From the NCBI GenBank assembly GCA_002842285.1, contig PHCJ01000004.1, positions 1 to 64,000 of the forward strand: a stretch of DNA of 64,000 nt. Direction: 5' to 3'. A program made the translations under genes and the position numbers. Origin of the DNA: Betaproteobacteria bacterium HGW-Betaproteobacteria-22 (GTDB taxonomy: Bacteria; Pseudomonadota; Gammaproteobacteria; Burkholderiales; Methylophilaceae). Below are positions 1 through 64,000 of this stretch, piece after piece. Each line of letters begins with the position of its first letter. The stretch's first letter is position 1. The notes under the pieces are model-generated. The model did not search any database, was not told where the DNA came from, and saw only the letters and a list, made by a program, of their open reading frames with translations.

Positions 1-27
1 TGTATCTGTATATTTCGAGGTCTTCAT
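1..27 (-). CDS. IS3-family transposase OrfA, N-terminal start only (cut by window edge)
   Basis: Nine codons are visible on the minus strand, starting at the ATG complementary to 25-27. A strong Shine-Dalgarno-like AGGAGA lies just upstream. The residues M-K-T-S-K-Y-T-D-T match the usual beginning of the helix-turn-helix OrfA of IS3-type transposases, which recognises the terminal repeats. The rest lies outside the window, so intactness cannot be judged. The call rests on resemblance of a very short peptide. Confidence 0.45.
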
Positions 28-98
28 AGAAATTCTCCTGTTAATAGTTTACGAGAAATTTCTACTTTTAAATGTGACTATTTTTAGGGGGGATTACA
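1..98 (-). mobile_element. End of an IS3-like insertion sequence (partial)
   Basis: Read on the minus strand, a terminus starting TGTAATCCCCCC at position 98 runs inward. It is followed by AACAGGAGAA and an ATG (27 to 25) opening a frame that reads M-K-T-S-K-Y-T-D-T up to the window edge. This start closely resembles OrfA proteins of IS3-family elements. The TGTA.. end and short leader before orfA fit that layout. Only about 98 bp are present, so the IS subgroup and the target duplication cannot be determined. Confidence 0.55.
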
Positions 99-162
99 TA
101 CGGACTGCACGACTATTAGCTGTTGCATTGATGTTGCGTATAAATCTACTTTTATTTGCCAT
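98..162 (-). pseudogene. 5' end of a small gene interrupted by the IS element
   Basis: An ATG at 162 (minus strand) is preceded at good spacing by AGGAGA. It opens a frame of about 20 codons (MANKSRFIRNINATANSRAV...) that runs straight into the IS terminus at 98, where a stop appears within two codons. A good ribosome-binding site on a frame ending at the IS boundary suggests a genuine gene whose 3' part was displaced by the insertion. The product is not recognised. It could also be a chance frame. Confidence 0.35.
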
Positions 163-184
163 GAATTCTCCTAGGTATAGACGT

Positions 185-217
185 AAAAAAGCCCGCAAGC
201 GATAAGGCTATGCGGGC
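185..217 (-). terminator. Rho-independent terminator
   Basis: The arms GCCCGCA (191-197) and TGCGGGC (211-217) form a perfect 7-bp stem. On the minus strand the stem is followed by a T-run, seen as AAAAAA at 185-190. It lies directly after the stop codon of the minus-strand frame at 239-649 and would end that transcript. Confidence 0.8.
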
Positions 218-238
218 AAACTGAAGGCAGCGAATTAG

Positions 239-649
239 TTAGTAGGCCGCTTTATTAAAATTTCTAATCACTTTGTACTTAATAATTTGATTGGTAGCAT
301 CCAAAATTTCCAATTCAGCACCTTTGTAACCTATCGTTTTTGATTCAGATAAATCATATTCGACATTATTGTTAAAAGCGGGTCTAGCAATACTGCTTGA
401 AAACTCTCTGTAGCCAATATTGATTTTATTACCCACTTTTCCACTATAAAGTAGCGTTTGCTGAAATGAGTCCTCAGTTAAAGATGGTTTTTTAACACGC
501 CGAAAATTTCCACCCTCTGTGCAACTTTTGACATTAAAGATCGTAACAATGCATAGTTTTGAATCTGTAAATAACTGCACGTGAAATTTCAGTCTAAGCA
601 TTGATTTAACATTAATGCTACTTATAGTCTGTCGTCTTATAGTCATCAT
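239..649 (-). CDS. Conserved hypothetical protein, probably 5'-truncated
   Basis: This is a frame of up to 136 residues. The C-terminal two thirds (from about residue 50: PSLTEDSFQQTLLYSGK..., then YREFSSSIARPAF, YDLSES, GYKGAELEILDATNQ) resemble a conserved beta-rich family of unknown function that normally sits in exported or lipid-anchored proteins. That resemblance is from memory, not a search. No signal peptide or lipobox is visible. The first codons overlap the C-box operator of the neighbouring restriction system (621-645), so the natural start is either Met17 (position 601) or has been lost. A terminator follows the stop immediately, which supports the frame being, or having been, a real gene. 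It is best read as a remnant left when the restriction-modification island arrived. Confidence 0.5.
   Translation of the reverse strand: MMTIRRQTISSINVKSMLRLKFHVQLFTDSKLCIVTIFNVKSCTEGGNFRRVKKPSLTEDSFQQTLLYSGKVGNKINIGYREFSSSIARPAFNNNVEYDLSESKTIGYKGAELEILDATNQIIKYKVIRNFNKAAY
621..645 (+). promoter_or_regulatory. C-box pair: operator for the controller protein
   Basis: The 9-mer CTTATAGTC occurs at 621-629 and again at 636-644, a 15-bp period, 46 bp upstream of the controller ATG. In established restriction-modification systems of the PvuII, AhdI and Esp1396I type, C-protein dimers bind paired boxes of this kind (ACTTATAGTC-like) upstream of their own gene. That binding activates, and at higher dose represses, the C-R operon. 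Only one clear pair is visible here, and a second (repressor) pair was not found. Confidence 0.7.
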
Positions 650-690
650 TTGTAGAGAATAGCTGTTTTATTGCTATGAAAGCTTTTTAA

Positions 691-909
691 ATGTCTAAAA
701 AAGCTCTACAAATCCTTCTCGCCAAAAATACGCGCGCACTCCGCGTCTCTCTAGGTTACTCGCAAGAACAGCTCGCTCATCACTGCGGTCTTCATCGCAC
801 TTATATTGGCTCTATAGAGAGAGGTGAAAAAAATGTCACGCTCAATACTTTATATGTTCTGGCACAGGCATTTGGCACCACAGTGCCAGAGCTTCTTAGC
901 GAAAAATAA
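691..909 (+). CDS. C-type controller protein of the restriction-modification system (XRE family)
   Basis: The 72-residue protein is essentially a single Cro/C1-type helix-turn-helix domain (residues about 10-68: NTRALRVSLGYSQEQLAHHCGLHRTYIGSIERGEKNV..., in the usual XRE pattern). Stand-alone proteins of 70-85 residues just upstream of an endonuclease gene are typical controller (C) proteins. They delay endonuclease expression until the host DNA is methylated. The C-box pair at 621-645 lies where such a protein would bind, and the endonuclease gene follows on the same strand after 46 bp. The inferred role is autoregulated timing of the C-R operon. Confidence 0.85.
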   Translation: MSKKALQILLAKNTRALRVSLGYSQEQLAHHCGLHRTYIGSIERGEKNVTLNTLYVLAQAFGTTVPELLSEK

Positions 910-955
910 TCAAATACTTGAATATCTCACATGCTTATTTCAAAAGAAAAAATTT

Positions 956-2608
956 ATGATTAAAAAAAAACCAAAATATGGTGATGATGCATTTTTAAAG
1001 TATGCAAAAGTAATTGTAGAACATCCAAACTATATAGGTATGCCAGATCCCATTGGAGAGCGTGGTGAAATTCAGTGGGAGGCGCCTTCAAACCGGAAAT
1101 CGGGAAAATTCAAAGATACTCATCATCGTCGTCGTGAATGGTGGCGACAGAAAGCTATCTCTCTTGGAATTGACCCAGCATCAGATAGTACTTGGATCAG
1201 CAAAACTGCAAAAATGATTCATCCATTCGGATCGAAACCATGCAAGACCTGCGGCAAAGAACTAAATATCGCGTATTGTTATCCAAATGAACATTTTTTC
1301 AAGCGACTTAAGAAGCTTGCATATATTGATGACACCTTCGAAGTATCAGAAGTAGAGCATATTTGTGATCTAATCGCACGAATGGAGAAACACTTTGGAA
1401 ATCGCATCTTTGCCGACCTTCCAAATCTTTTAGCTACATCCTCAATAAACATTCCACCTGTAGAGAACTCGCTTAAATCTTGGCAACATTTTCTAACCAG
1501 AACTTACATTCCTCAAGAGCCACGGATGCTCAGTCCTGGGGCAATGTCAAATCCACCAGACAGATTTGATGGATTCCATTCATTCAATAGATGCTGCCGT
1601 GCAACATCAGATACTGGGCGTTCAAAAGAAAATCTAAAAACATATGTAACTGATCGACGAGTTTTCGAATACTGGGTTGATGGAGACTGGGTTGCAGCCG
1701 ACCGACTAATGGGGCAGGTTCGCTCAAACGCCATTTTCGAGAAGGAAGAATGCTTTAATGCACAGCAAGGCGGAGTCCACCCTATCCCTTGTCAAGCAGA
1801 CCATATTGGGCCAATTTCACTTGGTTTCACACACAGGCCACAGTTCCAGCTTTTATGCAAAATATGTAACAGTGGGAAAAACAATCGGATGTATGCATCT
1901 GACGTCGCTCTTCTAAAAGAATCAGAGGCCGGTGGCGAAAAAGTAATCTCTTGGTTCGCCACTCAAATATGGGATCTTCGTAAAAATTCAGCAACAAATA
2001 CTGAAACATCAATTCGGTTAAGTAAACTCCTTCGAGATAATCGTCATACCTACATGTCATTGTTAAAACGTATTCTCGACGAAAACCATCACACCTTCCT
2101 AGCTAGCCTATTATATCTAGAGGCCGCCGATTTCGATCTAGAGTTTGTTAAACTGCGAGCCGAGAATCACATCACAAAATATGATCAATTACTACGCAGC
2201 TCGCGAACCACGAAATATGCAGTAGAACAAAAATCCCGAAGAATTCGCATAGCATTTTCCTCTCTCGCTGAATACCACCGTAAGGAAAATCGGAGTGCAT
2301 ATGTTATCTCCAACGCAAGAATTGAAGAAGAAATTGCTCGTGGGCTGGCTGAACTTCAGACAGCAAAATCGATTACATTAGACCTTGATAAACAAATTGG
2401 GAAAATATTAGAAGACAAGAACATTTCTGAAGAGGATTTACGTACACTCGCATCAACACTCCCTAAAGTACTAACGAGTCATAGCAAAACTTTCGCTTCA
2501 ATTCGTACACATTTCGAAAATGCAATGACTGAGGTTGGAAATGAACTAAATAAAATGTGGGATGACGACAGATACGTGCGATCAGCACCCGATGAAATTA
2601 TCGAGTGA
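956..2608 (+). CDS. HNH type IIS restriction endonuclease, Alw26I/Eco31I/Esp3I-like
   Basis: The protein has 550 residues. The frame is open from 824, but that stretch overlaps the controller gene. The ATG at 956, just after the controller gene, with an AGAAAA-type site, is the better start. The nuclease site is an HNH beta-beta-alpha fold near residues 282-310: an Asp-His pair (D282, H283), a CxxC (CKIC) and Asn305 in NSGKNNR. The 23-residue D-to-N spacing equals the D311/N334 spacing I recall for Eco31I. An earlier Cys cluster (CKTCGKELNIAYC) near residue 100 may bind zinc. The C-terminal 200 residues are helical and charged. The company of one cytosine and one adenine methyltransferase fits this family, which cuts outside an asymmetric site whose two strands are methylated differently. 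The exact recognition site cannot be read from sequence. Its 3' end overlaps the convergent methyltransferase gene by 11 bp. Confidence 0.8.
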   Translation: MIKKKPKYGDDAFLKYAKVIVEHPNYIGMPDPIGERGEIQWEAPSNRKSGKFKDTHHRRREWWRQKAISLGIDPASDSTWISKTAKMIHPFGSKPCKTCGKELNIAYCYPNEHFFKRLKKLAYIDDTFEVSEVEHICDLIARMEKHFGNRIFADLPNLLATSSINIPPVENSLKSWQHFLTRTYIPQEPRMLSPGAMSNPPDRFDGFHSFNRCCRATSDTGRSKENLKTYVTDRRVFEYWVDGDWVAADRLMGQVRSNAIFEKEECFNAQQGGVHPIPCQADHIGPISLGFTHRPQFQLLCKICNSGKNNRMYASDVALLKESEAGGEKVISWFATQIWDLRKNSATNTETSIRLSKLLRDNRHTYMSLLKRILDENHHTFLASLLYLEAADFDLEFVKLRAENHITKYDQLLRSSRTTKYAVEQKSRRIRIAFSSLAEYHRKENRSAYVISNARIEEEIARGLAELQTAKSITLDLDKQIGKILEDKNISEEDLRTLASTLPKVLTSHSKTFASIRTHFENAMTEVGNELNKMWDDDRYVRSAPDEIIE

Positions 2609-3782
2609 AATGATCAATATACTGCGCAGCAGAAATATAGCCGCGCATGAATTCTTGGTATTTAGTGGATGCTTTGTACCTGTAACCTTTGTCACCACCA
2701 TCTTGGCCTGGATTCAAACTTGGGAGGTCATCAAGAGCATCTCTAACCGATGGGGGGTAATGCAAGTCACTCACAATATCTTTAACATCCAGGCTTGTGA
2801 GAATAGGCGGAGGTACTTCTGGCACTCGACCAGTATTGTCGCCAATAATTACAATTCGCGAACGACGTTGAGGTATAGCATAGTTTTCCGAGTGGAGCTT
2901 CCAGACCATCAATCGCTTTGCATGCCTGCCAAGCTCTTCCTTCAGCATACTAAAAACGCGCCCTCCTTCCATATTTAGCAGCCCAGTAACATTCTCGAAC
3001 ACAAAGACATCGGGCTTAAGCGCTTCCAACAAACCACAATAATCTCTGAAAAGCCAGTTACGATCATCTTCCATGGATCGCTTGTTACCCGCTGTAGAGA
3101 AGCCCTGGCAGGGTGGCCCGCCTAGCACACATAAAGGCATTTCTGGATTACGAATCATTTCAACTTTAGTGAGAAGTGCTTCAGTAACATTACTTTTCCT
3201 AACATCCCCAACGATAACATCGTGATGCACGTTATCTTTATAGGTTTCGGCAAAGCTGGACTCAAGCTCATTGCCCACTAGTGTTTCCCAGCCTGCCCAT
3301 CTAAACCCAAGACCAAGCCCGCCTGCCCCAGCAAAAAGATCAACGGTTTGCCCAACCATGCCTAAATGCCTCGCAACCTGATAAGCCAAGAGTGGTGGAA
3401 CTGCATTACCAATCTGAGTTCCAATCGAAGTTTTACTTCCCTTAAATTCAAAACTATCAGGAAAAGATTGGAGGCGAGCCGCTTCCCTCTGGGATATCGT
3501 TCTATGTTGACCGCCTGCGTAGTCATAGTGAATGTGGCACCCATTTCCTGGGCGAGTAAAGTAAGTATTAATGGTATAGGCCGGTCGATCTGGATGTAAT
3601 CTTCCATAATAAGTTGATCTACTTCCTTTACCTTCTGCGAAACTAATCCTGATATTCTCCAGCCTCGCAGACGGAACATTTTCAGGAATATCTTTCCAGT
3701 TCCCACCTGGCGGCACAGCTCGACATATCATGAGGTCTAGTTCGCTTAAATTTGATGCGTAGTGATTTCTAATTAGCGGCAT
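2598..3782 (-). CDS. DNA (cytosine-5-)-methyltransferase, circularly permuted
   Basis: The 394-residue enzyme would methylate one strand of the restriction site. All C5-methyltransferase motifs are present but in permuted order. Motif IX (TISQREAARLQSFPD, residues 95-109) and motif X (QIGNAVPPLLA, 123-133) come first. They are followed by motif I (VDLFAGAGG, 147-155), motif IV with catalytic Cys225 (GGPPCQGFS), motif VI (ENV, 263-265) and motif VIII (QRRSR, 305-309). The C-terminal 85 residues (SVRDALDDLP...) look like the segment that normally links VIII to IX, so the target-recognition region is split between the two ends. M.BssHII is the established precedent for such a permutation. The start codon directly follows the stop of the upstream adenine methyltransferase gene without a gap, implying translational coupling. 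No motif residue appears to be missing. Confidence 0.9.
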   Translation of the reverse strand: MPLIRNHYASNLSELDLMICRAVPPGGNWKDIPENVPSARLENIRISFAEGKGSRSTYYGRLHPDRPAYTINTYFTRPGNGCHIHYDYAGGQHRTISQREAARLQSFPDSFEFKGSKTSIGTQIGNAVPPLLAYQVARHLGMVGQTVDLFAGAGGLGLGFRWAGWETLVGNELESSFAETYKDNVHHDVIVGDVRKSNVTEALLTKVEMIRNPEMPLCVLGGPPCQGFSTAGNKRSMEDDRNWLFRDYCGLLEALKPDVFVFENVTGLLNMEGGRVFSMLKEELGRHAKRLMVWKLHSENYAIPQRRSRIVIIGDNTGRVPEVPPPILTSLDVKDIVSDLHYPPSVRDALDDLPSLNPGQDGGDKGYRYKASTKYQEFMRGYISAAQYIDHFTR

Positions 3783-5507
3783 TTATAATGTATTATTTCT
3801 GGGACTATCAATAAGGATTTTTCTGATTTCTGCAACATCGTCAGGAGCTTTCATTTCAAGCTGGTCAAGCATTTCTAAATAAATATCATCAGGTAAACCA
3901 TACCATCTAGCAACTCCCACTTCAATTTCTGCTGCAGTTTCGGAATTTGGAGAATGCAAAAAACTCTCAACTAACTGACCTATTTCAGCAAGAAACTTCT
4001 CATTGGTAAGATCTGGAACACGAATCTTGCGAATTGCTCCCACTGAAAGATGATTAGTGCTGATAGATGCGCGGATCAACGCCTCAAAGATTGCAGAATT
4101 AAATACAGCAAGCAAGGCATTAAGCAAACGTTCATAACCTGCTTTTACGGTTAGGACATTCAGAGAATTTCCTGTGACATACCCTGGCGGCAAAAGAGTC
4201 GCGATCATTCTTCTTACGGAACTCTGGCGAGCAACATCACGCCATACTATCCTTAGGGAATTAGCTGAGACAGGAGGAGTAATTTCTCGATTTAAGAAAT
4301 CTGATGCGCTGTCATCAAATGAAAATCGCTTTACCTGCCTACCCTTAATAAATCGATAATCACCTGTCTGGCAGAGCTTGTGCGCTATTCCAGTTTCATC
4401 TAGTTCTCGCCCAAGTTTTATTAAGCCATATTGGTTTGATTCGAAATCACTAAGTTTTGGCAACTTCATTAGATATGGCATTGCCGATGATATTCCTAAT
4501 GAGCTAGTAAAACCAATCGCAAAATCGTGAGACTTTAGAAATTCAAAATTTAAATTAAGCGTAGGAGGTATACCTTCACCTGGCTTTTCCTGATGTTGAA
4601 TAATATCAAGCTGGGAATTATCAAACGCGTTTAGATTGGTAAGTCCCTCCTTTTTTCCAACAAAATAAACAGCCGCTTGATCCACACCGTCAAATAATCT
4701 CGCCTCGGCCGGGTAGTGATGAATGGTGTTAACTTGATTTGTCGTTAGTAGCCATGTACGCAGGGGTGCTGAAACTTGATCTCCAAAAATTGTAGCTGGT
4801 GCAACGATACCAAAATACCCCTTATCTTTTACTAGACGTACGGATGCTTCAATACCGCAGCATGCAAGGTTAGTACCCCAACCAGAAAATTTGCGGGCAG
4901 GTTTGGCGTGGGGGTATGCATTCTCTAAATTTAAAACTTTTTCTTTTAACAATGCGATATAAGCATCTTTTGCTACTTCATCAAGTTTGGATAACTCTCT
5001 GCTATCTGGTCTAATAATTTCCCATGGAGGATTAGTAATACAAACATCAAATGAGCATTCAAAATTTAAAGTCTTACTAAAAGAATCGACAGTGCAAGCT
5101 TTAACGCTGTATTTTATTAAGGGTAGAAGCTTAGATAATGCCGCTAATACTGAAGTTTCAGCAAGCTTTAAAGATGCTTCATCACAATCCCATAAGGTTA
5201 TATCTACAGCAAGGATTGAAAGCTTTTTTTGGCTGAATAACTCTTCAATCAACCAGCATATCAAACGGCCATCACCACAGAATGGATCAATAATCCGAAG
5301 TCGTTTAATATTTTGAAACGTAAGTCTGTCAGCAATATCAATTGCCATAGACCGTCCGATACGTTCATGAGTATAAAAGCGGCCAGTTAAACGCTGCTCT
5401 AAATCTTTATTCCCAGCATAAACAACCTTAACCCCTCTTGTCGCAGCCTGCAACTTTATTAAGTTGGACTCATATTGATTTTTAGTATCGCTAGCTTCCA
5501 AAAGCAT
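3783..5507 (-). CDS. DNA (adenine-N6)-methyltransferase of the restriction-modification system
   Basis: The protein has 574 residues. The motif order is that of gamma-class N6-adenine methyltransferases: an N-terminal motif X region (GRFYTHERIGRSMA, about residues 42-55), motif I for S-adenosylmethionine (IIDPFCGDG, near 72-80) and catalytic motif IV NPPW (near 159-162). A roughly 350-residue C-terminal part follows that should carry target recognition. It is the first gene of a two-gene minus-strand operon with the cytosine methyltransferase, and together they would protect the two different strands of an asymmetric site. Length and partners agree with adenine methyltransferases of Alw26I/Eco31I/Esp3I-type systems. 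Upstream (5508-5740) is AT-rich, with only a weak C-box-like stretch at 5553-5568, so control of this operon by the C protein is uncertain. Confidence 0.85.
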   Translation of the reverse strand: MLLEASDTKNQYESNLIKLQAATRGVKVVYAGNKDLEQRLTGRFYTHERIGRSMAIDIADRLTFQNIKRLRIIDPFCGDGRLICWLIEELFSQKKLSILAVDITLWDCDEASLKLAETSVLAALSKLLPLIKYSVKACTVDSFSKTLNFECSFDVCITNPPWEIIRPDSRELSKLDEVAKDAYIALLKEKVLNLENAYPHAKPARKFSGWGTNLACCGIEASVRLVKDKGYFGIVAPATIFGDQVSAPLRTWLLTTNQVNTIHHYPAEARLFDGVDQAAVYFVGKKEGLTNLNAFDNSQLDIIQHQEKPGEGIPPTLNLNFEFLKSHDFAIGFTSSLGISSAMPYLMKLPKLSDFESNQYGLIKLGRELDETGIAHKLCQTGDYRFIKGRQVKRFSFDDSASDFLNREITPPVSANSLRIVWRDVARQSSVRRMIATLLPPGYVTGNSLNVLTVKAGYERLLNALLAVFNSAIFEALIRASISTNHLSVGAIRKIRVPDLTNEKFLAEIGQLVESFLHSPNSETAAEIEVGVARWYGLPDDIYLEMLDQLEMKAPDDVAEIRKILIDSPRNNTL

Positions 5508-5702
5508 TTAATGATTAAGCCCTAGTATTTATGTAAAAAAATATTTTAAAATTGACCATACACTATACTAATAAATTAACCAAATATTGTTAGTAGCATT
5601 TATTTAGATGAAGCCAATCACTATTAATTAAGCTTAATATGCGAATTTAATTTACACCTTAAAAGCAATCTCACAGAGGCTAATACACAGCTCCTAAAAA
5701 TC

Positions 5703-5734
5703 AAAAAGGGGTTACATTTTCACGTAACCCCTTT
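5703..5734 (-). terminator. Terminator after rpoD and tRNA-Ile (bidirectional)
   Basis: The arms AAAGGGGTTAC (5705-5715) and GTAACCCCTTT (5724-5734) form an 11-bp perfect stem with an 8-nt loop. Minus-strand reading ends in a T-rich tract (TTTTTGATTTTT). It lies 7 bp beyond the 3' end of the tRNA and would end the rpoD-tRNA transcript. It also insulates the AT-rich island from housekeeping transcription. Confidence 0.85.
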
Positions 5735-5741
5735 ATTTTAA

Positions 5742-5820
<79 letters not shown>

Positions 5821-5845
5821 AAAACTTCAAAGCTTCTATTCTAAA

Positions 5846-7786
5846 CTAATCTTGACCTGTTTCTAAGAAGCTTCTTAATCTCTCTGAACGTGTAGGATGA
5901 CGCAGCTTACGTAATGCTTTAGCCTCTATCTGACGAATGCGCTCGCGCGTCACATCAAACTGCTTGCCCACTTCTTCCAGCGTATGGTCGGTATTCATCT
6001 CAATACCAAAACGCATGCGCAACACTTTTGCCTCGCGCGGAGTCAATGACTCCAATACCTCACTCGTTGCATCACGCAGACTAGCATAAACAGCCGCATC
6101 AACAGGCGCCAAAGTCGTACTGTCTTCAATAAAATCGCCAAGGTGTGAATCTTCATCATCACCGATCGGCGTTTCCATTGAAATAGGCTCTTTGCTGATT
6201 TTCAATATCTTGCGAATCTTGTCTTCAGGCATTTCCATTTTCTCAGCCAATAGCGCGGGATCCGGCTCTACACCGGTTTCCTGCAATATCTGGCGGCTGA
6301 TACGATTCATTTTGTTTATTGTTTCAATCATGTGCACAGGGATACGAATCGTACGTGCCTGGTCTGCAATACTGCGTGTGATTGCCTGGCGAATCCACCA
6401 TGTGGCATAGGTTGAGAATTTAAAACCACGACGATATTCAAATTTATCAACCGCCTTCATCAACCCAATATTACCTTCCTGAATCAGGTCCAAGAACTGC
6501 AAACCACGGTTGGTGTATTTTTTCGCAATAGAAATCACCAAACGCAAATTCGCCTCGATCATCTCGCGCTTGGCGCGACGTGCTCGCGCCTCGCCGGTTG
6601 TCATCTGCTTGTTGATCTCTTTCAACTCTTTGATTGAAATACCAACTTTGTTTTCCAAATCAATAATACGCTGCTGCTGATCAAGGACTGAGTGATTAAA
6701 CAAGGCCAGCTTCTCAACATAAGGCTCATCTGCTTTAAGTTCTTGTTGCAGCCAATCTAAATTACTTTCATTACCAGGGAAGGATTTAATAAAATGCGCG
6801 CGCGGCATACCTGCACGCTCGACACAGAAATCCAACACCTTGCGCTCGTGCCCACGCACTGCTTCAACCAGAAGACGCACTTGATCACACAACGACTCCA
6901 CCTGTTTTGGTGAAAAACGGAATACCGTCAACTCATCAAGAATCACTGCCAATAAAGCTTGATACTCAGAATCCTGCGAACCGCGCAAAGGCAAAATATC
7001 CGCCATCTGCTGGTGTGCCGAACGTACAACAGAAAAACGGGCAAGCACTTCCTCTTTAAGCTTGGCTAAGGCTTCAGCTGATACAGCGGCAGCTTTGGCG
7101 CCACCCTCGTCTTCGTCTTCTTCTTCGTCATCCTCAACCTCTGGCGCATCTTCTTCATCAGAAGTTTCAGCCATTGCATCATCTAAACCAATATCGGCAT
7201 CAATCAGTCCATCCACCAGCTCATCAACACTCAGCTCGTCTTTTTCAACTTTATCCACGATTTCGAGCAAAGCTGCGACCGTTGTCGGGCAAGCGGCAAT
7301 AGCCTGCACCATATGCTTAAGACCATCTTCAATACGACGCGCAATTTCAATCTCGCTCTCGCGGGTAAGCAAATCAACCGTACCCATTTCGCGCATATAC
7401 ATACGCACAGGGTCTGTCGTACGGCCAAATTCCGAGTCTACCGTTGCCAGCGCCTGCTCAGCTTCTTCCACGGCATCTTCATCAGTTACGGCAGGAGGTG
7501 CATCTGACATCAACAGCGCTTCAGCATCAGGCGTCTCTTCGTACACCTGAATACCCATGTCGTTGATCATCCCAATGATGCCGTCTATCTGCTCTGAACC
7601 CTGAACATCATCAGGCAAGTGATCATTAATTTCAGCATAAGTAAGATAGCCGCGCTCTTTACCTAGCACGATCAAGCTCTTTAGACGCACCCTGCGCTCC
7701 TCAGCGTTCACCTCATGCTGCACAGCGCCTGTATGCTCCTCTACGTTTTTCTCAGCCGCTTGATCACTTTTCTTTGGTCTTGCCAT
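5846..7786 (-). CDS. rpoD: RNA polymerase primary sigma factor (sigma-70)
   Basis: The protein has 646 residues. It has region 1.1 at the N-terminus, region 1.2 ([21 protein letters not shown]), a long non-conserved insert with a very acidic stretch near residue 215 ([18 protein letters not shown]), regions 2.1-2.4 ([20 protein letters not shown]... [13 protein letters not shown]), region 3, and region 4.2 ([20 protein letters not shown]) near the C-terminus. It directs core polymerase to housekeeping promoters (-35/-10 recognition by regions 4 and 2). It is the last protein gene of the rpsU-yqeY-dnaG-rpoD cluster. An 83-bp gap separates it from dnaG and could hold an internal promoter. The large acidic insert is usual in beta- and gammaproteobacterial RpoD. 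Confidence 0.97.
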
Positions 7787-7869
7787 CTCTTACCTCTAAT
7801 CTTAGCTTCACCATGTTAACAACCGACACATGGACATATGGTTACCGTAACCCATTATTATAACAGAAA

Positions 7870-9615
7870 TTAAGCCTTATTTTGATGTGGTTTTGTGCCC
7901 ACTGCCTTCAATATTGCGATTTCCTCGGTAGTCAATGCGCTGAGTGGTTTGTCACTTAATCTTTTCAGCATCGACTCAGCTTTGCGTTGCCCATAAAAAC
8001 CCTGCAGCTGCTGCCTTGCGCCCAGAAACTCCTGCGACAAGTTCAGCGTGTCATCCAAATGACTAAGCTCACGCTCCAACTCTTTGAGCACGCCTGCCTC
8101 CACCTTATTCTCCAAAGCCCTTAATATCACCACAGGCTTAGAATGGGGATGCGTCAAGCAAGTTTCAATTACATGCTTTAACAGTGCATCCTCAACACCA
8201 GCCACTTCCAGCCATAACAAATCATCTTCAGCAGCCAGTGAAGGGTGCATGAGCAATATCAGGCAAAATCGCCTTTGCAAGGAAACTGTGGTACGCGTTA
8301 ATTTTGGCCTCGCCGACACTGCCGGCTTATTTAAATTAGGCAATTTGAGCAGGCTGTGCATTTCTTCCGCCGACAACTGCGCCAACTCCGCCACTTTTTT
8401 ACGCAGATACATGGCGCTCCTTGGCGCCGTAATCAGCTGCATGATCGGCTCCGCCTCATTCAGGAAACGTATGCGGTCTTCCTGGCTTTGCAGGGGGTTA
8501 GTTTCACTCAGGTGCTGCAAAATATATTGCGAGAGCGGCATGGCAGCCTTCATCTCACGCTCGAATTGCTCCTTGCCAAATTCACGCACATAAGAATCAG
8601 GATCATGCTCTTTCGGCAGAAATAAAAATGAAAGCTTTAAACCGTCTGTCAAAGCCGGCAATGCATTCATCACCGCTCGCCAGGCCGCAGCGCGTCCCGC
8701 GTTATCTCCATCAAAACAAAATACCACCTCATCCGTCTGACGCATGAGCTTGGTCACATGGTAAGGGGTTGTCGCTGTTCCCAGCGCCGCTACCGCATAC
8801 TCAATGCCATACTGAGCCAGTGCAACCACATCCATGTAGCCTTCTACTACCAGCGCCCTGCCGGCATCACGGATGGCGCGACGCGCCATGAACAAGCCAT
8901 AAAGCTCATGTCCCTTTTGAAACAGCGGCGTTTCAGGGGAGTTGTAATACTTGGGCGCATCTTCAGGATTAATGACACGCCCTCCGAAGCCAACCACCTG
9001 CCCCTTACTGTCATGTATTGGAAACATAATGCGGTCGCGAAAACGGTCATAGCGCCGACCTTGCTCATTCACCACCACCAGCCCGGCAACCGCTAATGCT
9101 TCATTATCATAATTTTGAAAAACAGACTGCAAATTCTGCCAGCCTGCAGGTGCGTATCCTATTTGGAATTTAGCTGCCACATGACCGCTCAAGCCGCGCG
9201 CCTTTAAGTATTCAATTGCGCGTGGCGATTTTTTAAGTTCAGCTTTATAAAAATCAGCAGCTTGCAGCAAGGCCTCCTGCAACCCCACCACAACCTGCGG
9301 TGCAGGCTTATTTACATCTTTCGATGTTTGCGGCACCACCATCCCCGCATGCTTTGCCAAATCATGAACCGCCTCCACAAAACTAACACCCTGATACTCC
9401 ATTAAAAAACCAATGGCAGTGCCATGCGCCCCACAACCAAAACAATGATAAAACTGCTTGGTCGGACTCACGGTAAAACTAGGGGATTTTTCGTTATGAA
9501 ACGGGCAGCAGGCAGAATAATTGGCACCGGCTTTTTTTAGCGGCACGCTTTTATCAACCACATCCACAATATCTACGCGGTTTAATAACTCTTGAATAAA
9601 GCTTTCAGGTATCAA
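7870..9615 (-). CDS. dnaG: DNA primase
   Basis: The 581-residue protein synthesises RNA primers at the replication fork in partnership with DnaB. The N-terminal zinc-binding domain has C37, H40, C58 and C61 (CPFH...HCFGC). The central RNA-polymerase/Toprim core carries VVEGYMDVVALAQYGI and the acidic FCFDGDNAGRAA motif. The C-terminal part (about 430-581) is the DnaB-interacting helical domain. The length is normal for the family. It lies in the conserved macromolecular-synthesis operon between yqeY and rpoD. A hairpin upstream (9691-9709) may attenuate its expression relative to rpsU. Confidence 0.97.
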   Translation of the reverse strand: MIPESFIQELLNRVDIVDVVDKSVPLKKAGANYSACCPFHNEKSPSFTVSPTKQFYHCFGCGAHGTAIGFLMEYQGVSFVEAVHDLAKHAGMVVPQTSKDVNKPAPQVVVGLQEALLQAADFYKAELKKSPRAIEYLKARGLSGHVAAKFQIGYAPAGWQNLQSVFQNYDNEALAVAGLVVVNEQGRRYDRFRDRIMFPIHDSKGQVVGFGGRVINPEDAPKYYNSPETPLFQKGHELYGLFMARRAIRDAGRALVVEGYMDVVALAQYGIEYAVAALGTATTPYHVTKLMRQTDEVVFCFDGDNAGRAAAWRAVMNALPALTDGLKLSFLFLPKEHDPDSYVREFGKEQFEREMKAAMPLSQYILQHLSETNPLQSQEDRIRFLNEAEPIMQLITAPRSAMYLRKKVAELAQLSAEEMHSLLKLPNLNKPAVSARPKLTRTTVSLQRRFCLILLMHPSLAAEDDLLWLEVAGVEDALLKHVIETCLTHPHSKPVVILRALENKVEAGVLKELERELSHLDDTLNLSQEFLGARQQLQGFYGQRKAESMLKRLSDKPLSALTTEEIAILKAVGTKPHQNKA

Positions 9616-9690
9616 AGTGTCTGCTTTTACAGAAAATTAACTGCGTTAATCGAGTTTGCCAATAATTTTAGCGCAATCTTTACAAAACAA

Positions 9691-9709
9691 AAAAGGAGCA
9701 TAGCGCTCC
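9691..9709 (-). terminator. Terminator/attenuator between yqeY and dnaG
   Basis: The arms GGAGC (9695-9699) and GCTCC (9705-9709) enclose ATAGC. On the minus strand the stem is followed by TTTT and a T-rich stretch. It lies after the yqeY stop and 76 bp before the dnaG start. E. coli has a comparable attenuator between rpsU and dnaG that lets ribosomal protein be made in excess over primase. The same function is inferred here. The stem is short, so termination may be partial. Confidence 0.6.
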
Positions 9710-9745
9710 CATCATGTTTACCCGGCTTTTTACAACTTTTAAAAC

Positions 9746-10189
9746 TTAACCTAAGCGTGCCTTAATTAATCCTGACACCTTACCCATGTCAGCAACGCCT
9801 GCTAACAATGGTCTCACAAGCCCCACCACTTTACCCATATCTTTAGCGCCTTCTGCACCGACATCCGCAATGACACGATCTACAATTTCCGCAATCTCAC
9901 TGTCAGTCAGCTGCTGTGGCAAATATGTTTGCAATACGCCAATTTCAAATTTTTCAACGTCAGCCAGATCATTGCGATTAGCAGACTCGTATGCAGCAAT
10001 GGAATCACGGCGCTGCTTGAGCATTTTCTCAATCACGGCGATCACATGGCTATCATCCAGCTCTATACGCTCATCCACCTCACGCTGCTTAATCGCAGCC
10101 TGCAGCAGGCGAATGGAAGCTAAACGCGCACTATCCTTAGCGCGCATCGCTGTTTTCATATCTTCAGATATTTTTGACTTTAAGCTCAT
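9746..10189 (-). CDS. yqeY: GatB/YqeY domain protein
   Basis: This is a 147-residue, all-helical protein of the YqeY family, related to the tail domain of GatB, the amidotransferase subunit that grips tRNA. Stand-alone members are common next to rpsU and dnaG, but their precise role is not established. The frame is open 18 codons further upstream, but MSLKSKISEDMKTAMRAKD is the usual family start and gives the normal length, so position 10189 was chosen. The C-terminal motif GKVVGLVRPLLAGVADMGKVSGLIKARL is characteristic. It is co-directional with rpsU and dnaG. Confidence 0.88.
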   Translation of the reverse strand: MSLKSKISEDMKTAMRAKDSARLASIRLLQAAIKQREVDERIELDDSHVIAVIEKMLKQRRDSIAAYESANRNDLADVEKFEIGVLQTYLPQQLTDSEIAEIVDRVIADVGAEGAKDMGKVVGLVRPLLAGVADMGKVSGLIKARLG

Positions 10190-10312
10190 ACCGTGAAATC
10201 GATTCAGAATTAAAAAGCGCCTTGCAGATTTGCACTCATGCAAATAGTCTATGCACTACTGGCAAAGACCACTTTTTGCAAACACGCAAATGTGCTACTA
10301 CAACAATCTAAT

Positions 10313-10525
10313 TTAGTAAAGTTTTGCTGGTAAGGTTTGCTTCATCAAGCGGCGATATTGACGCTTAACAGCTGCAGCAGCTTTACGTTTACGCTCCCAA
10401 GTCGGCTTCTCGTAAAACTCGCGTGCGCGAAGGTCATTCAAAAGACCAGTTTTCTCGATCAGGCGCTTGAAGCGACGCAATGCAACGTCAAACGGCTCAT
10501 TCTCTTTTACACGTACTGTAGACAT
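10313..10525 (-). CDS. rpsU: 30S ribosomal protein S21
   Basis: The 70-residue, strongly basic protein matches S21 over its length: an N-terminal [21 protein letters not shown] start, then [24 protein letters not shown]21 is a late-binding small-subunit protein near the anti-Shine-Dalgarno region that helps initiation on natural mRNAs. It is the first gene of the operon running into yqeY, dnaG and rpoD. A good sigma-70-type promoter lies 86-114 bp upstream. Confidence 0.97.
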
Positions 10526-10610
10526 TCGTTCTCTCTTATCAACAACTATTATTCAGGGTTCCACTCAAATCCATCTATCCGAAGATTGATAAACTTGAGA
10601 AAAGTCCGCC

Positions 10611-10639
10611 ATTTTAATCGTATAATTGTTTTTGTTCAA
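10611..10639 (-). promoter_or_regulatory. Putative sigma-70 promoter of the rpsU operon
   Basis: On the minus strand, TTGAAC (10639-10634) and TAAAAT (10616-10611) are separated by exactly 17 bp, close to the -35/-10 consensus. Transcription would start near 10604, giving a leader of about 80 nt before rpsU. It sits in the 172-bp divergent gap shared with tsaD. Confidence 0.55.
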
Positions 10640-10697
10640 TTACTTTTATAGTTTTAAGCTATAAAAATGCTTTTAGATAGAAATGGATACAAAATAA

Positions 10698-11720
10698 ATG
10701 TTGGTTTTAGGCGTTGAGTCTTCGTGCGATGAAACAGGTATTGCGCTGTATGATACCGAACATGGGCTTTTAGCGCACGCATTGTATTCGCAGGTTGAAA
10801 TGCATGCGGAATATGGCGGAGTTGTGCCGGAACTCGCCTCTCGTGACCACATACGTCGCGTGTTACCACTCACAAAAACCACGCTTGATAACGCCGGAAA
10901 GACCCTGCATGACATCAACGCCATTGCCTATACGCAAGGCCCGGGATTATCCGGGGCGCTGCTAGTGGGCACCAGTTTTGCCGAGTCACTCGCGTTTGGT
11001 TTGAAAATTCCCACTATCGGCGTACATCACCTGGAGGGGCATTTGCTGGCACCATTGCTGGAAGACAACCCCCCGGCATTTCCGTTTGTGGCATTGCTGG
11101 TTTCCGGCGGCCATACGCAGTTAATGCGTGTTGATGACATAGGTCAATACGCATTACTGGGCGACACCCTAGATGACGCTGCAGGCGAGGCTTTTGATAA
11201 AACAGCAAAACTTTTAGGTCTGGGTTATCCGGGTGGGCCGGCCTTATCTAAATTAGCGCAACATGGCAAACCGCGCTTTAAGTTACCCAGGCCATTATTG
11301 AATAGTGGCGATTTGAATTTCAGTTTTAGTGGATTAAAAACCTCCGTACTAACGCTGGTTAATCAGCACCAACCGCTAGACAAACAAACGCAAGCAGATA
11401 TTGCCTATGAGTTCCAGGAAGCCGTAACAGAAGTGCTCACCAAAAAATGCATGAGCGCCCTTCGCGACACTGGCTTGGATAACCTGATTGTTTCTGGCGG
11501 TGTAGGTGCTAATGCCAAATTACGGGAAAAACTCAACGCTGCAACTAAACGTAAACTATGCAAAGTCAGCTACCCGCGTTTGGAATTTTGTACCGACAAT
11601 GGCGCAATGATTGCATTCGCAGGCGCGATGCGACTAAAAGCCATGCAACACAGTGAGGAACGAAATTACAGCTTTAGCGTAAAACCGCGCTGGAATTTAA
11701 GCGAGCTACAAGCGCCTTAA
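10698..11720 (+). CDS. tsaD: tRNA N6-adenosine threonylcarbamoyltransferase
   Basis: The 340-residue protein transfers the threonylcarbamoyl group from TC-AMP to A37 of ANN-decoding tRNAs, together with TsaB and TsaE. It has the ASKHA-fold signatures: an N-terminal [15 protein letters not shown], the metal-binding His pair H111/H115 in [21 protein letters not shown], and [14 protein letters not shown] plus [10 protein letters not shown] near the C-terminus. The length is typical. It diverges from rpsU, a common bacterial arrangement. No co-transcribed neighbour is evident; the convergent plsY follows. Confidence 0.97.
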
Positions 11721-11808
11721 ACTGTCATTGCAGACCTGTTCCGCTATCTAGCATTTAAACCATTAAGATACTAAACCCATAAGATACTGAAACAGGTTCA
11801 GGATGACA

Positions 11809-12447
11809 TTATTTTTTGCCAAACCCGGACTCGGTACCTGCCAGTAACTTTTTGATATTGCTTCTATGGCGCCATATCAAAAATAGCGACATCACCAAAA
11901 CCATCAGCACATAATCGGAAACGCCCACGATATTATCTGCATTGGCCAGCAAAAACCACGCATACACCGGCGCCATCGCCGCAGCCACCAGCGCTGCCAG
12001 TGAGGAATAGCGCGATACAGCAAACACAACAATCCAGGTAACCAACGCAGCCATAGCCAGCATTGGCGAAACCCCCAACATCACGCCAAGCGCAGTGGCT
12101 ACGCCTTTGCCACCTTTAAAACCGTGATAGATCGGGTACAAGTGGCCAAAGAACACTGCCAACCCCACAGCACTGACAACCCACATCGTCATACCAGACT
12201 GCAAAGCCAGCCAGACTGGAAACCAGCCTTTAAACACATCGCCCAGCAAGGTAAGAATCGCTGCGGATTTTTTACCGCTGCGCGCAACGTTGGTGGCACC
12301 AATATTACCGCTGCCGACAGTGCGAGGATCTGGCAGGCCAAACAGTTTGCTCACTAAAATACCAAAAGCAATTGAACCCAAAAGGTACGCCGCCACGACC
12401 CAAACCGCAGGAACTAATGTGACGGGAATAAAACCTAACTCATTCAT
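11809..12447 (-). CDS. plsY: Acyl-phosphate:glycerol-3-phosphate acyltransferase
   Basis: The 212-residue inner-membrane enzyme acylates glycerol-3-phosphate at position 1 using acyl phosphate from PlsX, the first step of phospholipid synthesis. About five hydrophobic segments are visible. The conserved cytosolic-loop motifs are SGNIGATNVAR (about residues 42-52) and FKGGKGVATALG (about 109-120). The start MNELGFIPVTLVPAVW... leads straight into the first membrane span. It converges with tsaD. Confidence 0.95.
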   Translation of the reverse strand: MNELGFIPVTLVPAVWVVAAYLLGSIAFGILVSKLFGLPDPRTVGSGNIGATNVARSGKKSAAILTLLGDVFKGWFPVWLALQSGMTMWVVSAVGLAVFFGHLYPIYHGFKGGKGVATALGVMLGVSPMLAMAALVTWIVVFAVSRYSSLAALVAAAMAPVYAWFLLANADNIVGVSDYVLMVLVMSLFLIWRHRSNIKKLLAGTESGFGKK

Positions 12448-12559
12448 AAAGGCACCTCTAAAAAAGCATATTTCGTCATCATACTGCGTTACTCACCAAA
12501 AACTTGTGCTTACATATCATTTATATGCCGCGCCCAATTTTTGGGTTCGCACCTTGCCT

Positions 12560-12617
12560 GATATATCGCACCAACCTTGCGGCTTCAACTGCCTAGATTG
12601 GTGGTGATGCCCCTTAC
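12560..12617 (+). repeat. Degenerate copy of the hairpin repeat module
   Basis: Within the 273-bp plsY-folB gap, the stretch from CACCAACCTTGCGGCTT to CTAGATTGGTGGTGATGCCCC aligns with the hairpin module found intact at 18425-18480 (minus) and 31910-31971. The arms CACCAA and TTGGTG are complementary. The following GATGACCTTTACGG tract is altered to GATGCCCCTTACAGG. No terminal inverted repeats were recognised around it. Confidence 0.5.
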
Positions 12618-12720
12618 AGGTAGAAATCTGCATTTTTATAGATACCTTTCAGTCATCTTTATAAGTTAGAATTTACCTGCCACATTTTAAACCATCACTT
12701 GAACACAGGCATCATATTTT

Positions 12721-13071
12721 ATGGACATCATTTTTTTAAACGAAGTCAAAGTACAAACCAGGCTCGGCGTCCCCGAGTGGGAGCGCATGACACCACAAAC
12801 CATCCTTCTCGATATCGAGATTGCTTACGATCTAACCAACGCCTGCAAAAGTGACGATGTTGCTGACACAATCGACTACGGCATCGTAGTGAACCGCATC
12901 CGTCAAACCCTGGCTGAAAACAGCTTTCAACTGGTAGAAGCACTAGCAGAACATATTTGTCAGTTGATTCTGAAAGAATTTGGCGCTTTGAGTGTAAAGA
13001 TTAAAGTGGCCAAGCCTGCGATATTGCCGGGATTAAAAGCACTCGGCGTTATCATTGAGCGTAGCCGTTAG
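12721..13071 (+). CDS. folB: Dihydroneopterin aldolase
   Basis: The 116-residue protein catalyses the retro-aldol cleavage of 7,8-dihydroneopterin to 6-hydroxymethyl-dihydropterin and glycolaldehyde in folate synthesis. Family features include MDIIFLNEVKVQTRLGVPEWER at the N-terminus, the DTIDYGIVVNRI segment, LVEALAEHI with the pterin-binding Glu, and a C-terminal KIKVAKPAILPGLKALGVIIER strand with the catalytic Lys. The length is normal. It stands alone between two non-coding stretches that both contain repeat elements. Confidence 0.95.
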   Translation: MDIIFLNEVKVQTRLGVPEWERMTPQTILLDIEIAYDLTNACKSDDVADTIDYGIVVNRIRQTLAENSFQLVEALAEHICQLILKEFGALSVKIKVAKPAILPGLKALGVIIERSR

Positions 13072-13177
13072 AAATAAACGCTAAGAGACATAAAAATGAC
13101 AATTCGCCCCCGTGGTTAATCCCCCCTTACACCACGCCGAGGAACGCAGGCATAAAGGGAGTTTTCAGCAAGCGGAT

Positions 13178-13266
13178 GTTTGAACCCAAAGATTTTATTG
13201 GGCGAGTTTTCACATCAGAACAATTGCTTTAGCAATTCGTGATGATGGGGATGACCTTTACGGTTA
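13178..13266 (+). repeat. Hairpin repeat module (AATTGCTTTAGCAATT type)
   Basis: A nested hairpin at 13211-13247 has the inner arms AATTGC/GCAATT around TTTA and outer arms CACATCA/TGATG. It is followed at 13250-13266 by GATGACCTTTACGGTTA. The same order (hairpin, then this 17-mer) occurs at 31910-31971 and in inverted form at 18425-18480. A stretch starting GAACCCAAAGATTTTA at 13178 may be a degenerate terminal repeat. It lies in the 484-bp folB-xerD gap, in which no gene is supported. Confidence 0.65.
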
Positions 13267-13340
13267 CCGATTGCTGCACTTTGTGTTGAGTAGCGCAGGG
13301 AAGGCCTAGTCCGTGGTGTTGGGGTGCCGTTTTTCTTTGG

Positions 13341-13487
13341 CTACTTTCTTTTCAGGCAGTTAAAAGAAAGTAACTAGCTGTCGGGCTACCCCCGACATGG
13401 TTCAATAACCAGTTCTGCGACAAAGGCACTAGATTCCGACTTTAGTCGGAATGACAGGTCAAGATGGATTCTCGCCTACGCGGGAAT
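13341..13487. repeat. Cluster of four palindromes between folB and xerD
   Basis: There are four inverted repeats in a row. CTACTTTCTTTT pairs with AAAAGAAAGTAACTAG (13341-13377). TGTCGGG pairs with CCCGACA (13379-13397). ATTCCGAC-TTTA-GTCGGAAT spans 13433-13452, with 8-bp perfect arms. An ATTCTCGCC...GCGGGAAT imperfect palindrome spans 13468-13487. Such GGGAATGAC-flanked palindromes are common dispersed repeats in proteobacterial genomes. They lie where the folB and xerD transcripts converge and could act as transcript ends, but no T-run typical of a simple terminator is seen. Confidence 0.6.
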
Positions 13488-13555
13488 GACGGTCAAAAAC
13501 ACCTGCCCTGCAGCGCCATATCCATAAGCCTCACAGAGCATACCTTTTACACAAA

Positions 13556-14467
13556 TTAGCCCCTCGGATGATGAATGCTATGCAGCTGTTTCAACCTCTC
13601 CCGTGCTACGTGCGTGTAAATCTGGGTCGTGGAAATATCAGAATGCCCCAATAGCATCTGCACCACCCGCAAATCCGCCCCATGATTCAGCAAATGCGTT
13701 GCAAAGGCATGACGCAGAACGTGGGGCGACATGTGTTTGGTAATCCCCGCCAACAAAGCATAGCGTTTAATGGCATACCAGAAGGCCTGCCGCGTCATCG
13801 CTTCACCGCGATTTGTCACAAACAAGGCATCGGATAATCGCTTTTGCAGAATCTCGCCTCTGGCTTCTTTCAAATAGCGTGCAATCCAATCCGCGGCCTC
13901 CTCGCCCATTGGCACCAGCCGCGTTTTACTGCCTTTGCCGGTGACACGTACCACGCTGTCACTTACACTGACTTCGGTGGTTTTAATGCCGACCAATTCT
14001 GAAACACGCAAGCCACAGGCATACAGCAACTCCAGCATCGCCCTGTCACGCAAGCCTGCAGGCTCACTTAAATCAGGCGCATTGAGCAAGGCTATTACCT
14101 CGTCTTCATTCAGGCTCTTGGGCAAGCTGCGTGGCAGCTTGGGCGATTCTATTTGAATGGTCGGGTCAATTTTTATTTTATTTTCACGCAGCAAGTAGCG
14201 GTAGAAACGCCGCAAGCTCGCAATCAGACGGCTGATGCTACGTGGCTTGCTTTGCGGGAATTTTACTGCGAGATACTGCTGAATATCCGCCTGTTCCACT
14301 GTAAGCAATTGCTTGCGCTGGCCAGGCAGCCAAAGTGCAAAAGTGGTTAAATCAAGCCGGTAGCTTTCCAATGTATTTTTTGCTAGACCATCTTCCAACC
14401 ATAAGTGGTCTACAAAAATATCCAGCTCTGCCAAGTCTCCCGATGAAAGTGCTTGCTCACTCACCAC
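13556..14467 (-). CDS. xerD: Site-specific tyrosine recombinase XerD
   Basis: The 303-residue protein is one of the two recombinases that resolve chromosome dimers at dif. The N-terminal SAM-like core-binding domain (about 1-105) precedes the catalytic domain, with all expected residues: R154 (ACGLRVSEL), K178, H249 and R252 (HVLRHAFATHLL), H275 (GHSDISTTQIY) and nucleophile Tyr284. Length and the HLLNHGADLRVVQMLLGH motif fit chromosomal Xer proteins rather than an island integrase. Its start overlaps the stop of the upstream alkyltransferase gene by 11 bp. Confidence 0.93.
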   Translation of the reverse strand: MVSEQALSSGDLAELDIFVDHLWLEDGLAKNTLESYRLDLTTFALWLPGQRKQLLTVEQADIQQYLAVKFPQSKPRSISRLIASLRRFYRYLLRENKIKIDPTIQIESPKLPRSLPKSLNEDEVIALLNAPDLSEPAGLRDRAMLELLYACGLRVSELVGIKTTEVSVSDSVVRVTGKGSKTRLVPMGEEAADWIARYLKEARGEILQKRLSDALFVTNRGEAMTRQAFWYAIKRYALLAGITKHMSPHVLRHAFATHLLNHGADLRVVQMLLGHSDISTTQIYTHVARERLKQLHSIHHPRG

Positions 14468-14972
14468 GATAGCCTTTCACACCTTCATGCCTTAATAGCC
14501 ATTTTTTAATGAGTAAACCACCCTGCTTACCCTGCATGAAACCGCCTATGCCGCTCTGCGCAACCACACGATGGCACGGCACCAGCAAAGGCAGTTGATT
14601 TGCACCACATGCGTTGGCCACCGCACGCGGGCCGGAGCCTAACTGATGCGCCAGCTGCCCATAGGTGCGCGTCTGTCCACAAGGGATTGCTGCAATCGCC
14701 TGCCAAACGCGCTGCTGGAATGGCGTGCCCTGCTGCGCTAGTGGCAAACTAAAATGGGCGTCGGGCTGTTGCAGATAATGCATCACCTGCTGGCAAGCCA
14801 AATTGACCAATGGGTGCGTTGATTGTTTCTCCAATCTAATGGGTGAATGCGTCAATTGCCCCGCAGGCCCAAGCAATTCAATCGCCAGCTGACGACCATG
14901 CACAACCACAGCCACCCGACCAAAAGGTGCGTCAATTAAAGCATCATCGACTGTTAATGAATAGCTCGCCAT
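14457..14972 (-). CDS. ogt: Methylated-DNA-[protein]-cysteine S-methyltransferase
   Basis: The 171-residue repair protein removes O6-alkyl groups from guanine in a suicide reaction. The active-site motif PCHRVV carries acceptor Cys133. The recognition-helix region is RTYGQLAHQLGSGPRAVANACGANQLPL, followed by GGFMQGKQGGLLIKKWLLRHEG. The N-terminal domain is short, as in Ogt/MGMT rather than Ada. It overlaps the xerD start and is probably co-transcribed with it. The symbol ogt is given by domain layout. Confidence 0.92.
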   Translation of the reverse strand: MASYSLTVDDALIDAPFGRVAVVVHGRQLAIELLGPAGQLTHSPIRLEKQSTHPLVNLACQQVMHYLQQPDAHFSLPLAQQGTPFQQRVWQAIAAIPCGQTRTYGQLAHQLGSGPRAVANACGANQLPLLVPCHRVVAQSGIGGFMQGKQGGLLIKKWLLRHEGVKGYRGE

Positions 14973-15017
14973 AACATGATGTTAAACCAAAGCTTATATA
15001 ACGCAATGCCTAGCAAC

Positions 15018-15051
15018 AAAAAGCCCCATCGATTTTCATCAATGGGGCTTT
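15018..15051 (-). terminator. Terminator of the rpsP-rimM-trmD-rplS operon
   Basis: An inverted repeat with arms AAGCCCCAT and ATGGGGCTT, extended by ATCGAT/ATTGAT pairs, is followed on the minus strand by TTTTTG. It lies 27 bp after the rplS stop codon. Confidence 0.85.
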
Positions 15052-15077
15052 CAATTTCAAATGCTGACTTTTAAGTC

Positions 15078-15473
15078 TTATGCGCTTTCTGCTGGCGCCG
15101 TCACTTCTTTATCACGTGCTACCAATTTTTCTTTAATACGTGCAGACTTACCTGAACGCTCACGCAGGTAGTACAGTTTTGCACGACGTACATCACCGCG
15201 ACGTTTCAATTCAATTGAAGCGATCAATGGTGAGTATGTCTGGAATGTACGCTCAACGCCTTCTCCTGAAGAGATTTTACGTACGATGAATGATGAGTTC
15301 AAACCACGGTTACGTTTAGCGATCACAACACCTTCATAAGACTGCACACGTTTACGTGTACCTTCAACTACGTTCACACCAACCACTACAGTGTCACCTG
15401 GAGCAAAGTCAGGGATTGTTTTGCCTAAACGGGCAATCTCTTCCTGCTCTAACATTTTAATAATATCTGCCAT
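15078..15473 (-). CDS. rplS: 50S ribosomal protein L19
   Basis: The 131-residue protein has the L19 signatures: [60 protein letters not shown] and then [17 protein letters not shown]19 sits at the subunit interface. A C-terminal tail of about 15 residues ([13 protein letters not shown]) extends beyond the compact core. It is the last gene of the rpsP-rimM-trmD-rplS operon, followed by a strong terminator. Confidence 0.97.
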
Positions 15474-15527
15474 CTTCTATATCCCTTGCGGGTTCCTTTT
15501 AATTATGAAGAAACTTGTTCCTGCCAA

Positions 15528-16265
15528 CTAATCCTGCTGTAGCAGCCGTGCTTCTTCTTTCGTCAACGGCCTTGCGGCCAATAAATCGGGACGTTGATCC
15601 CGAGTTCTTTGCAATGCCGTTTTCAAACGCCACTGCTTGATCTTTGCGTGGTTACCTGACATCAACACCTCAGGCACGCGTCTACCGTTATATTCTTCCG
15701 GCCTCGTGTAGTGCGGGCAATCCAGCAAACCATCTACAAATGAATCCTCAATCGCAGAATCGCTATCACCCAAAGCACCCGGTAACTGGCGGATGATTGC
15801 ATCCATCAACACCATTGCGGGCAACTCACCGCCACTCAACACATAATCACCAATTGATATTTCTTCATCTACCTCTGCATCTATCAGGCGCTGGTCCACA
15901 CCTTCATAACGGCTTGCCAGTAATATCAACCCCTGCTTTTGACTTAATTGCATCACTTTCTGATGCGTCAGCGGCTTACCCGCTGGTGAAAGATGGACAA
16001 CCCAACTCTCTATATTACTATTCGCTTGCTCCGCTTTTGCGGCAGCAATCGCCTTTTCAAGCGGCTCAACCAGCATCACCATGCCTGGGCCGCCACCGTA
16101 GGGTCTGTCATCTACGGTCTTGTGATTATCTATAGTGAAATCCCGCGGATTCCAATACTTCACCTCATAAATACGCTGCTGTAATGCCCTGCTGGTGATG
16201 CCCTGCCTGGTCACAGCATCAAACATCTCAGGAAACAAGGTTATAACATCATACTTAAAAGCCAT
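15528..16265 (-). CDS. trmD: tRNA (guanine-N1-)-methyltransferase (m1G37)
   Basis: The 245-residue SPOUT-class enzyme methylates G37 of tRNAs with G36, preventing +1 frameshifting. Family features include [28 protein letters not shown] at the start, the knot-forming SAM-site segments [15 protein letters not shown] and [25 protein letters not shown], and the catalytic Asp region [22 protein letters not shown]. The length is normal. It sits in the operon between rimM (21-bp gap) and rplS. Confidence 0.97.
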
Positions 16266-16286
16266 AACTAGATTTACATGATGAGA

Positions 16287-16847
16287 CTAAAAGTCTTCAT
16301 CCCAATCAACTAACATTGTTTTTGCTTTTAAATCTACTTCCAGTACTACTGTCGCAATAAAGGGAATCAATCTTTCTTGCGGTTTTTCTTTTACACCATC
16401 AGCTTTAGCTGCATCCACCTTTGCTGCCTCATGCTCTACAACCATCACGTCGTTAGCACCGGTCTCAAACAATTCAGTGATAAGACCGAAATCCACACCT
16501 TGTAGATTTTTAACTCGCAAACCGATCAGATCTGACCAGTAATACTCATTTTCTTCCGGTTCAGGCAATTGATTTCTTGGCACTGCGATCTGCTTACCCT
16601 TGCAGGCAAACGCAGCATCTCGATCATCAATACCTTCCAGCTTGACCACAATGACATCATTATGGATTTTGGCAGTTTCCACCACCATTTCGCGCCAGTC
16701 ATTGCCTTTGCCTAACCACCATGTATCGTAGTCAAACAAGCCATCAATCGCTTCGGTATCCGGTATGACTTTTAGCCAACCATAAACGCCATAGGGCGCA
16801 ACAATGCGCCCCATCACTACCATGTCATTTTTAACCAATTTATGCAT
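16287..16847 (-). CDS. rimM: Ribosome maturation factor RimM
   Basis: The 186-residue 30S assembly factor binds S19. The N-terminal RimM beta-barrel (MGRIVAPYGVYGWLKVIPDTE...) is followed by a PRC-barrel domain (EYYWSDLIGLRVKNLQGVDFGLITELFETGANDVMVV). The frame is open to a TTG at 16868, and ATGs exist at 16847 and 16823. MHKLVKNDMVVMG at 16847 was chosen as the most conventional start, but no strong ribosome-binding site decides it. A Lys/Ala-rich insert (DAAKADGVKEK) lies inside the PRC domain. Confidence 0.93.
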   Translation of the reverse strand: MHKLVKNDMVVMGRIVAPYGVYGWLKVIPDTEAIDGLFDYDTWWLGKGNDWREMVVETAKIHNDVIVVKLEGIDDRDAAFACKGKQIAVPRNQLPEPEENEYYWSDLIGLRVKNLQGVDFGLITELFETGANDVMVVEHEAAKVDAAKADGVKEKPQERLIPFIATVVLEVDLKAKTMLVDWDEDF

Positions 16848-16877
16848 TGCCCAGGCTAGCAAGCCCAAGCATATAAA

Positions 16878-17342
16878 TTAAGCGTCAGCAGCTGGAGTTT
16901 CAGCCGGTGCTTCAACAGCAGCGGCAGCTTCTGCAGCGGCTTTAGCAGCTTCTGCTTCTGCAGCAGCCTTAGCATCAGCCTCAGCTTTAGCTGCATCAGC
17001 GGCAGCTTTAACTTTTGCAGCTTCTTCCGCAGCAATCTTAGCTTTTTTGGCTTCAACCTTAGCAGCGTCTTTTGCTTTAGCAGCGACAGCAGCTTCCGGG
17101 CCTTTAGCGTGGAATTTAACCAGACGTGCAACTGTTTCTGACAATTGCGCGCCATTGTTTTGCCAGTGTGTTACACGTGCCAAATCAATGCGCAAGCCTT
17201 CAGCGTTAGCACTTGCAGACGGATTGTAAAAACCAACACGCTCAATAAAGCGACCGTCACGACGGTTACGTGAATCAGCTACAACCACGTTGTAGAAAGG
17301 AGTTTTTTTCGCGCCACCACGAGCTAAACGAATAATAACCAT
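16878..17342 (-). CDS. rpsP: 30S ribosomal protein S16 with long Ala/Lys-rich C-terminal tail
   Basis: The 154-residue protein has normal S16 ([41 protein letters not shown]...) over residues 1-80. A tail of about 70 residues follows, made almost only of Ala, Lys, Glu and Asp. It would form a long helix and ends in a Pro/Ala stretch. Typical S16 is near 80-90 residues. The tail is encoded by varied GCN/AAR/GAR codons, not a simple DNA repeat. First gene of the rpsP-rimM-trmD-rplS operon. The tail would project from the solvent side of the 30S body or be disordered; no function is known to me. Confidence 0.95.
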
Positions 17343-17468
17343 AATCTTTGTTCTCTTTTAGAAAAAATTTTTAAAGCAGAAAGGCGCGGATTTTACGTTA
17401 CTTTCATATGGTTTGGCAAGCGATTTATCACTATTTGTCAAACAAGCTGTCAATAAAAAGCCTGCACG

Positions 17469-18146
17469 TTACTGTGGCGCTTTATAACGCGTGGGATCTG
17501 CCAATTTTGCTGCCAGAAACCCCTCTCTACGCAAGCGGCACGAGTCACACAAACCACAGGCGCGGCCATCATTATCTGCCTGATAGCATGACACTGTCAT
17601 CGCATAATTCACACCTAATTGCGCACCAAGCTGAATAATCTGCGCTTTGGTCATATCAATCAAGGGCGCATGAATCGTAATCATTTTACCCTCTACCGCA
17701 CTCTTGGTTGCCAAATTAGCCATGTTCTGGAATGCCTTGACGTACTCGCCACGGCAATCAGGATAGCCGGAATAATCTAGTGCATTGACGCCTATAAAAA
17801 TATCCTGCGCTTCCAATACCTCAGCCCATGCAAGCGCCAGTGACAACATAATTGTATTACGCGCGGGCACATAAGTGATGGGGATGCCTTCCGTTTCATG
17901 CTCAGGTACCGCTATGGCATCATCGGTAAGGGCTGAGCCGCCAAACAAGGACAAATCCAGCTGTGCGGTTTTGTGCGCGGCCGCTCCAATGACTTGTGCA
18001 ACATTGCTGGCCGCCTGTAACTCCGCAATGTGCCGCTGATGATAATCCAGGCTCAAGCAGTAACATTCGAACCCCAGATTACGGGCAAAAGCAAGCACGG
18101 TTGCTGAATCAAGCCCTCCAGACAATAAAACAACTGCTTTTTTCAT
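17469..18146 (-). CDS. queC: 7-cyano-7-deazaguanine synthase
   Basis: The 225-residue ATP-dependent enzyme converts 7-carboxy-7-deazaguanine to preQ0 in queuosine synthesis. The PP-loop [13 protein letters not shown] is at residues 9-21. The C-terminal zinc-binding cysteines are in [18 protein letters not shown]. The frame extends 29 codons upstream, but those residues are unlike the family, and [14 protein letters not shown] is the standard start, so 18146 was chosen. queE lies upstream on the same strand but is separated by a roughly 294-bp repeat element. Confidence 0.95.
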
Positions 18147-18249
18147 AATATCAATAGATTCTGCCCAAATAAAAAAATTACGCGAAACTGAGCCGCAGTT
18201 AGTGTGAGCTGCACGGCCAGGTGAAACCGACAAAGCAAGATTATAATTT

Positions 18250-18543
18250 AACGCAGACTTTCCATTAGTACGCGCAATGATAGTGAGGCCGTTTTTGAGG
18301 TGGCCTTGTGGCTTACGAGGCGCCCATAGCTGGCTATAGACGACAAATAAACTGCAAAAAACGCCAAAAAACGGTCACTCGTATTCGCGAGACTATAAAG
18401 GATCTCCCCACAGAATATATCTGCTTAACCGTAAAGGTCATCACCACCAATCTAGCATTGCTAAAGCAGCAAGAGTGGTACGAAAGTCAGATTATTCGTG
18501 CGTGAACAGGATTGAAAACATGCCTAACGGAAAATCTAGGGTT
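18250..18543 (-). repeat. Long TIR element with hairpin module, between queC and queE
   Basis: A 294-bp non-coding element has ends AACCCTAGATTTTCCGTTAGG (minus strand, from 18543) and, inverted, AACGCAGACTTTCCATTAG (from 18250). Inside, it carries the hairpin with TGCTTTAGCA at 18445-18480 followed by GGTGATGACCTTTACGGTTA (18444-18425). Long stretches such as ATAGCCAGCTATGGGCGCCTC are shared with the element at 31850-32128, which lies in opposite orientation. By eye about three quarters of positions agree. No transposase frame is present. Confidence 0.8.
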
Positions 18544-18551
18544 AAGCTGAA

Positions 18552-19190
18552 TCAAACCCCCGGCTTCTCGCCCCATAAAATCTTATGCAACTGCAACTGC
18601 ATACGTACTGGTAATTTGTCAGCTAGTACCCACGCCGCCAACTCGGTGGGTGCTACCAGATTATAGACGGGTGAGAATAGTACCGAACATGTATCCGCAA
18701 GATGATGTTGCGCCAGCACTTCTCTCGCCCATTCATAGTCAGCGTGGCTACACAGCACAAACTTCACTTCATCGGACTTCTTAAGATACTCCAGATTGCC
18801 CCAGACATTATTCTCCACCTCGCCGGATTCCGGTGTTTTGATATCAAGAATCACCGAAACGCGGGGATCTACAATACTGATATCCATCGCGCCACCCGTT
18901 TCAAGAGAAACACTATACCCTGCATCACACAATTCCGTGAGTAACACATGGCAATTTTTCTGCGCAAGCGGTTCACCGCCAGTCACAGTGACATAGGGCG
19001 TGCCAAACTCGGCCACTTTAGCCAGAATATCTGCAATCTCCATATTGCTTCCGCCACTGAACGCATAAGCAGTGTCGCAATACACACAGCGCATTGGGCA
19101 ACCCGTCAGGCGTATAAACACAGTAGGCAGCCCCACTCGTGTAGACTCCCCCTGCAGGGAATAAAAAATTTCGTGAATTTTAAGTTTCAT
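18552..19190 (-). CDS. queE: 7-carboxy-7-deazaguanine synthase
   Basis: The 212-residue radical-SAM enzyme contracts the ring of 6-carboxy-tetrahydropterin to make the 7-deazapurine core of queuosine. The N-terminal MKLKIHEIFYSLQGESTRVGLPTVFIRLTGCPMRCVYCDTAY has the CxxxCxxC cluster-binding motif and the substrate-binding SLQGES. VTVTGGEPLAQ is the SAM-binding GGE motif. The length fits the compact proteobacterial form. It is paired with queC in the same pathway, with a mobile-looking repeat between them. Confidence 0.95.
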   Translation of the reverse strand: MKLKIHEIFYSLQGESTRVGLPTVFIRLTGCPMRCVYCDTAYAFSGGSNMEIADILAKVAEFGTPYVTVTGGEPLAQKNCHVLLTELCDAGYSVSLETGGAMDISIVDPRVSVILDIKTPESGEVENNVWGNLEYLKKSDEVKFVLCSHADYEWAREVLAQHHLADTCSVLFSPVYNLVAPTELAAWVLADKLPVRMQLQLHKILWGEKPGV

Positions 19191-19371
19191 TTAATATGAA
19201 TACTATGAATGCGTTGTATTAAGTGCTTAATAACGGATGTGAGGCACCAGTGGCAGCTTGCAAAAGAGAAGGTGCTTACAGCATTTCAGTGCACTCGTAT
19301 AGCAGCGCGTAACGGGTAATCAATGCGTCAGTCACTTTTTCTCTTTAACCTTTGGCGTATGAAAACGCTAA

Positions 19372-19405
19372 AAAATAACGCCAACTATTTAAGTTGGCGT
19401 TATTT
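19372..19405 (-). terminator. Terminator after the tol-pal-cpoB operon
   Basis: The arms AATAACGCCAACT and AGTTGGCGTTATT form a 13-bp perfect stem with loop ATTTA. A-runs and T-runs on the two sides allow termination in either direction. It lies 83 bp past the cpoB stop. The remaining sequence of the 297-bp queE-cpoB gap shows no gene. Confidence 0.85.
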
Positions 19406-19487
19406 TAACTTAAAACCTGAATTATTCTAAAAAACCGGATTATTCTAACCTTGCGCTACCGAACCGCTACTTATCATGAGCACTTTG

Positions 19488-20312
19488 CTAACGGATTGCC
19501 TCTAAAGCCTTTAAGCGCTTTTGCGCAGTGGGGATAACATCGCTAGTCGGAAATTTCTCAATCAAATCTCGCAAAGTTTTTTTTGCGCCCGGCACCAAGC
19601 CCAATTGAATCTGACTGTTGGCCATATTCAACATAGCACTAGGTGCCTGAGCACTATCAGCATACTGATCCAGCAATTTCTGCTGCGTTGCTATTGAGGA
19701 TTTGTAATTTTTCAATGCAAATTGTGAATAACCCAAGCCATACAGCGCCTCCGGCGCGAGCGTACTTGCAGGATAGTCTTTTAAAAATTTATCGTACGCA
19801 TTAAACGCATCTTTATGTTTTGATTCTCTTGACAACCCGTTTGCCAGTTCCAGTAATTGATATTCCTGTGAATTTTTTTGCAACTCTGCCGCTGGTGGGT
19901 CCGCGGCTACAGGTGCCGCAGCAGTCTGGGTTTCAATTTTCCTTAACCGCTCGTCTAAATCTGTATATAAATCCTTTTGCCGCTGCTGCGTCAAGTTCAG
20001 ATTGTGATTGGCAACTTCCAGCTCGCCCTTTAATCTGGCAACCTCCTGGCGCAGACTGTCTATTTGCGACTGCATCTCAACCAAGCCGTTCTTGGAAATC
20101 GTTTCTAGCGCAGAAAGTCGCTGGTCAAGCGTCTGCTGCTGCCTTTTTTGCTCTTCTATTGCAGCTTGATTAGCCTGATTCTGAGTTAGCATGTTTTTTT
20201 CAACCTCAAGAATCTTCTTGCGCGCCTCGGTATCATCAAACAAGGCGGCATGGGTGATGCTTGACGCAAATTGCACAGTGGCAAACAAGCCTACCAGAAT
20301 CAGTTTTTTCAT
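19488..20312 (-). CDS. cpoB: Cell division coordinator CpoB (YbgF)
   Basis: The 274-residue periplasmic protein links Tol-Pal function with peptidoglycan synthesis at the septum. A signal peptide (MKKLILVGLFATVQFASSITHA) is followed by a trimerising coiled coil (about 30-115; QQQTLDQRLSALE..., QRQKDLYTDLDERLRKIE) and C-terminal TPR repeats (YQLLELANGLSRESKHKDAFNAYDKFLKDYP..., ALYGLGYSQFALKNYKSSIATQQ...). It is the last gene of the tolQRAB-pal-cpoB operon, 25 bp after pal, and is followed by a strong terminator. Confidence 0.93.
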   Translation of the reverse strand: MKKLILVGLFATVQFASSITHAALFDDTEARKKILEVEKNMLTQNQANQAAIEEQKRQQQTLDQRLSALETISKNGLVEMQSQIDSLRQEVARLKGELEVANHNLNLTQQRQKDLYTDLDERLRKIETQTAAAPVAADPPAAELQKNSQEYQLLELANGLSRESKHKDAFNAYDKFLKDYPASTLAPEALYGLGYSQFALKNYKSSIATQQKLLDQYADSAQAPSAMLNMANSQIQLGLVPGAKKTLRDLIEKFPTSDVIPTAQKRLKALEAIR

Positions 20313-20337
20313 TTTAACCTACCAAAACTTAAAAGCA

Positions 20338-20919
20338 TTATTCGTTGCCGTAAACGATATCGACACGACGATTCAAAGCATGGCAGTTTTCATAGTCACA
20401 ATTAGGCGTGGCTTTTTCTTCACCAAAGCTCACCGTTTCAATTTGGTTATCCTGCACACCTAATAAGTTAAATGACTTTTTAACTGACACGGCACGGCGC
20501 TGACCAAGCGACAAATTATATTCACGTGTACCACGCTCATCGGCATTACCTTGCAAAACCACCTTGGCGCCTCCGTTTTCCAGCAGGTACTTGGCATGCG
20601 CTTCAATTACAGGACGAAACTCTGCCTTCACTGCATCGCTGTCAAAGTCGAAATAGATATTACGTTTCGACAAAATGCTGTTAGGGTCATTCAATGGACT
20701 CAGCCCTGAGGTTGCATTGCTGTCAATCACGACCTCCTTAACACCTGACGTATCTGCACTGCTGTCTGTTGATTGCGTAGATTGTGATGCAGCTGCACTT
20801 GGGCTTTTATCTTCAATACCTGCTGGTTTATCAGTCATTGGCGTGCTTTTGCAAGCCGTCAACACCATCCCGAGCACCAAGGCACCCAAAAGCTTCTTAC
20901 TTAATATTACGTTATTCAT
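20338..20919 (-). CDS. pal: Peptidoglycan-associated lipoprotein
   Basis: The 193-residue outer-membrane lipoprotein binds peptidoglycan and the Tol system. The start MNNVILSKKLLGALVLGMVLTAC gives a classic lipobox (LTAC), so the 13 upstream codons of the open frame were excluded. A Ser/Thr/Asp-rich linker precedes the OmpA-like domain (IYFDFDSDAVKAEF... VVLQGNADERGTREYNLSLGQRRAVSVK), which holds the diaminopimelate-binding Asp and Arg residues. Confidence 0.96.
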   Translation of the reverse strand: MNNVILSKKLLGALVLGMVLTACKSTPMTDKPAGIEDKSPSAAASQSTQSTDSSADTSGVKEVVIDSNATSGLSPLNDPNSILSKRNIYFDFDSDAVKAEFRPVIEAHAKYLLENGGAKVVLQGNADERGTREYNLSLGQRRAVSVKKSFNLLGVQDNQIETVSFGEEKATPNCDYENCHALNRRVDIVYGNE

Positions 20920-20970
20920 CACATATCTCCTTTTAAAATCTAACATTCCACCCATCAAAAAAAATTAAAA

Positions 20971-22260
20971 CTAATTTAACATAGGACCCCAGGCAGGTTC
21001 ACGAACATCTCCGCCAGACTGCGTTAACCGCTGCCTGACACGTCCATCAGCCGATACCGCCGCCAAAGCGCCTCGACCACCAACCCTTGTGGCATATAGT
21101 AACACACGACCGTTGGGAGCGAAACTTGGAGATTCATCCTGCGCACCCTCACTTAAAATCTGCACCTGGCCGCTTGCTAGATCCTGTAGTGCCACTTTAA
21201 ATTTACTGCCGTCAAAGCGTATCATCGCCAGTGACCTGCCGTCTGGCGATAGTTTAGGACTTAAATTATTCACGCCGTCAAAGGTTACGCGCTGCGCCTC
21301 TCCTCCTGTTGCAGACACCTTGTAAATTTGCGGGCGCCCGCCACGATCGGAGGTGAAATATATCCACTTACCATCCGGCGACCAAGTGGGCTCTGTATCA
21401 ATCGCGCTACTTTTGGTAACTTGCTTGAGCCCGGAGCCATCCGCATTGATCGTATAAAGTTGGGAATTAGCAGAATGCGTAAGCACAATTGCCAGTTTTG
21501 TGCCGTCTGGTGACCATGCAGGCGCACTGTTATTGCCCTTAAAACTCGCCAGGGTTAAACGCTGACCAGTCATGAGTGACTGTACAAAAATAATGGGTTT
21601 CTTCTTTTCAAATGACACATAGGCAACCTTGGCACCGTCAGGTGACCATGCAGGCGAGATAATCGGCTCATTTGAAGACACCACTGTTTGCGGATTGACA
21701 CCGTCCACATCCGCCACCTGCAATGCGTAACGGTTGCCAGATTTGTTAATGTAGGCAATGCGGCTCGCAAAAATGCCTGCTTCCCCCGTCAGTTTTTGGT
21801 AAATCGCATCTGCGATCTTATGTGAGGTCAACCTGAGCTGACTGGGCGTAATGTTGTACTCCATCCCGGTTAAATGTGTTTGTTTCAGCACATCCGCCAA
21901 CTGAAAACTGACCTTTAAGCGATTTCCAGGCAACACCTCAACCTTCCCTACCGCTAGAGCCTGCGCTTGCAAACTTGTCCAGTCGCCAAAATTGACCTGT
22001 GAAATGCTGGTGGGTCTGCTGGCAACTCCTCCCGTTTCCAACACTCGGAACAAACCGCTACGGCGTAAATCTGCACTGATAATATTAGCGATATTTTCAT
22101 GCCCTTTAAAAGTATCCTGACTAAAAGGCACTATTGCAATCGGGATTTGCTGGGCGTTCCCACCACTAATTTCAATCTCTAAAGCAGCATGTGCCATATT
22201 GGGCACCATTACTGACAGCCATAACACAAATATCCGTGTGAAATCTTTGATTTTTTTCAT
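20971..22260 (-). CDS. tolB: Tol-Pal system protein TolB
   Basis: The 429-residue periplasmic protein has a signal peptide ending near AHA, an N-terminal alpha/beta domain (IPIAIVPFSQDTFKGHENIANIISADLRRSGLF...) and a six-bladed beta-propeller with repeated SPDG motifs (ISPAWSPDGAKVAYVS, APAWSPDGTKLAIV, EPTWSPDGKWIYFTSDRGG, LSPKLSPDGRSLAMI, ESPSFAPNGRVLLYA). The propeller contacts Pal, and the N-terminus contacts TolA. It is in the tol operon upstream of pal. Confidence 0.97.
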   Translation of the reverse strand: MKKIKDFTRIFVLWLSVMVPNMAHAALEIEISGGNAQQIPIAIVPFSQDTFKGHENIANIISADLRRSGLFRVLETGGVASRPTSISQVNFGDWTSLQAQALAVGKVEVLPGNRLKVSFQLADVLKQTHLTGMEYNITPSQLRLTSHKIADAIYQKLTGEAGIFASRIAYINKSGNRYALQVADVDGVNPQTVVSSNEPIISPAWSPDGAKVAYVSFEKKKPIIFVQSLMTGQRLTLASFKGNNSAPAWSPDGTKLAIVLTHSANSQLYTINADGSGLKQVTKSSAIDTEPTWSPDGKWIYFTSDRGGRPQIYKVSATGGEAQRVTFDGVNNLSPKLSPDGRSLAMIRFDGSKFKVALQDLASGQVQILSEGAQDESPSFAPNGRVLLYATRVGGRGALAAVSADGRVRQRLTQSGGDVREPAWGPMLN

Positions 22261-22413
22261 ATTGTCTAGTATGTATGTGAATTAGCAAAAAAGTTCATTA
22301 TTTTTTTATGAAATCAGCATTCCAATAGCACTCTTGCGACCCATCACTTTTATAACCATGTAACAGCCAACTTATTCAGTGCCTGTTGCATTGTCAGATT
22401 AAGCCAGCAGTCC

Positions 22414-23199
22414 TCAATCGCTATTGGGGTAAAATGTAAGTTTTAAATTTCTAAACTGCGTAAACAGTGACTTATCTTCCGGTAGCGGCAGTGGCACGGA
22501 CGCTCTAATCGCACGGTCAACCGCATCATCGCAGGCGACATTGCCACTCGATTTGGTAAGTCTGGGGTTGCCGCTTAACTCCCCGGTTGGCATAAGACCA
22601 ATCTCAAACTTCAATTCCGGGTTACCATCACCGCATAATGATTTATTCACGTTAGCACGAATTTTGGCTTGTATTCTCGCCTTAAATTCATTGACAACGC
22701 CATTGCTTACAGCCAGTTTAACCGCATTATTTTTAGCGCCCTCTTCTGCTTTTTCATCGGTCAAGGCTTCTTGCTGTAACTTTTTAAGGGCATCATCCAC
22801 CACTTGCTTCCTAGGCGCCTGTACAGCATCCTGCATCAGATCTTTCTGCAAGGCAGCCAATGCATCTGGCTTTTTAGGAGGTGGTTTTAGCTTCTCTGGC
22901 GGCTTTTTCTTAATCACAATATCCACCTGAACCTTTGGCAGCGGTGTAGGCGCGGGTTCCGGCTTGGATGATTCTTTCACGGGTTCTGGAATAACTACTG
23001 GCTCGGGAGGTTTTACGCTTGAGGATTTTTGCGTTTTTTCAACAGGCAGGCTATCCCACAACTCAACCTCAGCAATGCTGACAGGGTGTGTGGTTTTCCA
23101 GTTAAATGAAATCAGCAGCGCACCCAACAGCAACGCATGCACAGCTACTGACAACGCGCCTGCTTTAAATGCCTCTGAATTTTCGTGCTGTCTTAGCAT
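22414..23199 (-). CDS. tolA: Tol-Pal system protein TolA
   Basis: The 261-residue protein has one N-terminal membrane anchor (AGALSVAVHALLLGALLISF), a Pro/Lys-rich and then Lys/Ala/Gln-rich helical spacer (about 70-165), and a C-terminal TolA/TonB-type globular domain (ARIQAKIRANVNKSLCGDGNPELKFEIGLMPTGELSGNPRLTKSSGNVACDDAVDRAIRAS...) with the usual two cysteines. It spans the periplasm and couples TolQR force to TolB/Pal. The spacer is shorter than in E. coli TolA (421 aa). A 153-bp gap to tolB exists. Confidence 0.92.
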   Translation of the reverse strand: MLRQHENSEAFKAGALSVAVHALLLGALLISFNWKTTHPVSIAEVELWDSLPVEKTQKSSSVKPPEPVVIPEPVKESSKPEPAPTPLPKVQVDIVIKKKPPEKLKPPPKKPDALAALQKDLMQDAVQAPRKQVVDDALKKLQQEALTDEKAEEGAKNNAVKLAVSNGVVNEFKARIQAKIRANVNKSLCGDGNPELKFEIGLMPTGELSGNPRLTKSSGNVACDDAVDRAIRASVPLPLPEDKSLFTQFRNLKLTFYPNSD

Positions 23200-23234
23200 G
23201 AACGTTCTATCTTAACCCCGGATTGACTGAAAAT

Positions 23235-23636
23235 TTACTGCGAAGGCTTGAGCAGCAAACCCACTTTATCCACTTGATTACGTTTCAGGAGATCCATTAG
23301 ACCAATGACTTCGTCATATTTTACGTTTTTATCGGCGGCAATAACCACGGAGCGCTCAGGTGACTCGGCTAGCAAAGCCCGCACATCTAACAACAATTCG
23401 TCACGCTGCAGGCTTTTTGAATCCAGTTCAACAGCACCACTGGTCTTGACTGTTAACACTACTGGCGGCAACTGAGGCTGCTTTAGCACGCCCTGACCGG
23501 CACTTGGCAGCTCAACTACGCCAGGATTAGTCATAGGGGCAGTCACCATAAAAATAACCAACAGCACCAAGGTAACGTCGATATAAGGTACGACGTTAAT
23601 CTGGTTCATCATACGGCGCTTACGGATACGGGACAT
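23235..23636 (-). CDS. tolR: Tol-Pal system protein TolR (ExbD family)
   Basis: The 133-residue protein has a short cytosolic N-terminus (MSRIRKRRMMNQINVVPYID), a single membrane helix with the protonatable Asp in YIDVTLVLLVIFMVTAPM, and a periplasmic domain. With TolQ it forms the proton-driven stator that energises TolA. The gap to tolQ is 12 bp, and the gene order tolQ-tolR-tolA is standard. Confidence 0.96.
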   Translation of the reverse strand: MSRIRKRRMMNQINVVPYIDVTLVLLVIFMVTAPMTNPGVVELPSAGQGVLKQPQLPPVVLTVKTSGAVELDSKSLQRDELLLDVRALLAESPERSVVIAADKNVKYDEVIGLMDLLKRNQVDKVGLLLKPSQ

Positions 23637-23648
23637 CGCGTTTGACCT

Positions 23649-24323
23649 TTAAGACTTACGTTGAAGGATATTAGTAAACTCTTCCATAAAACTCTCATAG
23701 CGCACTGAAAGCCTGTCGACAGAACTCGCAAAACGGTTATAGGCAATTACGGCAGGTATCGCGGCAAATAAACCTATGGCAGTAGCCACCAGTGCCTCGG
23801 CAATGCCGGGCGCCACCTGGCTTAATGTCGCCTGAGCAACATTAGACAAGCCTCTAAATGCATTCATGATGCCCCAGACAGTTCCGAACAGGCCAATATA
23901 TGGGCTGACAGAGCCAACTGAGGCCAGAAACGGCAAATGCGCATCCAAATCATCCATCTCCCGATTGTAGGCCGCACGCATGGCACGGCGTGCGCCCTCC
24001 ATTACGTCGGACACTTCCATGCGCGCCTGCTGTCTATGCCGCGCAAACTCTTTAAACCCCGCTTCAAAAATGCTGGCCATACCTCGTGGTTTACGATGCC
24101 CGGAAGCGATGCCTTCGTATAGCTTATTCAAATCACCGCCCATCCAGAAGTTCTTCTCAAACTCCTCCGCGTCGCGCTCTGCACGCTTAAGTGTGGCCAC
24201 TTTGATAAAAATGTACCACCAGGAAAACAATGACACGATTACCAAAATAAGCATCACCATCTGCACCGGCAGGCTGGCGCCGGCAATTAAGGTAAAAATC
24301 GACATATCACTGTTTACGTTCAT
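23649..24323 (-). CDS. tolQ: Tol-Pal system protein TolQ (ExbB/MotA family)
   Basis: The 224-residue inner-membrane protein has three membrane helices: one near the N-terminus (LPVQMVMLILVIVSLFSWWYIF) and two after a large cytosolic loop (HLPFLASVGSVSPYIGLFGTVWGIMNAF and APGIAEALVATAIGLFAAIPAVIAYN). The last two contain the conserved proton-channel Thr/Ser residues. An alternative start is Met7. It is 11 bp downstream of ybgC. Confidence 0.96.
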   Translation of the reverse strand: MNVNSDMSIFTLIAGASLPVQMVMLILVIVSLFSWWYIFIKVATLKRAERDAEEFEKNFWMGGDLNKLYEGIASGHRKPRGMASIFEAGFKEFARHRQQARMEVSDVMEGARRAMRAAYNREMDDLDAHLPFLASVGSVSPYIGLFGTVWGIMNAFRGLSNVAQATLSQVAPGIAEALVATAIGLFAAIPAVIAYNRFASSVDRLSVRYESFMEEFTNILQRKS

Positions 24324-24334
24324 AACTTCTCCAC

Positions 24335-24745
24335 TTATTGCGCCAACATCGCTTGTTTGATTTGTTCGGGGATTCCGACGGGTTTAAATGTATCAGCACG
24401 CACAAAAGCCACTTTCACATGCGCATTGACTAAGGTCTTGGCATCAGAGGTAATCTTTTGTGCGATTTCAATGCTGCTTTTGCCAATTTTTGCGATGTCG
24501 CAATGCACCGCCAGCAAATCATTGAAATATGCGGGGCTTTTAAACACTATCGATAAACTGTGTACAACAATCACAATTCCCAAACTATCTTTAAGGTCTG
24601 TTTGCTCAAACCCTAAAGCACGTAACCACTCAGTCCGCGCACGCTCCATAAAATTCAGGTAATTCGAGTGATAGACTACACCGCCGGCATCAGTATCTTC
24701 ATAATAAACGCGTACAGGCCAAGTAAATTCAATCCGCTTATCCAT
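24335..24745 (-). CDS. ybgC: Tol-Pal system-associated acyl-CoA thioesterase YbgC
   Basis: The 136-residue hotdog-fold thioesterase begins with FTWPVRVYYEDTDAGGVVYHSNYLNFMERARTEWLRALG. This contains the catalytic Asp of the 4-hydroxybenzoyl-CoA-thioesterase-like motif (EDTDAGGVVYH). It acts on acyl-CoA or acyl-ACP; the in vivo substrate is unsettled. Its place as first gene of the tol cluster is typical. Confidence 0.93.
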   Translation of the reverse strand: MDKRIEFTWPVRVYYEDTDAGGVVYHSNYLNFMERARTEWLRALGFEQTDLKDSLGIVIVVHSLSIVFKSPAYFNDLLAVHCDIAKIGKSSIEIAQKITSDAKTLVNAHVKVAFVRADTFKPVGIPEQIKQAMLAQ

Positions 24746-24812
24746 GAGGTAATTCTAACACAGCACTTACAGTGCGCAGCATCCGCAACAAGATTGCCAG
24801 CATACAGCAACG

Positions 24813-25859
24813 CTAAATTAATGCGTCTGAAAATAAAGCGCCTGTCGCCAGCGCATTGGGCACTGGCAAGCCAAAATGCTGATAGGACTGCTGTGTCGCA
24901 ATCCTTCCGCGAGGGGTGCGCATCAGATAGCCCTGCTGAATCAGATACGGCTCCAGCACATCCTCAATAGTGTCGCGCTCTTCGCCGATGGCTGCGGCCA
25001 GATTATCCAAACCTACCGGGCCACCGCCGAATTTTTCCAATACAGCCAGCAATAATTTTCTATCCATCACATCAAAACCTAACTTATCTACATCCAGCAT
25101 TCTGAGCGCTGCATCGGCAATCTCTGCACTGACTTTGCCGTCAGCTTTCACCTGCGCGTAATCACGCACACGCCGCAGCAGACGATTGGCAATGCGTGGT
25201 GTTCCACGTGAGCGCATGGCAATTTCCAGTGCGCCAGCGTCACCCATTTCCACTTCCAGCAAATCTGCTGAGCGCTGCACGATGCGGCTTAGCTCTTCTG
25301 AGGTATAAAACTCAAGCCTGGACACGATGCCAAAACGGTCACGCAGCGGATTGGTGAGCATGCCGGCACGTGTTGTTGCACCCACCAGCGTAAAGGGTGG
25401 CAAATCCAAACGTACACTGCGTGCAGCAGGTCCTTCGCCTATCATGATATCCAACCGATAGTCTTCCATCGCAGGATATAAAATCTCTTCAACCACGGGA
25501 GATAGTCGATGAATTTCATCGATAAACAACACGTCATTCGGCTCAAGATTGGTCAGCAGCGCGGCAAGATCGCCAGCACGCTCCAGCACAGGACCTGAGG
25601 TCTGGCGCATGTTCACGCCCATTTCTTTGGCAATAATATGCGCCAATGTCGTCTTGCCTAAGCCGGGCGGACCGAACAGCAGCACGTGATCCAGCGCCTC
25701 GCTACGGCCACGCGCGGCATTAATGAAAATTTCCAATTGCGAACGGGCCTTTTCCTGCCCGATATACTCATCCAGCACCTTAGGGCGCAATGCGCGCTCC
25801 AGCGCGTCCTCTTGCGGGCTCACATTATCAGCGGCAATTAATCGATCTGTTTCTATCAT
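24813..25859 (-). CDS. ruvB: Holliday junction branch migration DNA helicase RuvB
   Basis: The 348-residue AAA+ motor moves Holliday junctions together with RuvA. It has Walker [12 protein letters not shown], Walker [10 protein letters not shown], sensor I VGATTRAG and the C-terminal winged helix ([42 protein letters not shown]). Its start overlaps the stop of the upstream AI-2E family gene by 4 bp. ruvA and ruvC are upstream on the same strand, so the three ruv genes probably share transcription. Confidence 0.97.
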
Positions 25860-26911
25860 ACAACCTCATCTGCCTTCTTATTTTGTAACACGACCCAATG
25901 GGTAATCAACGTGACCCCTACCGCTAATAATGTTGGCCCTAGAAAAATGCCAATAAATCCGAATGCCAGCAAACCACCCAGCACCCCCAGCACTACCAAC
26001 AGCAAAGGCAAGCGTGATGAATGGCTAATCAACAGCGGTTTAATAATATTATCTACGCTGCTAATCACAAGCAAACCGTAAACAGCAATAAACACTGCCC
26101 AGCCATGCTGGCCATGATTAAACAGCCAGAACGCTGCCCCTCCCCAAATCAACGGAGGGCCTACTGGCACAACAGACAGAAAAAATGTCGCCAGCGCCAG
26201 CAATAACGGCATGGGAACGCCTGCAATCAAAAAACCCATCAATGCCACGGTGGCTTGCGCAATCGCTGTGCCAAAAATACCCAACATCACGCCTTTGGCT
26301 GTATTGCAGGATAAACGCAACATTTCTTCACCAAAACTGCCACCTACCCTGTGCGCCATGGCTACGACACTTTGTGCAAGCCATCGACCATCACGGTAAA
26401 GAAAGAAGGCAACAAACACTACCAGCAGCAACTGCAGAAAACCGCCCGCCACTACCTGTACCGCGCCGAGCAAAAAATTGCGTATGGGTTCTGCATATTG
26501 CCCGAGCAACCTTGCCAGCTCTCCCTGATTAATTGCAACTAGTTTCCATGTATCGGCCAACTGCCCCCCGATAATGGGGAAATTACGAATCCACGCCGGC
26601 GCATCAGGCTGCAAGCTTCTTAACGCCATTTGCACCTCATCAAACAACAGCGTGGCAGAACCGGCAAAGCTGGCGGCGAGATATGCCATGGGCAATATTA
26701 ATGAAAATAGCAGGAGCAATGTCATAATGACTGCTGCCAACACATCCCGCCTGCCAAGTTTTAGCCAGATTCGGTGATAAAGTGGCCAGGTAAATACACA
26801 AATCACTGCCGAGAATAGTACCGCAGCCATAAATGGATACAACACTAATACACAACCAATAATTAGCAATGTAATTAAGGCAATGCGCGCAATTTTATTG
26901 GTATTGATCAT
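25856..26911 (-). CDS. AI-2E family transporter (PerM/YdiK-like permease)
   Basis: The 351-residue integral membrane protein has about eight hydrophobic segments. The family pattern shows in the paired N-terminal helices, a central periplasmic stretch ([28 protein letters not shown]), and the C-terminal [46 protein letters not shown] signature. Family members include a quorum-signal exporter and Na+/H+ antiporters. The substrate here cannot be told. It is inserted between ruvA and ruvB, overlapping ruvB by 4 bp. Confidence 0.88.
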
Positions 26912-27070
26912 ATCCGGCCAATTGTTTTACAAGTGTGCATACTATGCATGATACTGTTTTACTGGATAATTTATAAGGGTGCATTTACAGTGCGACAAAA
27001 AATATCTTCCGTGCGAAAGGTGAAGTCGTATGCTGGCACCCGCCTCCTGCACGCGGGATCATTATTAAGC

Positions 27071-27652
27071 TTAAGTCTTGGACAAAGATTTCAAGGCCTG
27101 CTTAATCCCATCACTGACAGTAATATCTACTGGCAACTGCTTAACTGCAGCTAATGCCTCGCGTTCGCTATAGCCAAGCGCCAGCAAGGCATTCAGCACA
27201 TCACCACTGGCTGACTTTGGCTGATTGGTGTTTGCCATTGCTACACCATCCAGCATAAATTTATCTTTCAACTCCAGCAATAAACGCTCTGCTGTTTTTT
27301 TGCCGATGCCTGGCACACGGGTGAGCATGGTGGTTTCTTGCAGGGCAACTGCCTGTACTAGCTCATCCAGTGATAAACCGCTTAATATTGAAAGTGCAGA
27401 TTTAGCGCCAATGCCATTTACTTTTAAAAGCTGCCTAAAGGTGACACGTTCCTGATTGCTGCCAAAACCGTACAATAGCTGCGCATCTTCACGCACCACA
27501 AAATGCGTCAGCATCACGACTTTTTCACCCACTGCGGGCAGGTTATAGAAAGTACTCATTGGCACTTCACACTCATAACCCACGCCATTGCAATCTATCA
27601 ACACCAAAGGAGGAGTCTTTTCCAACAAGATCCCATGCAAGCGACCAATCAT
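27071..27652 (-). CDS. ruvA: Holliday junction branch migration protein RuvA
   Basis: The 193-residue protein binds the four-way junction as a tetramer and loads RuvB. The N-terminal OB domain is [35 protein letters not shown]. Two helix-hairpin-helix motifs follow ([38 protein letters not shown]). Domain III near the C-terminus ([23 protein letters not shown]) contacts RuvB. The frame extends four codons upstream, but MIGRLHG is the standard start. Its start overlaps the end of the prenyltransferase gene by 4 bp. Confidence 0.96.
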
Positions 27653-28596
27653 GACATATTCCAAAACAAGATAATGCTTAACAATAACGCATGGCCAAGC
27701 ATGCTAGCAAGCGTCAATTGAATCGGCAGCAATAAATGTGCAGGTTGGGCTGCCGATTGCCTAAGCATCAACAAAGCAGGAATGGAAAATAAAACAGGCA
27801 CCACAGATATTGCTGTCCATAACGGCAGCTTGCCAGTGACAAGCATGGCCATCAACCAGGCAAAAGCAGAGGCTGCCAATAAACCATACCCCAAAACCGC
27901 AACTGGCAGCGAGAACATAACAACGAGATTGCGCTTACCTACACCCGCATCTGCCTTACGGTCAGGAAACTGATTGATATACAACAAATTAGTGACCAAT
28001 AACACATACGGCATGCCGACTAACACTGGTTGCAGCGAAAAGGCGTGGCGCTGTACATAATCGGCACCCACAATTAAACATAAAAACCCCGTAAGCACAC
28101 ACACCTCACCCAAGCCTCGGCTATTTAATTGCAAGGGTGCTGCTGAATACGCCCAGCCAATCAGCATACCTAACATGCCAATCCACAGCAAGCCGATGCC
28201 CGACTGCCAAACCAGCCATAAACCGCCTAAACTTGCAGACCCTAGCAGCAAATAGGCAAAAATGATGGTTTGCCCAGGCGACAGCAACCCGTTTTGAATA
28301 AAACGGCTACCTCCCGTGTAAGGATATACGCGCTCGATATTGACTGCATCAGTACCATTCATCGCGTCAAAATAGTCATTTAACACATTGACGCCCGCAT
28401 GTGCCAGCATGGCGAACAGCACCGTCAACAACGCAGTAGTGCATTGAATGTGAATTCCGGAATAAGCGGCACCGGAAAGCCCGATCAAACATGCAGCCAG
28501 GCTCGCCAATAAAAAAGCCGGGCGAGTCGCAGCAAAATAACGCTTATAGAAATTTAAAAAATGATCCGGACGAGGTTCTTGCACTGATTCAGTCAT
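27649..28596 (-). CDS. UbiA-family prenyltransferase
   Basis: The 315-residue membrane protein has about eight or nine hydrophobic helices. The first Asp-rich motif, [14 protein letters not shown], lies near residue 70. A second Asp-containing loop near residue 205 ([19 protein letters not shown]) matches the UbiA superfamily, which attaches polyprenyl chains to aromatic acceptors. The [15 protein letters not shown] stretch is closer to MenA-like than to UbiA-like members, but no menaquinone genes are seen here, so the acceptor is not assigned. Both ends overlap neighbours by 4 bp (ruvC stop and ruvA start), so it is translationally coupled into the ruv operon. Confidence 0.85.
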
Positions 28597-29162
28597 CCAA
28601 TCAGCCGTCCACCCTTGACCCGGAACCCCGCTGTGGCCAATTTACCCAGGCCCTGACCACCATGCGCATGGCACATCGCGCAGGCAAGCGCATCCGCAGA
28701 ATCAGAACTTGGCACTGCAGGTAAGTTAAGCAGCCGTTTAATCATTTCCTGCACCTGCTCTTTTTTTGCGTGACCATTCCCCACCACCGCTTGCTTGACC
28801 TGTAATGCGGTATATTCGGCGACCGGCAGATTTTTAATAACCGCCGCGCTAATTGCCGCGCCGCGTGCCTGACCCAACAATAGCGTCGATTGCGGATTGA
28901 CGTTCACGAACACCTTCTCTACCGCCACCTGGCTTGGCTGATAAATATCAATCACCTCAAACAAACCATCCAGAATGATCTTAAGTCGTGCGGGTAACTC
29001 TTCGCGCTCGGGGGCGCCCTCAACCCTGCTTTTCTTGCCACTCGCGGTTTTAATGGTACCACTGGCGACATAGGTAATTTTTTCACCTGTTTTTTCAATG
29101 ACACCAAAGCCTGTTAACCGCAAGCCTGGATCGATACCTAAGATTCTAATGCTGCTCACCAT
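28593..29162 (-). CDS. ruvC: Crossover junction endodeoxyribonuclease RuvC
   Basis: The 189-residue resolvase cuts Holliday junctions symmetrically. The acidic catalytic residues lie in [17 protein letters not shown] (first Asp), [24 protein letters not shown] (Glu), and [16 protein letters not shown] (C-terminal Asp pair with His). The length is slightly longer than E. coli RuvC (173). It is the first of the ruv-linked genes on the minus strand. Its stop overlaps the prenyltransferase start as ATGA. Confidence 0.96.
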
Positions 29163-29309
29163 GCTGAAAAAGTGAATCGCCTTAAGTCAAAAAACGCTTA
29201 TTAAGAATGAATTACAAGACGTAAAGCCCGCAACATTTGAGACAGCACGCGTGGTAGGGCCAAGACGAGAGCACTGCGAAACGATGTGATTCGCGCGAGA
29301 CATGCGTTT

Positions 29310-30035
29310 TTATTCTTCGATCACAGCAGAAGTATAAACCTCCTGCACATCATCCAGATCCTCCAAGGCATCCAGAATTTTCTGCATTTTCACGGCATCT
29401 TCACCAGTGAACTCAACCTCATTTAACGCCTTCATGGTCACCTCAGCCAATACTGCTTTCAGACCTGCCGCTTCCATCGCTTCTTTTACCGCAACAAAGT
29501 CAGCCGGTGGCGTAATCACTTCGATACTGCCGTCATCATTTGTCACCACGTCTTCGGCGCCAGCTTCAAGCGCGACTTCCATCACTTTATCTTCATCGGC
29601 GCCTGGCTCGTAAATCAAGCTACCGCAGTGTTTAAACATGAATACCACGCTGCCATCCGTACCTAAATTGCCACCGTGTTTGCTAAGCGCATGGCGCACA
29701 TCCATTACAGCACGCTGCTTATTGTCGGTTAAACAGTCAATGATGATGGCAGCACCATTTATGCCATAGCCTTCGTAGCGGATTTCCTCATAGCTCACGC
29801 CTTCCAACTCACCCGTGCCTTTTTTAATTGCGCGCGTGATGTTGTCTGATGGCATGTTTTCTTCTTTTGCCAACGCAACTGCTGCACGCAAACGGGGGTT
29901 CATGTTGGTATCACCACCGCCTAGACGCGCTGCAACCGTGATTTCCTTAATAATTTTGGTAAAAATCTTACCCCGCTTAGCATCCTGACGCCCCTTGCGA
30001 TGCTGAATATTCGCCCATTTACTATGCCCTGCCAT
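29310..30035 (-). CDS. yebC: YebC/PmpR-family protein (transcription/translation factor)
   Basis: The 241-residue protein starts [32 protein letters not shown], which is diagnostic of the family; six further upstream codons of the frame are excluded. The middle segment [32 protein letters not shown] and the acidic C-terminus are typical. Family members have been described as DNA-binding regulators and, more recently, as factors easing ribosome stalling. The role here is not decided. Its place next to ruvC is the classic yebC-ruvCAB order. Confidence 0.95.
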
Positions 30036-30162
30036 TACTTTTCCTTTAAACACCTGTTCAATTTGCGTATTTTATCATATCGCAGTAGCCATTTATGTGG
30101 CTTTGGGTATGCCAAGAGTCAAACAGAGGCAGCTAGCAACAGCTTCACCAAAAGCTAATCAA

Positions 30163-31074
30163 TCAATCTTGCCCCATCGCGGAATCTACCGGCGTGTGCT
30201 TTTTGATGCTCACGATAGAAATAATGACTAGAGACAAGGCGATCAGTACCATTCCTATGAGTTCACCCGCATAAGGCACCTCGTTCAATTCAATCCAGGC
30301 TGCCAGCACGCCTATCACGGGGGCGAGCATACTTGCCATACTTGCCACTCCGGCTTGCAGACGCTGTAGCGCATATAACCACAATAGCCAGGCCAGCGCG
30401 TTGCAAATCAAAGCGTTATAGGCTACAGCGCTGATAAAATAAGCTGTCCATTGAATGGCAGGTGCCGGAATTAATATTGCAGCGATCACAATGGGAATAC
30501 TGCCAAACAACATTTGCCATGCGGTGAGCGTTAGCAAATCCAGTTCAGGCGCGACTTTGTGCAATTTTTTTGCCACGATCACCGCCAACGCCCAACTTAC
30601 TCCCGACAGCACCGCCAAAAACATGCTGAACTGATCGGCGCCTAAATGCAACGGATCCAAGATAAACAATATACCCATTGCAGAAAGTAGAGCTGCCAGC
30701 CACTGCAAACCTTGCAACTTTTCACCCAGCAACGGCCAGGCCAGCAACATCACCCAGAATGGCATGGTGTAAGTTAACACCGCGGTTTTGCCCGCACCAC
30801 CTTCTACCAGCGCCCACATCAGCAACCCGGTAAAACCACTGGTTTGTAATAGACCCAGCAAAATGAGTGTTGGAATATGGTTGATTTTAATGGGCTTACG
30901 TAACGCGATAACAATTGCGAACAGACTTGCAGCACCTATCACTGTGCGTAAAGCAATAAACTGAAACACCCCCGCGAACTGCAAGGCACTTTTCATCACC
31001 ACCCAGTTATAACCCCAGAACAGGGTAAGAATAAATAAGGCCAAAAAAGCTTTAATTGTCGTATTTTTATGCAT
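30163..31074 (-). CDS. EamA/DMT-family transporter
   Basis: The 303-residue protein has ten predicted membrane helices in two repeated halves, each an EamA unit (first: LALFILTLFWGYNWVVMKSALQFAG; second: FLAVLSGVSWALAVIVAKKL). The motif ALEY-like sequence near the C-terminus (RLQAGVASMASMLAPVIGVLAAWIELNEVP) is standard for the drug/metabolite exporter superfamily. The substrate is unknown. It stands alone, divergent from the CBS gene. Confidence 0.88.
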   Translation of the reverse strand: MHKNTTIKAFLALFILTLFWGYNWVVMKSALQFAGVFQFIALRTVIGAASLFAIVIALRKPIKINHIPTLILLGLLQTSGFTGLLMWALVEGGAGKTAVLTYTMPFWVMLLAWPLLGEKLQGLQWLAALLSAMGILFILDPLHLGADQFSMFLAVLSGVSWALAVIVAKKLHKVAPELDLLTLTAWQMLFGSIPIVIAAILIPAPAIQWTAYFISAVAYNALICNALAWLLWLYALQRLQAGVASMASMLAPVIGVLAAWIELNEVPYAGELIGMVLIALSLVIISIVSIKKHTPVDSAMGQD

Positions 31075-31152
31075 CAGCCATCTTACTCCAGCTATTTGAC
31101 TCAGAGATAATACGGTGTATATTTATTCAAAACACAGTGCGAGGGTATTCTC

Positions 31153-31584
31153 ATGAAAACTTTACAACAAATTCTGGATGAAAAAAAATATAAAGAAGTC
31201 ATTTCTATCGCGCCGCACCGACCCGTATTTGATGCGCTAGTAGTGCTGGCAGAATACAAAATTGGCGCACTGGTTGTATTGGAAGGCGACAAACTTGTCG
31301 GCATTTTCTCAGAGCGCGATTACGCGCGTGAAATCGTATTGAAAGGAAAATCCTCAAAAACCACCCCCATAAGTGATGTGATGACCAGCAATGTGCTCAC
31401 CGCCAAACCAACCGACACTGTCGAAGATGCCATGTCGATCATGTCAGATAAACGCATTCGCCATTTACCTATACTGGAAAATGCCAAAGTTATCGGGGTG
31501 CTTTCAATTGGCGACTTAGTCAAGGAAACCATCACCTACCAGCAGGAACTCATTAAACAATTGCAGGCCTATATCAACAGTTAG
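31153..31584 (+). CDS. CBS-domain protein
   Basis: The 143-residue protein consists of a tandem pair of CBS domains. The first is about residues 8-66 (EVISIAPHRPVFDALVVLAEYKIGALVVLEGDKLVGIFSERDYAREIV), the second about 77-135 (MTSNVLTAKPTDTVEDAMSIMSDKRIRHLPILENAKVIGVLSIGDLVKETI). Such stand-alone Bateman modules bind adenine nucleotides and usually sense energy state. No effector domain is attached and no partner gene is adjacent. It is preceded by GAGGG-type sites near the ATG. Confidence 0.88.
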   Translation: MKTLQQILDEKKYKEVISIAPHRPVFDALVVLAEYKIGALVVLEGDKLVGIFSERDYAREIVLKGKSSKTTPISDVMTSNVLTAKPTDTVEDAMSIMSDKRIRHLPILENAKVIGVLSIGDLVKETITYQQELIKQLQAYINS

Positions 31585-31849
31585 CGCGTAATGATTAAAC
31601 GCACTATTTATCATCATGAACATAACGCATCATTCATGAATTCAAATAGTGTTGCCAGGCCTTTCATATTGCGAAAAAAGCTCACGCAAACATCATGCGT
31701 AGTTCGTTTGCGTGCACTCAATCACCTTAAACAAGACAGAAATAACCATGTGGACAATTCCAGCTGCGACCGAAATACGTTTTGGCTTTGACGTGACGAT
31801 GTACGTCATGAATAAGTAATATCCGCTTTGCATTAATAAAGGGGGCCTA

Positions 31850-32128
31850 AACCCAGATTTTGCATTAGGTGGATTTCAATCCTATCAGGCATGAATAATC
31901 TGCTTTTCGCACCAGTCTTGTTTCTTGTTGCTTTAGCAACACTAGACTGGTGGTGATGACCTTTACGGTTAAGCACATATATTCTGTGGGCAACCTTTAC
32001 GGTCTTGCGAATACTGGCGGCTGTTTTTGGTTATTTTGCAGCTTATTCGTCCACAGCCAGCTATGGGCGCCTCATAGGCCACAAAACCGCCTTACCAGCA
32101 TTCTGCGTCTTAATGAAAAATCTGGGTT
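31850..32128 (+). repeat. Long TIR element with hairpin module, between CBS gene and trhP
   Basis: A 279-bp non-coding element is bounded by AACCCAGATTTTGCATTA (31850-31867) and its inverted partner TAATGAAAAATCTGGGTT (32111-32128), 17 of 18 matching. Inside, at 31910-31952, is a nested hairpin: outer arms CACCAGTCT/AGACTGGTG, inner arms GTTGC/GCAAC. It is followed by GTGATGACCTTTACGGTTA, with a second CCTTTACGGT at 31993-32002. It is homologous along its length to 18250-18543 in opposite orientation. It fills much of the 582-bp gap. The remaining part of the gap shows nothing recognisable. Confidence 0.85.
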
Positions 32129-32166
32129 AAACGCACCCTTATCATGTCTTCCGATATCACTCTACA

Positions 32167-33513
32167 CTACAGATACTTAACTACCATCGCATTACTCAGG
32201 TCACCAGCAGCAATCGGCAGGCGCACAAAATAGCCACTGCCTGAAGCCTCATGAATAGGCTCGCCTTTTTTGTTGTACATGGTTTCAACCGTGACATCCT
32301 GGTTACCTGTCGGATGAATCACCTGCAAACGATCACCTACCCCAAACTTATTGCGCGCCTCAATATCTGCCAAGCCTTTTTCAGCATCATAGGCGACGAT
32401 ATCGCCCACATATAAACTACGGTTAGAGCTGGAATAGCCTTGCTTGTAGTTTTGGTGCTCCGCTGTATGATGGCGCTGGTAGAAACCATCGGTATAACCA
32501 CGATTAGCAAGATTTTCCAGATCACCCAGCAAGCCCCAATCGAACGGCCGCCCCGCCAGCGCATCGTCAATCGCCTTGCGATAGTTCTGGCACGTGCGCG
32601 CCACGTAATAACGCGATTTAGTACGGCCTTCGATTTTCAGCGAATCCACCCCCATCTTGATCAGCCGCTCCACATGCTCGATCGCACGCAGGTCTTTACT
32701 GTTCATGATATAAGTACCGTGCTCATCTTCCTCAATTGGCAGCAACTCGCCCGGACGACCTTTTTCCTCAATCAGATACACTTTATCGGCCAATGGATGG
32801 CGCGGCAGACTGCCACACCCGGATAAACTGGATTTTTCCATCTCAGCTTTAAAATCAAATTCATTCAGGCGAATCACGCCAGCGGCATCCTCTGCGGCAT
32901 CATGCACTTTGTAATCCCAGCGGCAGCTATTGGTACAAGTGCCCTGATTCGGATCACGCTGGTTAAAATATCCCGATAACAGGCAACGGCCTGAATATGC
33001 AATGCACAGCGCGCCATGCACAAATACTTCCAGCTCCATTTCAGGGCATTGCTGGCGAATTTCCTCAATCTCATCCAGTGATAACTCACGTGAGAGAATC
33101 ACACGCGTCAGCCCAAGACTCTGCCAGAACTTCACCGTGGCGTAATTCACCGTATTGGCCTGCACGGACAGATGCACCGGCATTTCGGGCCATTTTTCGC
33201 GCACCATCATAATGAGACCAGGGTCTGACATAATCAGCGCATCTGGCTGCATCGCAATGACCGGCGCCATATCCGCCATATAAGTTTTTACTTTTGAATT
33301 ATGCGGCGCAATGTTGCTGGCCACAAAAAACTTCTTGCCGCGCGCATGCGCCTCATTGATACCGATTTCCAGATTTGCCATCGAGAAATCATTGTTACGT
33401 GCACGCAGGCTGTAGCGTGGCTGGCCTGCATAAATCGCATCCGCACCATAGTCGAACGCTGTACGCATACGGTCCAAGTCGCCCGCCGGGGCCAATAATT
33501 CAGGTATTTTCAT
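32167..33513 (-). CDS. trhP: tRNA hydroxylation protein TrhP (YegQ, peptidase U32 family)
   Basis: The 448-residue protein belongs to the U32 family; its YegQ/TrhP branch takes part in prephenate-dependent formation of 5-hydroxyuridine at position 34 of tRNA. The family signature EVFVHGALCIAYSGRCLLSGYFNQRDPNQGTCTNSCRW (about residues 165-205) contains the cysteines thought to hold an iron-sulfur cluster. An N-terminal TIM-barrel-like part begins MKIPELLAPAGDLDRMRTAFDYGADAIYAG. The frame is open 25 codons further upstream, but the family start is at 33513. It stands alone. Confidence 0.92.
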   Translation of the reverse strand: MKIPELLAPAGDLDRMRTAFDYGADAIYAGQPRYSLRARNNDFSMANLEIGINEAHARGKKFFVASNIAPHNSKVKTYMADMAPVIAMQPDALIMSDPGLIMMVREKWPEMPVHLSVQANTVNYATVKFWQSLGLTRVILSRELSLDEIEEIRQQCPEMELEVFVHGALCIAYSGRCLLSGYFNQRDPNQGTCTNSCRWDYKVHDAAEDAAGVIRLNEFDFKAEMEKSSLSGCGSLPRHPLADKVYLIEEKGRPGELLPIEEDEHGTYIMNSKDLRAIEHVERLIKMGVDSLKIEGRTKSRYYVARTCQNYRKAIDDALAGRPFDWGLLGDLENLANRGYTDGFYQRHHTAEHQNYKQGYSSSNRSLYVGDIVAYDAEKGLADIEARNKFGVGDRLQVIHPTGNQDVTVETMYNKKGEPIHEASGSGYFVRLPIAAGDLSNAMVVKYL

Positions 33514-33634
33514 GTCTACTCTACTTAATCTAAAACATTGGTAACCAACCACAGATGCACTCTGATTAACACGGATGTTGTAGTGCAAGGTTAGGTTTTA
33601 TCTGTGTGTACCTGCGTTCATCTGTGGCTAATTT

Positions 33635-34054
33635 TTACTCGCCAATAATTTTTACCAGCACACGCTTTTTACGCCTGCCATCAAACTCACCATAAAATAT
33701 CTGCTCCCACGGCCCAAAATCAAGCTCACCATTCGTAATCGCCACCACCACTTCACGCCCCATCACCTGACGTTTCATATGCGCATCCGCATTATCTTCG
33801 CCCGTATCGTTATGACGATAGCTACTCACAGGCTCATGTGGTGCAAGACGTTCCAGCCACTGCGTATAATCATGATGCAAACCACGCTCATCATCATTAA
33901 TAAACACACTGGCAGTAATATGCATGGCATTCACCAATACAAACCCCTCACGCACACCACTCTCACGCAAGCACTCACGCACCTGTTCGGTAATACGGAT
34001 AAACGCAACACGGGTAGGCGGGTTAAACCAAAGTTCTTTACGATAGCTTTTCAT
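33635..34054 (-). CDS. yjbQ: YjbQ family protein (UPF0047)
   Basis: The 139-residue protein has the family's conserved motifs: [90 protein letters not shown]. Family members have weak thiamine-phosphate synthase activity in vitro, and the true role is open. Conserved His and Glu/Asp residues suggest a metal site. [10 protein letters not shown] (34054) gives the normal length; the open frame is seven codons longer. Confidence 0.88.
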
Positions 34055-34141
34055 GAGAATATCCTTAATTTTCAATCACGTAATTTTATCACTGTGAAGC
34101 ACAATAAACACTATTCACCTGCGATGAAAGGAAGAAGTAAA

Positions 34142-34173
34142 ATAAAAAAGCCCGCTTGAGCGGGCTTTTTTAT
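34142..34173 (-). terminator. Terminator after the prepilin gene (bidirectional)
   Basis: AAAAAAGCCCGC and GCGGGCTTTTTT arms around TTGA form a nearly perfect palindrome. The stem is GC-rich at its base with T-runs in both directions. It lies 12 bp past the prepilin stop and before yjbQ. Confidence 0.9.
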
Positions 34174-34184
34174 TTTAAGCTTTG

Positions 34185-34826
34185 CTAGAATGCCATGCAG
34201 ACGGTATATTTAGTTGAGTCATCTATCGTAGGTGGATCTGTTAAATTGGTCACTGCGGTAGCGGCCGTCGTACCGTCCACAGATGTAGCCGTCATCATTG
34301 TACCTGTAGCCGTATTACCATCATCCATTGCCGTGTCTAGCTCCTTGGCAAATTTACCTAAAACACCGTTAGAACACACTACATAAGAACCTTTCAAGTT
34401 GGCAATGGATGGGGTGGACGCGGATTGTATTCCCACTCGACCGCCTTCGGCATTGGTAGGTGTATACGTGTCGTCAGTAGTCACTGTTGAGCCGGTAGCC
34501 AACCCTGCTAAACGAATATGTTGCCAAAAATTGAACGATTCACCGGAACCAGCATTCCAGGCGCCAGCAATCACACCATCACCGTTACCATTGGCCGAAG
34601 CCCCTACATGATTTTCCGCAGCCTTATCATCCCCTGGCAAGGCTCTAAACTTATCTTGGTAAGAATACACATAGACTTGAATGTTACGGAAATCATTCGC
34701 CATGTTCTTCACTTTGGCACTATTGATTAATTCCTGACCTTTTAATACCCCACCAAGCAACAAGCCTATAATGACCAGCACAATTGCTAATTCAATCAAG
34801 GTGAAGCCTGTTTGTGTTTTTTTCAT
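34185..34826 (-). CDS. Type IV prepilin-like protein
   Basis: The 213-residue protein starts MKKTQTGFTLIELAIVLVIIGLLLGGVLKGQELI. This is a prepilin-peptidase site (G7 before FTLIE, with Glu at +5) followed by the hydrophobic pilin helix. The exposed domain begins KVKNMANDFRNIQVYVYSYQDKFRALPGDDKAA, a pattern seen in many pilin-like proteins, and ends with a Thr/Ala-rich stretch and two cysteines (YVVC, YTVC) that could form the usual C-terminal disulfide loop. A GGGGA ribosome-binding site precedes the ATG. A sigma-54 promoter match lies about 115 bp upstream, which suggests PilS-PilR control. It stands alone; whether it is the major or a minor pilin cannot be told. Confidence 0.85.
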   Translation of the reverse strand: MKKTQTGFTLIELAIVLVIIGLLLGGVLKGQELINSAKVKNMANDFRNIQVYVYSYQDKFRALPGDDKAAENHVGASANGNGDGVIAGAWNAGSGESFNFWQHIRLAGLATGSTVTTDDTYTPTNAEGGRVGIQSASTPSIANLKGSYVVCSNGVLGKFAKELDTAMDDGNTATGTMMTATSVDGTTAATAVTNLTDPPTIDDSTKYTVCMAF

Positions 34827-34938
34827 TTAAATCCCCAAATTCTTTAAGTTGCCTTTTATGGGCATCACACATCACTCAAATCGCCAAACCTAGCCATCTA
34901 TTAGCCCAAGGCTTAACCACTTTGTTTAGTATAAAAAA

Positions 34939-34954
34939 AGCAATTTATGTACCA
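34939..34954 (-). promoter_or_regulatory. Putative sigma-54 promoter of the prepilin gene
   Basis: On the minus strand the sequence TGGTACATAAATTGCT matches the sigma-54 consensus (TGGCAC-R-N4-TTGCW) at every defined position but one, including the essential GG and GC spaced correctly. Transcription would start near 34928, leaving a leader of about 100 nt. Immediately upstream, TTGCAAT and ATTGCAA (34956-34971) form an inverted repeat that could be an activator site. Type IV pilin genes are classically driven by sigma-54 with PilR, and pilS-pilR are in this window at 58.8-61.8 kb. Confidence 0.7.
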
Positions 34955-35041
34955 GTTGCAATTTATTGCAAATACTACAGTCAATCAAGCACTTTTTGTC
35001 AAAATAATACAAAAAATTATCAGTATAGCGTCTATTTTTTG

Positions 35042-35174
35042 ACACTTTTGTTCAAATTTGAACACTTTTGACGCATCTATATTTACTTCACATGATTTAC
35101 TTCACTTCAATTTTAGATTAAAACATAGACTTACTTGAAAGTTAATACGTATTATGAACATACGTATTATCAAC
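35042..35174. promoter_or_regulatory. Operator-like repeats upstream of the orphan histidine kinase
   Basis: The 384-bp gap between the prepilin and kinase genes is AT-rich and holds two ordered signals. The palindrome GTTCAAATTTGAAC (35050-35063, perfect) is flanked by direct repeats ACACTTTTG at 35042-35050 and 35062-35070. Two tandem 15-bp units, ATACGTATTATGAAC and ATACGTATTATCAAC (35145-35159 and 35160-35174), lie 36 bp before the kinase ATG. Both look like sites for DNA-binding regulators. Which regulator is not known. Confidence 0.5.
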
Positions 35175-35210
35175 ATAAGATACTACACCTCTCTAATTAT
35201 GATGAGCTAA

Positions 35211-36920
35211 ATGATGCAGTCACTTTACAAACGATACCAAATATTACTGGATAACTCCGACCGGCTCATGGCACTCATGCTGCTATCGCTGCACGCCATA
35301 TTAATTTGGGGCGACGCAAGCTCGCTTACGACTGCACTGCTGCTTTGCCATTATGGGGTTTTTCTGCTGTGGCAGCCCGTAATGCGACAAAGTGACAAAC
35401 TATCCTGGAAGATGGCGATCATCCTGATTGCGGTGGTCGGTTTTTCCAGCGCTATCACTAGCTGGTGGCTCACCGCTTTCTGGATTGCAGGTCTGTTTGC
35501 CCTGATTAGCGGCCGCATATTCTCGAGCCAACCTAAACATTCAAGGCTGTCCAACATTCTTGCGGCTTCCTATCTGCTTGCCATCTTACTGCTTTGGGTG
35601 GTGCCGCAGCTGCTGGGCGCCAAAAATGATTTGGAGGCCAGCGAGTTTTTGCTGACTTATTTTCTGCCGATACTGCCTTTAACTGTTTTATTTTTGTCTG
35701 CTAAAAATACACCACACACATTCACCAGCAATATCGACTTCTTTTACACTACTTTAATTTTTCTCATTACGCTGATTGTCGTATTGGGGAGTTATGCTAT
35801 CGGCGTGATTTGGCAGATTCATTATGTGAAACTACTCATTTACACCGTCATTGGCCTGGCCATTAGCCTGGTTGCATTGAGCTGGCTATGGAATCCCAGC
35901 GCAACATTCTCAGGCCTAGAGCTATTAATGTCGCGCTACTTGCTAAGCATAGGCCTGCCATTTGAAGAATGGGTGAGAAAAATTGCACTCTACGCAGAAG
36001 ACGAAACTTCACCCGAACTTTTTCTTATGGCGTCCATGCGCGAGCTTCATGCATTAAATTGGGTAGGGGGCGTGCGTTGGCAATCCAGCAATGGCAGCCA
36101 CCATATCGGGGAATCTACGCCTTATATTTCCAACTTTAATTTTCATCAACTGCATCTGACTTTATATTCACGCTGGCAATTTACCCCCGCCATGTATCTG
36201 CATGTGCAGTTGCTCACACAAATTTTGGGCGAGTTTTATGAGGCAAAACGCCGCGAGGAAACCATCAGCCAAAACGCTTACATGCAAAGCCTTTATGAAA
36301 CAGGTTCCAGGCTTACCCACGACATTAAAAATATTTTGCAATCGCTGGGCACTTTGGCATCGGCTTCCGAACAAAGTCAGAACGCACATGACGATACGCA
36401 GTTGATCGCACTGATTAAAAAACAGTTGCCAAGATTAAACCAGCGGCTCACCAGCACCTTACACAAACTGGAGCAGCCAAGTATTGAGAAAAAATTTCAG
36501 GCAAAAGTCAGCTTCTGGTGGAAAAACTTTAAATTACTAAACGCGCATTATCAGATTCAGTTTGAAGCACCAGCCAACTTGCCAAAAACAGAAATCGATC
36601 CTGATGTACTGGATAGCGTAGTAGACAACCTGCTGCAAAACGCACTTGAAAAGGCAAAATTGGAAGCCAACGTGAATATCAAGGTGACATTAATGCCATC
36701 TCAACACTTTTGCCTGGAGGTTACTGACACGGGCTCTGCAATCCCTGCCGAGATTGCAGATAAGCTATTCAAATCACATGTCAGTTCAAAAAATGGTTTG
36801 GGCGTAGGTTTATACCATGCGGCACAGCAAGCCAAGCAGGCCGGCTACACACTGAGCCTGCAAGATAACCACGACGGAGAAGTGCGTTTTAGAGTGGAAC
36901 TAACAAAACTCCGTGAGTAA
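35211..36920 (+). CDS. Orphan membrane sensor histidine kinase
   Basis: The 569-residue protein's N-terminal 240 residues contain about seven or eight hydrophobic helices. A GAF-like middle region (about 245-355) and a kinase core follow. The phospho-acceptor motif is LTHDIKNILQSL (HDxKN type) near residue 370. The N box is DSVVDNLLQNALEKA and the G boxes are DTGSAIP and GLGVGLY. The layout resembles PrsK-type kinases of exopolysaccharide/exosortase systems, but no such genes or a cognate response regulator are adjacent, so no pathway is assigned. It diverges from the prepilin gene and has tandem repeats upstream. Confidence 0.85.
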   Translation: MMQSLYKRYQILLDNSDRLMALMLLSLHAILIWGDASSLTTALLLCHYGVFLLWQPVMRQSDKLSWKMAIILIAVVGFSSAITSWWLTAFWIAGLFALISGRIFSSQPKHSRLSNILAASYLLAILLLWVVPQLLGAKNDLEASEFLLTYFLPILPLTVLFLSAKNTPHTFTSNIDFFYTTLIFLITLIVVLGSYAIGVIWQIHYVKLLIYTVIGLAISLVALSWLWNPSATFSGLELLMSRYLLSIGLPFEEWVRKIALYAEDETSPELFLMASMRELHALNWVGGVRWQSSNGSHHIGESTPYISNFNFHQLHLTLYSRWQFTPAMYLHVQLLTQILGEFYEAKRREETISQNAYMQSLYETGSRLTHDIKNILQSLGTLASASEQSQNAHDDTQLIALIKKQLPRLNQRLTSTLHKLEQPSIEKKFQAKVSFWWKNFKLLNAHYQIQFEAPANLPKTEIDPDVLDSVVDNLLQNALEKAKLEANVNIKVTLMPSQHFCLEVTDTGSAIPAEIADKLFKSHVSSKNGLGVGLYHAAQQAKQAGYTLSLQDNHDGEVRFRVELTKLRE

Positions 36921-36993
36921 GGCGCGCATCATCTCCGGCCTCTCAACAATGGCGAGGCTGTATAGATCAACTATTGAGAGCTAAAACAGAAGC

Positions 36994-38136
36994 CTATAAC
37001 GTTCCGTATGAATGCAGCCCACTTAAAAACATATTCACGCCTAAAAATGCAAAGGTTGTAATTAACAAGCCGATTAATGACCACCAAGCCAGGGTTGGTC
37101 CACGCAAGCCTTTGACCATGCGCAAGTGCAGCCAGGCTGCATAATTGAGCCAGACGATCAGCGCCCATGTTTCTTTTGGATCCCAGCTCCAATAACCACC
37201 CCACGCCTCTGCAGCCCACATTGCGCCAAGAATTGTCGCAATGGTGAAAAATGCAAAACCTACCGCAATCGCCTTGTACATTAAATCATCAAGCACATCC
37301 AGACTTGGCAGACGTGAGGCCAGAACTCCTTTTGCAGCAAGCAGATACGCTAAAGCCACCATGGCGGCCAACGAGAATGCGCCATAGCCCACAAAATTGG
37401 CTGGCACGTGTATTTTCATCCAGTAACTCTGCAAAGCAGGCACCAAGGGCTGAATGCCATGTGCCTCACGATCAAATGTATACCAAAGAATAAACCCGAC
37501 AGCGGCATTAATCACCAGCAGCACAAAACCGCCCAGCTGCTTGGTATTTAGCTTTTGTTCATAATGCAGGTAGAGCAAAGCTGTAATCAAACAGAAAAGC
37601 ACAAACACTTCGTAAAGATTGCTAACGGGGATATGCCCTACTTCAGGCGCAATTAAATAAGATTCATACCAGCGCACCATTAAGCCAACGAAACCAAACA
37701 GTACTGCCACCCATGTCAAGCTGGAAGCAACATTCGCTGTAAATGCGCTGCGTCTGTACAGTGCAAACCAATAGGTAAGCATTGCCAGCACAAACAGCAC
37801 ATTCATCCACATGATTGCCGACTGGCTGGCAATGAGAAATTTGAGAACAAATACCTGCGACACACGCTCCAGGCTGCCTTGATATAACGAAACCGCAATT
37901 AAGCTCACCAAGCCTACCGCCAACACCAGCTTGGCAAGTGCACGCCAGCGCCAGCCCAGGTAGCTCGAAAGCACTGCCGCGCCAAACAAAAAACTGACTT
38001 CATAGGCATCCATGTAATGCGCATATTTTGTAAAGGCGAAGACTGCACCTATCAGCAAAATCACTGCATATAGCCAATCCTGCCAATCCAATCGCTGCAA
38101 CAAAGGTTTTTGTTGATAATCCGGTAAGTTACTCAT
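36994..38136 (-). CDS. ccsB: Cytochrome c biogenesis protein CcsB/ResC (System II)
   Basis: The 380-residue integral membrane protein has about eight to nine helices. The heme-handling WWD-type motif WGGYWSWDPKETWALIVWLNYAAWLHLRM lies near residue 300. This protein and ResB/Ccs1 form the System II synthetase that exports heme and attaches it to CxxCH motifs in the periplasm. It is 8 bp downstream of resB. Confidence 0.94.
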   Translation of the reverse strand: MSNLPDYQQKPLLQRLDWQDWLYAVILLIGAVFAFTKYAHYMDAYEVSFLFGAAVLSSYLGWRWRALAKLVLAVGLVSLIAVSLYQGSLERVSQVFVLKFLIASQSAIMWMNVLFVLAMLTYWFALYRRSAFTANVASSLTWVAVLFGFVGLMVRWYESYLIAPEVGHIPVSNLYEVFVLFCLITALLYLHYEQKLNTKQLGGFVLLVINAAVGFILWYTFDREAHGIQPLVPALQSYWMKIHVPANFVGYGAFSLAAMVALAYLLAAKGVLASRLPSLDVLDDLMYKAIAVGFAFFTIATILGAMWAAEAWGGYWSWDPKETWALIVWLNYAAWLHLRMVKGLRGPTLAWWSLIGLLITTFAFLGVNMFLSGLHSYGTL

Positions 38137-38144
38137 ATTGATCC

Positions 38145-40112
38145 TCAGCTGATTAAGCTAGTTAACTGGTTACGGTATAAATCGAACTCTTGCTCAAAGT
38201 CTAAATTCTTGCGATTTGATGCCATCGCAAAATGTACCTGATTTGCATCCGGCTTTAAATAAAACCAAATGCGCCTTTCTCGAATGTACATCATGGCAAA
38301 AATCCCCAACACCAGGAGGACAGAACCTAAGTAAACCCATTTTTGCCCTGGTGATTTAGTCAATTGCAGGCCGCTTGCCTCTTTATGTTCAAACTGCACT
38401 AGCTGCAAATAATAGGGTGCGCCATAAAAAAACATGTCACTGAATGCGTTTAAACTTTCTCTTAATAACATCTCCACTTCAGGGCCATGACCTAGCGCCG
38501 GCTTTTTTTGTTGCGTGAGACTTAGGTTATAAGCTTCATAAGCTGCGATGTTGATCATTTTAATATAGGTCGCGGCTGAGGTTTCACGCTCAGACTCTGG
38601 CACATGTTCTTCAATCATACGCGCCACCTGATTATAGCCACCCTGCGCAAACACAGCCAGCAAACGTACAATACTGCTCTCAAACTGCGCGCGTATTGCT
38701 TTGTCTTTATTTACATCTAATGAACTATCCGCTATTTTTTTTGCGATTTTTTCATACTGTGTTGCATCAAACATGGTAGCGCGGAAATGCATAAAATTAT
38801 GCAGACTCAAATCATCATCTGCAGGAATGCGGAGGTATCTGAACTCATCCTGCACCGTCTCACGCATGCCTGATATAAAGTAAAATTTGCCATCTATCTG
38901 CATGGGCTGCATGTACGTGACATATTCAACGGCTTGTCCACGATTATCACGTAACTTATAAGTCACATTAGGACCTACGTTATGAGGCTTGCCTTTACCA
39001 TCGGGTGACAGGTTAATGATATTGAATTTACGAAAATCATTAAACTCTACACTCAGAGCATGATCACCATCGCCCAACTTGGCTTTATCAAAAATTGCGC
39101 CGGATAACCCTTGCGTCTGATTGTTAGGTGCTAGCAGGTTCCACACATTAAAGTTAAGTGTCGTGCCGCCATCTTGAAAATCAGATTGATAAATGGCTAT
39201 CCCTTTATAAGTTAAGGGATGATTCACGCTAATCGTCTTAGTAACGGGTGCTTCCAAAGCAGGATCAATGATCACCAAGTCACTTTCAAATGACTTGGGC
39301 TGGCCTGTCGCGTAATGCTCAATGCGAAAGTCCTTTAACGCCACAGCAAAAGGCAGTTCCTGCACAAGATAGCCGTCACGCACACGAATGAAGGCCACAT
39401 TGCTGCTCGACCCTTCAGGCAAAGTCATATTTCCGCGGAAGGAGGGATTGCTGATCGGCATCCGGCTCTGCGCTGGCACTTGGGATAATGGAATATCCAA
39501 AGTTTCAATACGTTTCTGGCCTAAAAGCTCCTGAAGCTTGAACGGCAGGTTGCCATCAAGCAAGCCGCCAAATAGAATGACCACCATTGCCACATGGGTG
39601 AAGATATAACCCCAACGCTGGTGTGTTCCCGCTTTTGCAGCTATAAGCTGGCCACCATCTGCTTGCTGCCTGATTTTGTACTGAAAACCTTTTGACGCCA
39701 AAAAACCAATCAATTTTTGTTTTGCGCCCTCAACATCTGCTACGTGATTGAAAGTAGCCTGATGGCTAAATGCATGTAGTGATTTTTCGGTCGCATGCTC
39801 TTTGAAAGTACGCCATTCTCTGAGCATCATTGGCGTATTGCGATAGATACAGAAACTTGTGGATACCACCAAAAATAAGAGAATAACCAGAAACCAGCCG
39901 CTATGATAAACATCATAAAGGCCTAGTGTTTCAAACAAGCCAAACCAGAACTGTCCGAACTTCACGATGTAGTTTTCGTAGGGCTCGTTTTGTTTAAGCA
40001 CTGTGCCAATAATCGAAGCAACGCCCAATATACTCAACAGGCTCACTGCAAATCGCATGGAGCTAAGCAGATCAAACAGGTTTTTTATAAATGATAATTT
40101 TGGATTCTGCAT
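38145..40112 (-). CDS. resB: Cytochrome c biogenesis protein ResB/Ccs1 (System II)
   Basis: The 655-residue protein has three N-terminal helices (LLSSMRFAVSLLSILGVASIIGTVLKQNEPYENYIV..., WFLVILLFLVVSTSFCIYR, WGYIFTHVAMVVILFGGLLDG), a large periplasmic domain and a final C-terminal helix (WVYLGSVLLVLGIFAMMYIRERRIWFYL). It receives heme and apocytochrome together with CcsB. MQNPKLSFIK at 40112 was chosen over the longer open frame. It lies beside a di-heme cytochrome c gene, one expected client. Confidence 0.94.
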   Translation of the reverse strand: MQNPKLSFIKNLFDLLSSMRFAVSLLSILGVASIIGTVLKQNEPYENYIVKFGQFWFGLFETLGLYDVYHSGWFLVILLFLVVSTSFCIYRNTPMMLREWRTFKEHATEKSLHAFSHQATFNHVADVEGAKQKLIGFLASKGFQYKIRQQADGGQLIAAKAGTHQRWGYIFTHVAMVVILFGGLLDGNLPFKLQELLGQKRIETLDIPLSQVPAQSRMPISNPSFRGNMTLPEGSSSNVAFIRVRDGYLVQELPFAVALKDFRIEHYATGQPKSFESDLVIIDPALEAPVTKTISVNHPLTYKGIAIYQSDFQDGGTTLNFNVWNLLAPNNQTQGLSGAIFDKAKLGDGDHALSVEFNDFRKFNIINLSPDGKGKPHNVGPNVTYKLRDNRGQAVEYVTYMQPMQIDGKFYFISGMRETVQDEFRYLRIPADDDLSLHNFMHFRATMFDATQYEKIAKKIADSSLDVNKDKAIRAQFESSIVRLLAVFAQGGYNQVARMIEEHVPESERETSAATYIKMINIAAYEAYNLSLTQQKKPALGHGPEVEMLLRESLNAFSDMFFYGAPYYLQLVQFEHKEASGLQLTKSPGQKWVYLGSVLLVLGIFAMMYIRERRIWFYLKPDANQVHFAMASNRKNLDFEQEFDLYRNQLTSLIS

Positions 40113-40221
40113 GCGGTACTCTGGAAATAACAACGCGGGCTTAATCAATCAGCTGACAATATAGGACGCCAATTCCATCAAGATAGTTGCCAAAAAATAA
40201 AAATTAGCTTTATTTGGGGTC

Positions 40222-40248
40222 AAAAAAAGGGCAGCAATGCCACCCTTT
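40222..40248 (-). terminator. Terminator after the cytochrome c gene
   Basis: On the minus strand, AAAGGGTGGC and GCTGCCCTTT pair with two G-T wobbles around ATT, and a T-run follows. It lies 15 bp past the cytochrome stop. Confidence 0.7.
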
Positions 40249-40262
40249 CAACTCATGCAGAC

Positions 40263-40874
40263 TTAGCGCAGGCCCTGTATATAATCTGCAACCGCGGCCA
40301 TTTCAGCATCGGTCATTTTAGTGGCAATCACCGCCATCATAGGTGCGTTTGCACGCTCACCAGTGCGAAAAGCCTTAAGCTGTGCCAACGTGTAATCCGC
40401 ATGCTGCGCACTCAGGCGCGGAAACTGTTTAGGCAACCCGGCGCCGTTGGGGCTGTGACAGGCAGCGCAAGCAGGCACACCGGTTGCCGCATTGCCTGCA
40501 CGATATACCTTCTCTCCAAGAGAGCCTTTGCCATTGCTTACAGCCTGCGCCAGATTAAGTTTTTTAGCTGCAAAATAACTGGCCACAGCCTTGATATCTT
40601 CATCGCTCAAACTCGCCGCCATTCCCGACATGACCGCATTGGCACGTTTGCCGGATTTAAATTCCATCAGTTGTTTCTGTAAATATTCAGGATGCTGCCC
40701 AGCCAACTTAGGGTTCAGGCTGATCGCACTATTACCATCCGCACCATGGCATGCCGCACATACGTTATTGACGGTTTTCTCCGCAGCACTTAATGCAGCT
40801 GGCTCAGCTAAGGCTTGCGCAGACAGACCTAGCACAAAACCAGACAACACCCACGCTAAATGACGAATTTGCAT
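40263..40874 (-). CDS. Di-heme cytochrome c4-type protein
   Basis: The 203-residue periplasmic protein has a signal peptide (MQIRHLAWVLSGFVLGLSAQALA) and two homologous c-type domains with CAACH heme motifs (first C39-H43; second in GVPACAACHSPNGAG). Each is followed by the Met-ligand region typical of cytochrome c4 (RANAVMSGMAASLSDEDIKAVASYFA; RANAPMMAVIATKMTDAEMAAVADYIQGL). It would carry electrons from quinol oxidation to terminal oxidases. The start at 40874 is chosen for the signal peptide. It sits with its likely maturation genes resB-ccsB. Confidence 0.93.
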   Translation of the reverse strand: MQIRHLAWVLSGFVLGLSAQALAEPAALSAAEKTVNNVCAACHGADGNSAISLNPKLAGQHPEYLQKQLMEFKSGKRANAVMSGMAASLSDEDIKAVASYFAAKKLNLAQAVSNGKGSLGEKVYRAGNAATGVPACAACHSPNGAGLPKQFPRLSAQHADYTLAQLKAFRTGERANAPMMAVIATKMTDAEMAAVADYIQGLR

Positions 40875-41052
40875 TACCGCTCCTAAATCTAGATTATTCA
40901 ACTAATTAACGCGATATTTTAGCGAAAAACCAGTATTCGTGATAGCATTTTTCGACGTAATCTCAATTCATTTATTAAATCATCAGTGACTAACACCAGT
41001 TCACATACGGTGATGTCCGCATAATTGAATTTTCAAACAGAATCGGATTGTT

Positions 41053-41715
41053 ATGCCTTTGTTTCAAAATGCCACATTTTTCATTTCCGCGCACCACCTG
41101 CGTGATCTGCCACCTGCCAGCGGCATCGAAGTCGCTTTTGCCGGGCGCTCCAACGCAGGCAAATCAAGCGCGCTCAATACACTTGCCAACCACAATCGTC
41201 TGGCTTTTGTCAGCAAACAGCCGGGGCGCACGCAACTGATTAATTTTTTCACACTTGGCAATGATCGGCATTTGGTTGATTTGCCCGGTTATGGTTACGC
41301 CAAAGTGCCTGAAGCAATGCGCGCGCACTGGCAAAATGTGCTTGCCCGTTATTTAAGTGAACGCTCCAGCTTGGGTGGTTTGGTGCTGGTGATGGATAGC
41401 CGCCACCCTCTCACACCGCTGGATCGGCAAATGCTGGATTGGTTTTGCCCTAGCGGAAAACCTGTACACGTGCTTTTGACCAAGTCAGATAAGCTCTCGC
41501 GCGGAGAGGCCTCGCTGACCTTGAATAAGGTCCGTAAAGAGCTTAATGAAACCTGGGGCTATCACTACCACAGCGCTTGTACCGTGCAATTATTTTCCAG
41601 CCTGAAAAAACAAGGGGTGGAAGAAGCAGAAAAAGTGATTGGCAAATGGCTATTTTCTGAAAACAATGAAGAAGCCTCTGAAGTGACGCCTGAAGAGCGC
41701 GAAGCTCAAACTTAA
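41053..41715 (+). CDS. engB: Ribosome biogenesis GTP-binding protein EngB/YsxC/YihA
   Basis: The 220-residue TrmE-Era-EngA-EngB-type GTPase is needed for 50S assembly. It has the G1 motif [10 protein letters not shown], switch region [12 protein letters not shown]3 [11 protein letters not shown]4 [10 protein letters not shown], and a C-terminal helix ending in an acidic tail. It diverges from the cytochrome gene and converges with trmB, with 8 bp between stops. Confidence 0.96.
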
Positions 41716-41723
41716 ATGCAAAT

Positions 41724-42437
41724 TTATTTACGCTTAAATACCAAATCCCAAACGCCATGCCCCAGCTTGATGCCGCGGTTCTCAAATTTGGTGAGTGGCC
41801 TGTAGCTCGGTTTTTCTGCGTAATCTTTTGCGGTGTTTTGCAACAGCGATTCTGAACTCAACACCTCCAGAACCCATTCTGCATACGCCTGCCAGTCCGT
41901 CGCCACGTGTATATATGCGCCTGTTTTCAATTTGCTGCACAGCAGTTTGACAAACTCAGCCTGAATCAGGCGACGCTTGTGGTGGCGCTTCTTGTGCCAG
42001 GGGTCAGGGAAAAATATATGCACACCATCCAGGCTGGCATCAGCCAGCATATGCTGTAGCACCTCGACCACATCATGCTGAATGACTCGCACATTGGTAA
42101 GTGCCAGCTCATCAATCAATTTCAGCAAGGCGCCCACACCCGGGGTATGCACCTCTGCTGCCAAAAAATCATGGTCTGGCAGTGTCTGCGCTATTTTTGC
42201 CGTGGTTTCTCCCATACCAAAACCAATTTCCAGAATTTTTTTGTTCTCTGCACGATTAAAAAGCGCATTTAAATCAAGCAACTCTGGTGTATAACTAACG
42301 CCAAACTTAGGGAAAACCGTTTCCAATGCTCGTGCCTGCCCTTTTGTTAAACGTCCCTGGCGCAAAACAAAACTGCGAATCCGGCGTGACTCGGTAAGCT
42401 CTTGCGGTAATACTGCTGTGTTTGTTAAATCATTCAT
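41724..42437 (-). CDS. trmB: tRNA (guanine-N7-)-methyltransferase
   Basis: The 237-residue protein makes m7G46 in tRNA. The SAM-binding motif is [18 protein letters not shown], and the catalytic region is [25 protein letters not shown] with the Asp-Pro-Trp-x-Lys-x-x-His signature. The C-terminal motif is [31 protein letters not shown] (42437) is preferred to the three-codon longer start. Confidence 0.96.
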
Positions 42438-42579
42438 AGCGCACATTATACTTTAGCCAATCTCTAAAATTCAGGTTTCAACACAATGCATATCATGCCG
42501 ACCAAGCATGACTGTGATGAAAGATGCTTAAATTATTGCTTTCTCAAAACTGCCGTGCAGTCTACTACCCGGCTCACCA

Positions 42580-43731
42580 TCACAAAGTATGTGATCTGTC
42601 CCCCGACATAAAGCCTATGAGTGCTCGCTCAATCCCTTTACTTAAAGCAATCACCTTAAACAAATCCCCCATTTCAGCAGGTGAGAGTAGTTTCTGTACG
42701 GCAGCTGCCAAAGGTGCATACCGAGGAACATCGTCAGCAGGAACGCGACTTAACTGATCCAGAATACCGCAGTTCATTAAAAACTGTGCCTGCGTACAGT
42801 ATCCTTCCAACGTCAAACCTGCATTTAGGGCGGCATGTGCAATCGCACTAAAGTCAACATGTGTAGTCAGGTCCTGCAAGCCCACGTAAATTAGTGGATC
42901 GGTATGCGCATATTGCTGGAAATGGCACATCAATGTACCCAGGTTGCGTTGTGGATGGTAATACTCACGTGCACAGAATCCATAATCCACCAGCAGCACA
43001 ACTCCCCGCAACAAACTCTGTGCCAAGCTATTGATCAACCCATTCGCCGCGGGATTCACTTCCGTCAAGTAGTCTTCAGGCAAATCGTAGGTTTTTACAT
43101 AATCCAGAAGCGCACCCGGCTCGATTAATTTATCCTGCCAGACAAAGCCACCTTCAAACTTGACGCCACGTTCAAACAGCGCATTTTGGCCATGATAGAT
43201 CAAATGTGCGGGAATCGCATCCAGCACTTCATTGCCGATTATCACTCCCACAAAATCTTCAGGCAAAGCATCCAGCCATACAACGCACTGTGCGAGATGT
43301 GCCGGCAAGTTATCTTTAACCGTCTTTTTTTGGATTTCACGCAAGTGCGCGCTTACTTCCAAAATAAAATAACGCTCGGGCCACTGCTTTATTCCCTCAA
43401 GCGCCATCAACAAGTCGACTGCTAGGCGCCCGGTGCCGGCACCCAGTTCCAACACATTCCCATCAGTTTCTGCCAATACCTGTGCAAGCTGATGCACCAA
43501 GGTTTGAGCAAAAACAGGAGAAATTTCAGGTGCGGTCACAAAATCACCGCCCGCACCAAACTTTTTCGCGCCGCCACTGTAATAACCTAAGCCTGGCGTA
43601 TATAAGGCCATTTGCATAAAGTCAGCGAATGACAGCCATCCACCGCAATCTACAATTTTATTTTTTATTAGTTGAGCCAATTGCAGGCTGTGTGCCTGCG
43701 CTTGTGTATTAGGAATAGGTAATGAAGTCAT
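42580..43731 (-). CDS. SAM-dependent methyltransferase of the MidA/NDUFAF7 family
   Basis: The 383-residue protein has the family's N-terminal segment (FADFMQMALYTPGLGYYSGGAKKFGAGGDFVTAPEISPVF), the SAM site VLELGAGTGRLAVDLLMAL, the GNEVLDAIPAHL motif, and the REYYHPQRNLGTLMCHFQQYAHTDPLIYVGLQDLTTHVDF block. The mitochondrial homologue dimethylates an arginine of complex I subunit NDUFS2. The bacterial target is not settled. It is divergent from the pteridine reductase gene, a pairing common in betaproteobacteria. Confidence 0.9.
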   Translation of the reverse strand: MTSLPIPNTQAQAHSLQLAQLIKNKIVDCGGWLSFADFMQMALYTPGLGYYSGGAKKFGAGGDFVTAPEISPVFAQTLVHQLAQVLAETDGNVLELGAGTGRLAVDLLMALEGIKQWPERYFILEVSAHLREIQKKTVKDNLPAHLAQCVVWLDALPEDFVGVIIGNEVLDAIPAHLIYHGQNALFERGVKFEGGFVWQDKLIEPGALLDYVKTYDLPEDYLTEVNPAANGLINSLAQSLLRGVVLLVDYGFCAREYYHPQRNLGTLMCHFQQYAHTDPLIYVGLQDLTTHVDFSAIAHAALNAGLTLEGYCTQAQFLMNCGILDQLSRVPADDVPRYAPLAAAVQKLLSPAEMGDLFKVIALSKGIERALIGFMSGDRSHTL

Positions 43732-43771
43732 AAGCCATTATAATATTTTCTAACCAAGGAATGAGTACACT

Positions 43772-44533
43772 GTGAATACAGTCAAAGATACAGTTAAAAA
43801 TAAAGTCGTGCTAATCACAGGGGGTGCCAAGCGGGTTGGTGCCGCTATTTGCCGGGAATTGCATGCAAATGGCGCACAACTCATGATTCACTACAAAAAC
43901 AGTGCGGTTGAAGCACGCGCATTACAAGCGGAACTCAATTTACTACGCCCTAACTCTGCAGGCATTATTCAGGCCGATTTACATAACATTACCGTTCTGC
44001 CTGGCTTAATCCATGAAACAGTCAGCTTATTTGGGCGACTCGATGTACTGATTAATAATGCCTCGACTTACTTTCCCACAGAAATCGGCCAGATCAACGA
44101 AGAAAACTGGTATGACTTGATAGGCAGCAATTTAAAAGCGCCTGTATTTTTAGTACAAGCTGCGGCAAATGAACTACGCAAACACCATGGCTGCATTATC
44201 AACATAACGGATATGCACGTGGAGCGTCCAAAAAGAGGCTATGTCATTTATAGTGTTGCCAAAGCCGGCCTGGTAACACTGACCAAATCGCTTGCGCATG
44301 AGCTGGGGCCGGATGTGCGCGTTAATGCCGTTGCACCCGGGCCCGTGCTGTGGCCAGACGACAACCCGCAATTTGATGAGGTTTATCGCCAGCGCGTGAT
44401 TAACCAGACCTTGCTCAAACGCACAGGCCAACCTGAAGATGTCGCCAAAGCCGTTAAATTCCTGATTTACGACGCAGCCTTTGTTACGGGGCATGTGCTC
44501 GCAGTGGATGGCGGACGGTCATTAAATCTCTAA
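43772..44533 (+). CDS. Pteridine reductase (FolM/PTR1-like short-chain dehydrogenase)
   Basis: The 253-residue NADPH-dependent SDR has the TGGAKRVGAAI dinucleotide motif with the Arg typical of NADPH use and the NNAS motif. The catalytic set is Asp147 (NITD), Tyr160 and Lys164 (YSVAK). Asp replaces the usual SDR serine, and the 13-residue D-to-Y spacing is the pattern of pteridine reductase PTR1 and FolM. It should reduce dihydrobiopterin or dihydromonapterin. The start is a GTG at 43772, after AAGGA at 43756-43760; an ATG at 43761 runs into a stop after four codons. Confidence 0.88.
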   Translation: MNTVKDTVKNKVVLITGGAKRVGAAICRELHANGAQLMIHYKNSAVEARALQAELNLLRPNSAGIIQADLHNITVLPGLIHETVSLFGRLDVLINNASTYFPTEIGQINEENWYDLIGSNLKAPVFLVQAAANELRKHHGCIINITDMHVERPKRGYVIYSVAKAGLVTLTKSLAHELGPDVRVNAVAPGPVLWPDDNPQFDEVYRQRVINQTLLKRTGQPEDVAKAVKFLIYDAAFVTGHVLAVDGGRSLNL

Positions 44534-44601
44534 CCATGGCCGAACTACCGGTCATCAGTTCACTTTACTCAATATTTTTATAATACTTCACTTACCCAGC
44601 A

Positions 44602-45507
44602 ATGATTAAACACTTTCCAGACAACCACTCCAATAATTTCGTCAAACTGCGTAACAACCTGATCAGTGCGGTAGGCAAAGCCATAGGCGACTACAACATG
44701 ATTGAGGACGGAGACACGGTGCTGGTGTGCATGAGTGGCGGCAAAGACTCACATGCATTACTAATGATATTGCTTGCGCTGCAGGAGCGTGCGCCGATTA
44801 ATTTCAAATTAATCGCCATGAATCTGGATCAAAAACAGCCAGGTTTCCCTGCGGATATTTTACCCGCCTATTTCAAAAAACTGGGCATTGATTATCGCAT
44901 CGTCGAGGCGGACACTTACTCTATCGTGAAAGAAAAGATACCTGAAGGCAAAACCACCTGTTCATTGTGCTCACGCCTGCGCCGTGGTGTAATTTATACC
45001 ACCGCGAAAGAATTAGGCGCCAACAAAATTGCATTGGGACATCATCGTGACGATATTGTAGAAACATTATTCCTGAACCTGTTCTTTGGTGCAAAAATGA
45101 AAGCCATGCCACCCAAGCTCGCCACCAACGATAAACGTAACGTGGTGATACGCCCGCTTGCATACTGTAGCGAAAGAGACATTGCAAGTTATGCACGCCA
45201 GATGGATTTCCCCATTATCCCTTGTGACTTGTGTGGCTCTCAGGATAATCTGCAACGCCAGAAAATCAAAGACATGCTGCAAAGCTGGGAACGTGAGCAA
45301 CCTGGACGCATCAATAATATCTTTCGTGCAATCACTAATGTAGAACCATCGCATTTAGCTGACAACAAGCTGTATGACTTTAAGAATTTAAGTCAAGCCG
45401 AAGCAGAAGATGAAGACCCGCTATTTGGTGATATAGTCCATGAAAACAACCCCCTTAATCTGGCCTTGGCGACCGAGAACAAAATTGAATTTATACGCAG
45501 CAAATAA
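44602..45507 (+). CDS. ttcA: tRNA 2-thiocytidine biosynthesis protein TtcA
   Basis: The 301-residue iron-sulfur enzyme thiolates C32 of certain tRNAs. The PP-loop [12 protein letters not shown] is at residues 43-54. The family's CxxC pairs are [10 protein letters not shown] and [19 protein letters not shown], with [19 protein letters not shown] between them. The length is normal. It follows the pteridine reductase on the same strand after 68 bp. Confidence 0.96.
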
Positions 45508-45747
45508 TCGCATTTATATTGAATGTGCGACACCTTTGCTAACATCACGACTCACGTCGCATACTGAAAATTGCACAGGCTAAGCAAAAGTTAAAAATCA
45601 CAGATAAAACGCACGCTTTCACCAAAAGTGCTTTATTTGATGATTCTGAATTAAATTTGTAGATGAAACGCTATAAGTTGTTGTATTTTAGGCGTTGTAC
45701 TTGCTATCATCCGAAATAATCACCAACGTATTCATTTCTAGGCATTC

Positions 45748-48318
45748 ATGTCCAAACTACTTATCGTCGAATCTCCATCTAAAGCAAAAACGCTGAAAAA
45801 ATACCTGGGCAGCGATTTTGAGGTGCTCGCATCCTACGGTCACGTGCGTGACTTGATTCCCAAAAATGGCGCGGTGGATACTGAAAATCAGTTTGCCATG
45901 AAATATGACATCATCGAGCGCAATAGCAAGCACGTGGACGCAATTGCCAAGGCGGTAAGGGGCGCTGACAGCATCTATCTTGCTACCGACCCGGATCGAG
46001 AAGGCGAGGCGATTTCCTGGCATATTGCCGAGATTTTAAAATCTAAAAACCTGCTCAAAAACAAGCTGATGAAGCGTGTTGTGTTTCATGAAATCACCAA
46101 AGGTGCGGTGGAACACGCCATCGCGGAGCCACGCGACATTTCCATGAACATGGTCAATGCGCAGCAGGCGCGGCGCGCCCTGGACTACCTGGTTGGCTTT
46201 AACTTATCACCACTGTTATGGAAAAAAATACGTCGCGGACTTTCAGCAGGCCGCGTACAAAGCCCCGCTTTACGACTTATTGTAGAACGCGAGTTAGAGA
46301 TAGAAGCTTTCAAGTCTCAGGAGTACTGGTCGATTCATTTAGATGCACTCAAACTGCAACATGGCTTTAATGCAAAACTGGTGCTGCTTGATCACAATAA
46401 AGTTGAGCAATTCACGGTCATCAACCACGACCAGCAGGCTGAAATTGTCGGTCGTTTGCTACTTGCAAGCGCGGGAAAAGCCACGGTATCACGGGTTGAG
46501 AAAAAACAGCGCAACCGCAGCCCGGCCGCGCCATTTACCACCTCTACCCTGCAACAAGAGGCAGTGCGCAAGCTTGGCTTTACCACCTCACGCGCAATGC
46601 GCATTGCGCAGCAACTGTATGAGGGGGTTGACGTAGGTGGCGGCACTGTAGGGCTTATCACTTATATGCGTACAGACTCTTTCAGCCTTGCGGCCGAAGC
46701 CGTCGCGCAGATTCGTGATTACGTTAAAAAGAATTTTAGCGTGGAATATCTGCCAAAATCCGCCATTGTCTATAAGACCAAATCCAAGAGTGCTCAAGAG
46801 GCGCATGAGGCGATTCGACCCACTGACATTTCGCGCACGCCAGCACAAGTCCGTCAGTTCCTCACTGACGAACAGTTTAAACTATATGAAATGATCTGGA
46901 AGCGCACTCTTGCCTGCCAGATGTCGCCAGCCAAGTTTGATGCGTTAAGTGTTGATTTAAGCGTAGGGAGTGATGCCAACCTGTTCCGTGCCACAGGGCA
47001 AACCCTGGTGTTCCCCGGGTTTATTGCAGTATACATGGAAGGCTCAGATGACGAGGAAGAAGAGGCCGAAGCCAAGCTTCCGCACCTGGAAACAGGAGAA
47101 GTATTAACCGTACAAAAAATTTATGGTGAGCAGCACTTCACTGAACCGCCGCCTCGCTACTCTGAAGCAAGTCTGGTTAAGGTTTTAGAAGAGTATGGTA
47201 TTGGTCGGCCTTCCACCTACGCCAGCATCATCAGCACCCTGCAAGACCGCGAATATGTGGTGCTGGATAAGAAGCGATTTACACCAACGGATGTTGGCCG
47301 TGTAGTCAATAAATTTCTTACAGAGCACTTCACAAAATATGTGGATTACGACTTTACCGCCAACCTCGAGAACGCCTTGGACAGTGTTGCCGATGGAGAT
47401 CGCGACTGGATCCCGCTTATGGACGAGTTCTGGCGCGACTTTAACCAGCAAATACACAACAAGGCAGATGTTGAGCGTCCGGGAAATGAACTCATTGACG
47501 AAGCATGCCCAAAATGTGGCAAACCACTGCAAAAACAGCTCAGTCGTTATGGCAGCTTTATTGGTTGCACGGGCTATAATGACACCCCAAAATGCGACTA
47601 TAAACGTAGTATTGACGGCGCCGCGAGCTTAGGTAGCGATCCTGTTACGATTGGAATCGACCAGGTGTCCAACAAAGAAATATTGCTCATGAATGGACCT
47701 TACGGTCCGTATCTTCAGCTCGGCTTGACCATAGAAGGCGAGAAGAAAAAACCCAAGCGTGTAAGTGTGCCAAAAGAAATTCCAATCTCCACACTGGATA
47801 TGGAAACAGCCAACATGCTGCTTTCACTCCCGCGTGATTTAGGTTTACACCCAATCACCCAGAAGAAAATCATCGCAAACATTGGGCGGTTTGGGCCTTA
47901 CGTTAATCATGACGGCAAATTTAAATCCATCCCCAAGAGCTTGAGTGTTTTTAACATTGATTTAGAAAGTGCCGTAGCACTGCTGGCGCAGGCCAACACT
48001 GGGCCAGCACCGCTCCGCTCACTTGGCGCGCATCCAAATGAGGATGGGCAGATAGAAATTTTTTCGGGTCGCTATGGCCCCTATGTACAACACGGAAAAA
48101 TTCGTGCAACCTTACCCAAAAGCCAGGCGCCGGAAGAAATCACATTAGAAGATGCTTTAGCACTATTAAGCGCCAAGGCCGCTAAAGATGCCCCTGCGAA
48201 AAAAGTAAGCGCTAAAAAAACAGCAACTAAGAAATCTTCTAGCGCTAAAAAGACCACCTCTGGCAAGGTTGCCTCCAAAAAAACCGCAACTAAAAAAGCA
48301 GACCAAGCTACTGAGTAA
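45748..48318 (+). CDS. topA: DNA topoisomerase I
   Basis: The 856-residue type IA enzyme relaxes negative supercoils. It has the N-terminal Toprim domain (KLLIVESPSKAKTLKKYLG... YLATDPDREGEAISWHIAE), active-site Tyr306 in LITYMRTDS, and the central domain with RPSTYASIISTLQDREYV. One clear zinc ribbon (CPKCGKPLQKQLSRYGSFIGCTGYNDTPKC) is followed by C-terminal repeats containing FGPYVNHDGKFKSIPK and YGPYVQHGKIRATLP. It ends in a roughly 40-residue Lys/Ala/Ser-rich tail that should bind DNA or nucleoid. An upstream gap of 240 bp holds no gene. Confidence 0.97.
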   Translation: MSKLLIVESPSKAKTLKKYLGSDFEVLASYGHVRDLIPKNGAVDTENQFAMKYDIIERNSKHVDAIAKAVRGADSIYLATDPDREGEAISWHIAEILKSKNLLKNKLMKRVVFHEITKGAVEHAIAEPRDISMNMVNAQQARRALDYLVGFNLSPLLWKKIRRGLSAGRVQSPALRLIVERELEIEAFKSQEYWSIHLDALKLQHGFNAKLVLLDHNKVEQFTVINHDQQAEIVGRLLLASAGKATVSRVEKKQRNRSPAAPFTTSTLQQEAVRKLGFTTSRAMRIAQQLYEGVDVGGGTVGLITYMRTDSFSLAAEAVAQIRDYVKKNFSVEYLPKSAIVYKTKSKSAQEAHEAIRPTDISRTPAQVRQFLTDEQFKLYEMIWKRTLACQMSPAKFDALSVDLSVGSDANLFRATGQTLVFPGFIAVYMEGSDDEEEEAEAKLPHLETGEVLTVQKIYGEQHFTEPPPRYSEASLVKVLEEYGIGRPSTYASIISTLQDREYVVLDKKRFTPTDVGRVVNKFLTEHFTKYVDYDFTANLENALDSVADGDRDWIPLMDEFWRDFNQQIHNKADVERPGNELIDEACPKCGKPLQKQLSRYGSFIGCTGYNDTPKCDYKRSIDGAASLGSDPVTIGIDQVSNKEILLMNGPYGPYLQLGLTIEGEKKKPKRVSVPKEIPISTLDMETANMLLSLPRDLGLHPITQKKIIANIGRFGPYVNHDGKFKSIPKSLSVFNIDLESAVALLAQANTGPAPLRSLGAHPNEDGQIEIFSGRYGPYVQHGKIRATLPKSQAPEEITLEDALALLSAKAAKDAPAKKVSAKKTATKKSSSAKKTTSGKVASKKTATKKADQATE

Positions 48319-48350
48319 AAAAGCTTGAGTAAAAAATAGTAGCGTCACAT

Positions 48351-48386
48351 GCAATAAAAAAGCGGCTTATGCCGCTTTTTTATTGC
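48351..48386. terminator. Bidirectional terminator between topA and pbpG
   Basis: A perfect palindrome with 16-bp arms (GCAATAAAAAAGCGGC and its complement) surrounds TTAT. Runs of T lie on both strands. It sits between convergent stop codons and can end both transcripts. Confidence 0.92.
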
Positions 48387-48395
48387 ATGGCCTGA

Positions 48396-49403
48396 CTAAC
48401 CACTCACATGTTTACCCAACGGTGCGGCATCGTTGCGCTCAATCCACTTACGCACTCGATTTGCATCCCCAATACGTGTCATTTTTCCAGCAGAATCGAG
48501 CAATACAATAATCATCGGTTGACCGGAAATTTCTGCCTGCATCACCAAACAACGGCCTGCCTCATTAATAAACCCTGTTTTCGATAGACCAATCTCCCAT
48601 TTATCATTTCTTACCAAGGCATTGGTGTTCACAAAATTGAGCGGGGTTTGACGGCCATATAATGTAATCTCTTGCGAAGGCAGCGTGCTGACCTGTCTAA
48701 TCTCAGGGTAGTGATAAGCTGCATTCACCATTTTTACTAAATCCTCTGCGGTTGAGACATTGCCGCTATCCAAACCTGTGGCATCGACAAACCGAGTAGC
48801 ACGCATACCCAATGTCTGCGCTTTATGATTCATATCCTGAACAAACGCTGAAGCACCTCCTGGATAGTGTCGTGACAATGCCGATGCGGCACGATTCTCT
48901 GATGCCATAAGCGCCAACTGCAACAACTCGCCTCTAGTCAACGTGGTACCAACCGCCAGCCTGGAACGTGTGTGTTTAAGATAATCAACATCTTCATCGG
49001 CAATATACAGCAACTCGTCCAATGACAAATGGGCATCGAGCATCACCATAGCTGTCATCAATTTAGTGACCGAAGCAATAGGCGTAGCAGCATCCGTATT
49101 TTTAGCGTAAACAACCTCACCCGTTAATTGATTAATCACCAAAGCCTTTGTTGAAGCTAGCTTCAAGGGGGTAGTGCCATCATAGTGGTCAGCATTTGCA
49201 ATAGCATTATTTGCACGTATGCGCGCATTGATCTTGGACTTGCCGGCTTTGTAGCTGGCTTTCTTCAACTTGCCACTGTTCTTATGCTGTTTAAAAGATG
49301 CTTGTTTCTGTGTTTTCTGCGGAGCCGCATCAACCGCCATAGGTGCGGCAGAAAGCATTAATCCAAGATACAGAAAAAAGTACTTACGTAATGTAATTTT
49401 CAT
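48396..49403 (-). CDS. pbpG: D-alanyl-D-alanine endopeptidase (PBP7/8-type)
   Basis: The 335-residue periplasmic protein has a signal peptide (MKITLRKYFFLYLGLMLSAAPMAVDA), then a basic low-complexity stretch (about 27-65). The penicillin-binding serine peptidase domain carries SxxK in ASVTKLMTAM, SxN in SENRAAS and KTG in LSKTGFINEAG. Family members cut D-Ala-meso-DAP cross-links. No membrane-anchoring C-terminal helix is present, matching PBP7 rather than PBP5/6. Confidence 0.9.
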   Translation of the reverse strand: MKITLRKYFFLYLGLMLSAAPMAVDAAPQKTQKQASFKQHKNSGKLKKASYKAGKSKINARIRANNAIANADHYDGTTPLKLASTKALVINQLTGEVVYAKNTDAATPIASVTKLMTAMVMLDAHLSLDELLYIADEDVDYLKHTRSRLAVGTTLTRGELLQLALMASENRAASALSRHYPGGASAFVQDMNHKAQTLGMRATRFVDATGLDSGNVSTAEDLVKMVNAAYHYPEIRQVSTLPSQEITLYGRQTPLNFVNTNALVRNDKWEIGLSKTGFINEAGRCLVMQAEISGQPMIIVLLDSAGKMTRIGDANRVRKWIERNDAAPLGKHVSG

Positions 49404-49485
49404 AATTACTTATATCTCATAGAGTTACAGGTTAATACTATATAAAAACTTTAGCTTTGTCACCTATATTTTATTTTTAGTTTTT

Positions 49486-49573
49486 AACCGAGATTTCCAT
49501 TAAGCGACTTTACATCTACTTGCATGTGAACTTGCCAAGCTGCTGGCAAGTTCTAATAATGGAAAATTTGGTT
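49486..49573. repeat. Short TIR element (MITE-like), between pbpG and gcvH
   Basis: An 88-bp element has ends AACCGAGATTTCCATTA (49486) and, inverted, AACCAAATTTTCCATTA (from 49573). Its centre is a perfect 10-bp hairpin GAACTTGCCA/TGGCAAGTTC (49528-49553). ACATCTACTTG next to the left end is shared with the elements at 50052 and 61822. No coding capacity. Confidence 0.7.
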
Positions 49574-49668
49574 GAATACAAAAGACAATGGTGCAAAAAA
49601 CATTACCTGACATGTGATTTACGATAAAATCTACTTAATTATTTTTTACTCAAGATAAAAACCACGCC

Positions 49669-50052
49669 ATGAAAACCCCGCAAGACTTGTTGTTCAGCTC
49701 CCATCACTTATGGGCCAGACCCAGTGCAGACGGCAACTGGGAGGCAGGCATCACAGACTATGCGCAAGATTTACTGGGTGACATTGTATTTATTGACGCA
49801 CCCGCTGTCGGAAGCAAATTACACGCGGGAAAGCCCTGTGGACTGGTAGAGTCTGTCAAAACAGGCTCAGATCTGCATGCACTTGTGAATGGTGAGGTCA
49901 TGGAGATCAATCAGGCAGTGATTGACATGCCTGAGCAGCTGAATGAGCACCCTTATCAAGCATGGATTTTCAAATTCAAAGCTGACAATAACGACCTTGC
50001 TGCAAGCCTGCTCAGCGCGCAGGCCTACGATGCCCTCACAGATGCACTTTGA
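49669..50052 (+). CDS. gcvH: GcvH-like lipoyl-carrier protein
   Basis: The 127-residue protein is similar to glycine cleavage H protein, which shuttles the aminomethyl group on lipoamide. The lipoylation site is ESVKTGSDLHALVNGEV with Lys64. The flanking GITDYAQDLLGDIVFIDAP and HPYQAWIFKFKADN match GcvH. No gcvT or gcvP is adjacent, so it could be a detached glycine-cleavage component or one of the GcvH-like lipoate carriers used in other pathways. The last base of its TGA stop is the first base of the following TIR element, so the C-terminus may have been set by that insertion. Confidence 0.82.
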   Translation: MKTPQDLLFSSHHLWARPSADGNWEAGITDYAQDLLGDIVFIDAPAVGSKLHAGKPCGLVESVKTGSDLHALVNGEVMEINQAVIDMPEQLNEHPYQAWIFKFKADNNDLAASLLSAQAYDALTDAL

Positions 50053-50162
50053 ACCCAGATTTTCCATTAGGCGCACATCTACTTGAATGCCAACTTGGCA
50101 ACTTGTTGGCTTTAGTGTTGATTATCAGGCCCTGGAAAGTCCATGTATGGGAAATCTGGGTT
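50052..50162. repeat. Short TIR element (MITE-like), abutting the gcvH stop
   Basis: A 111-bp element has ends AACCCAGATTTTCCATTAG (50052-50070) and, inverted, AACCCAGATTTCCCATA (from 50162). The internal arms GCCAAC/GTTGGC form a hairpin. TTTAGTGTTGAT and ACATCTACTTGAATG are shared with the element at 61822-61924. It begins inside the stop codon of the GcvH-like gene. Confidence 0.78.
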
Positions 50163-50216
50163 AAATTAAACTCGCGACTATCTGTATTAGATTTGCAAGG
50201 CAGATTCTGTTAAAAA

Positions 50217-51290
50217 CTAATGCTGGTTTGGCAACACCAGCCGCACCGCATCCAGCAGTTTAAAAATCTCAGCAGTGACATTAGTCGAGATTGCCTGCTC
50301 TATTTTCGGAATTTCAACCACCAGAATTTCATGCACTTTATTTGCCAAAGCTTGCTCCACAGTCGGCAGTTCTGCGTTCAAGGCTTCAATAAAGTCATTT
50401 TTTGCCTTTTCTGCCAGCGCGATAAAGTCTGTCTTTAATGTTGCACTTAACTCTTGGGATAGCTCCTGATACAGTGGCGGGAAAGTATCACCTAACTTCT
50501 GCTGTAAAGCCTGCTGCGACTCCATCTGTATGGCATCGAGATAAATGCTCAATTCTGATTGTGTATGTTGTGTAAGCTCTTTATAAATCGCCCCCAACTC
50601 TTGGGATAAATTAAGCTGATGTGCAGCTAGTATATCTTCATGCAATCGGGAAATCTTGGCCTGCAGCTCATGTGTTGCATTTTCCACAGTCACTTTTTCC
50701 AATTGCTTGAGCGATGATTGCAAGTCCCCTGTTAATTTTTGCCCAATTTCTGGCAATGCAGCGGTTAGTTTCTCCTGTACCTCCGAGATGCCTTGTTCCT
50801 GCATTTTCTCTAAGACACGACTTAAATCTTCTTTGATAATTTCGGTATTCGCTAACAGAATTTTAGGGACTTCAGTCGCAAGGTCTGCCCTGGTTCTATC
50901 GACTACGCCAGCAGTTTTGTCAACAATTAACCGCTGTGTATTGGTGAGCTCCGCATCAATGTGTGCTTTCAATGCAGCCTCTGCCGCCTGCTGCATCTGC
51001 AACGTATGCTCTCTTTGCTGATCTAGTTGCTGACTGAGTGCACTGGACAAATAAGCCTGATTTGCTTTCTGTATGTTTGCAGATTCACTTAACAAATGAT
51101 CAAGTAAATCCTGTCGCATCTCAGCCTTAAGCTTCTGGGTAACTGACAACTCAATTTCCCGCGTAATCTGCTGCCTTATTTCAGCAACAGTAGCGGTCAA
51201 CAGCTCAGGGGTCAGGCTCAATGACTGCGCAGCAGATTGCTTAGGCTGCGCATGCACCTCAGTGAGCAACGGGATATCATCTTCTTGCAT
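50217..51290 (-). CDS. Coiled-coil protein of unknown function
   Basis: Not recognised. The 357-residue protein (start at the second Met, 51290) has no signal peptide or membrane span. After about 25 residues of loose N-terminus it is almost wholly helical and rich in Gln, Glu, Leu, Ala and Lys. Repeating heptad-like patterns run from about 35 to 345 (e.g. LSQQLDQQREHTLQMQQAAEAALKAHIDAEL, KLGDTFPPLYQELSQELSATLKTDF). Units of about 45-50 residues containing E(L/V)P.(I/V)(L/E) recur, suggesting internal duplication. It follows holC on the same strand after 190 bp, where many relatives carry a similar uncharacterised gene before valS; valS is not present here. Confidence 0.75.
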   Translation of the reverse strand: MQEDDIPLLTEVHAQPKQSAAQSLSLTPELLTATVAEIRQQITREIELSVTQKLKAEMRQDLLDHLLSESANIQKANQAYLSSALSQQLDQQREHTLQMQQAAEAALKAHIDAELTNTQRLIVDKTAGVVDRTRADLATEVPKILLANTEIIKEDLSRVLEKMQEQGISEVQEKLTAALPEIGQKLTGDLQSSLKQLEKVTVENATHELQAKISRLHEDILAAHQLNLSQELGAIYKELTQHTQSELSIYLDAIQMESQQALQQKLGDTFPPLYQELSQELSATLKTDFIALAEKAKNDFIEALNAELPTVEQALANKVHEILVVEIPKIEQAISTNVTAEIFKLLDAVRLVLPNQH

Positions 51291-51480
51291 ATACACTCAA
51301 CCTAAAAATTAGAACTTATCCAAGCATTCACAGAATACGTCACTTACGTCACCTCAAACGCGGCAGGAAATCTTGTAAATCAAACAGTAATTTCCTACAC
51401 GGCGGTTAATGCCACTCGCCATGCTACGCATGGAGGCGCACTAATCGCCTTGCTCACAATGACACTTGTTCAGTGAATCC

Positions 51481-51909
51481 TTATTGTGGCGCTGCTGCCA
51501 AATCTGTTGATTTAATCTGGTAGCCACGATCCCGGTAAAACTTATAACGCATCCTCGCCTGTGCCTTGTCCGCTTCATCCTGTCCGACAATTTCTATTAA
51601 ATAGCGAAATCGGCTAAAAAAGGGCGGGCAATCCGATTGCAAATTAATCAAGACATCATCCTGAATTAAATTTAACCCATCTATCGCCAACACAATAGGC
51701 GTCACTTTACTGAGCGGCTCTCGGGACAATGCGCTAGGTAAAAAGCTGCTTGCCTCATGCTGCCAGAGTATATGCTGCAAATCTTTACAGATGCGCTCAT
51801 TTTCGGCAAACACTGTTAACTGCCTGCCTTTGCTAAGTGCTTTGCCACACAGAGAAGCAACTTGCACCAGCTTATCTGGCACATTAACAAAAAACTCTAC
51901 TCGCGTCAT
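51481..51909 (-). CDS. holC: DNA polymerase III chi subunit
   Basis: The 142-residue protein of the clamp-loader complex contacts SSB. Family features are MTRVEFFVNVPDKLVQVASLCGKALSKGRQLTVFAENERICKDLQHILWQHEASSFLPSAL, then VLIN, FSRFRYLIEIVGQDEADKAQARMRYKFYRDRGYQI. MTRVEFF (51909) is the usual start; the open frame begins six codons earlier. It is 40 bp downstream of pepA, a standard pairing. Confidence 0.93.
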   Translation of the reverse strand: MTRVEFFVNVPDKLVQVASLCGKALSKGRQLTVFAENERICKDLQHILWQHEASSFLPSALSREPLSKVTPIVLAIDGLNLIQDDVLINLQSDCPPFFSRFRYLIEIVGQDEADKAQARMRYKFYRDRGYQIKSTDLAAAPQ

Positions 51910-51949
51910 ATCGTTTAAAATAGGCACTCACAAAATAAACCAGCTTCAA

Positions 51950-53449
51950 TTAGCGGGCACGTGCCGCCAGAAACTCCGTGAGTAAAGGCACTGGTCGGCC
52001 AGTACCGCCTTTTTCCTTGCCCGATTTCCAGGCTGTCCCTGCTATATCCAGATGCGCCCAATCATATTTTTTAGCAAACCTAGATAGGAAACATGCCGCT
52101 GTGATACTGCCCGCCGCCCTGCCGCCAATATTGGCAATATCCGCAAAATTACTATCCAGCAACGGCTGATACTCATCCCACAATGGCATGTGCCATGCAC
52201 GATCCAGCGCAGTTTCGCCTGCCTGCTGCAACTCTTTTGCCAGCCCATCATTGTTACTGAAAAGCCCTGTGGCATGGTGCCCTAGGGCAATCACACAAGC
52301 ACCTGTCAACGTGGCGATATCCACAACAGCGCCAGGCTCAAACCTCTCTGCATAAGTGAGTGCATCACACAAAATAAGCCTACCCTCGGCATCTGTGTTT
52401 AATACTTCAATCGTCAAGCCAGACATGCTGGTCAACACGTCGCCTGGCCTTGTCGCGCGGCCATCCGGCATATTTTCACAGGCAGGAATAATACCCACCA
52501 CATTTAATGGCAAATCCATCTCAGCCAATGTCTTGAATGTACCCAGCACAGTTGCAGCACCGCACATGTCATATTTCATTTCATCCATCTCAGCACCTGG
52601 CTTCAGTGAAATGCCGCCAGTATCAAAAGTAATGCCCTTACCTACTAATACAACTGGTTTTTGTGTTTTTTTACCTTTTAAATGCTGCAATACAATCAAT
52701 TTTGGTGGCTGCTCGCTGCCCTGCGCCACACCTAAGAATGACCCCATGCCCAACTTGGCCATATCTTCACGCTCCAGCACCTCCACTTTGAAGCCATAAG
52801 TATCAGCCAGCGCCTTTGCCTGAAGAGCCAAATAAGTCGGCGTGCAGACATTTGGTGGCAAATTGCCGAGATCCTTAGTCAGACTCACGCCCAACCCTAA
52901 TGCCTTACCATCTGCCAAACCGGCATTAGCCTGCTGCTCGTCAGGCTCACGCACAAACACGGCCAATGCTTGGATGCCTTTTTTAGCGTCCTGAGTTTCT
53001 TTAGCCTCTTTTTTGCGCTTAACCGCATCAAACTGGTAGCTAGCATCTATAGCGAGCTCGATTAGACGTGCCGTTTTCCAGCGTGTATCTCTAGCTTTTA
53101 CAGGCAAATCTGTTAAATAGGTCAGCGTATTAGCCGCATTACTTTTTGCCAGCGCCTTTACCGAAGTACGTACCGCTTTACTATATTGCTTATCATCAAA
53201 AGTATCTTCTTTACCCAGTCCGACCAGCAGCACCCGATCGCTCGCCACACCTGGTACTTGATGCAGCAACAGAAAGGTTTCCGGTTTTCCATCCAGATCA
53301 CCATGCGCCAGAACTCGACTAATATAGCCATCTGAGAGCTTATCCAGCTTTTTTGCCGATGCTGAAAGCTGTTGCGACTCGTATACCCCCGCGATGACGC
53401 AATCATGATGCTGTTTTTCCACATTACCTGTTTTTATGCTAAATTCCAT
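51950..53449 (-). CDS. pepA: Leucyl aminopeptidase
   Basis: The 499-residue M17-family metallopeptidase has an N-terminal macro-like domain (1-170) and a C-terminal catalytic domain. The metal-binding and catalytic motifs are VGKGITFDTGGISLKPG, YDMCGAATVLG and the signature NTDAEGRLILCDAL. The enzyme removes N-terminal residues, and some relatives also bind DNA in Xer recombination. It diverges from lptF-lptG as in many proteobacteria, and is followed by holC. Confidence 0.96.
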   Translation of the reverse strand: MEFSIKTGNVEKQHHDCVIAGVYESQQLSASAKKLDKLSDGYISRVLAHGDLDGKPETFLLLHQVPGVASDRVLLVGLGKEDTFDDKQYSKAVRTSVKALAKSNAANTLTYLTDLPVKARDTRWKTARLIELAIDASYQFDAVKRKKEAKETQDAKKGIQALAVFVREPDEQQANAGLADGKALGLGVSLTKDLGNLPPNVCTPTYLALQAKALADTYGFKVEVLEREDMAKLGMGSFLGVAQGSEQPPKLIVLQHLKGKKTQKPVVLVGKGITFDTGGISLKPGAEMDEMKYDMCGAATVLGTFKTLAEMDLPLNVVGIIPACENMPDGRATRPGDVLTSMSGLTIEVLNTDAEGRLILCDALTYAERFEPGAVVDIATLTGACVIALGHHATGLFSNNDGLAKELQQAGETALDRAWHMPLWDEYQPLLDSNFADIANIGGRAAGSITAACFLSRFAKKYDWAHLDIAGTAWKSGKEKGGTGRPVPLLTEFLAARAR

Positions 53450-53668
53450 TTATTGCTTCCTTAAATTTATTGTTATTGCAACTATAATGGGTGCGCCCGC
53501 ATATACGACCACAGCCCGACACAAACACCGTGAGGCACCAGTGTCTAATCGTGAGAAAATTCAATCAGTTGTTTGGCAAACCGCTCGATTGGATTAATAT
53601 TGCTTAAATTATCGCGTGTTTTACACGTAATTCATAGTAGTAAATATTACACTTAACTGATTCATCTT

Positions 53669-54811
53669 ATGCTTTTTAAGCGATCTTTAATACAAGAACT
53701 CATTTCTACCGCGGCGGGCGCCTTTTTGATTTTATTAGGCATCGTCATCGCGCAGCGCGCCGGCAACTTTATTCGCCTGGCGGCCAAGGGCATTTTACCA
53801 AACGATGCCATTACCACCATGCTGGGCTTTAACATGGTGAAATTCTTACCGATGATACTATCCCTCGCACTTTTTCTGGCCATACTCATGACGCTGTCAC
53901 GTTGGTATCGAGATTCAGAGATGGTGATATGGTTTAGCAGCGGATTGAGCATTACCAGTTGGATTCGCCCGGTGCTAACTTTTATCGCGCCTGTGATAGG
54001 CTTCATTCTGATTTTAAGCCTTTTCGTCATGCCGTGGGCCACCGATAGAGGTGAGATTTACCGCACCCAGCTTGAAGCACGCGACGAACTGGCAGCCATC
54101 AGCCCCGGCGTATTCAAGGAATCAAGCAATGGGGAGCGCGTATTTTTTATCGAAAGCTTCGATGAGCTTGGGAACATAGTCAAAAATGTATTCGTACAAA
54201 CACTGCAGCACCAAAAATTAGGCATTATTGTTGCCGCTGAGGGCAGCCGTTACCTTGAGAAAAATGACGATCACTTTTTACTGATGAAGAATGGTCGCCG
54301 CTATCAGGGCACACGAGGCACAGCTGAGTTTTCAACCACAGAATTTGAACAATATGCTATCCGAATTGAGGCAAAAGAGGCTAAGCAGAGACCACCTAGT
54401 ACGCAATCAAAATCAAGCCTGGATCTATTAAATTCGCCCAGCAGTACAAATTATGCTGAAATTCAATGGCGGCTTGCTATTCCAATTTCCGCCCTGATTC
54501 TTGCGCTACTCGCCATTCCACTCAGCGCGCTGGATCCGCGCGCCGGGCGATCGGCCAATTTTGTACTAGCGCTCATCATTTACATTATTTACAACAATTT
54601 ATTAAGTATTTTTCAGGCTTGGGTAGCACAAGGAAAAATTTCCCATCTCATAGGTTTATGGCCCGTACATGCGCTGTTTCTAGCCATTACCTTATACATG
54701 CTTTATAGACGTGGGCATCAATTACCCATGTGGCCTGCAATATTTCGCAACAGCTGGTTGAAACTGAAGCAGAAAACCCGGCCAATCGCGCAAACCAATC
54801 ACAAGCGTTAG
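53669..54811 (+). CDS. lptF: LPS export ABC transporter permease LptF
   Basis: The 380-residue inner-membrane protein of the LptB2FG extractor has three N-terminal helices (LISTAAGAFLILLGIVIAQRAG..., MILSLALFLAILMTLSRWYRDSEMVIWFSSG, FIAPVIGFILILSLFVMPWA), a periplasmic beta-jellyroll domain (about 130-260) and three C-terminal helices (AIPISALILALLAIPLSALDPRAGRSANFVLALIIYIIYNNL). The start MLFKRSLIQEL is typical. It is 18 bp upstream of lptG. Confidence 0.95.
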   Translation: MLFKRSLIQELISTAAGAFLILLGIVIAQRAGNFIRLAAKGILPNDAITTMLGFNMVKFLPMILSLALFLAILMTLSRWYRDSEMVIWFSSGLSITSWIRPVLTFIAPVIGFILILSLFVMPWATDRGEIYRTQLEARDELAAISPGVFKESSNGERVFFIESFDELGNIVKNVFVQTLQHQKLGIIVAAEGSRYLEKNDDHFLLMKNGRRYQGTRGTAEFSTTEFEQYAIRIEAKEAKQRPPSTQSKSSLDLLNSPSSTNYAEIQWRLAIPISALILALLAIPLSALDPRAGRSANFVLALIIYIIYNNLLSIFQAWVAQGKISHLIGLWPVHALFLAITLYMLYRRGHQLPMWPAIFRNSWLKLKQKTRPIAQTNHKR

Positions 54812-54829
54812 TTTCGCCGCCAATTACCC

Positions 54830-55900
54830 ATGAGCATCATCACACGCTATTTATTTAAAGAAATCACCGTCAATGTGCTGCTTGTAGCATTGGCGCTCAT
54901 TGCCATGTTCTCTTTCTTCGACCTCATACAGGAGCTGGAAAGCCTGGGCAGAGGGAATTACGGCTTAGGCAAAGTCATACTCTTTGTGCTGTTAAGTGCG
55001 CCTGGTCACATCTATGAAATCATGCCTGTGGCGGTGCTTGTGGGCAGCATGTATAGCTTGGGTCAACTGGCAAGACATTCCGAGCTCATCGTACTCAGAG
55101 TGAGTGGTATTTCACTATTCAACATTACAAAAAACCTGCTAAAAACAGGCTTGATTTTTACACTGCTTACCTTCTGCATCGGCGAACTGATTACACCATT
55201 AAGTGAAAAACTGGCACAGCGCATGCGCATCAAAGCCACCGACTCCGTGATTGTGCAGGATTTTATGTCAGGCCTGTGGGTGAAAGATGGTCGTAGCTTT
55301 GTGAACATTGAAGAAGTATTGGCAGATGCAACCCTGCTCAATATTCATATCTACGAATTTGACAAAAACTTCAAACTGGTGCGCGTTAATCACGCTAAAA
55401 ATGGGCAATTTGCAGATGAACAATGGCAACTGCAATCTGTATCTCAAACGCATTTTGATGGGGATACAAACCGGGTACAACATCTGGAAAAAGCCACTTG
55501 GCGCTCTCTGATTCGACCTGAACTATTGAATGTGCTTCTGGTGTTACCTGAGAAAATGTCAGCATGGAATCTGTACGCCTATATCGACCACTTACAGACC
55601 AATAAACAAAAAACCACACGCTATGAAATGGCACTTTGGGCGAAAGCGATTTATCCTCTGGCATGCCTGGTCATGATTATTCTGGCATTACCCTTTGCAT
55701 TCATACAGCAGCGCGCAACGGGAGCCAGCACAAAAGTCTTTATTGGAATCATGCTGGGTGTGCTTTATCAGATCTTAAACCGTACGTTTATCTACTTGGG
55801 TGTACTGAACGATTGGACGCCCGCAATAAGTGCCATGATGCCAACCGTTTTATTCCTCATCGCAGGGCTTGTGATGCTGTATCAAGTCGATCGACGATAA
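54830..55900 (+). CDS. lptG: LPS export ABC transporter permease LptG
   Basis: The 356-residue partner of LptF has the same architecture: three helices, a beta-jellyroll, three helices. It has MSIITRYLFKEITVNVLLVALALIAMFSFFDLIQELESLGRGNYG at the start, MPVAVLVGSMYSLGQLARHSELIVLRVSG, and the C-terminal LACLVMIILALPFAFIQQRATGASTKVFIGIMLGVLYQILNRTFIYLG. The pair moves lipopolysaccharide from the inner membrane toward the LptC-A-D bridge, powered by LptB encoded elsewhere. Confidence 0.95.
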   Translation: MSIITRYLFKEITVNVLLVALALIAMFSFFDLIQELESLGRGNYGLGKVILFVLLSAPGHIYEIMPVAVLVGSMYSLGQLARHSELIVLRVSGISLFNITKNLLKTGLIFTLLTFCIGELITPLSEKLAQRMRIKATDSVIVQDFMSGLWVKDGRSFVNIEEVLADATLLNIHIYEFDKNFKLVRVNHAKNGQFADEQWQLQSVSQTHFDGDTNRVQHLEKATWRSLIRPELLNVLLVLPEKMSAWNLYAYIDHLQTNKQKTTRYEMALWAKAIYPLACLVMIILALPFAFIQQRATGASTKVFIGIMLGVLYQILNRTFIYLGVLNDWTPAISAMMPTVLFLIAGLVMLYQVDRR

Positions 55901-56248
55901 CAAATGCCTCATTGCATTAAGTTGCGCATGCGGCCTTACTCCTTATTCACAGCGTACTTTTTCGGGTTCAATCTAGGAAAAACAGCACAAATCGTCGAGC
56001 GGGATGAAGCGTACCCGTAAAGGGCATGTCCATAGAATATATGGCTATACCAGCACTTGGCACCACCTACTTGGTATCGCCGCTCCACTAAAAGGCTAAC
56101 ACCCTGATTGGATGGGCGAAAGCGCATTGTTTTACCATAGCCTTGCTAATTTAGCGTCTTACCGCACTAGCGGCTTTAATCCAATTGGGGATGCCAAGAG
56201 TTGGTATGGCTTATGCCGTAGCCAAAAAACGTGCGACTCTTTGTTTAA
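55901..56248. repeat. Non-coding gap with a diverged member of the dispersed repeat family
   Basis: These 348 bp between lptG and the RDD gene hold no supported gene. Read on the minus strand, CCATATATTCTATGGACATGCC followed by CTTTACGGGTA (around 56012-56045) resembles CACATATATTCTGTGGGCAACCTTTACGGTC of the 31.85-kb element. GCTGTTTTT also recurs at a similar distance. Terminal repeats were not identified, so this is only a possible decayed copy. Confidence 0.35.
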
Positions 56249-56713
56249 TCATTTTTGGCGATTCACCCGTGCAGGTACGCATGAAGTGTTTTCTAGAATA
56301 ATTCTGGACTTTAAAACTCTGTCATGCAGGTAGCGGTGCTCTCTGTCCAGCAGTGCCCACAAAAAACCAAATCCTAAACATAGCACGCTGATGCTAGCTA
56401 ACATATAACGCAACACTGCCACAGATAAAGGCAGCGAGCGACCATATTGGTCAACGACACGCATACGCCATGCCTGCATGGCCAGCGTGCGTCCTGTGTT
56501 TATCCAGCACCAGACGAAGTAAGCACCCAGACCAAGCCACAAAACCAGCTGCAATAACCAGTGCCTGGCACCCGCCGTTGCATCCCCAAACAGAAAAATA
56601 AACACAAACACCACTAAAAAAGACAATGCTGTGACTGTGAGTACTTCATAAATCAGGCTTGCGCCAAGCTTGAGTATCCCCGGGGATCCTTCAATGTTTT
56701 GTTGGGATGGCAT
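56249..56713 (-). CDS. RDD family membrane protein
   Basis: The 154-residue protein has about three hydrophobic helices. The RDD signature is degenerate: the N-terminal LGASLIYEVLTVTALSFLVVFVFIFL replaces the usual R-D pair, while the later GRTLAMQAWRMRVVDQYGRSLPLSVAVLRYMLA block with the central Arg-Val-Val-Asp and the C-terminal LLDREHRYLHDRV motif are clear. The function of the family is unknown. It is the last gene of the ECF sigma cluster, 45 bp after the DUF3106 gene. Confidence 0.85.
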   Translation of the reverse strand: MPSQQNIEGSPGILKLGASLIYEVLTVTALSFLVVFVFIFLFGDATAGARHWLLQLVLWLGLGAYFVWCWINTGRTLAMQAWRMRVVDQYGRSLPLSVAVLRYMLASISVLCLGFGFLWALLDREHRYLHDRVLKSRIILENTSCVPARVNRQK

Positions 56714-56758
56714 GCGATAAATCGTTAAAGCTTAACCGAAACAAATCAGATACACGCA

Positions 56759-57190
56759 TTAATCGAGGTCAGAGTCTGGGTAAATGTCTGGCGACTCCGC
56801 ACGCAGTCTGGCGCGTTCAGATTCTGGCAATTTCTGATATTCCTGCCATTTCTGACGTAGCTCATTTTTTTTCTCTGCTGACAAAGACTGGAACTGCTGG
56901 TGACGCTTGCGTGCATTTTCGCGCTCATAAGGCGTCATTCGGCTCCAGTTTGTCAATCGTTTCTGCACCAGGGCCTTTTGTTTCGCGTCCATTTTTGGAT
57001 AATCATGCGCAATGTCCAGCATTTTTTCACGCTGCCAAGGCCGCAATGTATCCCATTCCTCAGCCAGCGGCTTTAATACCTGCCGCTGCTGCTCGGACAG
57101 CTGCGCCCATGCCGCCGATTCATCAGCCGCACGGGCGGCCTGCCCGAAACACAAGGCTAAGGCGAGCACTGCTATTTTAAATGTGATCAT
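56759..57190 (-). CDS. DUF3106 protein (exported)
   Basis: The 143-residue protein has a signal peptide (MITFKIAVLALALCFGQAARA) and a Trp/Arg/Gln-rich helical domain with repeated short motifs (WAQLSEQQRQVLKPLAEEWDTLRPWQREKMLDIA; NWSRMTPYERENARKRHQQFQSLSAEKKNELRQKWQEYQKLP). This pattern recalls CpxP/Spy-like envelope stress sensors, though no experimental role is known to me. Its ATG overlaps the stop of the upstream DUF3619 gene (TAATG), implying translational coupling. Confidence 0.85.
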   Translation of the reverse strand: MITFKIAVLALALCFGQAARAADESAAWAQLSEQQRQVLKPLAEEWDTLRPWQREKMLDIAHDYPKMDAKQKALVQKRLTNWSRMTPYERENARKRHQQFQSLSAEKKNELRQKWQEYQKLPESERARLRAESPDIYPDSDLD

Positions 57191-57627
57191 TAATTGGTAT
57201 CCAACCATGCATTAAATCCCTTATCTGCATATGCCTCTGGCGGCAATTCTGATGCTAACAAAAATGCATCGCTATTTGGAATGTGATGATATACGAACTG
57301 CTGCGCCGCAAACAAGGTTAAAAGTACAACGCTCAACAACAATAAACCAGTAAAAAGGCGGTGCTGATTGAAATAACGTCCGAAACGCTCGCCCATCCAC
57401 AGCAAGGCGGTGCCATTTTTATTGAGCTGATAATGCTGTGCCAATTGAGCCTGACGGCTTGTTAAATGATGCACCGCGCGCGTACGTGCATCCAGCAAGC
57501 GCTGCGTTTGCGCTTCATTCAACTGCCGTGTTTGACTATCCAGCAACTCGACCACATTTTTTGCAATCTGATGTTCAACTTCAGCATGCAACTCTAATTT
57601 AGCTTCTGTTTTGTTTTGTACGATCAT
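57190..57627 (-). CDS. DUF3619 protein, possible anti-sigma factor
   Basis: The 145-residue protein has a cytosolic helical N-terminus (about 1-75; KNVVELLDSQTRQLNEAQTQRLLDARTRAVHHL), one membrane helix (LFTGLLLLSVVLLTLFAAQQFVYH) and a short periplasmic tail ending in PPEAYADKGFNAWL. The frame is open much further upstream, but MIVQNKTEAKLE at 57627 has a strong AAGGAG site and overlaps the sigma gene stop as ATGA. Position and topology suggest it tethers the sigma factor at the membrane, which is an inference. Confidence 0.82.
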   Translation of the reverse strand: MIVQNKTEAKLELHAEVEHQIAKNVVELLDSQTRQLNEAQTQRLLDARTRAVHHLTSRQAQLAQHYQLNKNGTALLWMGERFGRYFNQHRLFTGLLLLSVVLLTLFAAQQFVYHHIPNSDAFLLASELPPEAYADKGFNAWLDTN

Positions 57628-58238
57628 TGCTCGCTCCTTTTTTTCGAGCCCTTGTTCCCTAACACACTCTCTGACAAACCAATATTGCCCAAGCCCTGTC
57701 TTTGCAACTCTATAGACAAAGCGTGAACCGCCCGCGAACAGTGCGTTTTCACACTTCCATCCGAGCACCCCATAATTTCTGCTGTTTCTGCCACATCCAT
57801 CTCCTCCCAGTAACGTAGCACGAAGGCTTCTCGTTGACGTGTCGGCAATTTTTCTAAAGCGCGCTCTATCAGGCGTATGGTTTGTCCGCGCTCAAGCTGT
57901 GCTGAAGGCTCATTTCCGTCATCTTCCACATCAATGGTTTCTAGCGGATCTCGCTCTTCACCATCTTCATGGTGGCTAAATGAAGAAAATAACGTTGTCC
58001 ATAAATTGCGCACTTTCTGTCTGCGCCAGAAATCACGCATGGTGTTTTGCAAAATACGCTGAAATAACATTGGGAACTCGGCTACCGGCTGCTGGCCGTA
58101 CTTTTCTGCCAGCTTCATCATGGCGTCTTGCACAATATCCAATGCAGCATGCTCATCACGCACGGCATAAACCGTCTGCTTAAAAGCGCGGCGCTCAACT
58201 TCTGCTAAAAAATCAGAGAGTTCCTTAGGTGTCGCCAT
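57624..58238 (-). CDS. ECF-type RNA polymerase sigma factor
   Basis: The 204-residue protein has sigma region 2 at about 1-80 (LSDFLAEVERRAFKQTVYAVRDEHAALDIVQDAMMKLAEKY... MLFQRILQNTMRDFWRRQKVRNLW), an acidic linker (HHEDGEERDPLETIDVEDDGNEPS), and region 4 (IRLIERALEKLPTRQREAFVLRYWEEMDVAETAEIMGCSDGSVKTHCSRAVHALSIEL). It is the first gene of a coupled set with the DUF3619, DUF3106 and RDD genes, all probably regulated together. Similar clusters are common in betaproteobacteria. The stimulus is unknown. Confidence 0.9.
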   Translation of the reverse strand: MATPKELSDFLAEVERRAFKQTVYAVRDEHAALDIVQDAMMKLAEKYGQQPVAEFPMLFQRILQNTMRDFWRRQKVRNLWTTLFSSFSHHEDGEERDPLETIDVEDDGNEPSAQLERGQTIRLIERALEKLPTRQREAFVLRYWEEMDVAETAEIMGCSDGSVKTHCSRAVHALSIELQRQGLGNIGLSESVLGNKGSKKRSEQ

Positions 58239-58471
58239 ATTAAAAATTAATCGCCATGATAAACAAGTAGGGTAAATGCCTTAGACTAAATGATGTATGC
58301 ATCAACCGCAACTGCTGATTTTCAGTTAATGTGTTAAAAGTATATCAGGTTTATATTTTGTAGTAATTGATAGCTTGGATACAATCTGAAATGAATTGTC
58401 GCTTCACGCATGTAAACACAGCAACCATGCCACGTTTTAAAACACAATGAGTAGATATTTAGGATAGCGCC

Positions 58472-58729
58472 ATGTGGAAACTTATTTTTCTTGCCATCAT
58501 CATCTGGCTTGCCATCTACCTCATCAGGCAAAGCTTAAAATCTAACCAGACGCCCGCGCCTGGCAATCGTTCTGAGTCAGGAGCAAATCATTCAAATACA
58601 GAAAATCCTGAAATAGAAAATATGGTGCAATGTGCAAGCTGCCATATTCACCTGCCAAGATCTGAAGCATTTTTGGTTAACGGTAAATTTTACTGTTCCA
58701 AACAACACATCCGGCAAGATGCCTCATAA
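58472..58729 (+). CDS. PP0621-family small membrane protein
   Basis: The 85-residue protein has one N-terminal membrane helix (LIFLAIIIWLAIYLI), a flexible Ser/Asn-rich linker and a C-terminal zinc-ribbon-like end (MVQCASCHIHLPRSEAFLVNGKFYCSKQH, with Cys-x-x-Cys and Cys/His ligands). PP0621-family genes habitually precede pilS-pilR in betaproteobacteria. The function is unknown. It is 43 bp upstream of pilS. Confidence 0.85.
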   Translation: MWKLIFLAIIIWLAIYLIRQSLKSNQTPAPGNRSESGANHSNTENPEIENMVQCASCHIHLPRSEAFLVNGKFYCSKQHIRQDAS

Positions 58730-58772
58730 AGATGCGCCATAACCAGAGACTAACCACGCAAGTGAGCTAAAA

Positions 58773-60395
58773 ATGGGCCATTATCTATTTGATATTGAGA
58801 ATAAATTTAATAAGAACTTTGCGCTGCACCATGACTCAAGTTTACAGGTGCGGGCTATTCGTACCATCAATGTGCTCAGATTTATTTTAAGTTTAACTTT
58901 TATTCTGTTTTACCTTTCCATAGGCCAGCTTAGTCTGGGAGATAAAGAAAATCCTGATTTGTTTTTCAGCTTATCGCTAGCCTATGCTTTTTTCAGCATC
59001 TGCCTGCTTGTCATTACGCCCTTAAAATCCTCTGCGGTCATTTTCTTTCATCCCGTACAAATCGTCATTGATATTTTCTTTATCGTTTTGATGATGCATG
59101 CAGCCGGTGGCGTTCAGAGCGGCTTGGGTTTGCTTCTGATTATTTCCATCGTTACTGCCAGCTTGGTCAGTAACGGCAGGCTCGCATTATTTTATGCGGC
59201 GATAGCCACCATAGGCCTGTTACTCGAACAAAGCTACCAAATAGCAAGATGGGATTTGCAACCTTCCACCTACACGCAGCCCGTGATTCTGGGCCTCAGC
59301 TGCTTTGCGACAGCCTGGCTGGCCTATATTCTTGCGAAACGCATCCTACAAAGTGAGGCGCTGGCCTCCGCTCGTAGCATTGATCTTGAAAATCTGGCAC
59401 AGGTCAACGCGCTGATTACCCAGGAGATCCAGGATGGCGTAATTGTCGTCGATGAAGATTTCAATGTAAGGCACCATAATGTGCAAGCACAACTGCTACT
59501 TGGACTCAAAGCACAACGTTTAGAAATATTTCCACTTGCTGACTGTGCCGCAGAGATCAACCTGGCATTTAAGCATTGGATAAGCCATGGCGACAGTGAA
59601 AATCATGCCATCATCAACATCAACCATCGCGAGCTTAAACTACGTTTTGAACCAATCAATCATCAAGACCACAGGCAAGGGGCGGTGGTATTCATACAGG
59701 ACTGGAGCCTGATACAATCAGCATCGCAGCAGGCAAAACTGGCCGCACTCGGCAGACTGACCGCCAACATTGCGCATGAGATTCGCAACCCATTAAGCGC
59801 AATTAGCCATGCCAATCAGTTATTGCAGGAGGAAGAGCAAAACTCTGCCTCCAATGTGCGCATGCTGGAAATCATTGCCGACAATATTCAACGCATCGAA
59901 CAAATCATCAAAGATGTACTTGAACTCAACCGTCGCGACCGCACCCAGCAGGAAAAAATCCACCTTGACCAGTTTCTTGTTGATTTTCATCACCAGTTCT
60001 GTGCAGTGGAGAAAATTCCTCTCGCACACTTTTCACTCACCTTACCAGATAAAGATGATGTGATTACCTTCGACCAGCGTCATTTAACCCAGATTTTATG
60101 GAACCTGTGCAAGAATGGTTGGGAACATAGCCAAAAACAAGCTGGCAGCCTGCATCTAAAGTGTGTGAAAATATCAGAATCGATATTGAATTTGGAAATC
60201 ATTGATGACGGATTAGGCGTGGACGAGCGCGACCGCAGTAAGCTTTTTGAGCCATTTTACACCACTAAAACTACGGGTAACGGGTTGGGACTTTACATTT
60301 CGCGCGAGCTTGCAGAGGCTAATAATGCCTACTTAAATTACCATTCGCCAGGTGCTGGCAGTGCGTTTATTCTTCAGTTAAAAAATATACATTAA
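58773..60395 (+). CDS. pilS: Sensor histidine kinase PilS
   Basis: The 540-residue protein's N-terminal part has six membrane helices in the PilS arrangement (residues about 30-195). A PAS domain follows (about 215-310; QVNALITQEIQDGVIVVDEDFNVRHHNVQAQLLLGL). The kinase core has the phospho-acceptor His335 in LTANIAHEIRNPLSAISHANQLL, the N box ILWNLCKNGWEHS, and the G boxes DDGLGVD and GNGLGLYISREL. It controls PilR, which activates sigma-54-dependent pilin transcription. pilR follows after 2 bp. Confidence 0.93.
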   Translation: MGHYLFDIENKFNKNFALHHDSSLQVRAIRTINVLRFILSLTFILFYLSIGQLSLGDKENPDLFFSLSLAYAFFSICLLVITPLKSSAVIFFHPVQIVIDIFFIVLMMHAAGGVQSGLGLLLIISIVTASLVSNGRLALFYAAIATIGLLLEQSYQIARWDLQPSTYTQPVILGLSCFATAWLAYILAKRILQSEALASARSIDLENLAQVNALITQEIQDGVIVVDEDFNVRHHNVQAQLLLGLKAQRLEIFPLADCAAEINLAFKHWISHGDSENHAIININHRELKLRFEPINHQDHRQGAVVFIQDWSLIQSASQQAKLAALGRLTANIAHEIRNPLSAISHANQLLQEEEQNSASNVRMLEIIADNIQRIEQIIKDVLELNRRDRTQQEKIHLDQFLVDFHHQFCAVEKIPLAHFSLTLPDKDDVITFDQRHLTQILWNLCKNGWEHSQKQAGSLHLKCVKISESILNLEIIDDGLGVDERDRSKLFEPFYTTKTTGNGLGLYISRELAEANNAYLNYHSPGAGSAFILQLKNIH

Positions 60396-60397
60396 AA

Positions 60398-61816
60398 GTG
60401 ATGATTCAAGCCATGTCTCAAAAACCAAACTGTTTGATAGTAGATGATGAAACAGACATTCGAGAACTGCTCGTAATGACACTGGATCGCATGGATATTG
60501 ACACCTACAGTGCCGCAAATATAGACGAGGCAAAATCCTTACTCAAACAACGCCAATATGCACTGTGCCTGACCGACATGCAGATGCCGGGAGGATCCGG
60601 ACTGGATCTGGTAAATTACATTAATGAGTTTTACGCAGGCTTGCCTGTTGCGGTGATCACAGCGCACGCAAGTGCAGAAAATGCAGTTTCCGCACTCAAG
60701 GCAGGGGCTTTTGATTACCTTAGTAAACCTATTTCACTCAAACAGCTGCGACCTGTTGTCGAGTTTGCACTCAAATTATCAGCCAAACCTAGCACGAGCA
60801 ACCCCAATACATTGGAAATGACCGGAGATTCAGAGCAGATAAAGCTTGTACGCACGCTGATTGCGAAACTGGCTCGTAGTCAGGCGCCGGTTTACATCAG
60901 TGGCGAGTCAGGGAGCGGCAAGGAACTGGCGGCAAAACTCATTCATAAAAATAGCTCACGCGCCGAAGGGCCGTTTATTGCTGTTAATTGCGGCGCCATC
61001 CCTGAAAACCTGATGGAAAGTGAGTTTTTTGGCTATAAAAAAGGGGCCTTTACAGGGGCAATGCAAGATAGAGAAGGGATGTTTCAGGCGGCGAATGGCG
61101 GCACTTTGTTTTTAGACGAGGTCGCGGACTTACCGCTGGCCATGCAGGTTAAACTGTTACGTGCCATTCAGGAGAAAAAAGTGCGTCCAGTTGGAGGTAC
61201 CACAGAAGAAACCGTGGATGTGCGAATTATCAGTGCCACACATAAAAACCTGACTGAAATGATGGATACCGGGTTGTTCAGACAGGATCTTTATTACCGC
61301 CTGAATGTCATTCAACTCAAAATGCCTGCATTACGTGACCGGCCGACTGATATTCCCCAGCTAGCCAATCTTTTGCTATCAAAATTGTGTACGACACAGC
61401 ATGTCGATATTCCAAAAATTGAGCCTGAAGCCCAAGCCTATATGGCGAAATTACCGTTTCCGGGAAACGTGCGTGAATTGGAAAACATGCTCGAACGCGC
61501 CTTGGCCTTGTGTGACGGTGCAACCATCACGGTTGACGACTTATTAATCGATGACCATCCCCATCGCTCAAACAACCCAGAGCACGGTTTATTCAGCCCC
61601 GCGAACAAAACCGACCTTAACCTGACAGATTACCTTGAAGAAGTTGAGAAAAAAGCCATCATTCAGGCACTGGATAAAACCAACCATAATAAAACAGCCG
61701 CGGCTAAATTACTGGGGGTCACCTTCCGTACTTTTCGTTACCGCTTGGCGAAGCTAGGCCTGAGTAAAGAAGAAATTAGCGAAACCGATAACGATGACGA
61801 CTCAGCACCCCGGTAG
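60398..61816 (+). CDS. pilR: Sigma-54-dependent response regulator PilR
   Basis: The 472-residue protein has a receiver domain at the N-terminus (CLIVDDETDIRELL; phospho-acceptor Asp in CLTDMQMPGGSGLDLV; Lys in YLSKPIS). The AAA+ sigma-54 activation domain has Walker A GESGSGKELAA, GAFTGA at residues 216-221 and Walker B GGTLFLDEVADLP. The C-terminal Fis-type helix-turn-helix is NKTAAAKLLGVTFRTFRYRLAKLGL. Starts are possible at GTG 60398, ATG 60401 or ATG 60413. A sigma-54 promoter candidate for a prepilin gene exists at 34.9 kb. A TIR element follows 5 bp after the stop. Confidence 0.93.
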   Translation: MMIQAMSQKPNCLIVDDETDIRELLVMTLDRMDIDTYSAANIDEAKSLLKQRQYALCLTDMQMPGGSGLDLVNYINEFYAGLPVAVITAHASAENAVSALKAGAFDYLSKPISLKQLRPVVEFALKLSAKPSTSNPNTLEMTGDSEQIKLVRTLIAKLARSQAPVYISGESGSGKELAAKLIHKNSSRAEGPFIAVNCGAIPENLMESEFFGYKKGAFTGAMQDREGMFQAANGGTLFLDEVADLPLAMQVKLLRAIQEKKVRPVGGTTEETVDVRIISATHKNLTEMMDTGLFRQDLYYRLNVIQLKMPALRDRPTDIPQLANLLLSKLCTTQHVDIPKIEPEAQAYMAKLPFPGNVRELENMLERALALCDGATITVDDLLIDDHPHRSNNPEHGLFSPANKTDLNLTDYLEEVEKKAIIQALDKTNHNKTAAAKLLGVTFRTFRYRLAKLGLSKEEISETDNDDDSAPR

Positions 61817-61821
61817 TGTTT

Positions 61822-61924
61822 AACCCAGACTTCCATTAGGTGATTTTACATCTACTTGAATGTCAACTTATTGGCATTAGTGTTGATTGTCAGCCGCGGG
61901 CAAGTCCTGATGGCAAATCTGGTT
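61822..61924. repeat. Short TIR element (MITE-like), after pilR
   Basis: A 103-bp element has ends AACCCAGACTTCCATTAGG (61822) and, inverted, AACCAGATTTGCCATCAGG (from about 61924). The internal GTCAAC and GTTGAT half-arms, plus ACATCTACTTGAATG and TTTAGTGTTGAT-like sequences, are shared with 50052-50162. No coding capacity. Confidence 0.75.
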
Positions 61925-61957
61925 TAATCCACCATATCCGGTAAGCGCCAGCCGGCA

Positions 61958-62959
61958 TCAGGCCAACACTAAAAGCAGATAACTGATATACAGCGCACCA
62001 TTGACTAACAAATGCCAAACGCGCAGCCCGCCCTTTTGTACCAGATAGCGCAACCAAATGGCAGCCACAAGGGTCAGCACTATGCCTAACAGGACCTCCT
62101 TCCGAGGCTGCCATGGGGTCAGCATAATGCCAATCGCCGGCAACAGCGTCCCCTGAAACACCATGGCACCAGTGATATTACCAAACGCCAGAGTGTCCTT
62201 CCCTCTGCGTATCCATAAGATACTATTCACTTTTTCCGGCAGTTCTGTCGCAACCGGAATAATCAGTAGCGACAGCAATAATGCAGAGATACCAAGCAGC
62301 TGCGAGGCCTCCTCAACACCATGGATAAAGCCTTTGGCGCCGGCGACCAACAGCACCAGACCCAAAGCTAACTGTGCAACAATCACCACCATATTATTGG
62401 GCAAACCCACCTTACATAAAAACATCACGCTGTCAGCCTCGGTAGCGTGCCCATCCTTAACCAGCACTTTCGATGCACGCAAGGTCATCATGACATAGAC
62501 AAAATATATCATCACCATACAAAAACCAAAGGCGTAACGCACCTCAATTAAGCTGTGGGGAACAAACATCGCAATCGCTGCAAAGCTGAAGGCAACAATA
62601 AAAAAGTTAAGATCGCGAGTTAATCCTGTGCGCTCAGGGCGCAAATGCCCATGTGTGCCACGGCGCTTCCAAACAGAAACCGCCATCAGGCAAATAGACA
62701 ATGTTGCCAGCATAAGCGGCGCGCCCAGAATCGCCCCTACCCCGATTTCTTCATTGGTCGCCGCATTCTGCGTACCTGCGAGCAAGGCCAGCAAAGGCAC
62801 TGAAGTTTCAGGCAGTGCAGTGCCCACAGCCGCAAATAAAGAGCCGGTCACCCCTTCTGAGATCCCTAACTTCTCACCCAAATGCTCCAGTGCATTGGTA
62901 AACACTTCGGCCGCGACCAAAATCACCAACAACATAAGCAACAGCTCTAGAAATACCAT
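61958..62959 (-). CDS. Ca2+/cation antiporter family membrane protein
   Basis: The 333-residue protein has about ten membrane helices, with the two alpha-repeats of the sodium/calcium exchanger family: first GSLFAAVGTALPETSVPLLALLAGTQNA... GVGAILGAPLMLATL, second LSLLIIPVATELPEKVNSILWIRRGKDTLAFGNITGAMVFQGTLLPAIG. The acidic residues in ALPE and ELPE are the ion ligands. Ion specificity is unknown. It converges toward the TIR element after pilR and is divergent from ampD. Confidence 0.87.
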   Translation of the reverse strand: MVFLELLLMLLVILVAAEVFTNALEHLGEKLGISEGVTGSLFAAVGTALPETSVPLLALLAGTQNAATNEEIGVGAILGAPLMLATLSICLMAVSVWKRRGTHGHLRPERTGLTRDLNFFIVAFSFAAIAMFVPHSLIEVRYAFGFCMVMIYFVYVMMTLRASKVLVKDGHATEADSVMFLCKVGLPNNMVVIVAQLALGLVLLVAGAKGFIHGVEEASQLLGISALLLSLLIIPVATELPEKVNSILWIRRGKDTLAFGNITGAMVFQGTLLPAIGIMLTPWQPRKEVLLGIVLTLVAAIWLRYLVQKGGLRVWHLLVNGALYISYLLLVLA

Positions 62960-63041
62960 TTAATCCTACCCTTGCAATGATTGTGAATATAAATTTTATC
63001 GCTTGTCATTTTATGCCCAAATACGCATAAAATGACCTGCT

Positions 63042-63572
63042 ATGAAAAAATATGTCATCAACCATGCTGGATTTATCGAAAACGTGACCTTTATCGCGTC
63101 ACCTAACTTTGATGCCAGGCCGCAAAACGAGATTAGCCTGATTGTTATCCACAACATTAGCCTGCCGCCTGGCGAATATCTGGGAAATGGCATTATTGAT
63201 CTATTTACCAACAAGCTGAATCCTGACGCGCATCCCTACTATGCTGAAATTCATACACTTAAAGTCTCGGCGCACTTTCTCATTCGCCGCGACGGTAAAT
63301 TAATACAATTTGTATCCTGCCTGAACCGTGCATGGCATGCCGGAGAGTCAAACTGGAAAGGACGTGAACGTTGTAACGATTTCTCGGTCGGAATAGAGCT
63401 GGAGGGCAGTGATTCTGATCATTTTGAATCGGCACAATACACCGTGCTCAAGTGCTTGATTGCCAGCCTGAAAGAAAAGTATCCGATACAGGCGATTACT
63501 GGACATTCAGATATCGCACCAGGACGGAAAACCGACCCAGGACCTTTTTTTGATTGGAAGAAAATCATATAA
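63042..63572 (+). CDS. ampD: 1,6-anhydro-N-acetylmuramyl-L-alanine amidase AmpD
   Basis: The 176-residue cytosolic zinc amidase recycles peptidoglycan fragments. The first zinc ligand, His37, lies in LIVIHNISLPPGEYLGNGIIDLFTNKL. The catalytic region is AHFLIRRDGKLIQFVSCLNRAWHAGESNWKGRERCNDFSVGIELEGSD. The remaining ligands (His and Asp) are in ITGHSDIAPGRKTDPGPFFDW. The length is close to E. coli AmpD (183). Loss of this function normally derepresses AmpC-type beta-lactamase where AmpR is present; neither is in this window. Confidence 0.95.
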   Translation: MKKYVINHAGFIENVTFIASPNFDARPQNEISLIVIHNISLPPGEYLGNGIIDLFTNKLNPDAHPYYAEIHTLKVSAHFLIRRDGKLIQFVSCLNRAWHAGESNWKGRERCNDFSVGIELEGSDSDHFESAQYTVLKCLIASLKEKYPIQAITGHSDIAPGRKTDPGPFFDWKKII

Positions 63573-63700
63573 GCTTATAGCGAAATGTGATGAAAAACCT
63601 TTCTAATCCAGTGAAATTAATGCCTATTGTTTGTTAAAGTATCAAACCATCCGTTATTATTTTAGGTAGTTACTATTAAATTTAGTCATAAAGAAAAATC

Positions 63701-64000
63701 ATGCCACTTAATCACCTCTTGCTATTAAGCCTGTTGAGTTTGGCACTCTGCGCCTGCGGCCGCACTGAAGCACCGCAGAAACCGCCACCCAATCTGCCAT
63801 TGGTGACAACCGCGGAGGTTCAATCACAGCCATTAGAAATTACTGAAGAAGCGGTTGGCAGCCTGGAAGGCCTGATTGACCCCACGCTGGGCGCCGAGAT
63901 TGCTGCGCGTGTGGTTAAAGTACACGTGGGCGTGGGTGATCGGGTTAAAAAGGGGCAACTCATTGCAACGCTCGATGTGAGTGATTTCAATATGCAGCTT
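63701..64000 (+). CDS. RND efflux membrane-fusion lipoprotein (partial, cut by window end)
   Basis: The first 100 codons of an open frame are visible. MPLNHLLLLSLLSLALCAC gives a signal peptide with lipobox and Cys19, followed by a Pro-rich linker. The barrel-sandwich and lipoyl-type segments (PLEITEEAVGSLEGLIDPTLGAEIAARVVKVHVGVGDRVKKGQLIATLDVSDFNMQL) are typical of HlyD/AcrA-type periplasmic adaptors. An RND pump gene is expected just beyond the window. The substrate is unknown. Confidence 0.85.
   Translation, partial: MPLNHLLLLSLLSLALCACGRTEAPQKPPPNLPLVTTAEVQSQPLEITEEAVGSLEGLIDPTLGAEIAARVVKVHVGVGDRVKKGQLIATLDVSDFNMQL

What the first reader, a model, noticed from the sequence alone, without database searches (positions are those of the whole stretch)
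2598..3782. Circularly permuted cytosine-5 methyltransferase with a split target-recognition region
Motifs IX and X (residues 95-133) precede motif I (147), and IV, VI and VIII follow. The usual VIII-to-IX linker is cut in two: the protein ends ...YIDHFTR and begins MPLIRNHYASNLSELD..., which look like the two sides of one ancestral (N/D)H junction. This implies a fold permutation with new termini inside the recognition domain. M.BssHII is a known precedent; whether this lineage shares that event or arose separately is open.
Basis: partly seen in the sequence, partly recalled or inferred. Interest (0 to 1): 0.6.

Follow-up and report, generated by a model that had tools for sequence, protein, structure and literature searches.

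The report
Permuted methylase of an Eco31I-type system
The protein is a DNA-methylating enzyme whose parts are joined in a rotated order, but this rotation is already known for the enzyme family it belongs to (Alw26I, Eco31I, Esp3I), so it is a new member of a known kind.

Summary
The minus-strand ORF 3782..2598 (394 aa) is a C5 DNA methyltransferase in the order TRD-IX-X-I-VIII. Against a profile of linear relatives the native protein gives two abutting hits; rotated at residue 143 it gives one, profile 2-350 of 357. An AlphaFold2 model is confident (pLDDT 91.4, pTM 0.92). 24 other proteins in my set share the order.

It is not new. Its neighbours match the N6 methyltransferase and endonuclease models of the Alw26I/Eco31I/Esp3I type IIS family, and the same permutation is on record for M.Alw26I, M2.Eco31I and M.Esp3I (PMC5944983, passages).

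The "(N/D)H on both sides" idea fails: the N-terminal (N/D/S)H is in 25 of 25 proteins, the C-terminal (N/D)H in this one only. The break lies at the edge of the recognition region.

The 25 form one weakly supported clade, sister to linear enzymes of BpuSI-like N6+C5 operons. Two phage proteins (L152, L158) may be a second permutation (AU p = 0.022). M.BssHII could not be placed.

The parts
2598..3782 (-). Circularly permuted C5 DNA methyltransferase, 394 aa (M2.Eco31I/M.Alw26I type)
   Evidence: PF00145 E 2.6e-54; colinear over residues 3-390 with PADLOC model PDLC03381 (448.1 bits)
3507..3782 (-). Residues 1-92: N-terminal head beginning at the conserved (N/D/S)H, and recognition (TRD) region
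   Evidence: H7 invariant in 20 of 20 rows of A3; (N/D/S)H head in 25 of 25 permuted proteins
3366..3506 (-). Residues 93-139: motifs IX and X
   Evidence: aligned to HaeIII MTase 272-319 and to linear-profile positions up to 350
2832..3350 (-). Residues 145-317: motifs I-VIII, catalytic half with PCQ (C225), ENV and QRR
   Evidence: VIA Z 19.7 to M.HhaI over 184 residues, rmsd 2.1
2598..2831 (-). Residues 318-394 and stop: post-VIII variable stretch and C-terminal tail (..FMRGYISAAQYIDHFTR)
   Evidence: MRG-I-x(4)-YL-like tail in most of the family; the DH is private to this protein among 25
3783..5507 (-). N6-adenine methyltransferase, 574 aa; its stop codon abuts the C5 start codon
   Evidence: TIGR02987 360.8 bits, cut-off 353.5; sequence
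956..2608 (+). Type IIS restriction endonuclease of the Alw26I/Eco31I/Esp3I family, convergent with the C5 gene and overlapping its 3' end by 11 bases (start ATG at 956 chosen by me; the listed ORF starts at GTG 824)
   Evidence: (scanned as 824-2608): TIGR02986 564.6 bits (cut-off 443.85); PF09665 E 3.2e-190
691..909 (+). HTH protein, 72 aa, controller (C) protein-like
   Evidence: PF01381 E 5.3e-15; PADLOC Control_protein E 1.6e-21

Best explanation
This is the C5-cytosine half of the double methylase of a complete Alw26I/Eco31I/Esp3I-type (type IIS) restriction-modification system. The polypeptide is a circular permutation of a linear C5 methyltransferase: the old ends (after X, before I) are joined by a short link (residues 141-144 lie between the two profile hits), and the new ends lie in the variable region between motif VIII and the recognition block. 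It should fold as an ordinary C5 methyltransferase. By family knowledge (recalled) the recognition block binds one orientation of an asymmetric GTCTC-containing site, a cytosine is flipped out, Cys225 attacks its C6, and SAM gives the methyl group; the abutting N6 methyltransferase modifies an adenine of the other strand, and together they protect the host from the endonuclease encoded convergently next door. Shown here: motif order, fold prediction, family membership of all three enzymes, colinearity with relatives. Inferred: activity, target site, regulation by the small HTH protein.
For: Rotation test, one hit instead of two. AlphaFold2 pLDDT 91.4, pTM 0.92. Colinear match to PADLOC PDLC03381 over residues 3-390, and to PDLC03237 (1036 positions, matched at 656-1014; the window's N6 protein matches its 118-640, so it models an N6-C5 fusion). 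Neighbours above curated cut-offs: TIGR02987 and TIGR02986, PF09665. 25 permuted proteins, the window counted, in bacteria, Thorarchaeota, plasmids and phages. Of these 25 (window counted), 14 have a relative of the window's endonuclease and 20 a relative of its N6 enzyme in the fetched locus. Literature: permutation of M.Alw26I, M2.Eco31I, M.Esp3I and M2.BsaI (PMC5944983, passages); GGT(m5C)TC / GAG(m6A)CC for Eco31I, the m5C there predicted and not detected in that work (PMC4659465, passages). [quoted passage not shown] by the E. coli sequence that start is the MIPNH head.
Against: No activity or recognition site was tested. The N6 match to TIGR02987 is only 7 bits over its cut-off. In the same paper M2.BsaI begun at its second ATG showed no activity (PMC10810934), so the head rule drawn from M2.Eco31I is not general or that start lies further in; I had no M2.BsaI sequence. 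Structure comparisons with the PDB are order-bound and cover mainly the catalytic half, model residues 106-383, so the IX-X half was not independently superposed. No coordinates were given, so contact of the two termini was not measured.
Confidence: 0.95

Rival explanations
1. The order is an artefact: a frameshift, misassembly or accidental fusion of two partial genes.
For: Two PF00145 stretches in swapped order could arise so.
Against: One uninterrupted ORF; 24 other proteins in the set, from separate records, have the same order; the two profile hits abut without loss (227|230); 631 of 5426 E. coli genomes carry a gene at 99% identity or more to L004, a permuted relative.
Confidence: 0.01
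2. This lineage was permuted separately from the other Alw26I/Eco31I/Esp3I-type proteins.
For: The clade of 25 permuted rows has only 92/66 support; in the quick tree five linear rows lay inside or beside it.
Against: The window protein sits in starred all-permuted sets of 3, 13 and 14 rows (100/99, 100/98, 100/99), the latter two with the E. coli Eco31I-type protein L004, and 25 of 25 heads share the (N/D/S)H start.
Confidence: 0.03
3. The permutation event is the same as that of M.BssHII.
For: Both break in the variable region (PMC5944983, passages). The 25 rows here, with different partners, look like one event.
Against: No M.BssHII sequence was at hand; L152 and L158 suggest that the same kind of break can arise twice (AU p = 0.022).
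Confidence: 0.5

Closest known systems
M2.Eco31I / M2.BsaI / M.Alw26I and the C5 half of M.Esp3I (Bitinaite et al. 2002, not read, as cited in PMC5944983)
   Same: Same permutation (TRD-IX-X-I-VIII); N6 partner and endonuclease families named after them; convergent layout as at the E. coli/Enterobacter loci L004 and L014
   Different: 56% identical to the E. coli relative L004; separate N6 and C5 genes as in Eco31I, whereas the nearest relatives L092 and L093 (75 and 74% in A3) are N6-C5 fusions, as recorded for Esp3I (PMC3874165, passages)
M.BssHII
   Same: Natural C5 methyltransferase permuted in the variable region (PMC5944983, passages)
   Different: Relation not testable here; its R-M system is not of the Alw26I type as far as I recall
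Linear C5 enzymes of BpuSI-like operons (L011, L137, L116, L136, L068)
   Same: Nearest linear relatives, also beside an N6 methyltransferase; rotated window protein aligns to L011 in one HSP, 246 bits, 38.8% identity
   Different: Canonical I-X order; partner endonuclease is BpuSI-like
M.HhaI, M.HaeIII, DNMT1/MET1 (solved structures)
   Same: C5 fold and motifs
   Different: Linear order

Membership tests
C5-cytosine DNA methyltransferase (PF00145) | Profile match with PCQ, ENV and QRR catalytic motifs | tested here: met
   185.3 bits, cut-off 22; C225, E263-N264-V265, Q305/R307 invariant in the 20 rows of A3
Circularly permuted C5 methyltransferases | Motif X before motif I in one chain, break in the variable region | tested here: met
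   one hit only after rotation near residue 143; break at profile 227|230
Alw26I/Eco31I/Esp3I type IIS R-M system | Endonuclease of TIGR02986/PF09665 | tested here: met
   564.6 bits (cut-off 443.85); E 3.2e-190
Alw26I/Eco31I/Esp3I type IIS R-M system | N6 methyltransferase of TIGR02987 | tested here: met
   360.8 bits, cut-off 353.5 (narrow)
Alw26I/Eco31I/Esp3I type IIS R-M system | Recognition of a GTCTC-containing site, m5C on one strand and m6A on the other | not testable with these tools
   needs methylome or digestion data
M.BssHII lineage | Closer kinship to M.BssHII than to linear C5 enzymes | not tested
   no M.BssHII sequence; PMC147014 not held

The most novel reading that the evidence does not exclude
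The C5 permutation of this family arose once, inside an operon that already paired a C5 with an N6 methyltransferase (its linear sister clade sits in such operons, 5 of 5), and it put the C5 recognition block next to the N6 protein, where the two genes have repeatedly fused (7 of 25). A second, separate permutation of a very short C5 enzyme without an evident recognition block occurs in phages (L152, L158).
Probability: 0.35. Interest if true: 0.4.

Novelty: new member of a known kind. Interest (0 to 1): 0.17.

Why it matters
The gene itself adds one more member to a documented family whose enzymes are everyday cloning tools. Of wider use is the rotated tree. It ties the permuted family to a linear sister clade that also works beside an N6 partner, gives a concrete place to test how the permutation came about, and points to two phage proteins that may be a second natural permutation.

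Tried and rejected
Two-sided (N/D)H scar of a duplication: rejected, the C-terminal (N/D)H is in 1 of 25. Pairwise, the two native HSPs against L011 do overlap by six residues (L011 238-243), but the relatives do not keep the motif.

One clade of all 27 permuted rows (25 plus L152 and L158): the tree holding them together is 20.2 log units worse, AU p = 0.022. This is moderate evidence only: the group was defined by motif order before the trees, but I ran the test after seeing them, and L158 has a long end branch. The structure model for L158 with two rows is poor (pLDDT 45.3, pTM 0.40), so nothing is drawn from it.

Tandem C5-C5 proteins as direct intermediates of this permutation: 9 found. 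Seven form their own clade, away from the permuted one, and one half of L100 sits with linear rows; both rows of L086 and the other half of L100 were left out of that tree as long branches. Not supported as ancestors.

N6 pairing as special to the permuted clade: a simple motif count (same-strand ORF of 250 aa or more with [NDS]PP[YFW] within 400 nt, or a fusion) gives 20 of 25 permuted, 5 of 5 sister linear, 14 of 40 other linear. A first version, [ND]PP[YF] only, gave 9 of 25, 5 of 5 and 13 of 40 and missed the window's own NPPW; I widened it after seeing that. It is a crude motif, some loci are cut by contig ends, and L004 misses only because its N6 gene is broken in that record. L011's N6 enzyme found no hit to the window's N6 enzyme at E 1e-5, so the partners are not close relatives and the pairing may be convergent.

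Rows dropped: of 34 ORFs called PERM or PERM+multi, L001-L003 are the window again, L008 is frameshifted, and three PERM+multi (L028, L048, L100) are tandem linear proteins; 27 remain. 16 partial ORFs (some of L008 and L010 among them) were not classed. Of 146 linear rows, 62 entered the quick tree. The careful tree left out 20 of the 107 rows of the quick tree, as long or doubtful branches or near copies.

M.BssHII: sequence not available; papers PMC102321 and PMC147014 not held. Promoter and terminator scans of 1-5850 were near or below the shuffled counts (11 against 15.9; 5 against 4.5) and are not used.

Full report
WHAT IS THERE. The gene lies on the minus strand, 3782..2598, one open frame of 394 codons. 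Directly upstream of it (3783-5507, minus) ends a 574-aa N6 methyltransferase; its TAA abuts the ATG of the C5 gene. Facing both is an endonuclease ORF (956-2608, plus; start chosen by me), whose end overlaps the end of the C5 gene by 11 bases, and before it a 72-aa HTH protein (691-909). Curated models name them: TIGR02987 (360.8 bits, cut-off 353.5) for the N6 enzyme, TIGR02986 (564.6, cut-off 443.85) and PF09665 (E 3.2e-190) for the endonuclease, a PADLOC control protein model for the HTH gene. This is a complete Alw26I/Eco31I/Esp3I-type type IIS R-M system by gene content. The only two PF00145 matches in the genome both lie in this ORF.

THE PERMUTATION IS REAL. Pfam, the PDB comparison and my own profile all see two halves in swapped order. 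With a profile made from 146 linear relatives the native protein gives 214.5 bits for profile positions 2-227 at residues 145-383 and 121.0 bits for 230-350 at residues 4-140. I cut and rejoined it at every residue: the best cut is 143, one hit of 346.1 bits over positions 2-350 of 357, and only cuts 129-151 come within 5% of that. BLAST against the linear L011 protein gives two HSPs (143 and 122 bits) for the native and one (246 bits, 38.8% identity) for the rotated chain. AlphaFold2 with 20 rows from the window and fetched loci gives pLDDT 91.4 and pTM 0.92, which speaks for one packed fold. Order-bound comparison with solved structures finds M.HhaI (Z 19.7, 184 residues, rmsd 2.1) and DNMT1 over the catalytic half; the other half was not superposed separately, and distances between the termini were not measured.

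WHERE THE NEW ENDS ARE. The two profile hits abut at 227|230, so little or nothing of the profile is lost or doubled. In linear relatives an H, commonly (N/D/E)H, lies about 18 residues before the GG(N/S) motif; the permuted proteins begin just before it, (N/D/S)H in 25 of 25. That (N/D)H is in 1 of 25 permuted proteins, the window's own; L092 and L093 have YLSKVTR and YLEKVTR. The tail after MRG is a short helix in the model (residues 385-393) with a family-like sequence, not the other bank of the junction. The recognition block is thus moved rather than split, with the caution of PMC5944983 that TRD borders are somewhat arbitrary. [quoted passage not shown] The E. coli protein here reads MTKSETF-MIPNH, so the M2.Eco31I start would be the family head; this link is my inference from the lengths given (396 and 389 aa).

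IT IS KNOWN. PMC5944983 (passages) names M.BssHII, M.Alw26I, M2.Eco31I, M.Esp3I and M2.BsaI as permuted, reports 27 permuted sequences in REBASE, all with the break in the variable region, and cites Bitinaite et al. 2002, which I did not read. PADLOC holds a permuted profile that matches the window protein over residues 3-390, and an N6-C5 fusion profile. A permuted relative, 56% identical to the window protein (L004), has copies of 99% identity or more in 631 of 5426 E. coli genomes, all 631 on chromosomes; 9 of the 10 records listed carry the Alw26I/Eco31I/Esp3I-type N6 gene under the same match.

SURVEY. One genome-contig scan and one viral-contig scan with A1 kept the best 80 loci each (so these are not totals). 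With earlier loci and the window this gave 27 distinct permuted proteins with unbroken frames. Of these, 25 group together, from Pseudomonadota, Cyanobacteriota, Bacteroidota, Bacillota, an Acidimicrobiales MAG, Thorarchaeota MAGs, and plasmid, phage and viral-contig records. Counting the window, 14 of the 25 loci hold a relative of the window's endonuclease and 20 a relative of its N6 enzyme, one of them (L018) at only 19 bits; 7 are N6-C5 fusions. Five show neither by homology (L006, L023, L094-L096); of these L023 has an upstream ORF with a DPPF motif, and the phage L006 and viral contigs L094-L096 look like orphan enzymes. The system is sporadic: PF09665 is in 1 of 398 genomes drawn from the phylum, the window's own, and 0 of the 24 other same-genus genomes searched, several of them incomplete, has a C5 match at E 1e-20.

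TREE. On catalytic plus TRD-IX-X columns aligned in rotated register, the careful tree (87 rows) puts the window in starred sets of 3, 13 and 14 permuted rows. All 25 form one clade (92/66, not starred) whose sister is five linear proteins, 100/97 for the 30 together. All five linear sisters sit beside relatives of L011's N6 and BpuSI-like genes, the match of L068 being the weakest. L152 and L158 fall elsewhere, with linear L054, L041 and L036 (95/91). Holding all 27 together costs 20.2 log units, AU p = 0.022. So most likely one event made the Alw26I/Eco31I/Esp3I-type enzymes and their kin, from a linear enzyme related to the BpuSI-partner kind, and a second, less certain one made the two phage proteins. 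Where M.BssHII belongs I could not test.

MECHANISM. Steps reported for the family (PMC4659465 and PMC3874165, passages): the C5 enzyme marks a cytosine of one strand of GGTCTC, the N6 enzyme an adenine of the other, and both belong to an R-M system with the endonuclease. For this system the site is inferred only to the level of the family. Why the permutation is kept is not known. One idea: it puts the C5 recognition block beside the C-terminus of the N6 protein, where gene fusion then occurs (7 of 25 permuted against 0 of 45 linear rows of the careful tree); relatedness was not corrected for.

VERDICT. A correct and good observation of a documented architecture; low novelty.

Noticed in passing
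L158:4491-5612 and L152:5010-5825 (viral contigs): Two phage C5 enzymes, 45% identical, in the order IX-X-I-VIII, ending right after motif VIII and without an evident recognition block; L152 follows a ParB_N gene, L158 has a weak DUF1016_N-like head (E 0.0036, under the cut-off). They fall outside the main permuted clade. Of 26 relatives found with them, the only permuted ones are these two contigs again, the other 24 are linear. The listings of literature searches showed nothing of this kind.
   Followed up: partly
L027, L028, L029, L048, L049, L086, L100, L107, L156: Nine single-chain tandem C5-C5 methyltransferases (two copies in one ORF); seven of them form one clade in which first and second copies separate, so that duplication is older than their split.
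   Followed up: partly
L013:7181-8509, L015:7196-8485, L098:6194-7504: Three permuted C5 + N6 pairs are followed by a gene with a NOV_C domain (Pfam PF13020), and no Alw26I-type endonuclease was found in the fetched stretch: the double methylase seems to be used with another, possibly nuclease, partner.
   Followed up: partly
L006:4986-6185 (Thermus phage phiLo), L094-L096: Permuted C5 enzymes as apparent orphans in phage and viral contigs, with no relative of the window's N6 enzyme or endonuclease found in the fetched stretch.
   Followed up: no
window 5742-5820: tRNA-Met(CAT) gene on the minus strand, its 3' end facing the R-M genes, and an ORF behind it (5846-7786) that I read as an RpoD-type sigma factor without a family search; with no C5 match in 24 other same-genus genomes this looks like an island at a tRNA. 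No convincing flanking repeat was found within 1-6200, and the contig begins at window position 1.
   Followed up: partly
L008 (Roseomonas mucosa plasmid pTT14-9): A related permuted C5 gene beside a very-short-patch-repair gene and an N6-type gene is frameshifted in this record.
   Followed up: no
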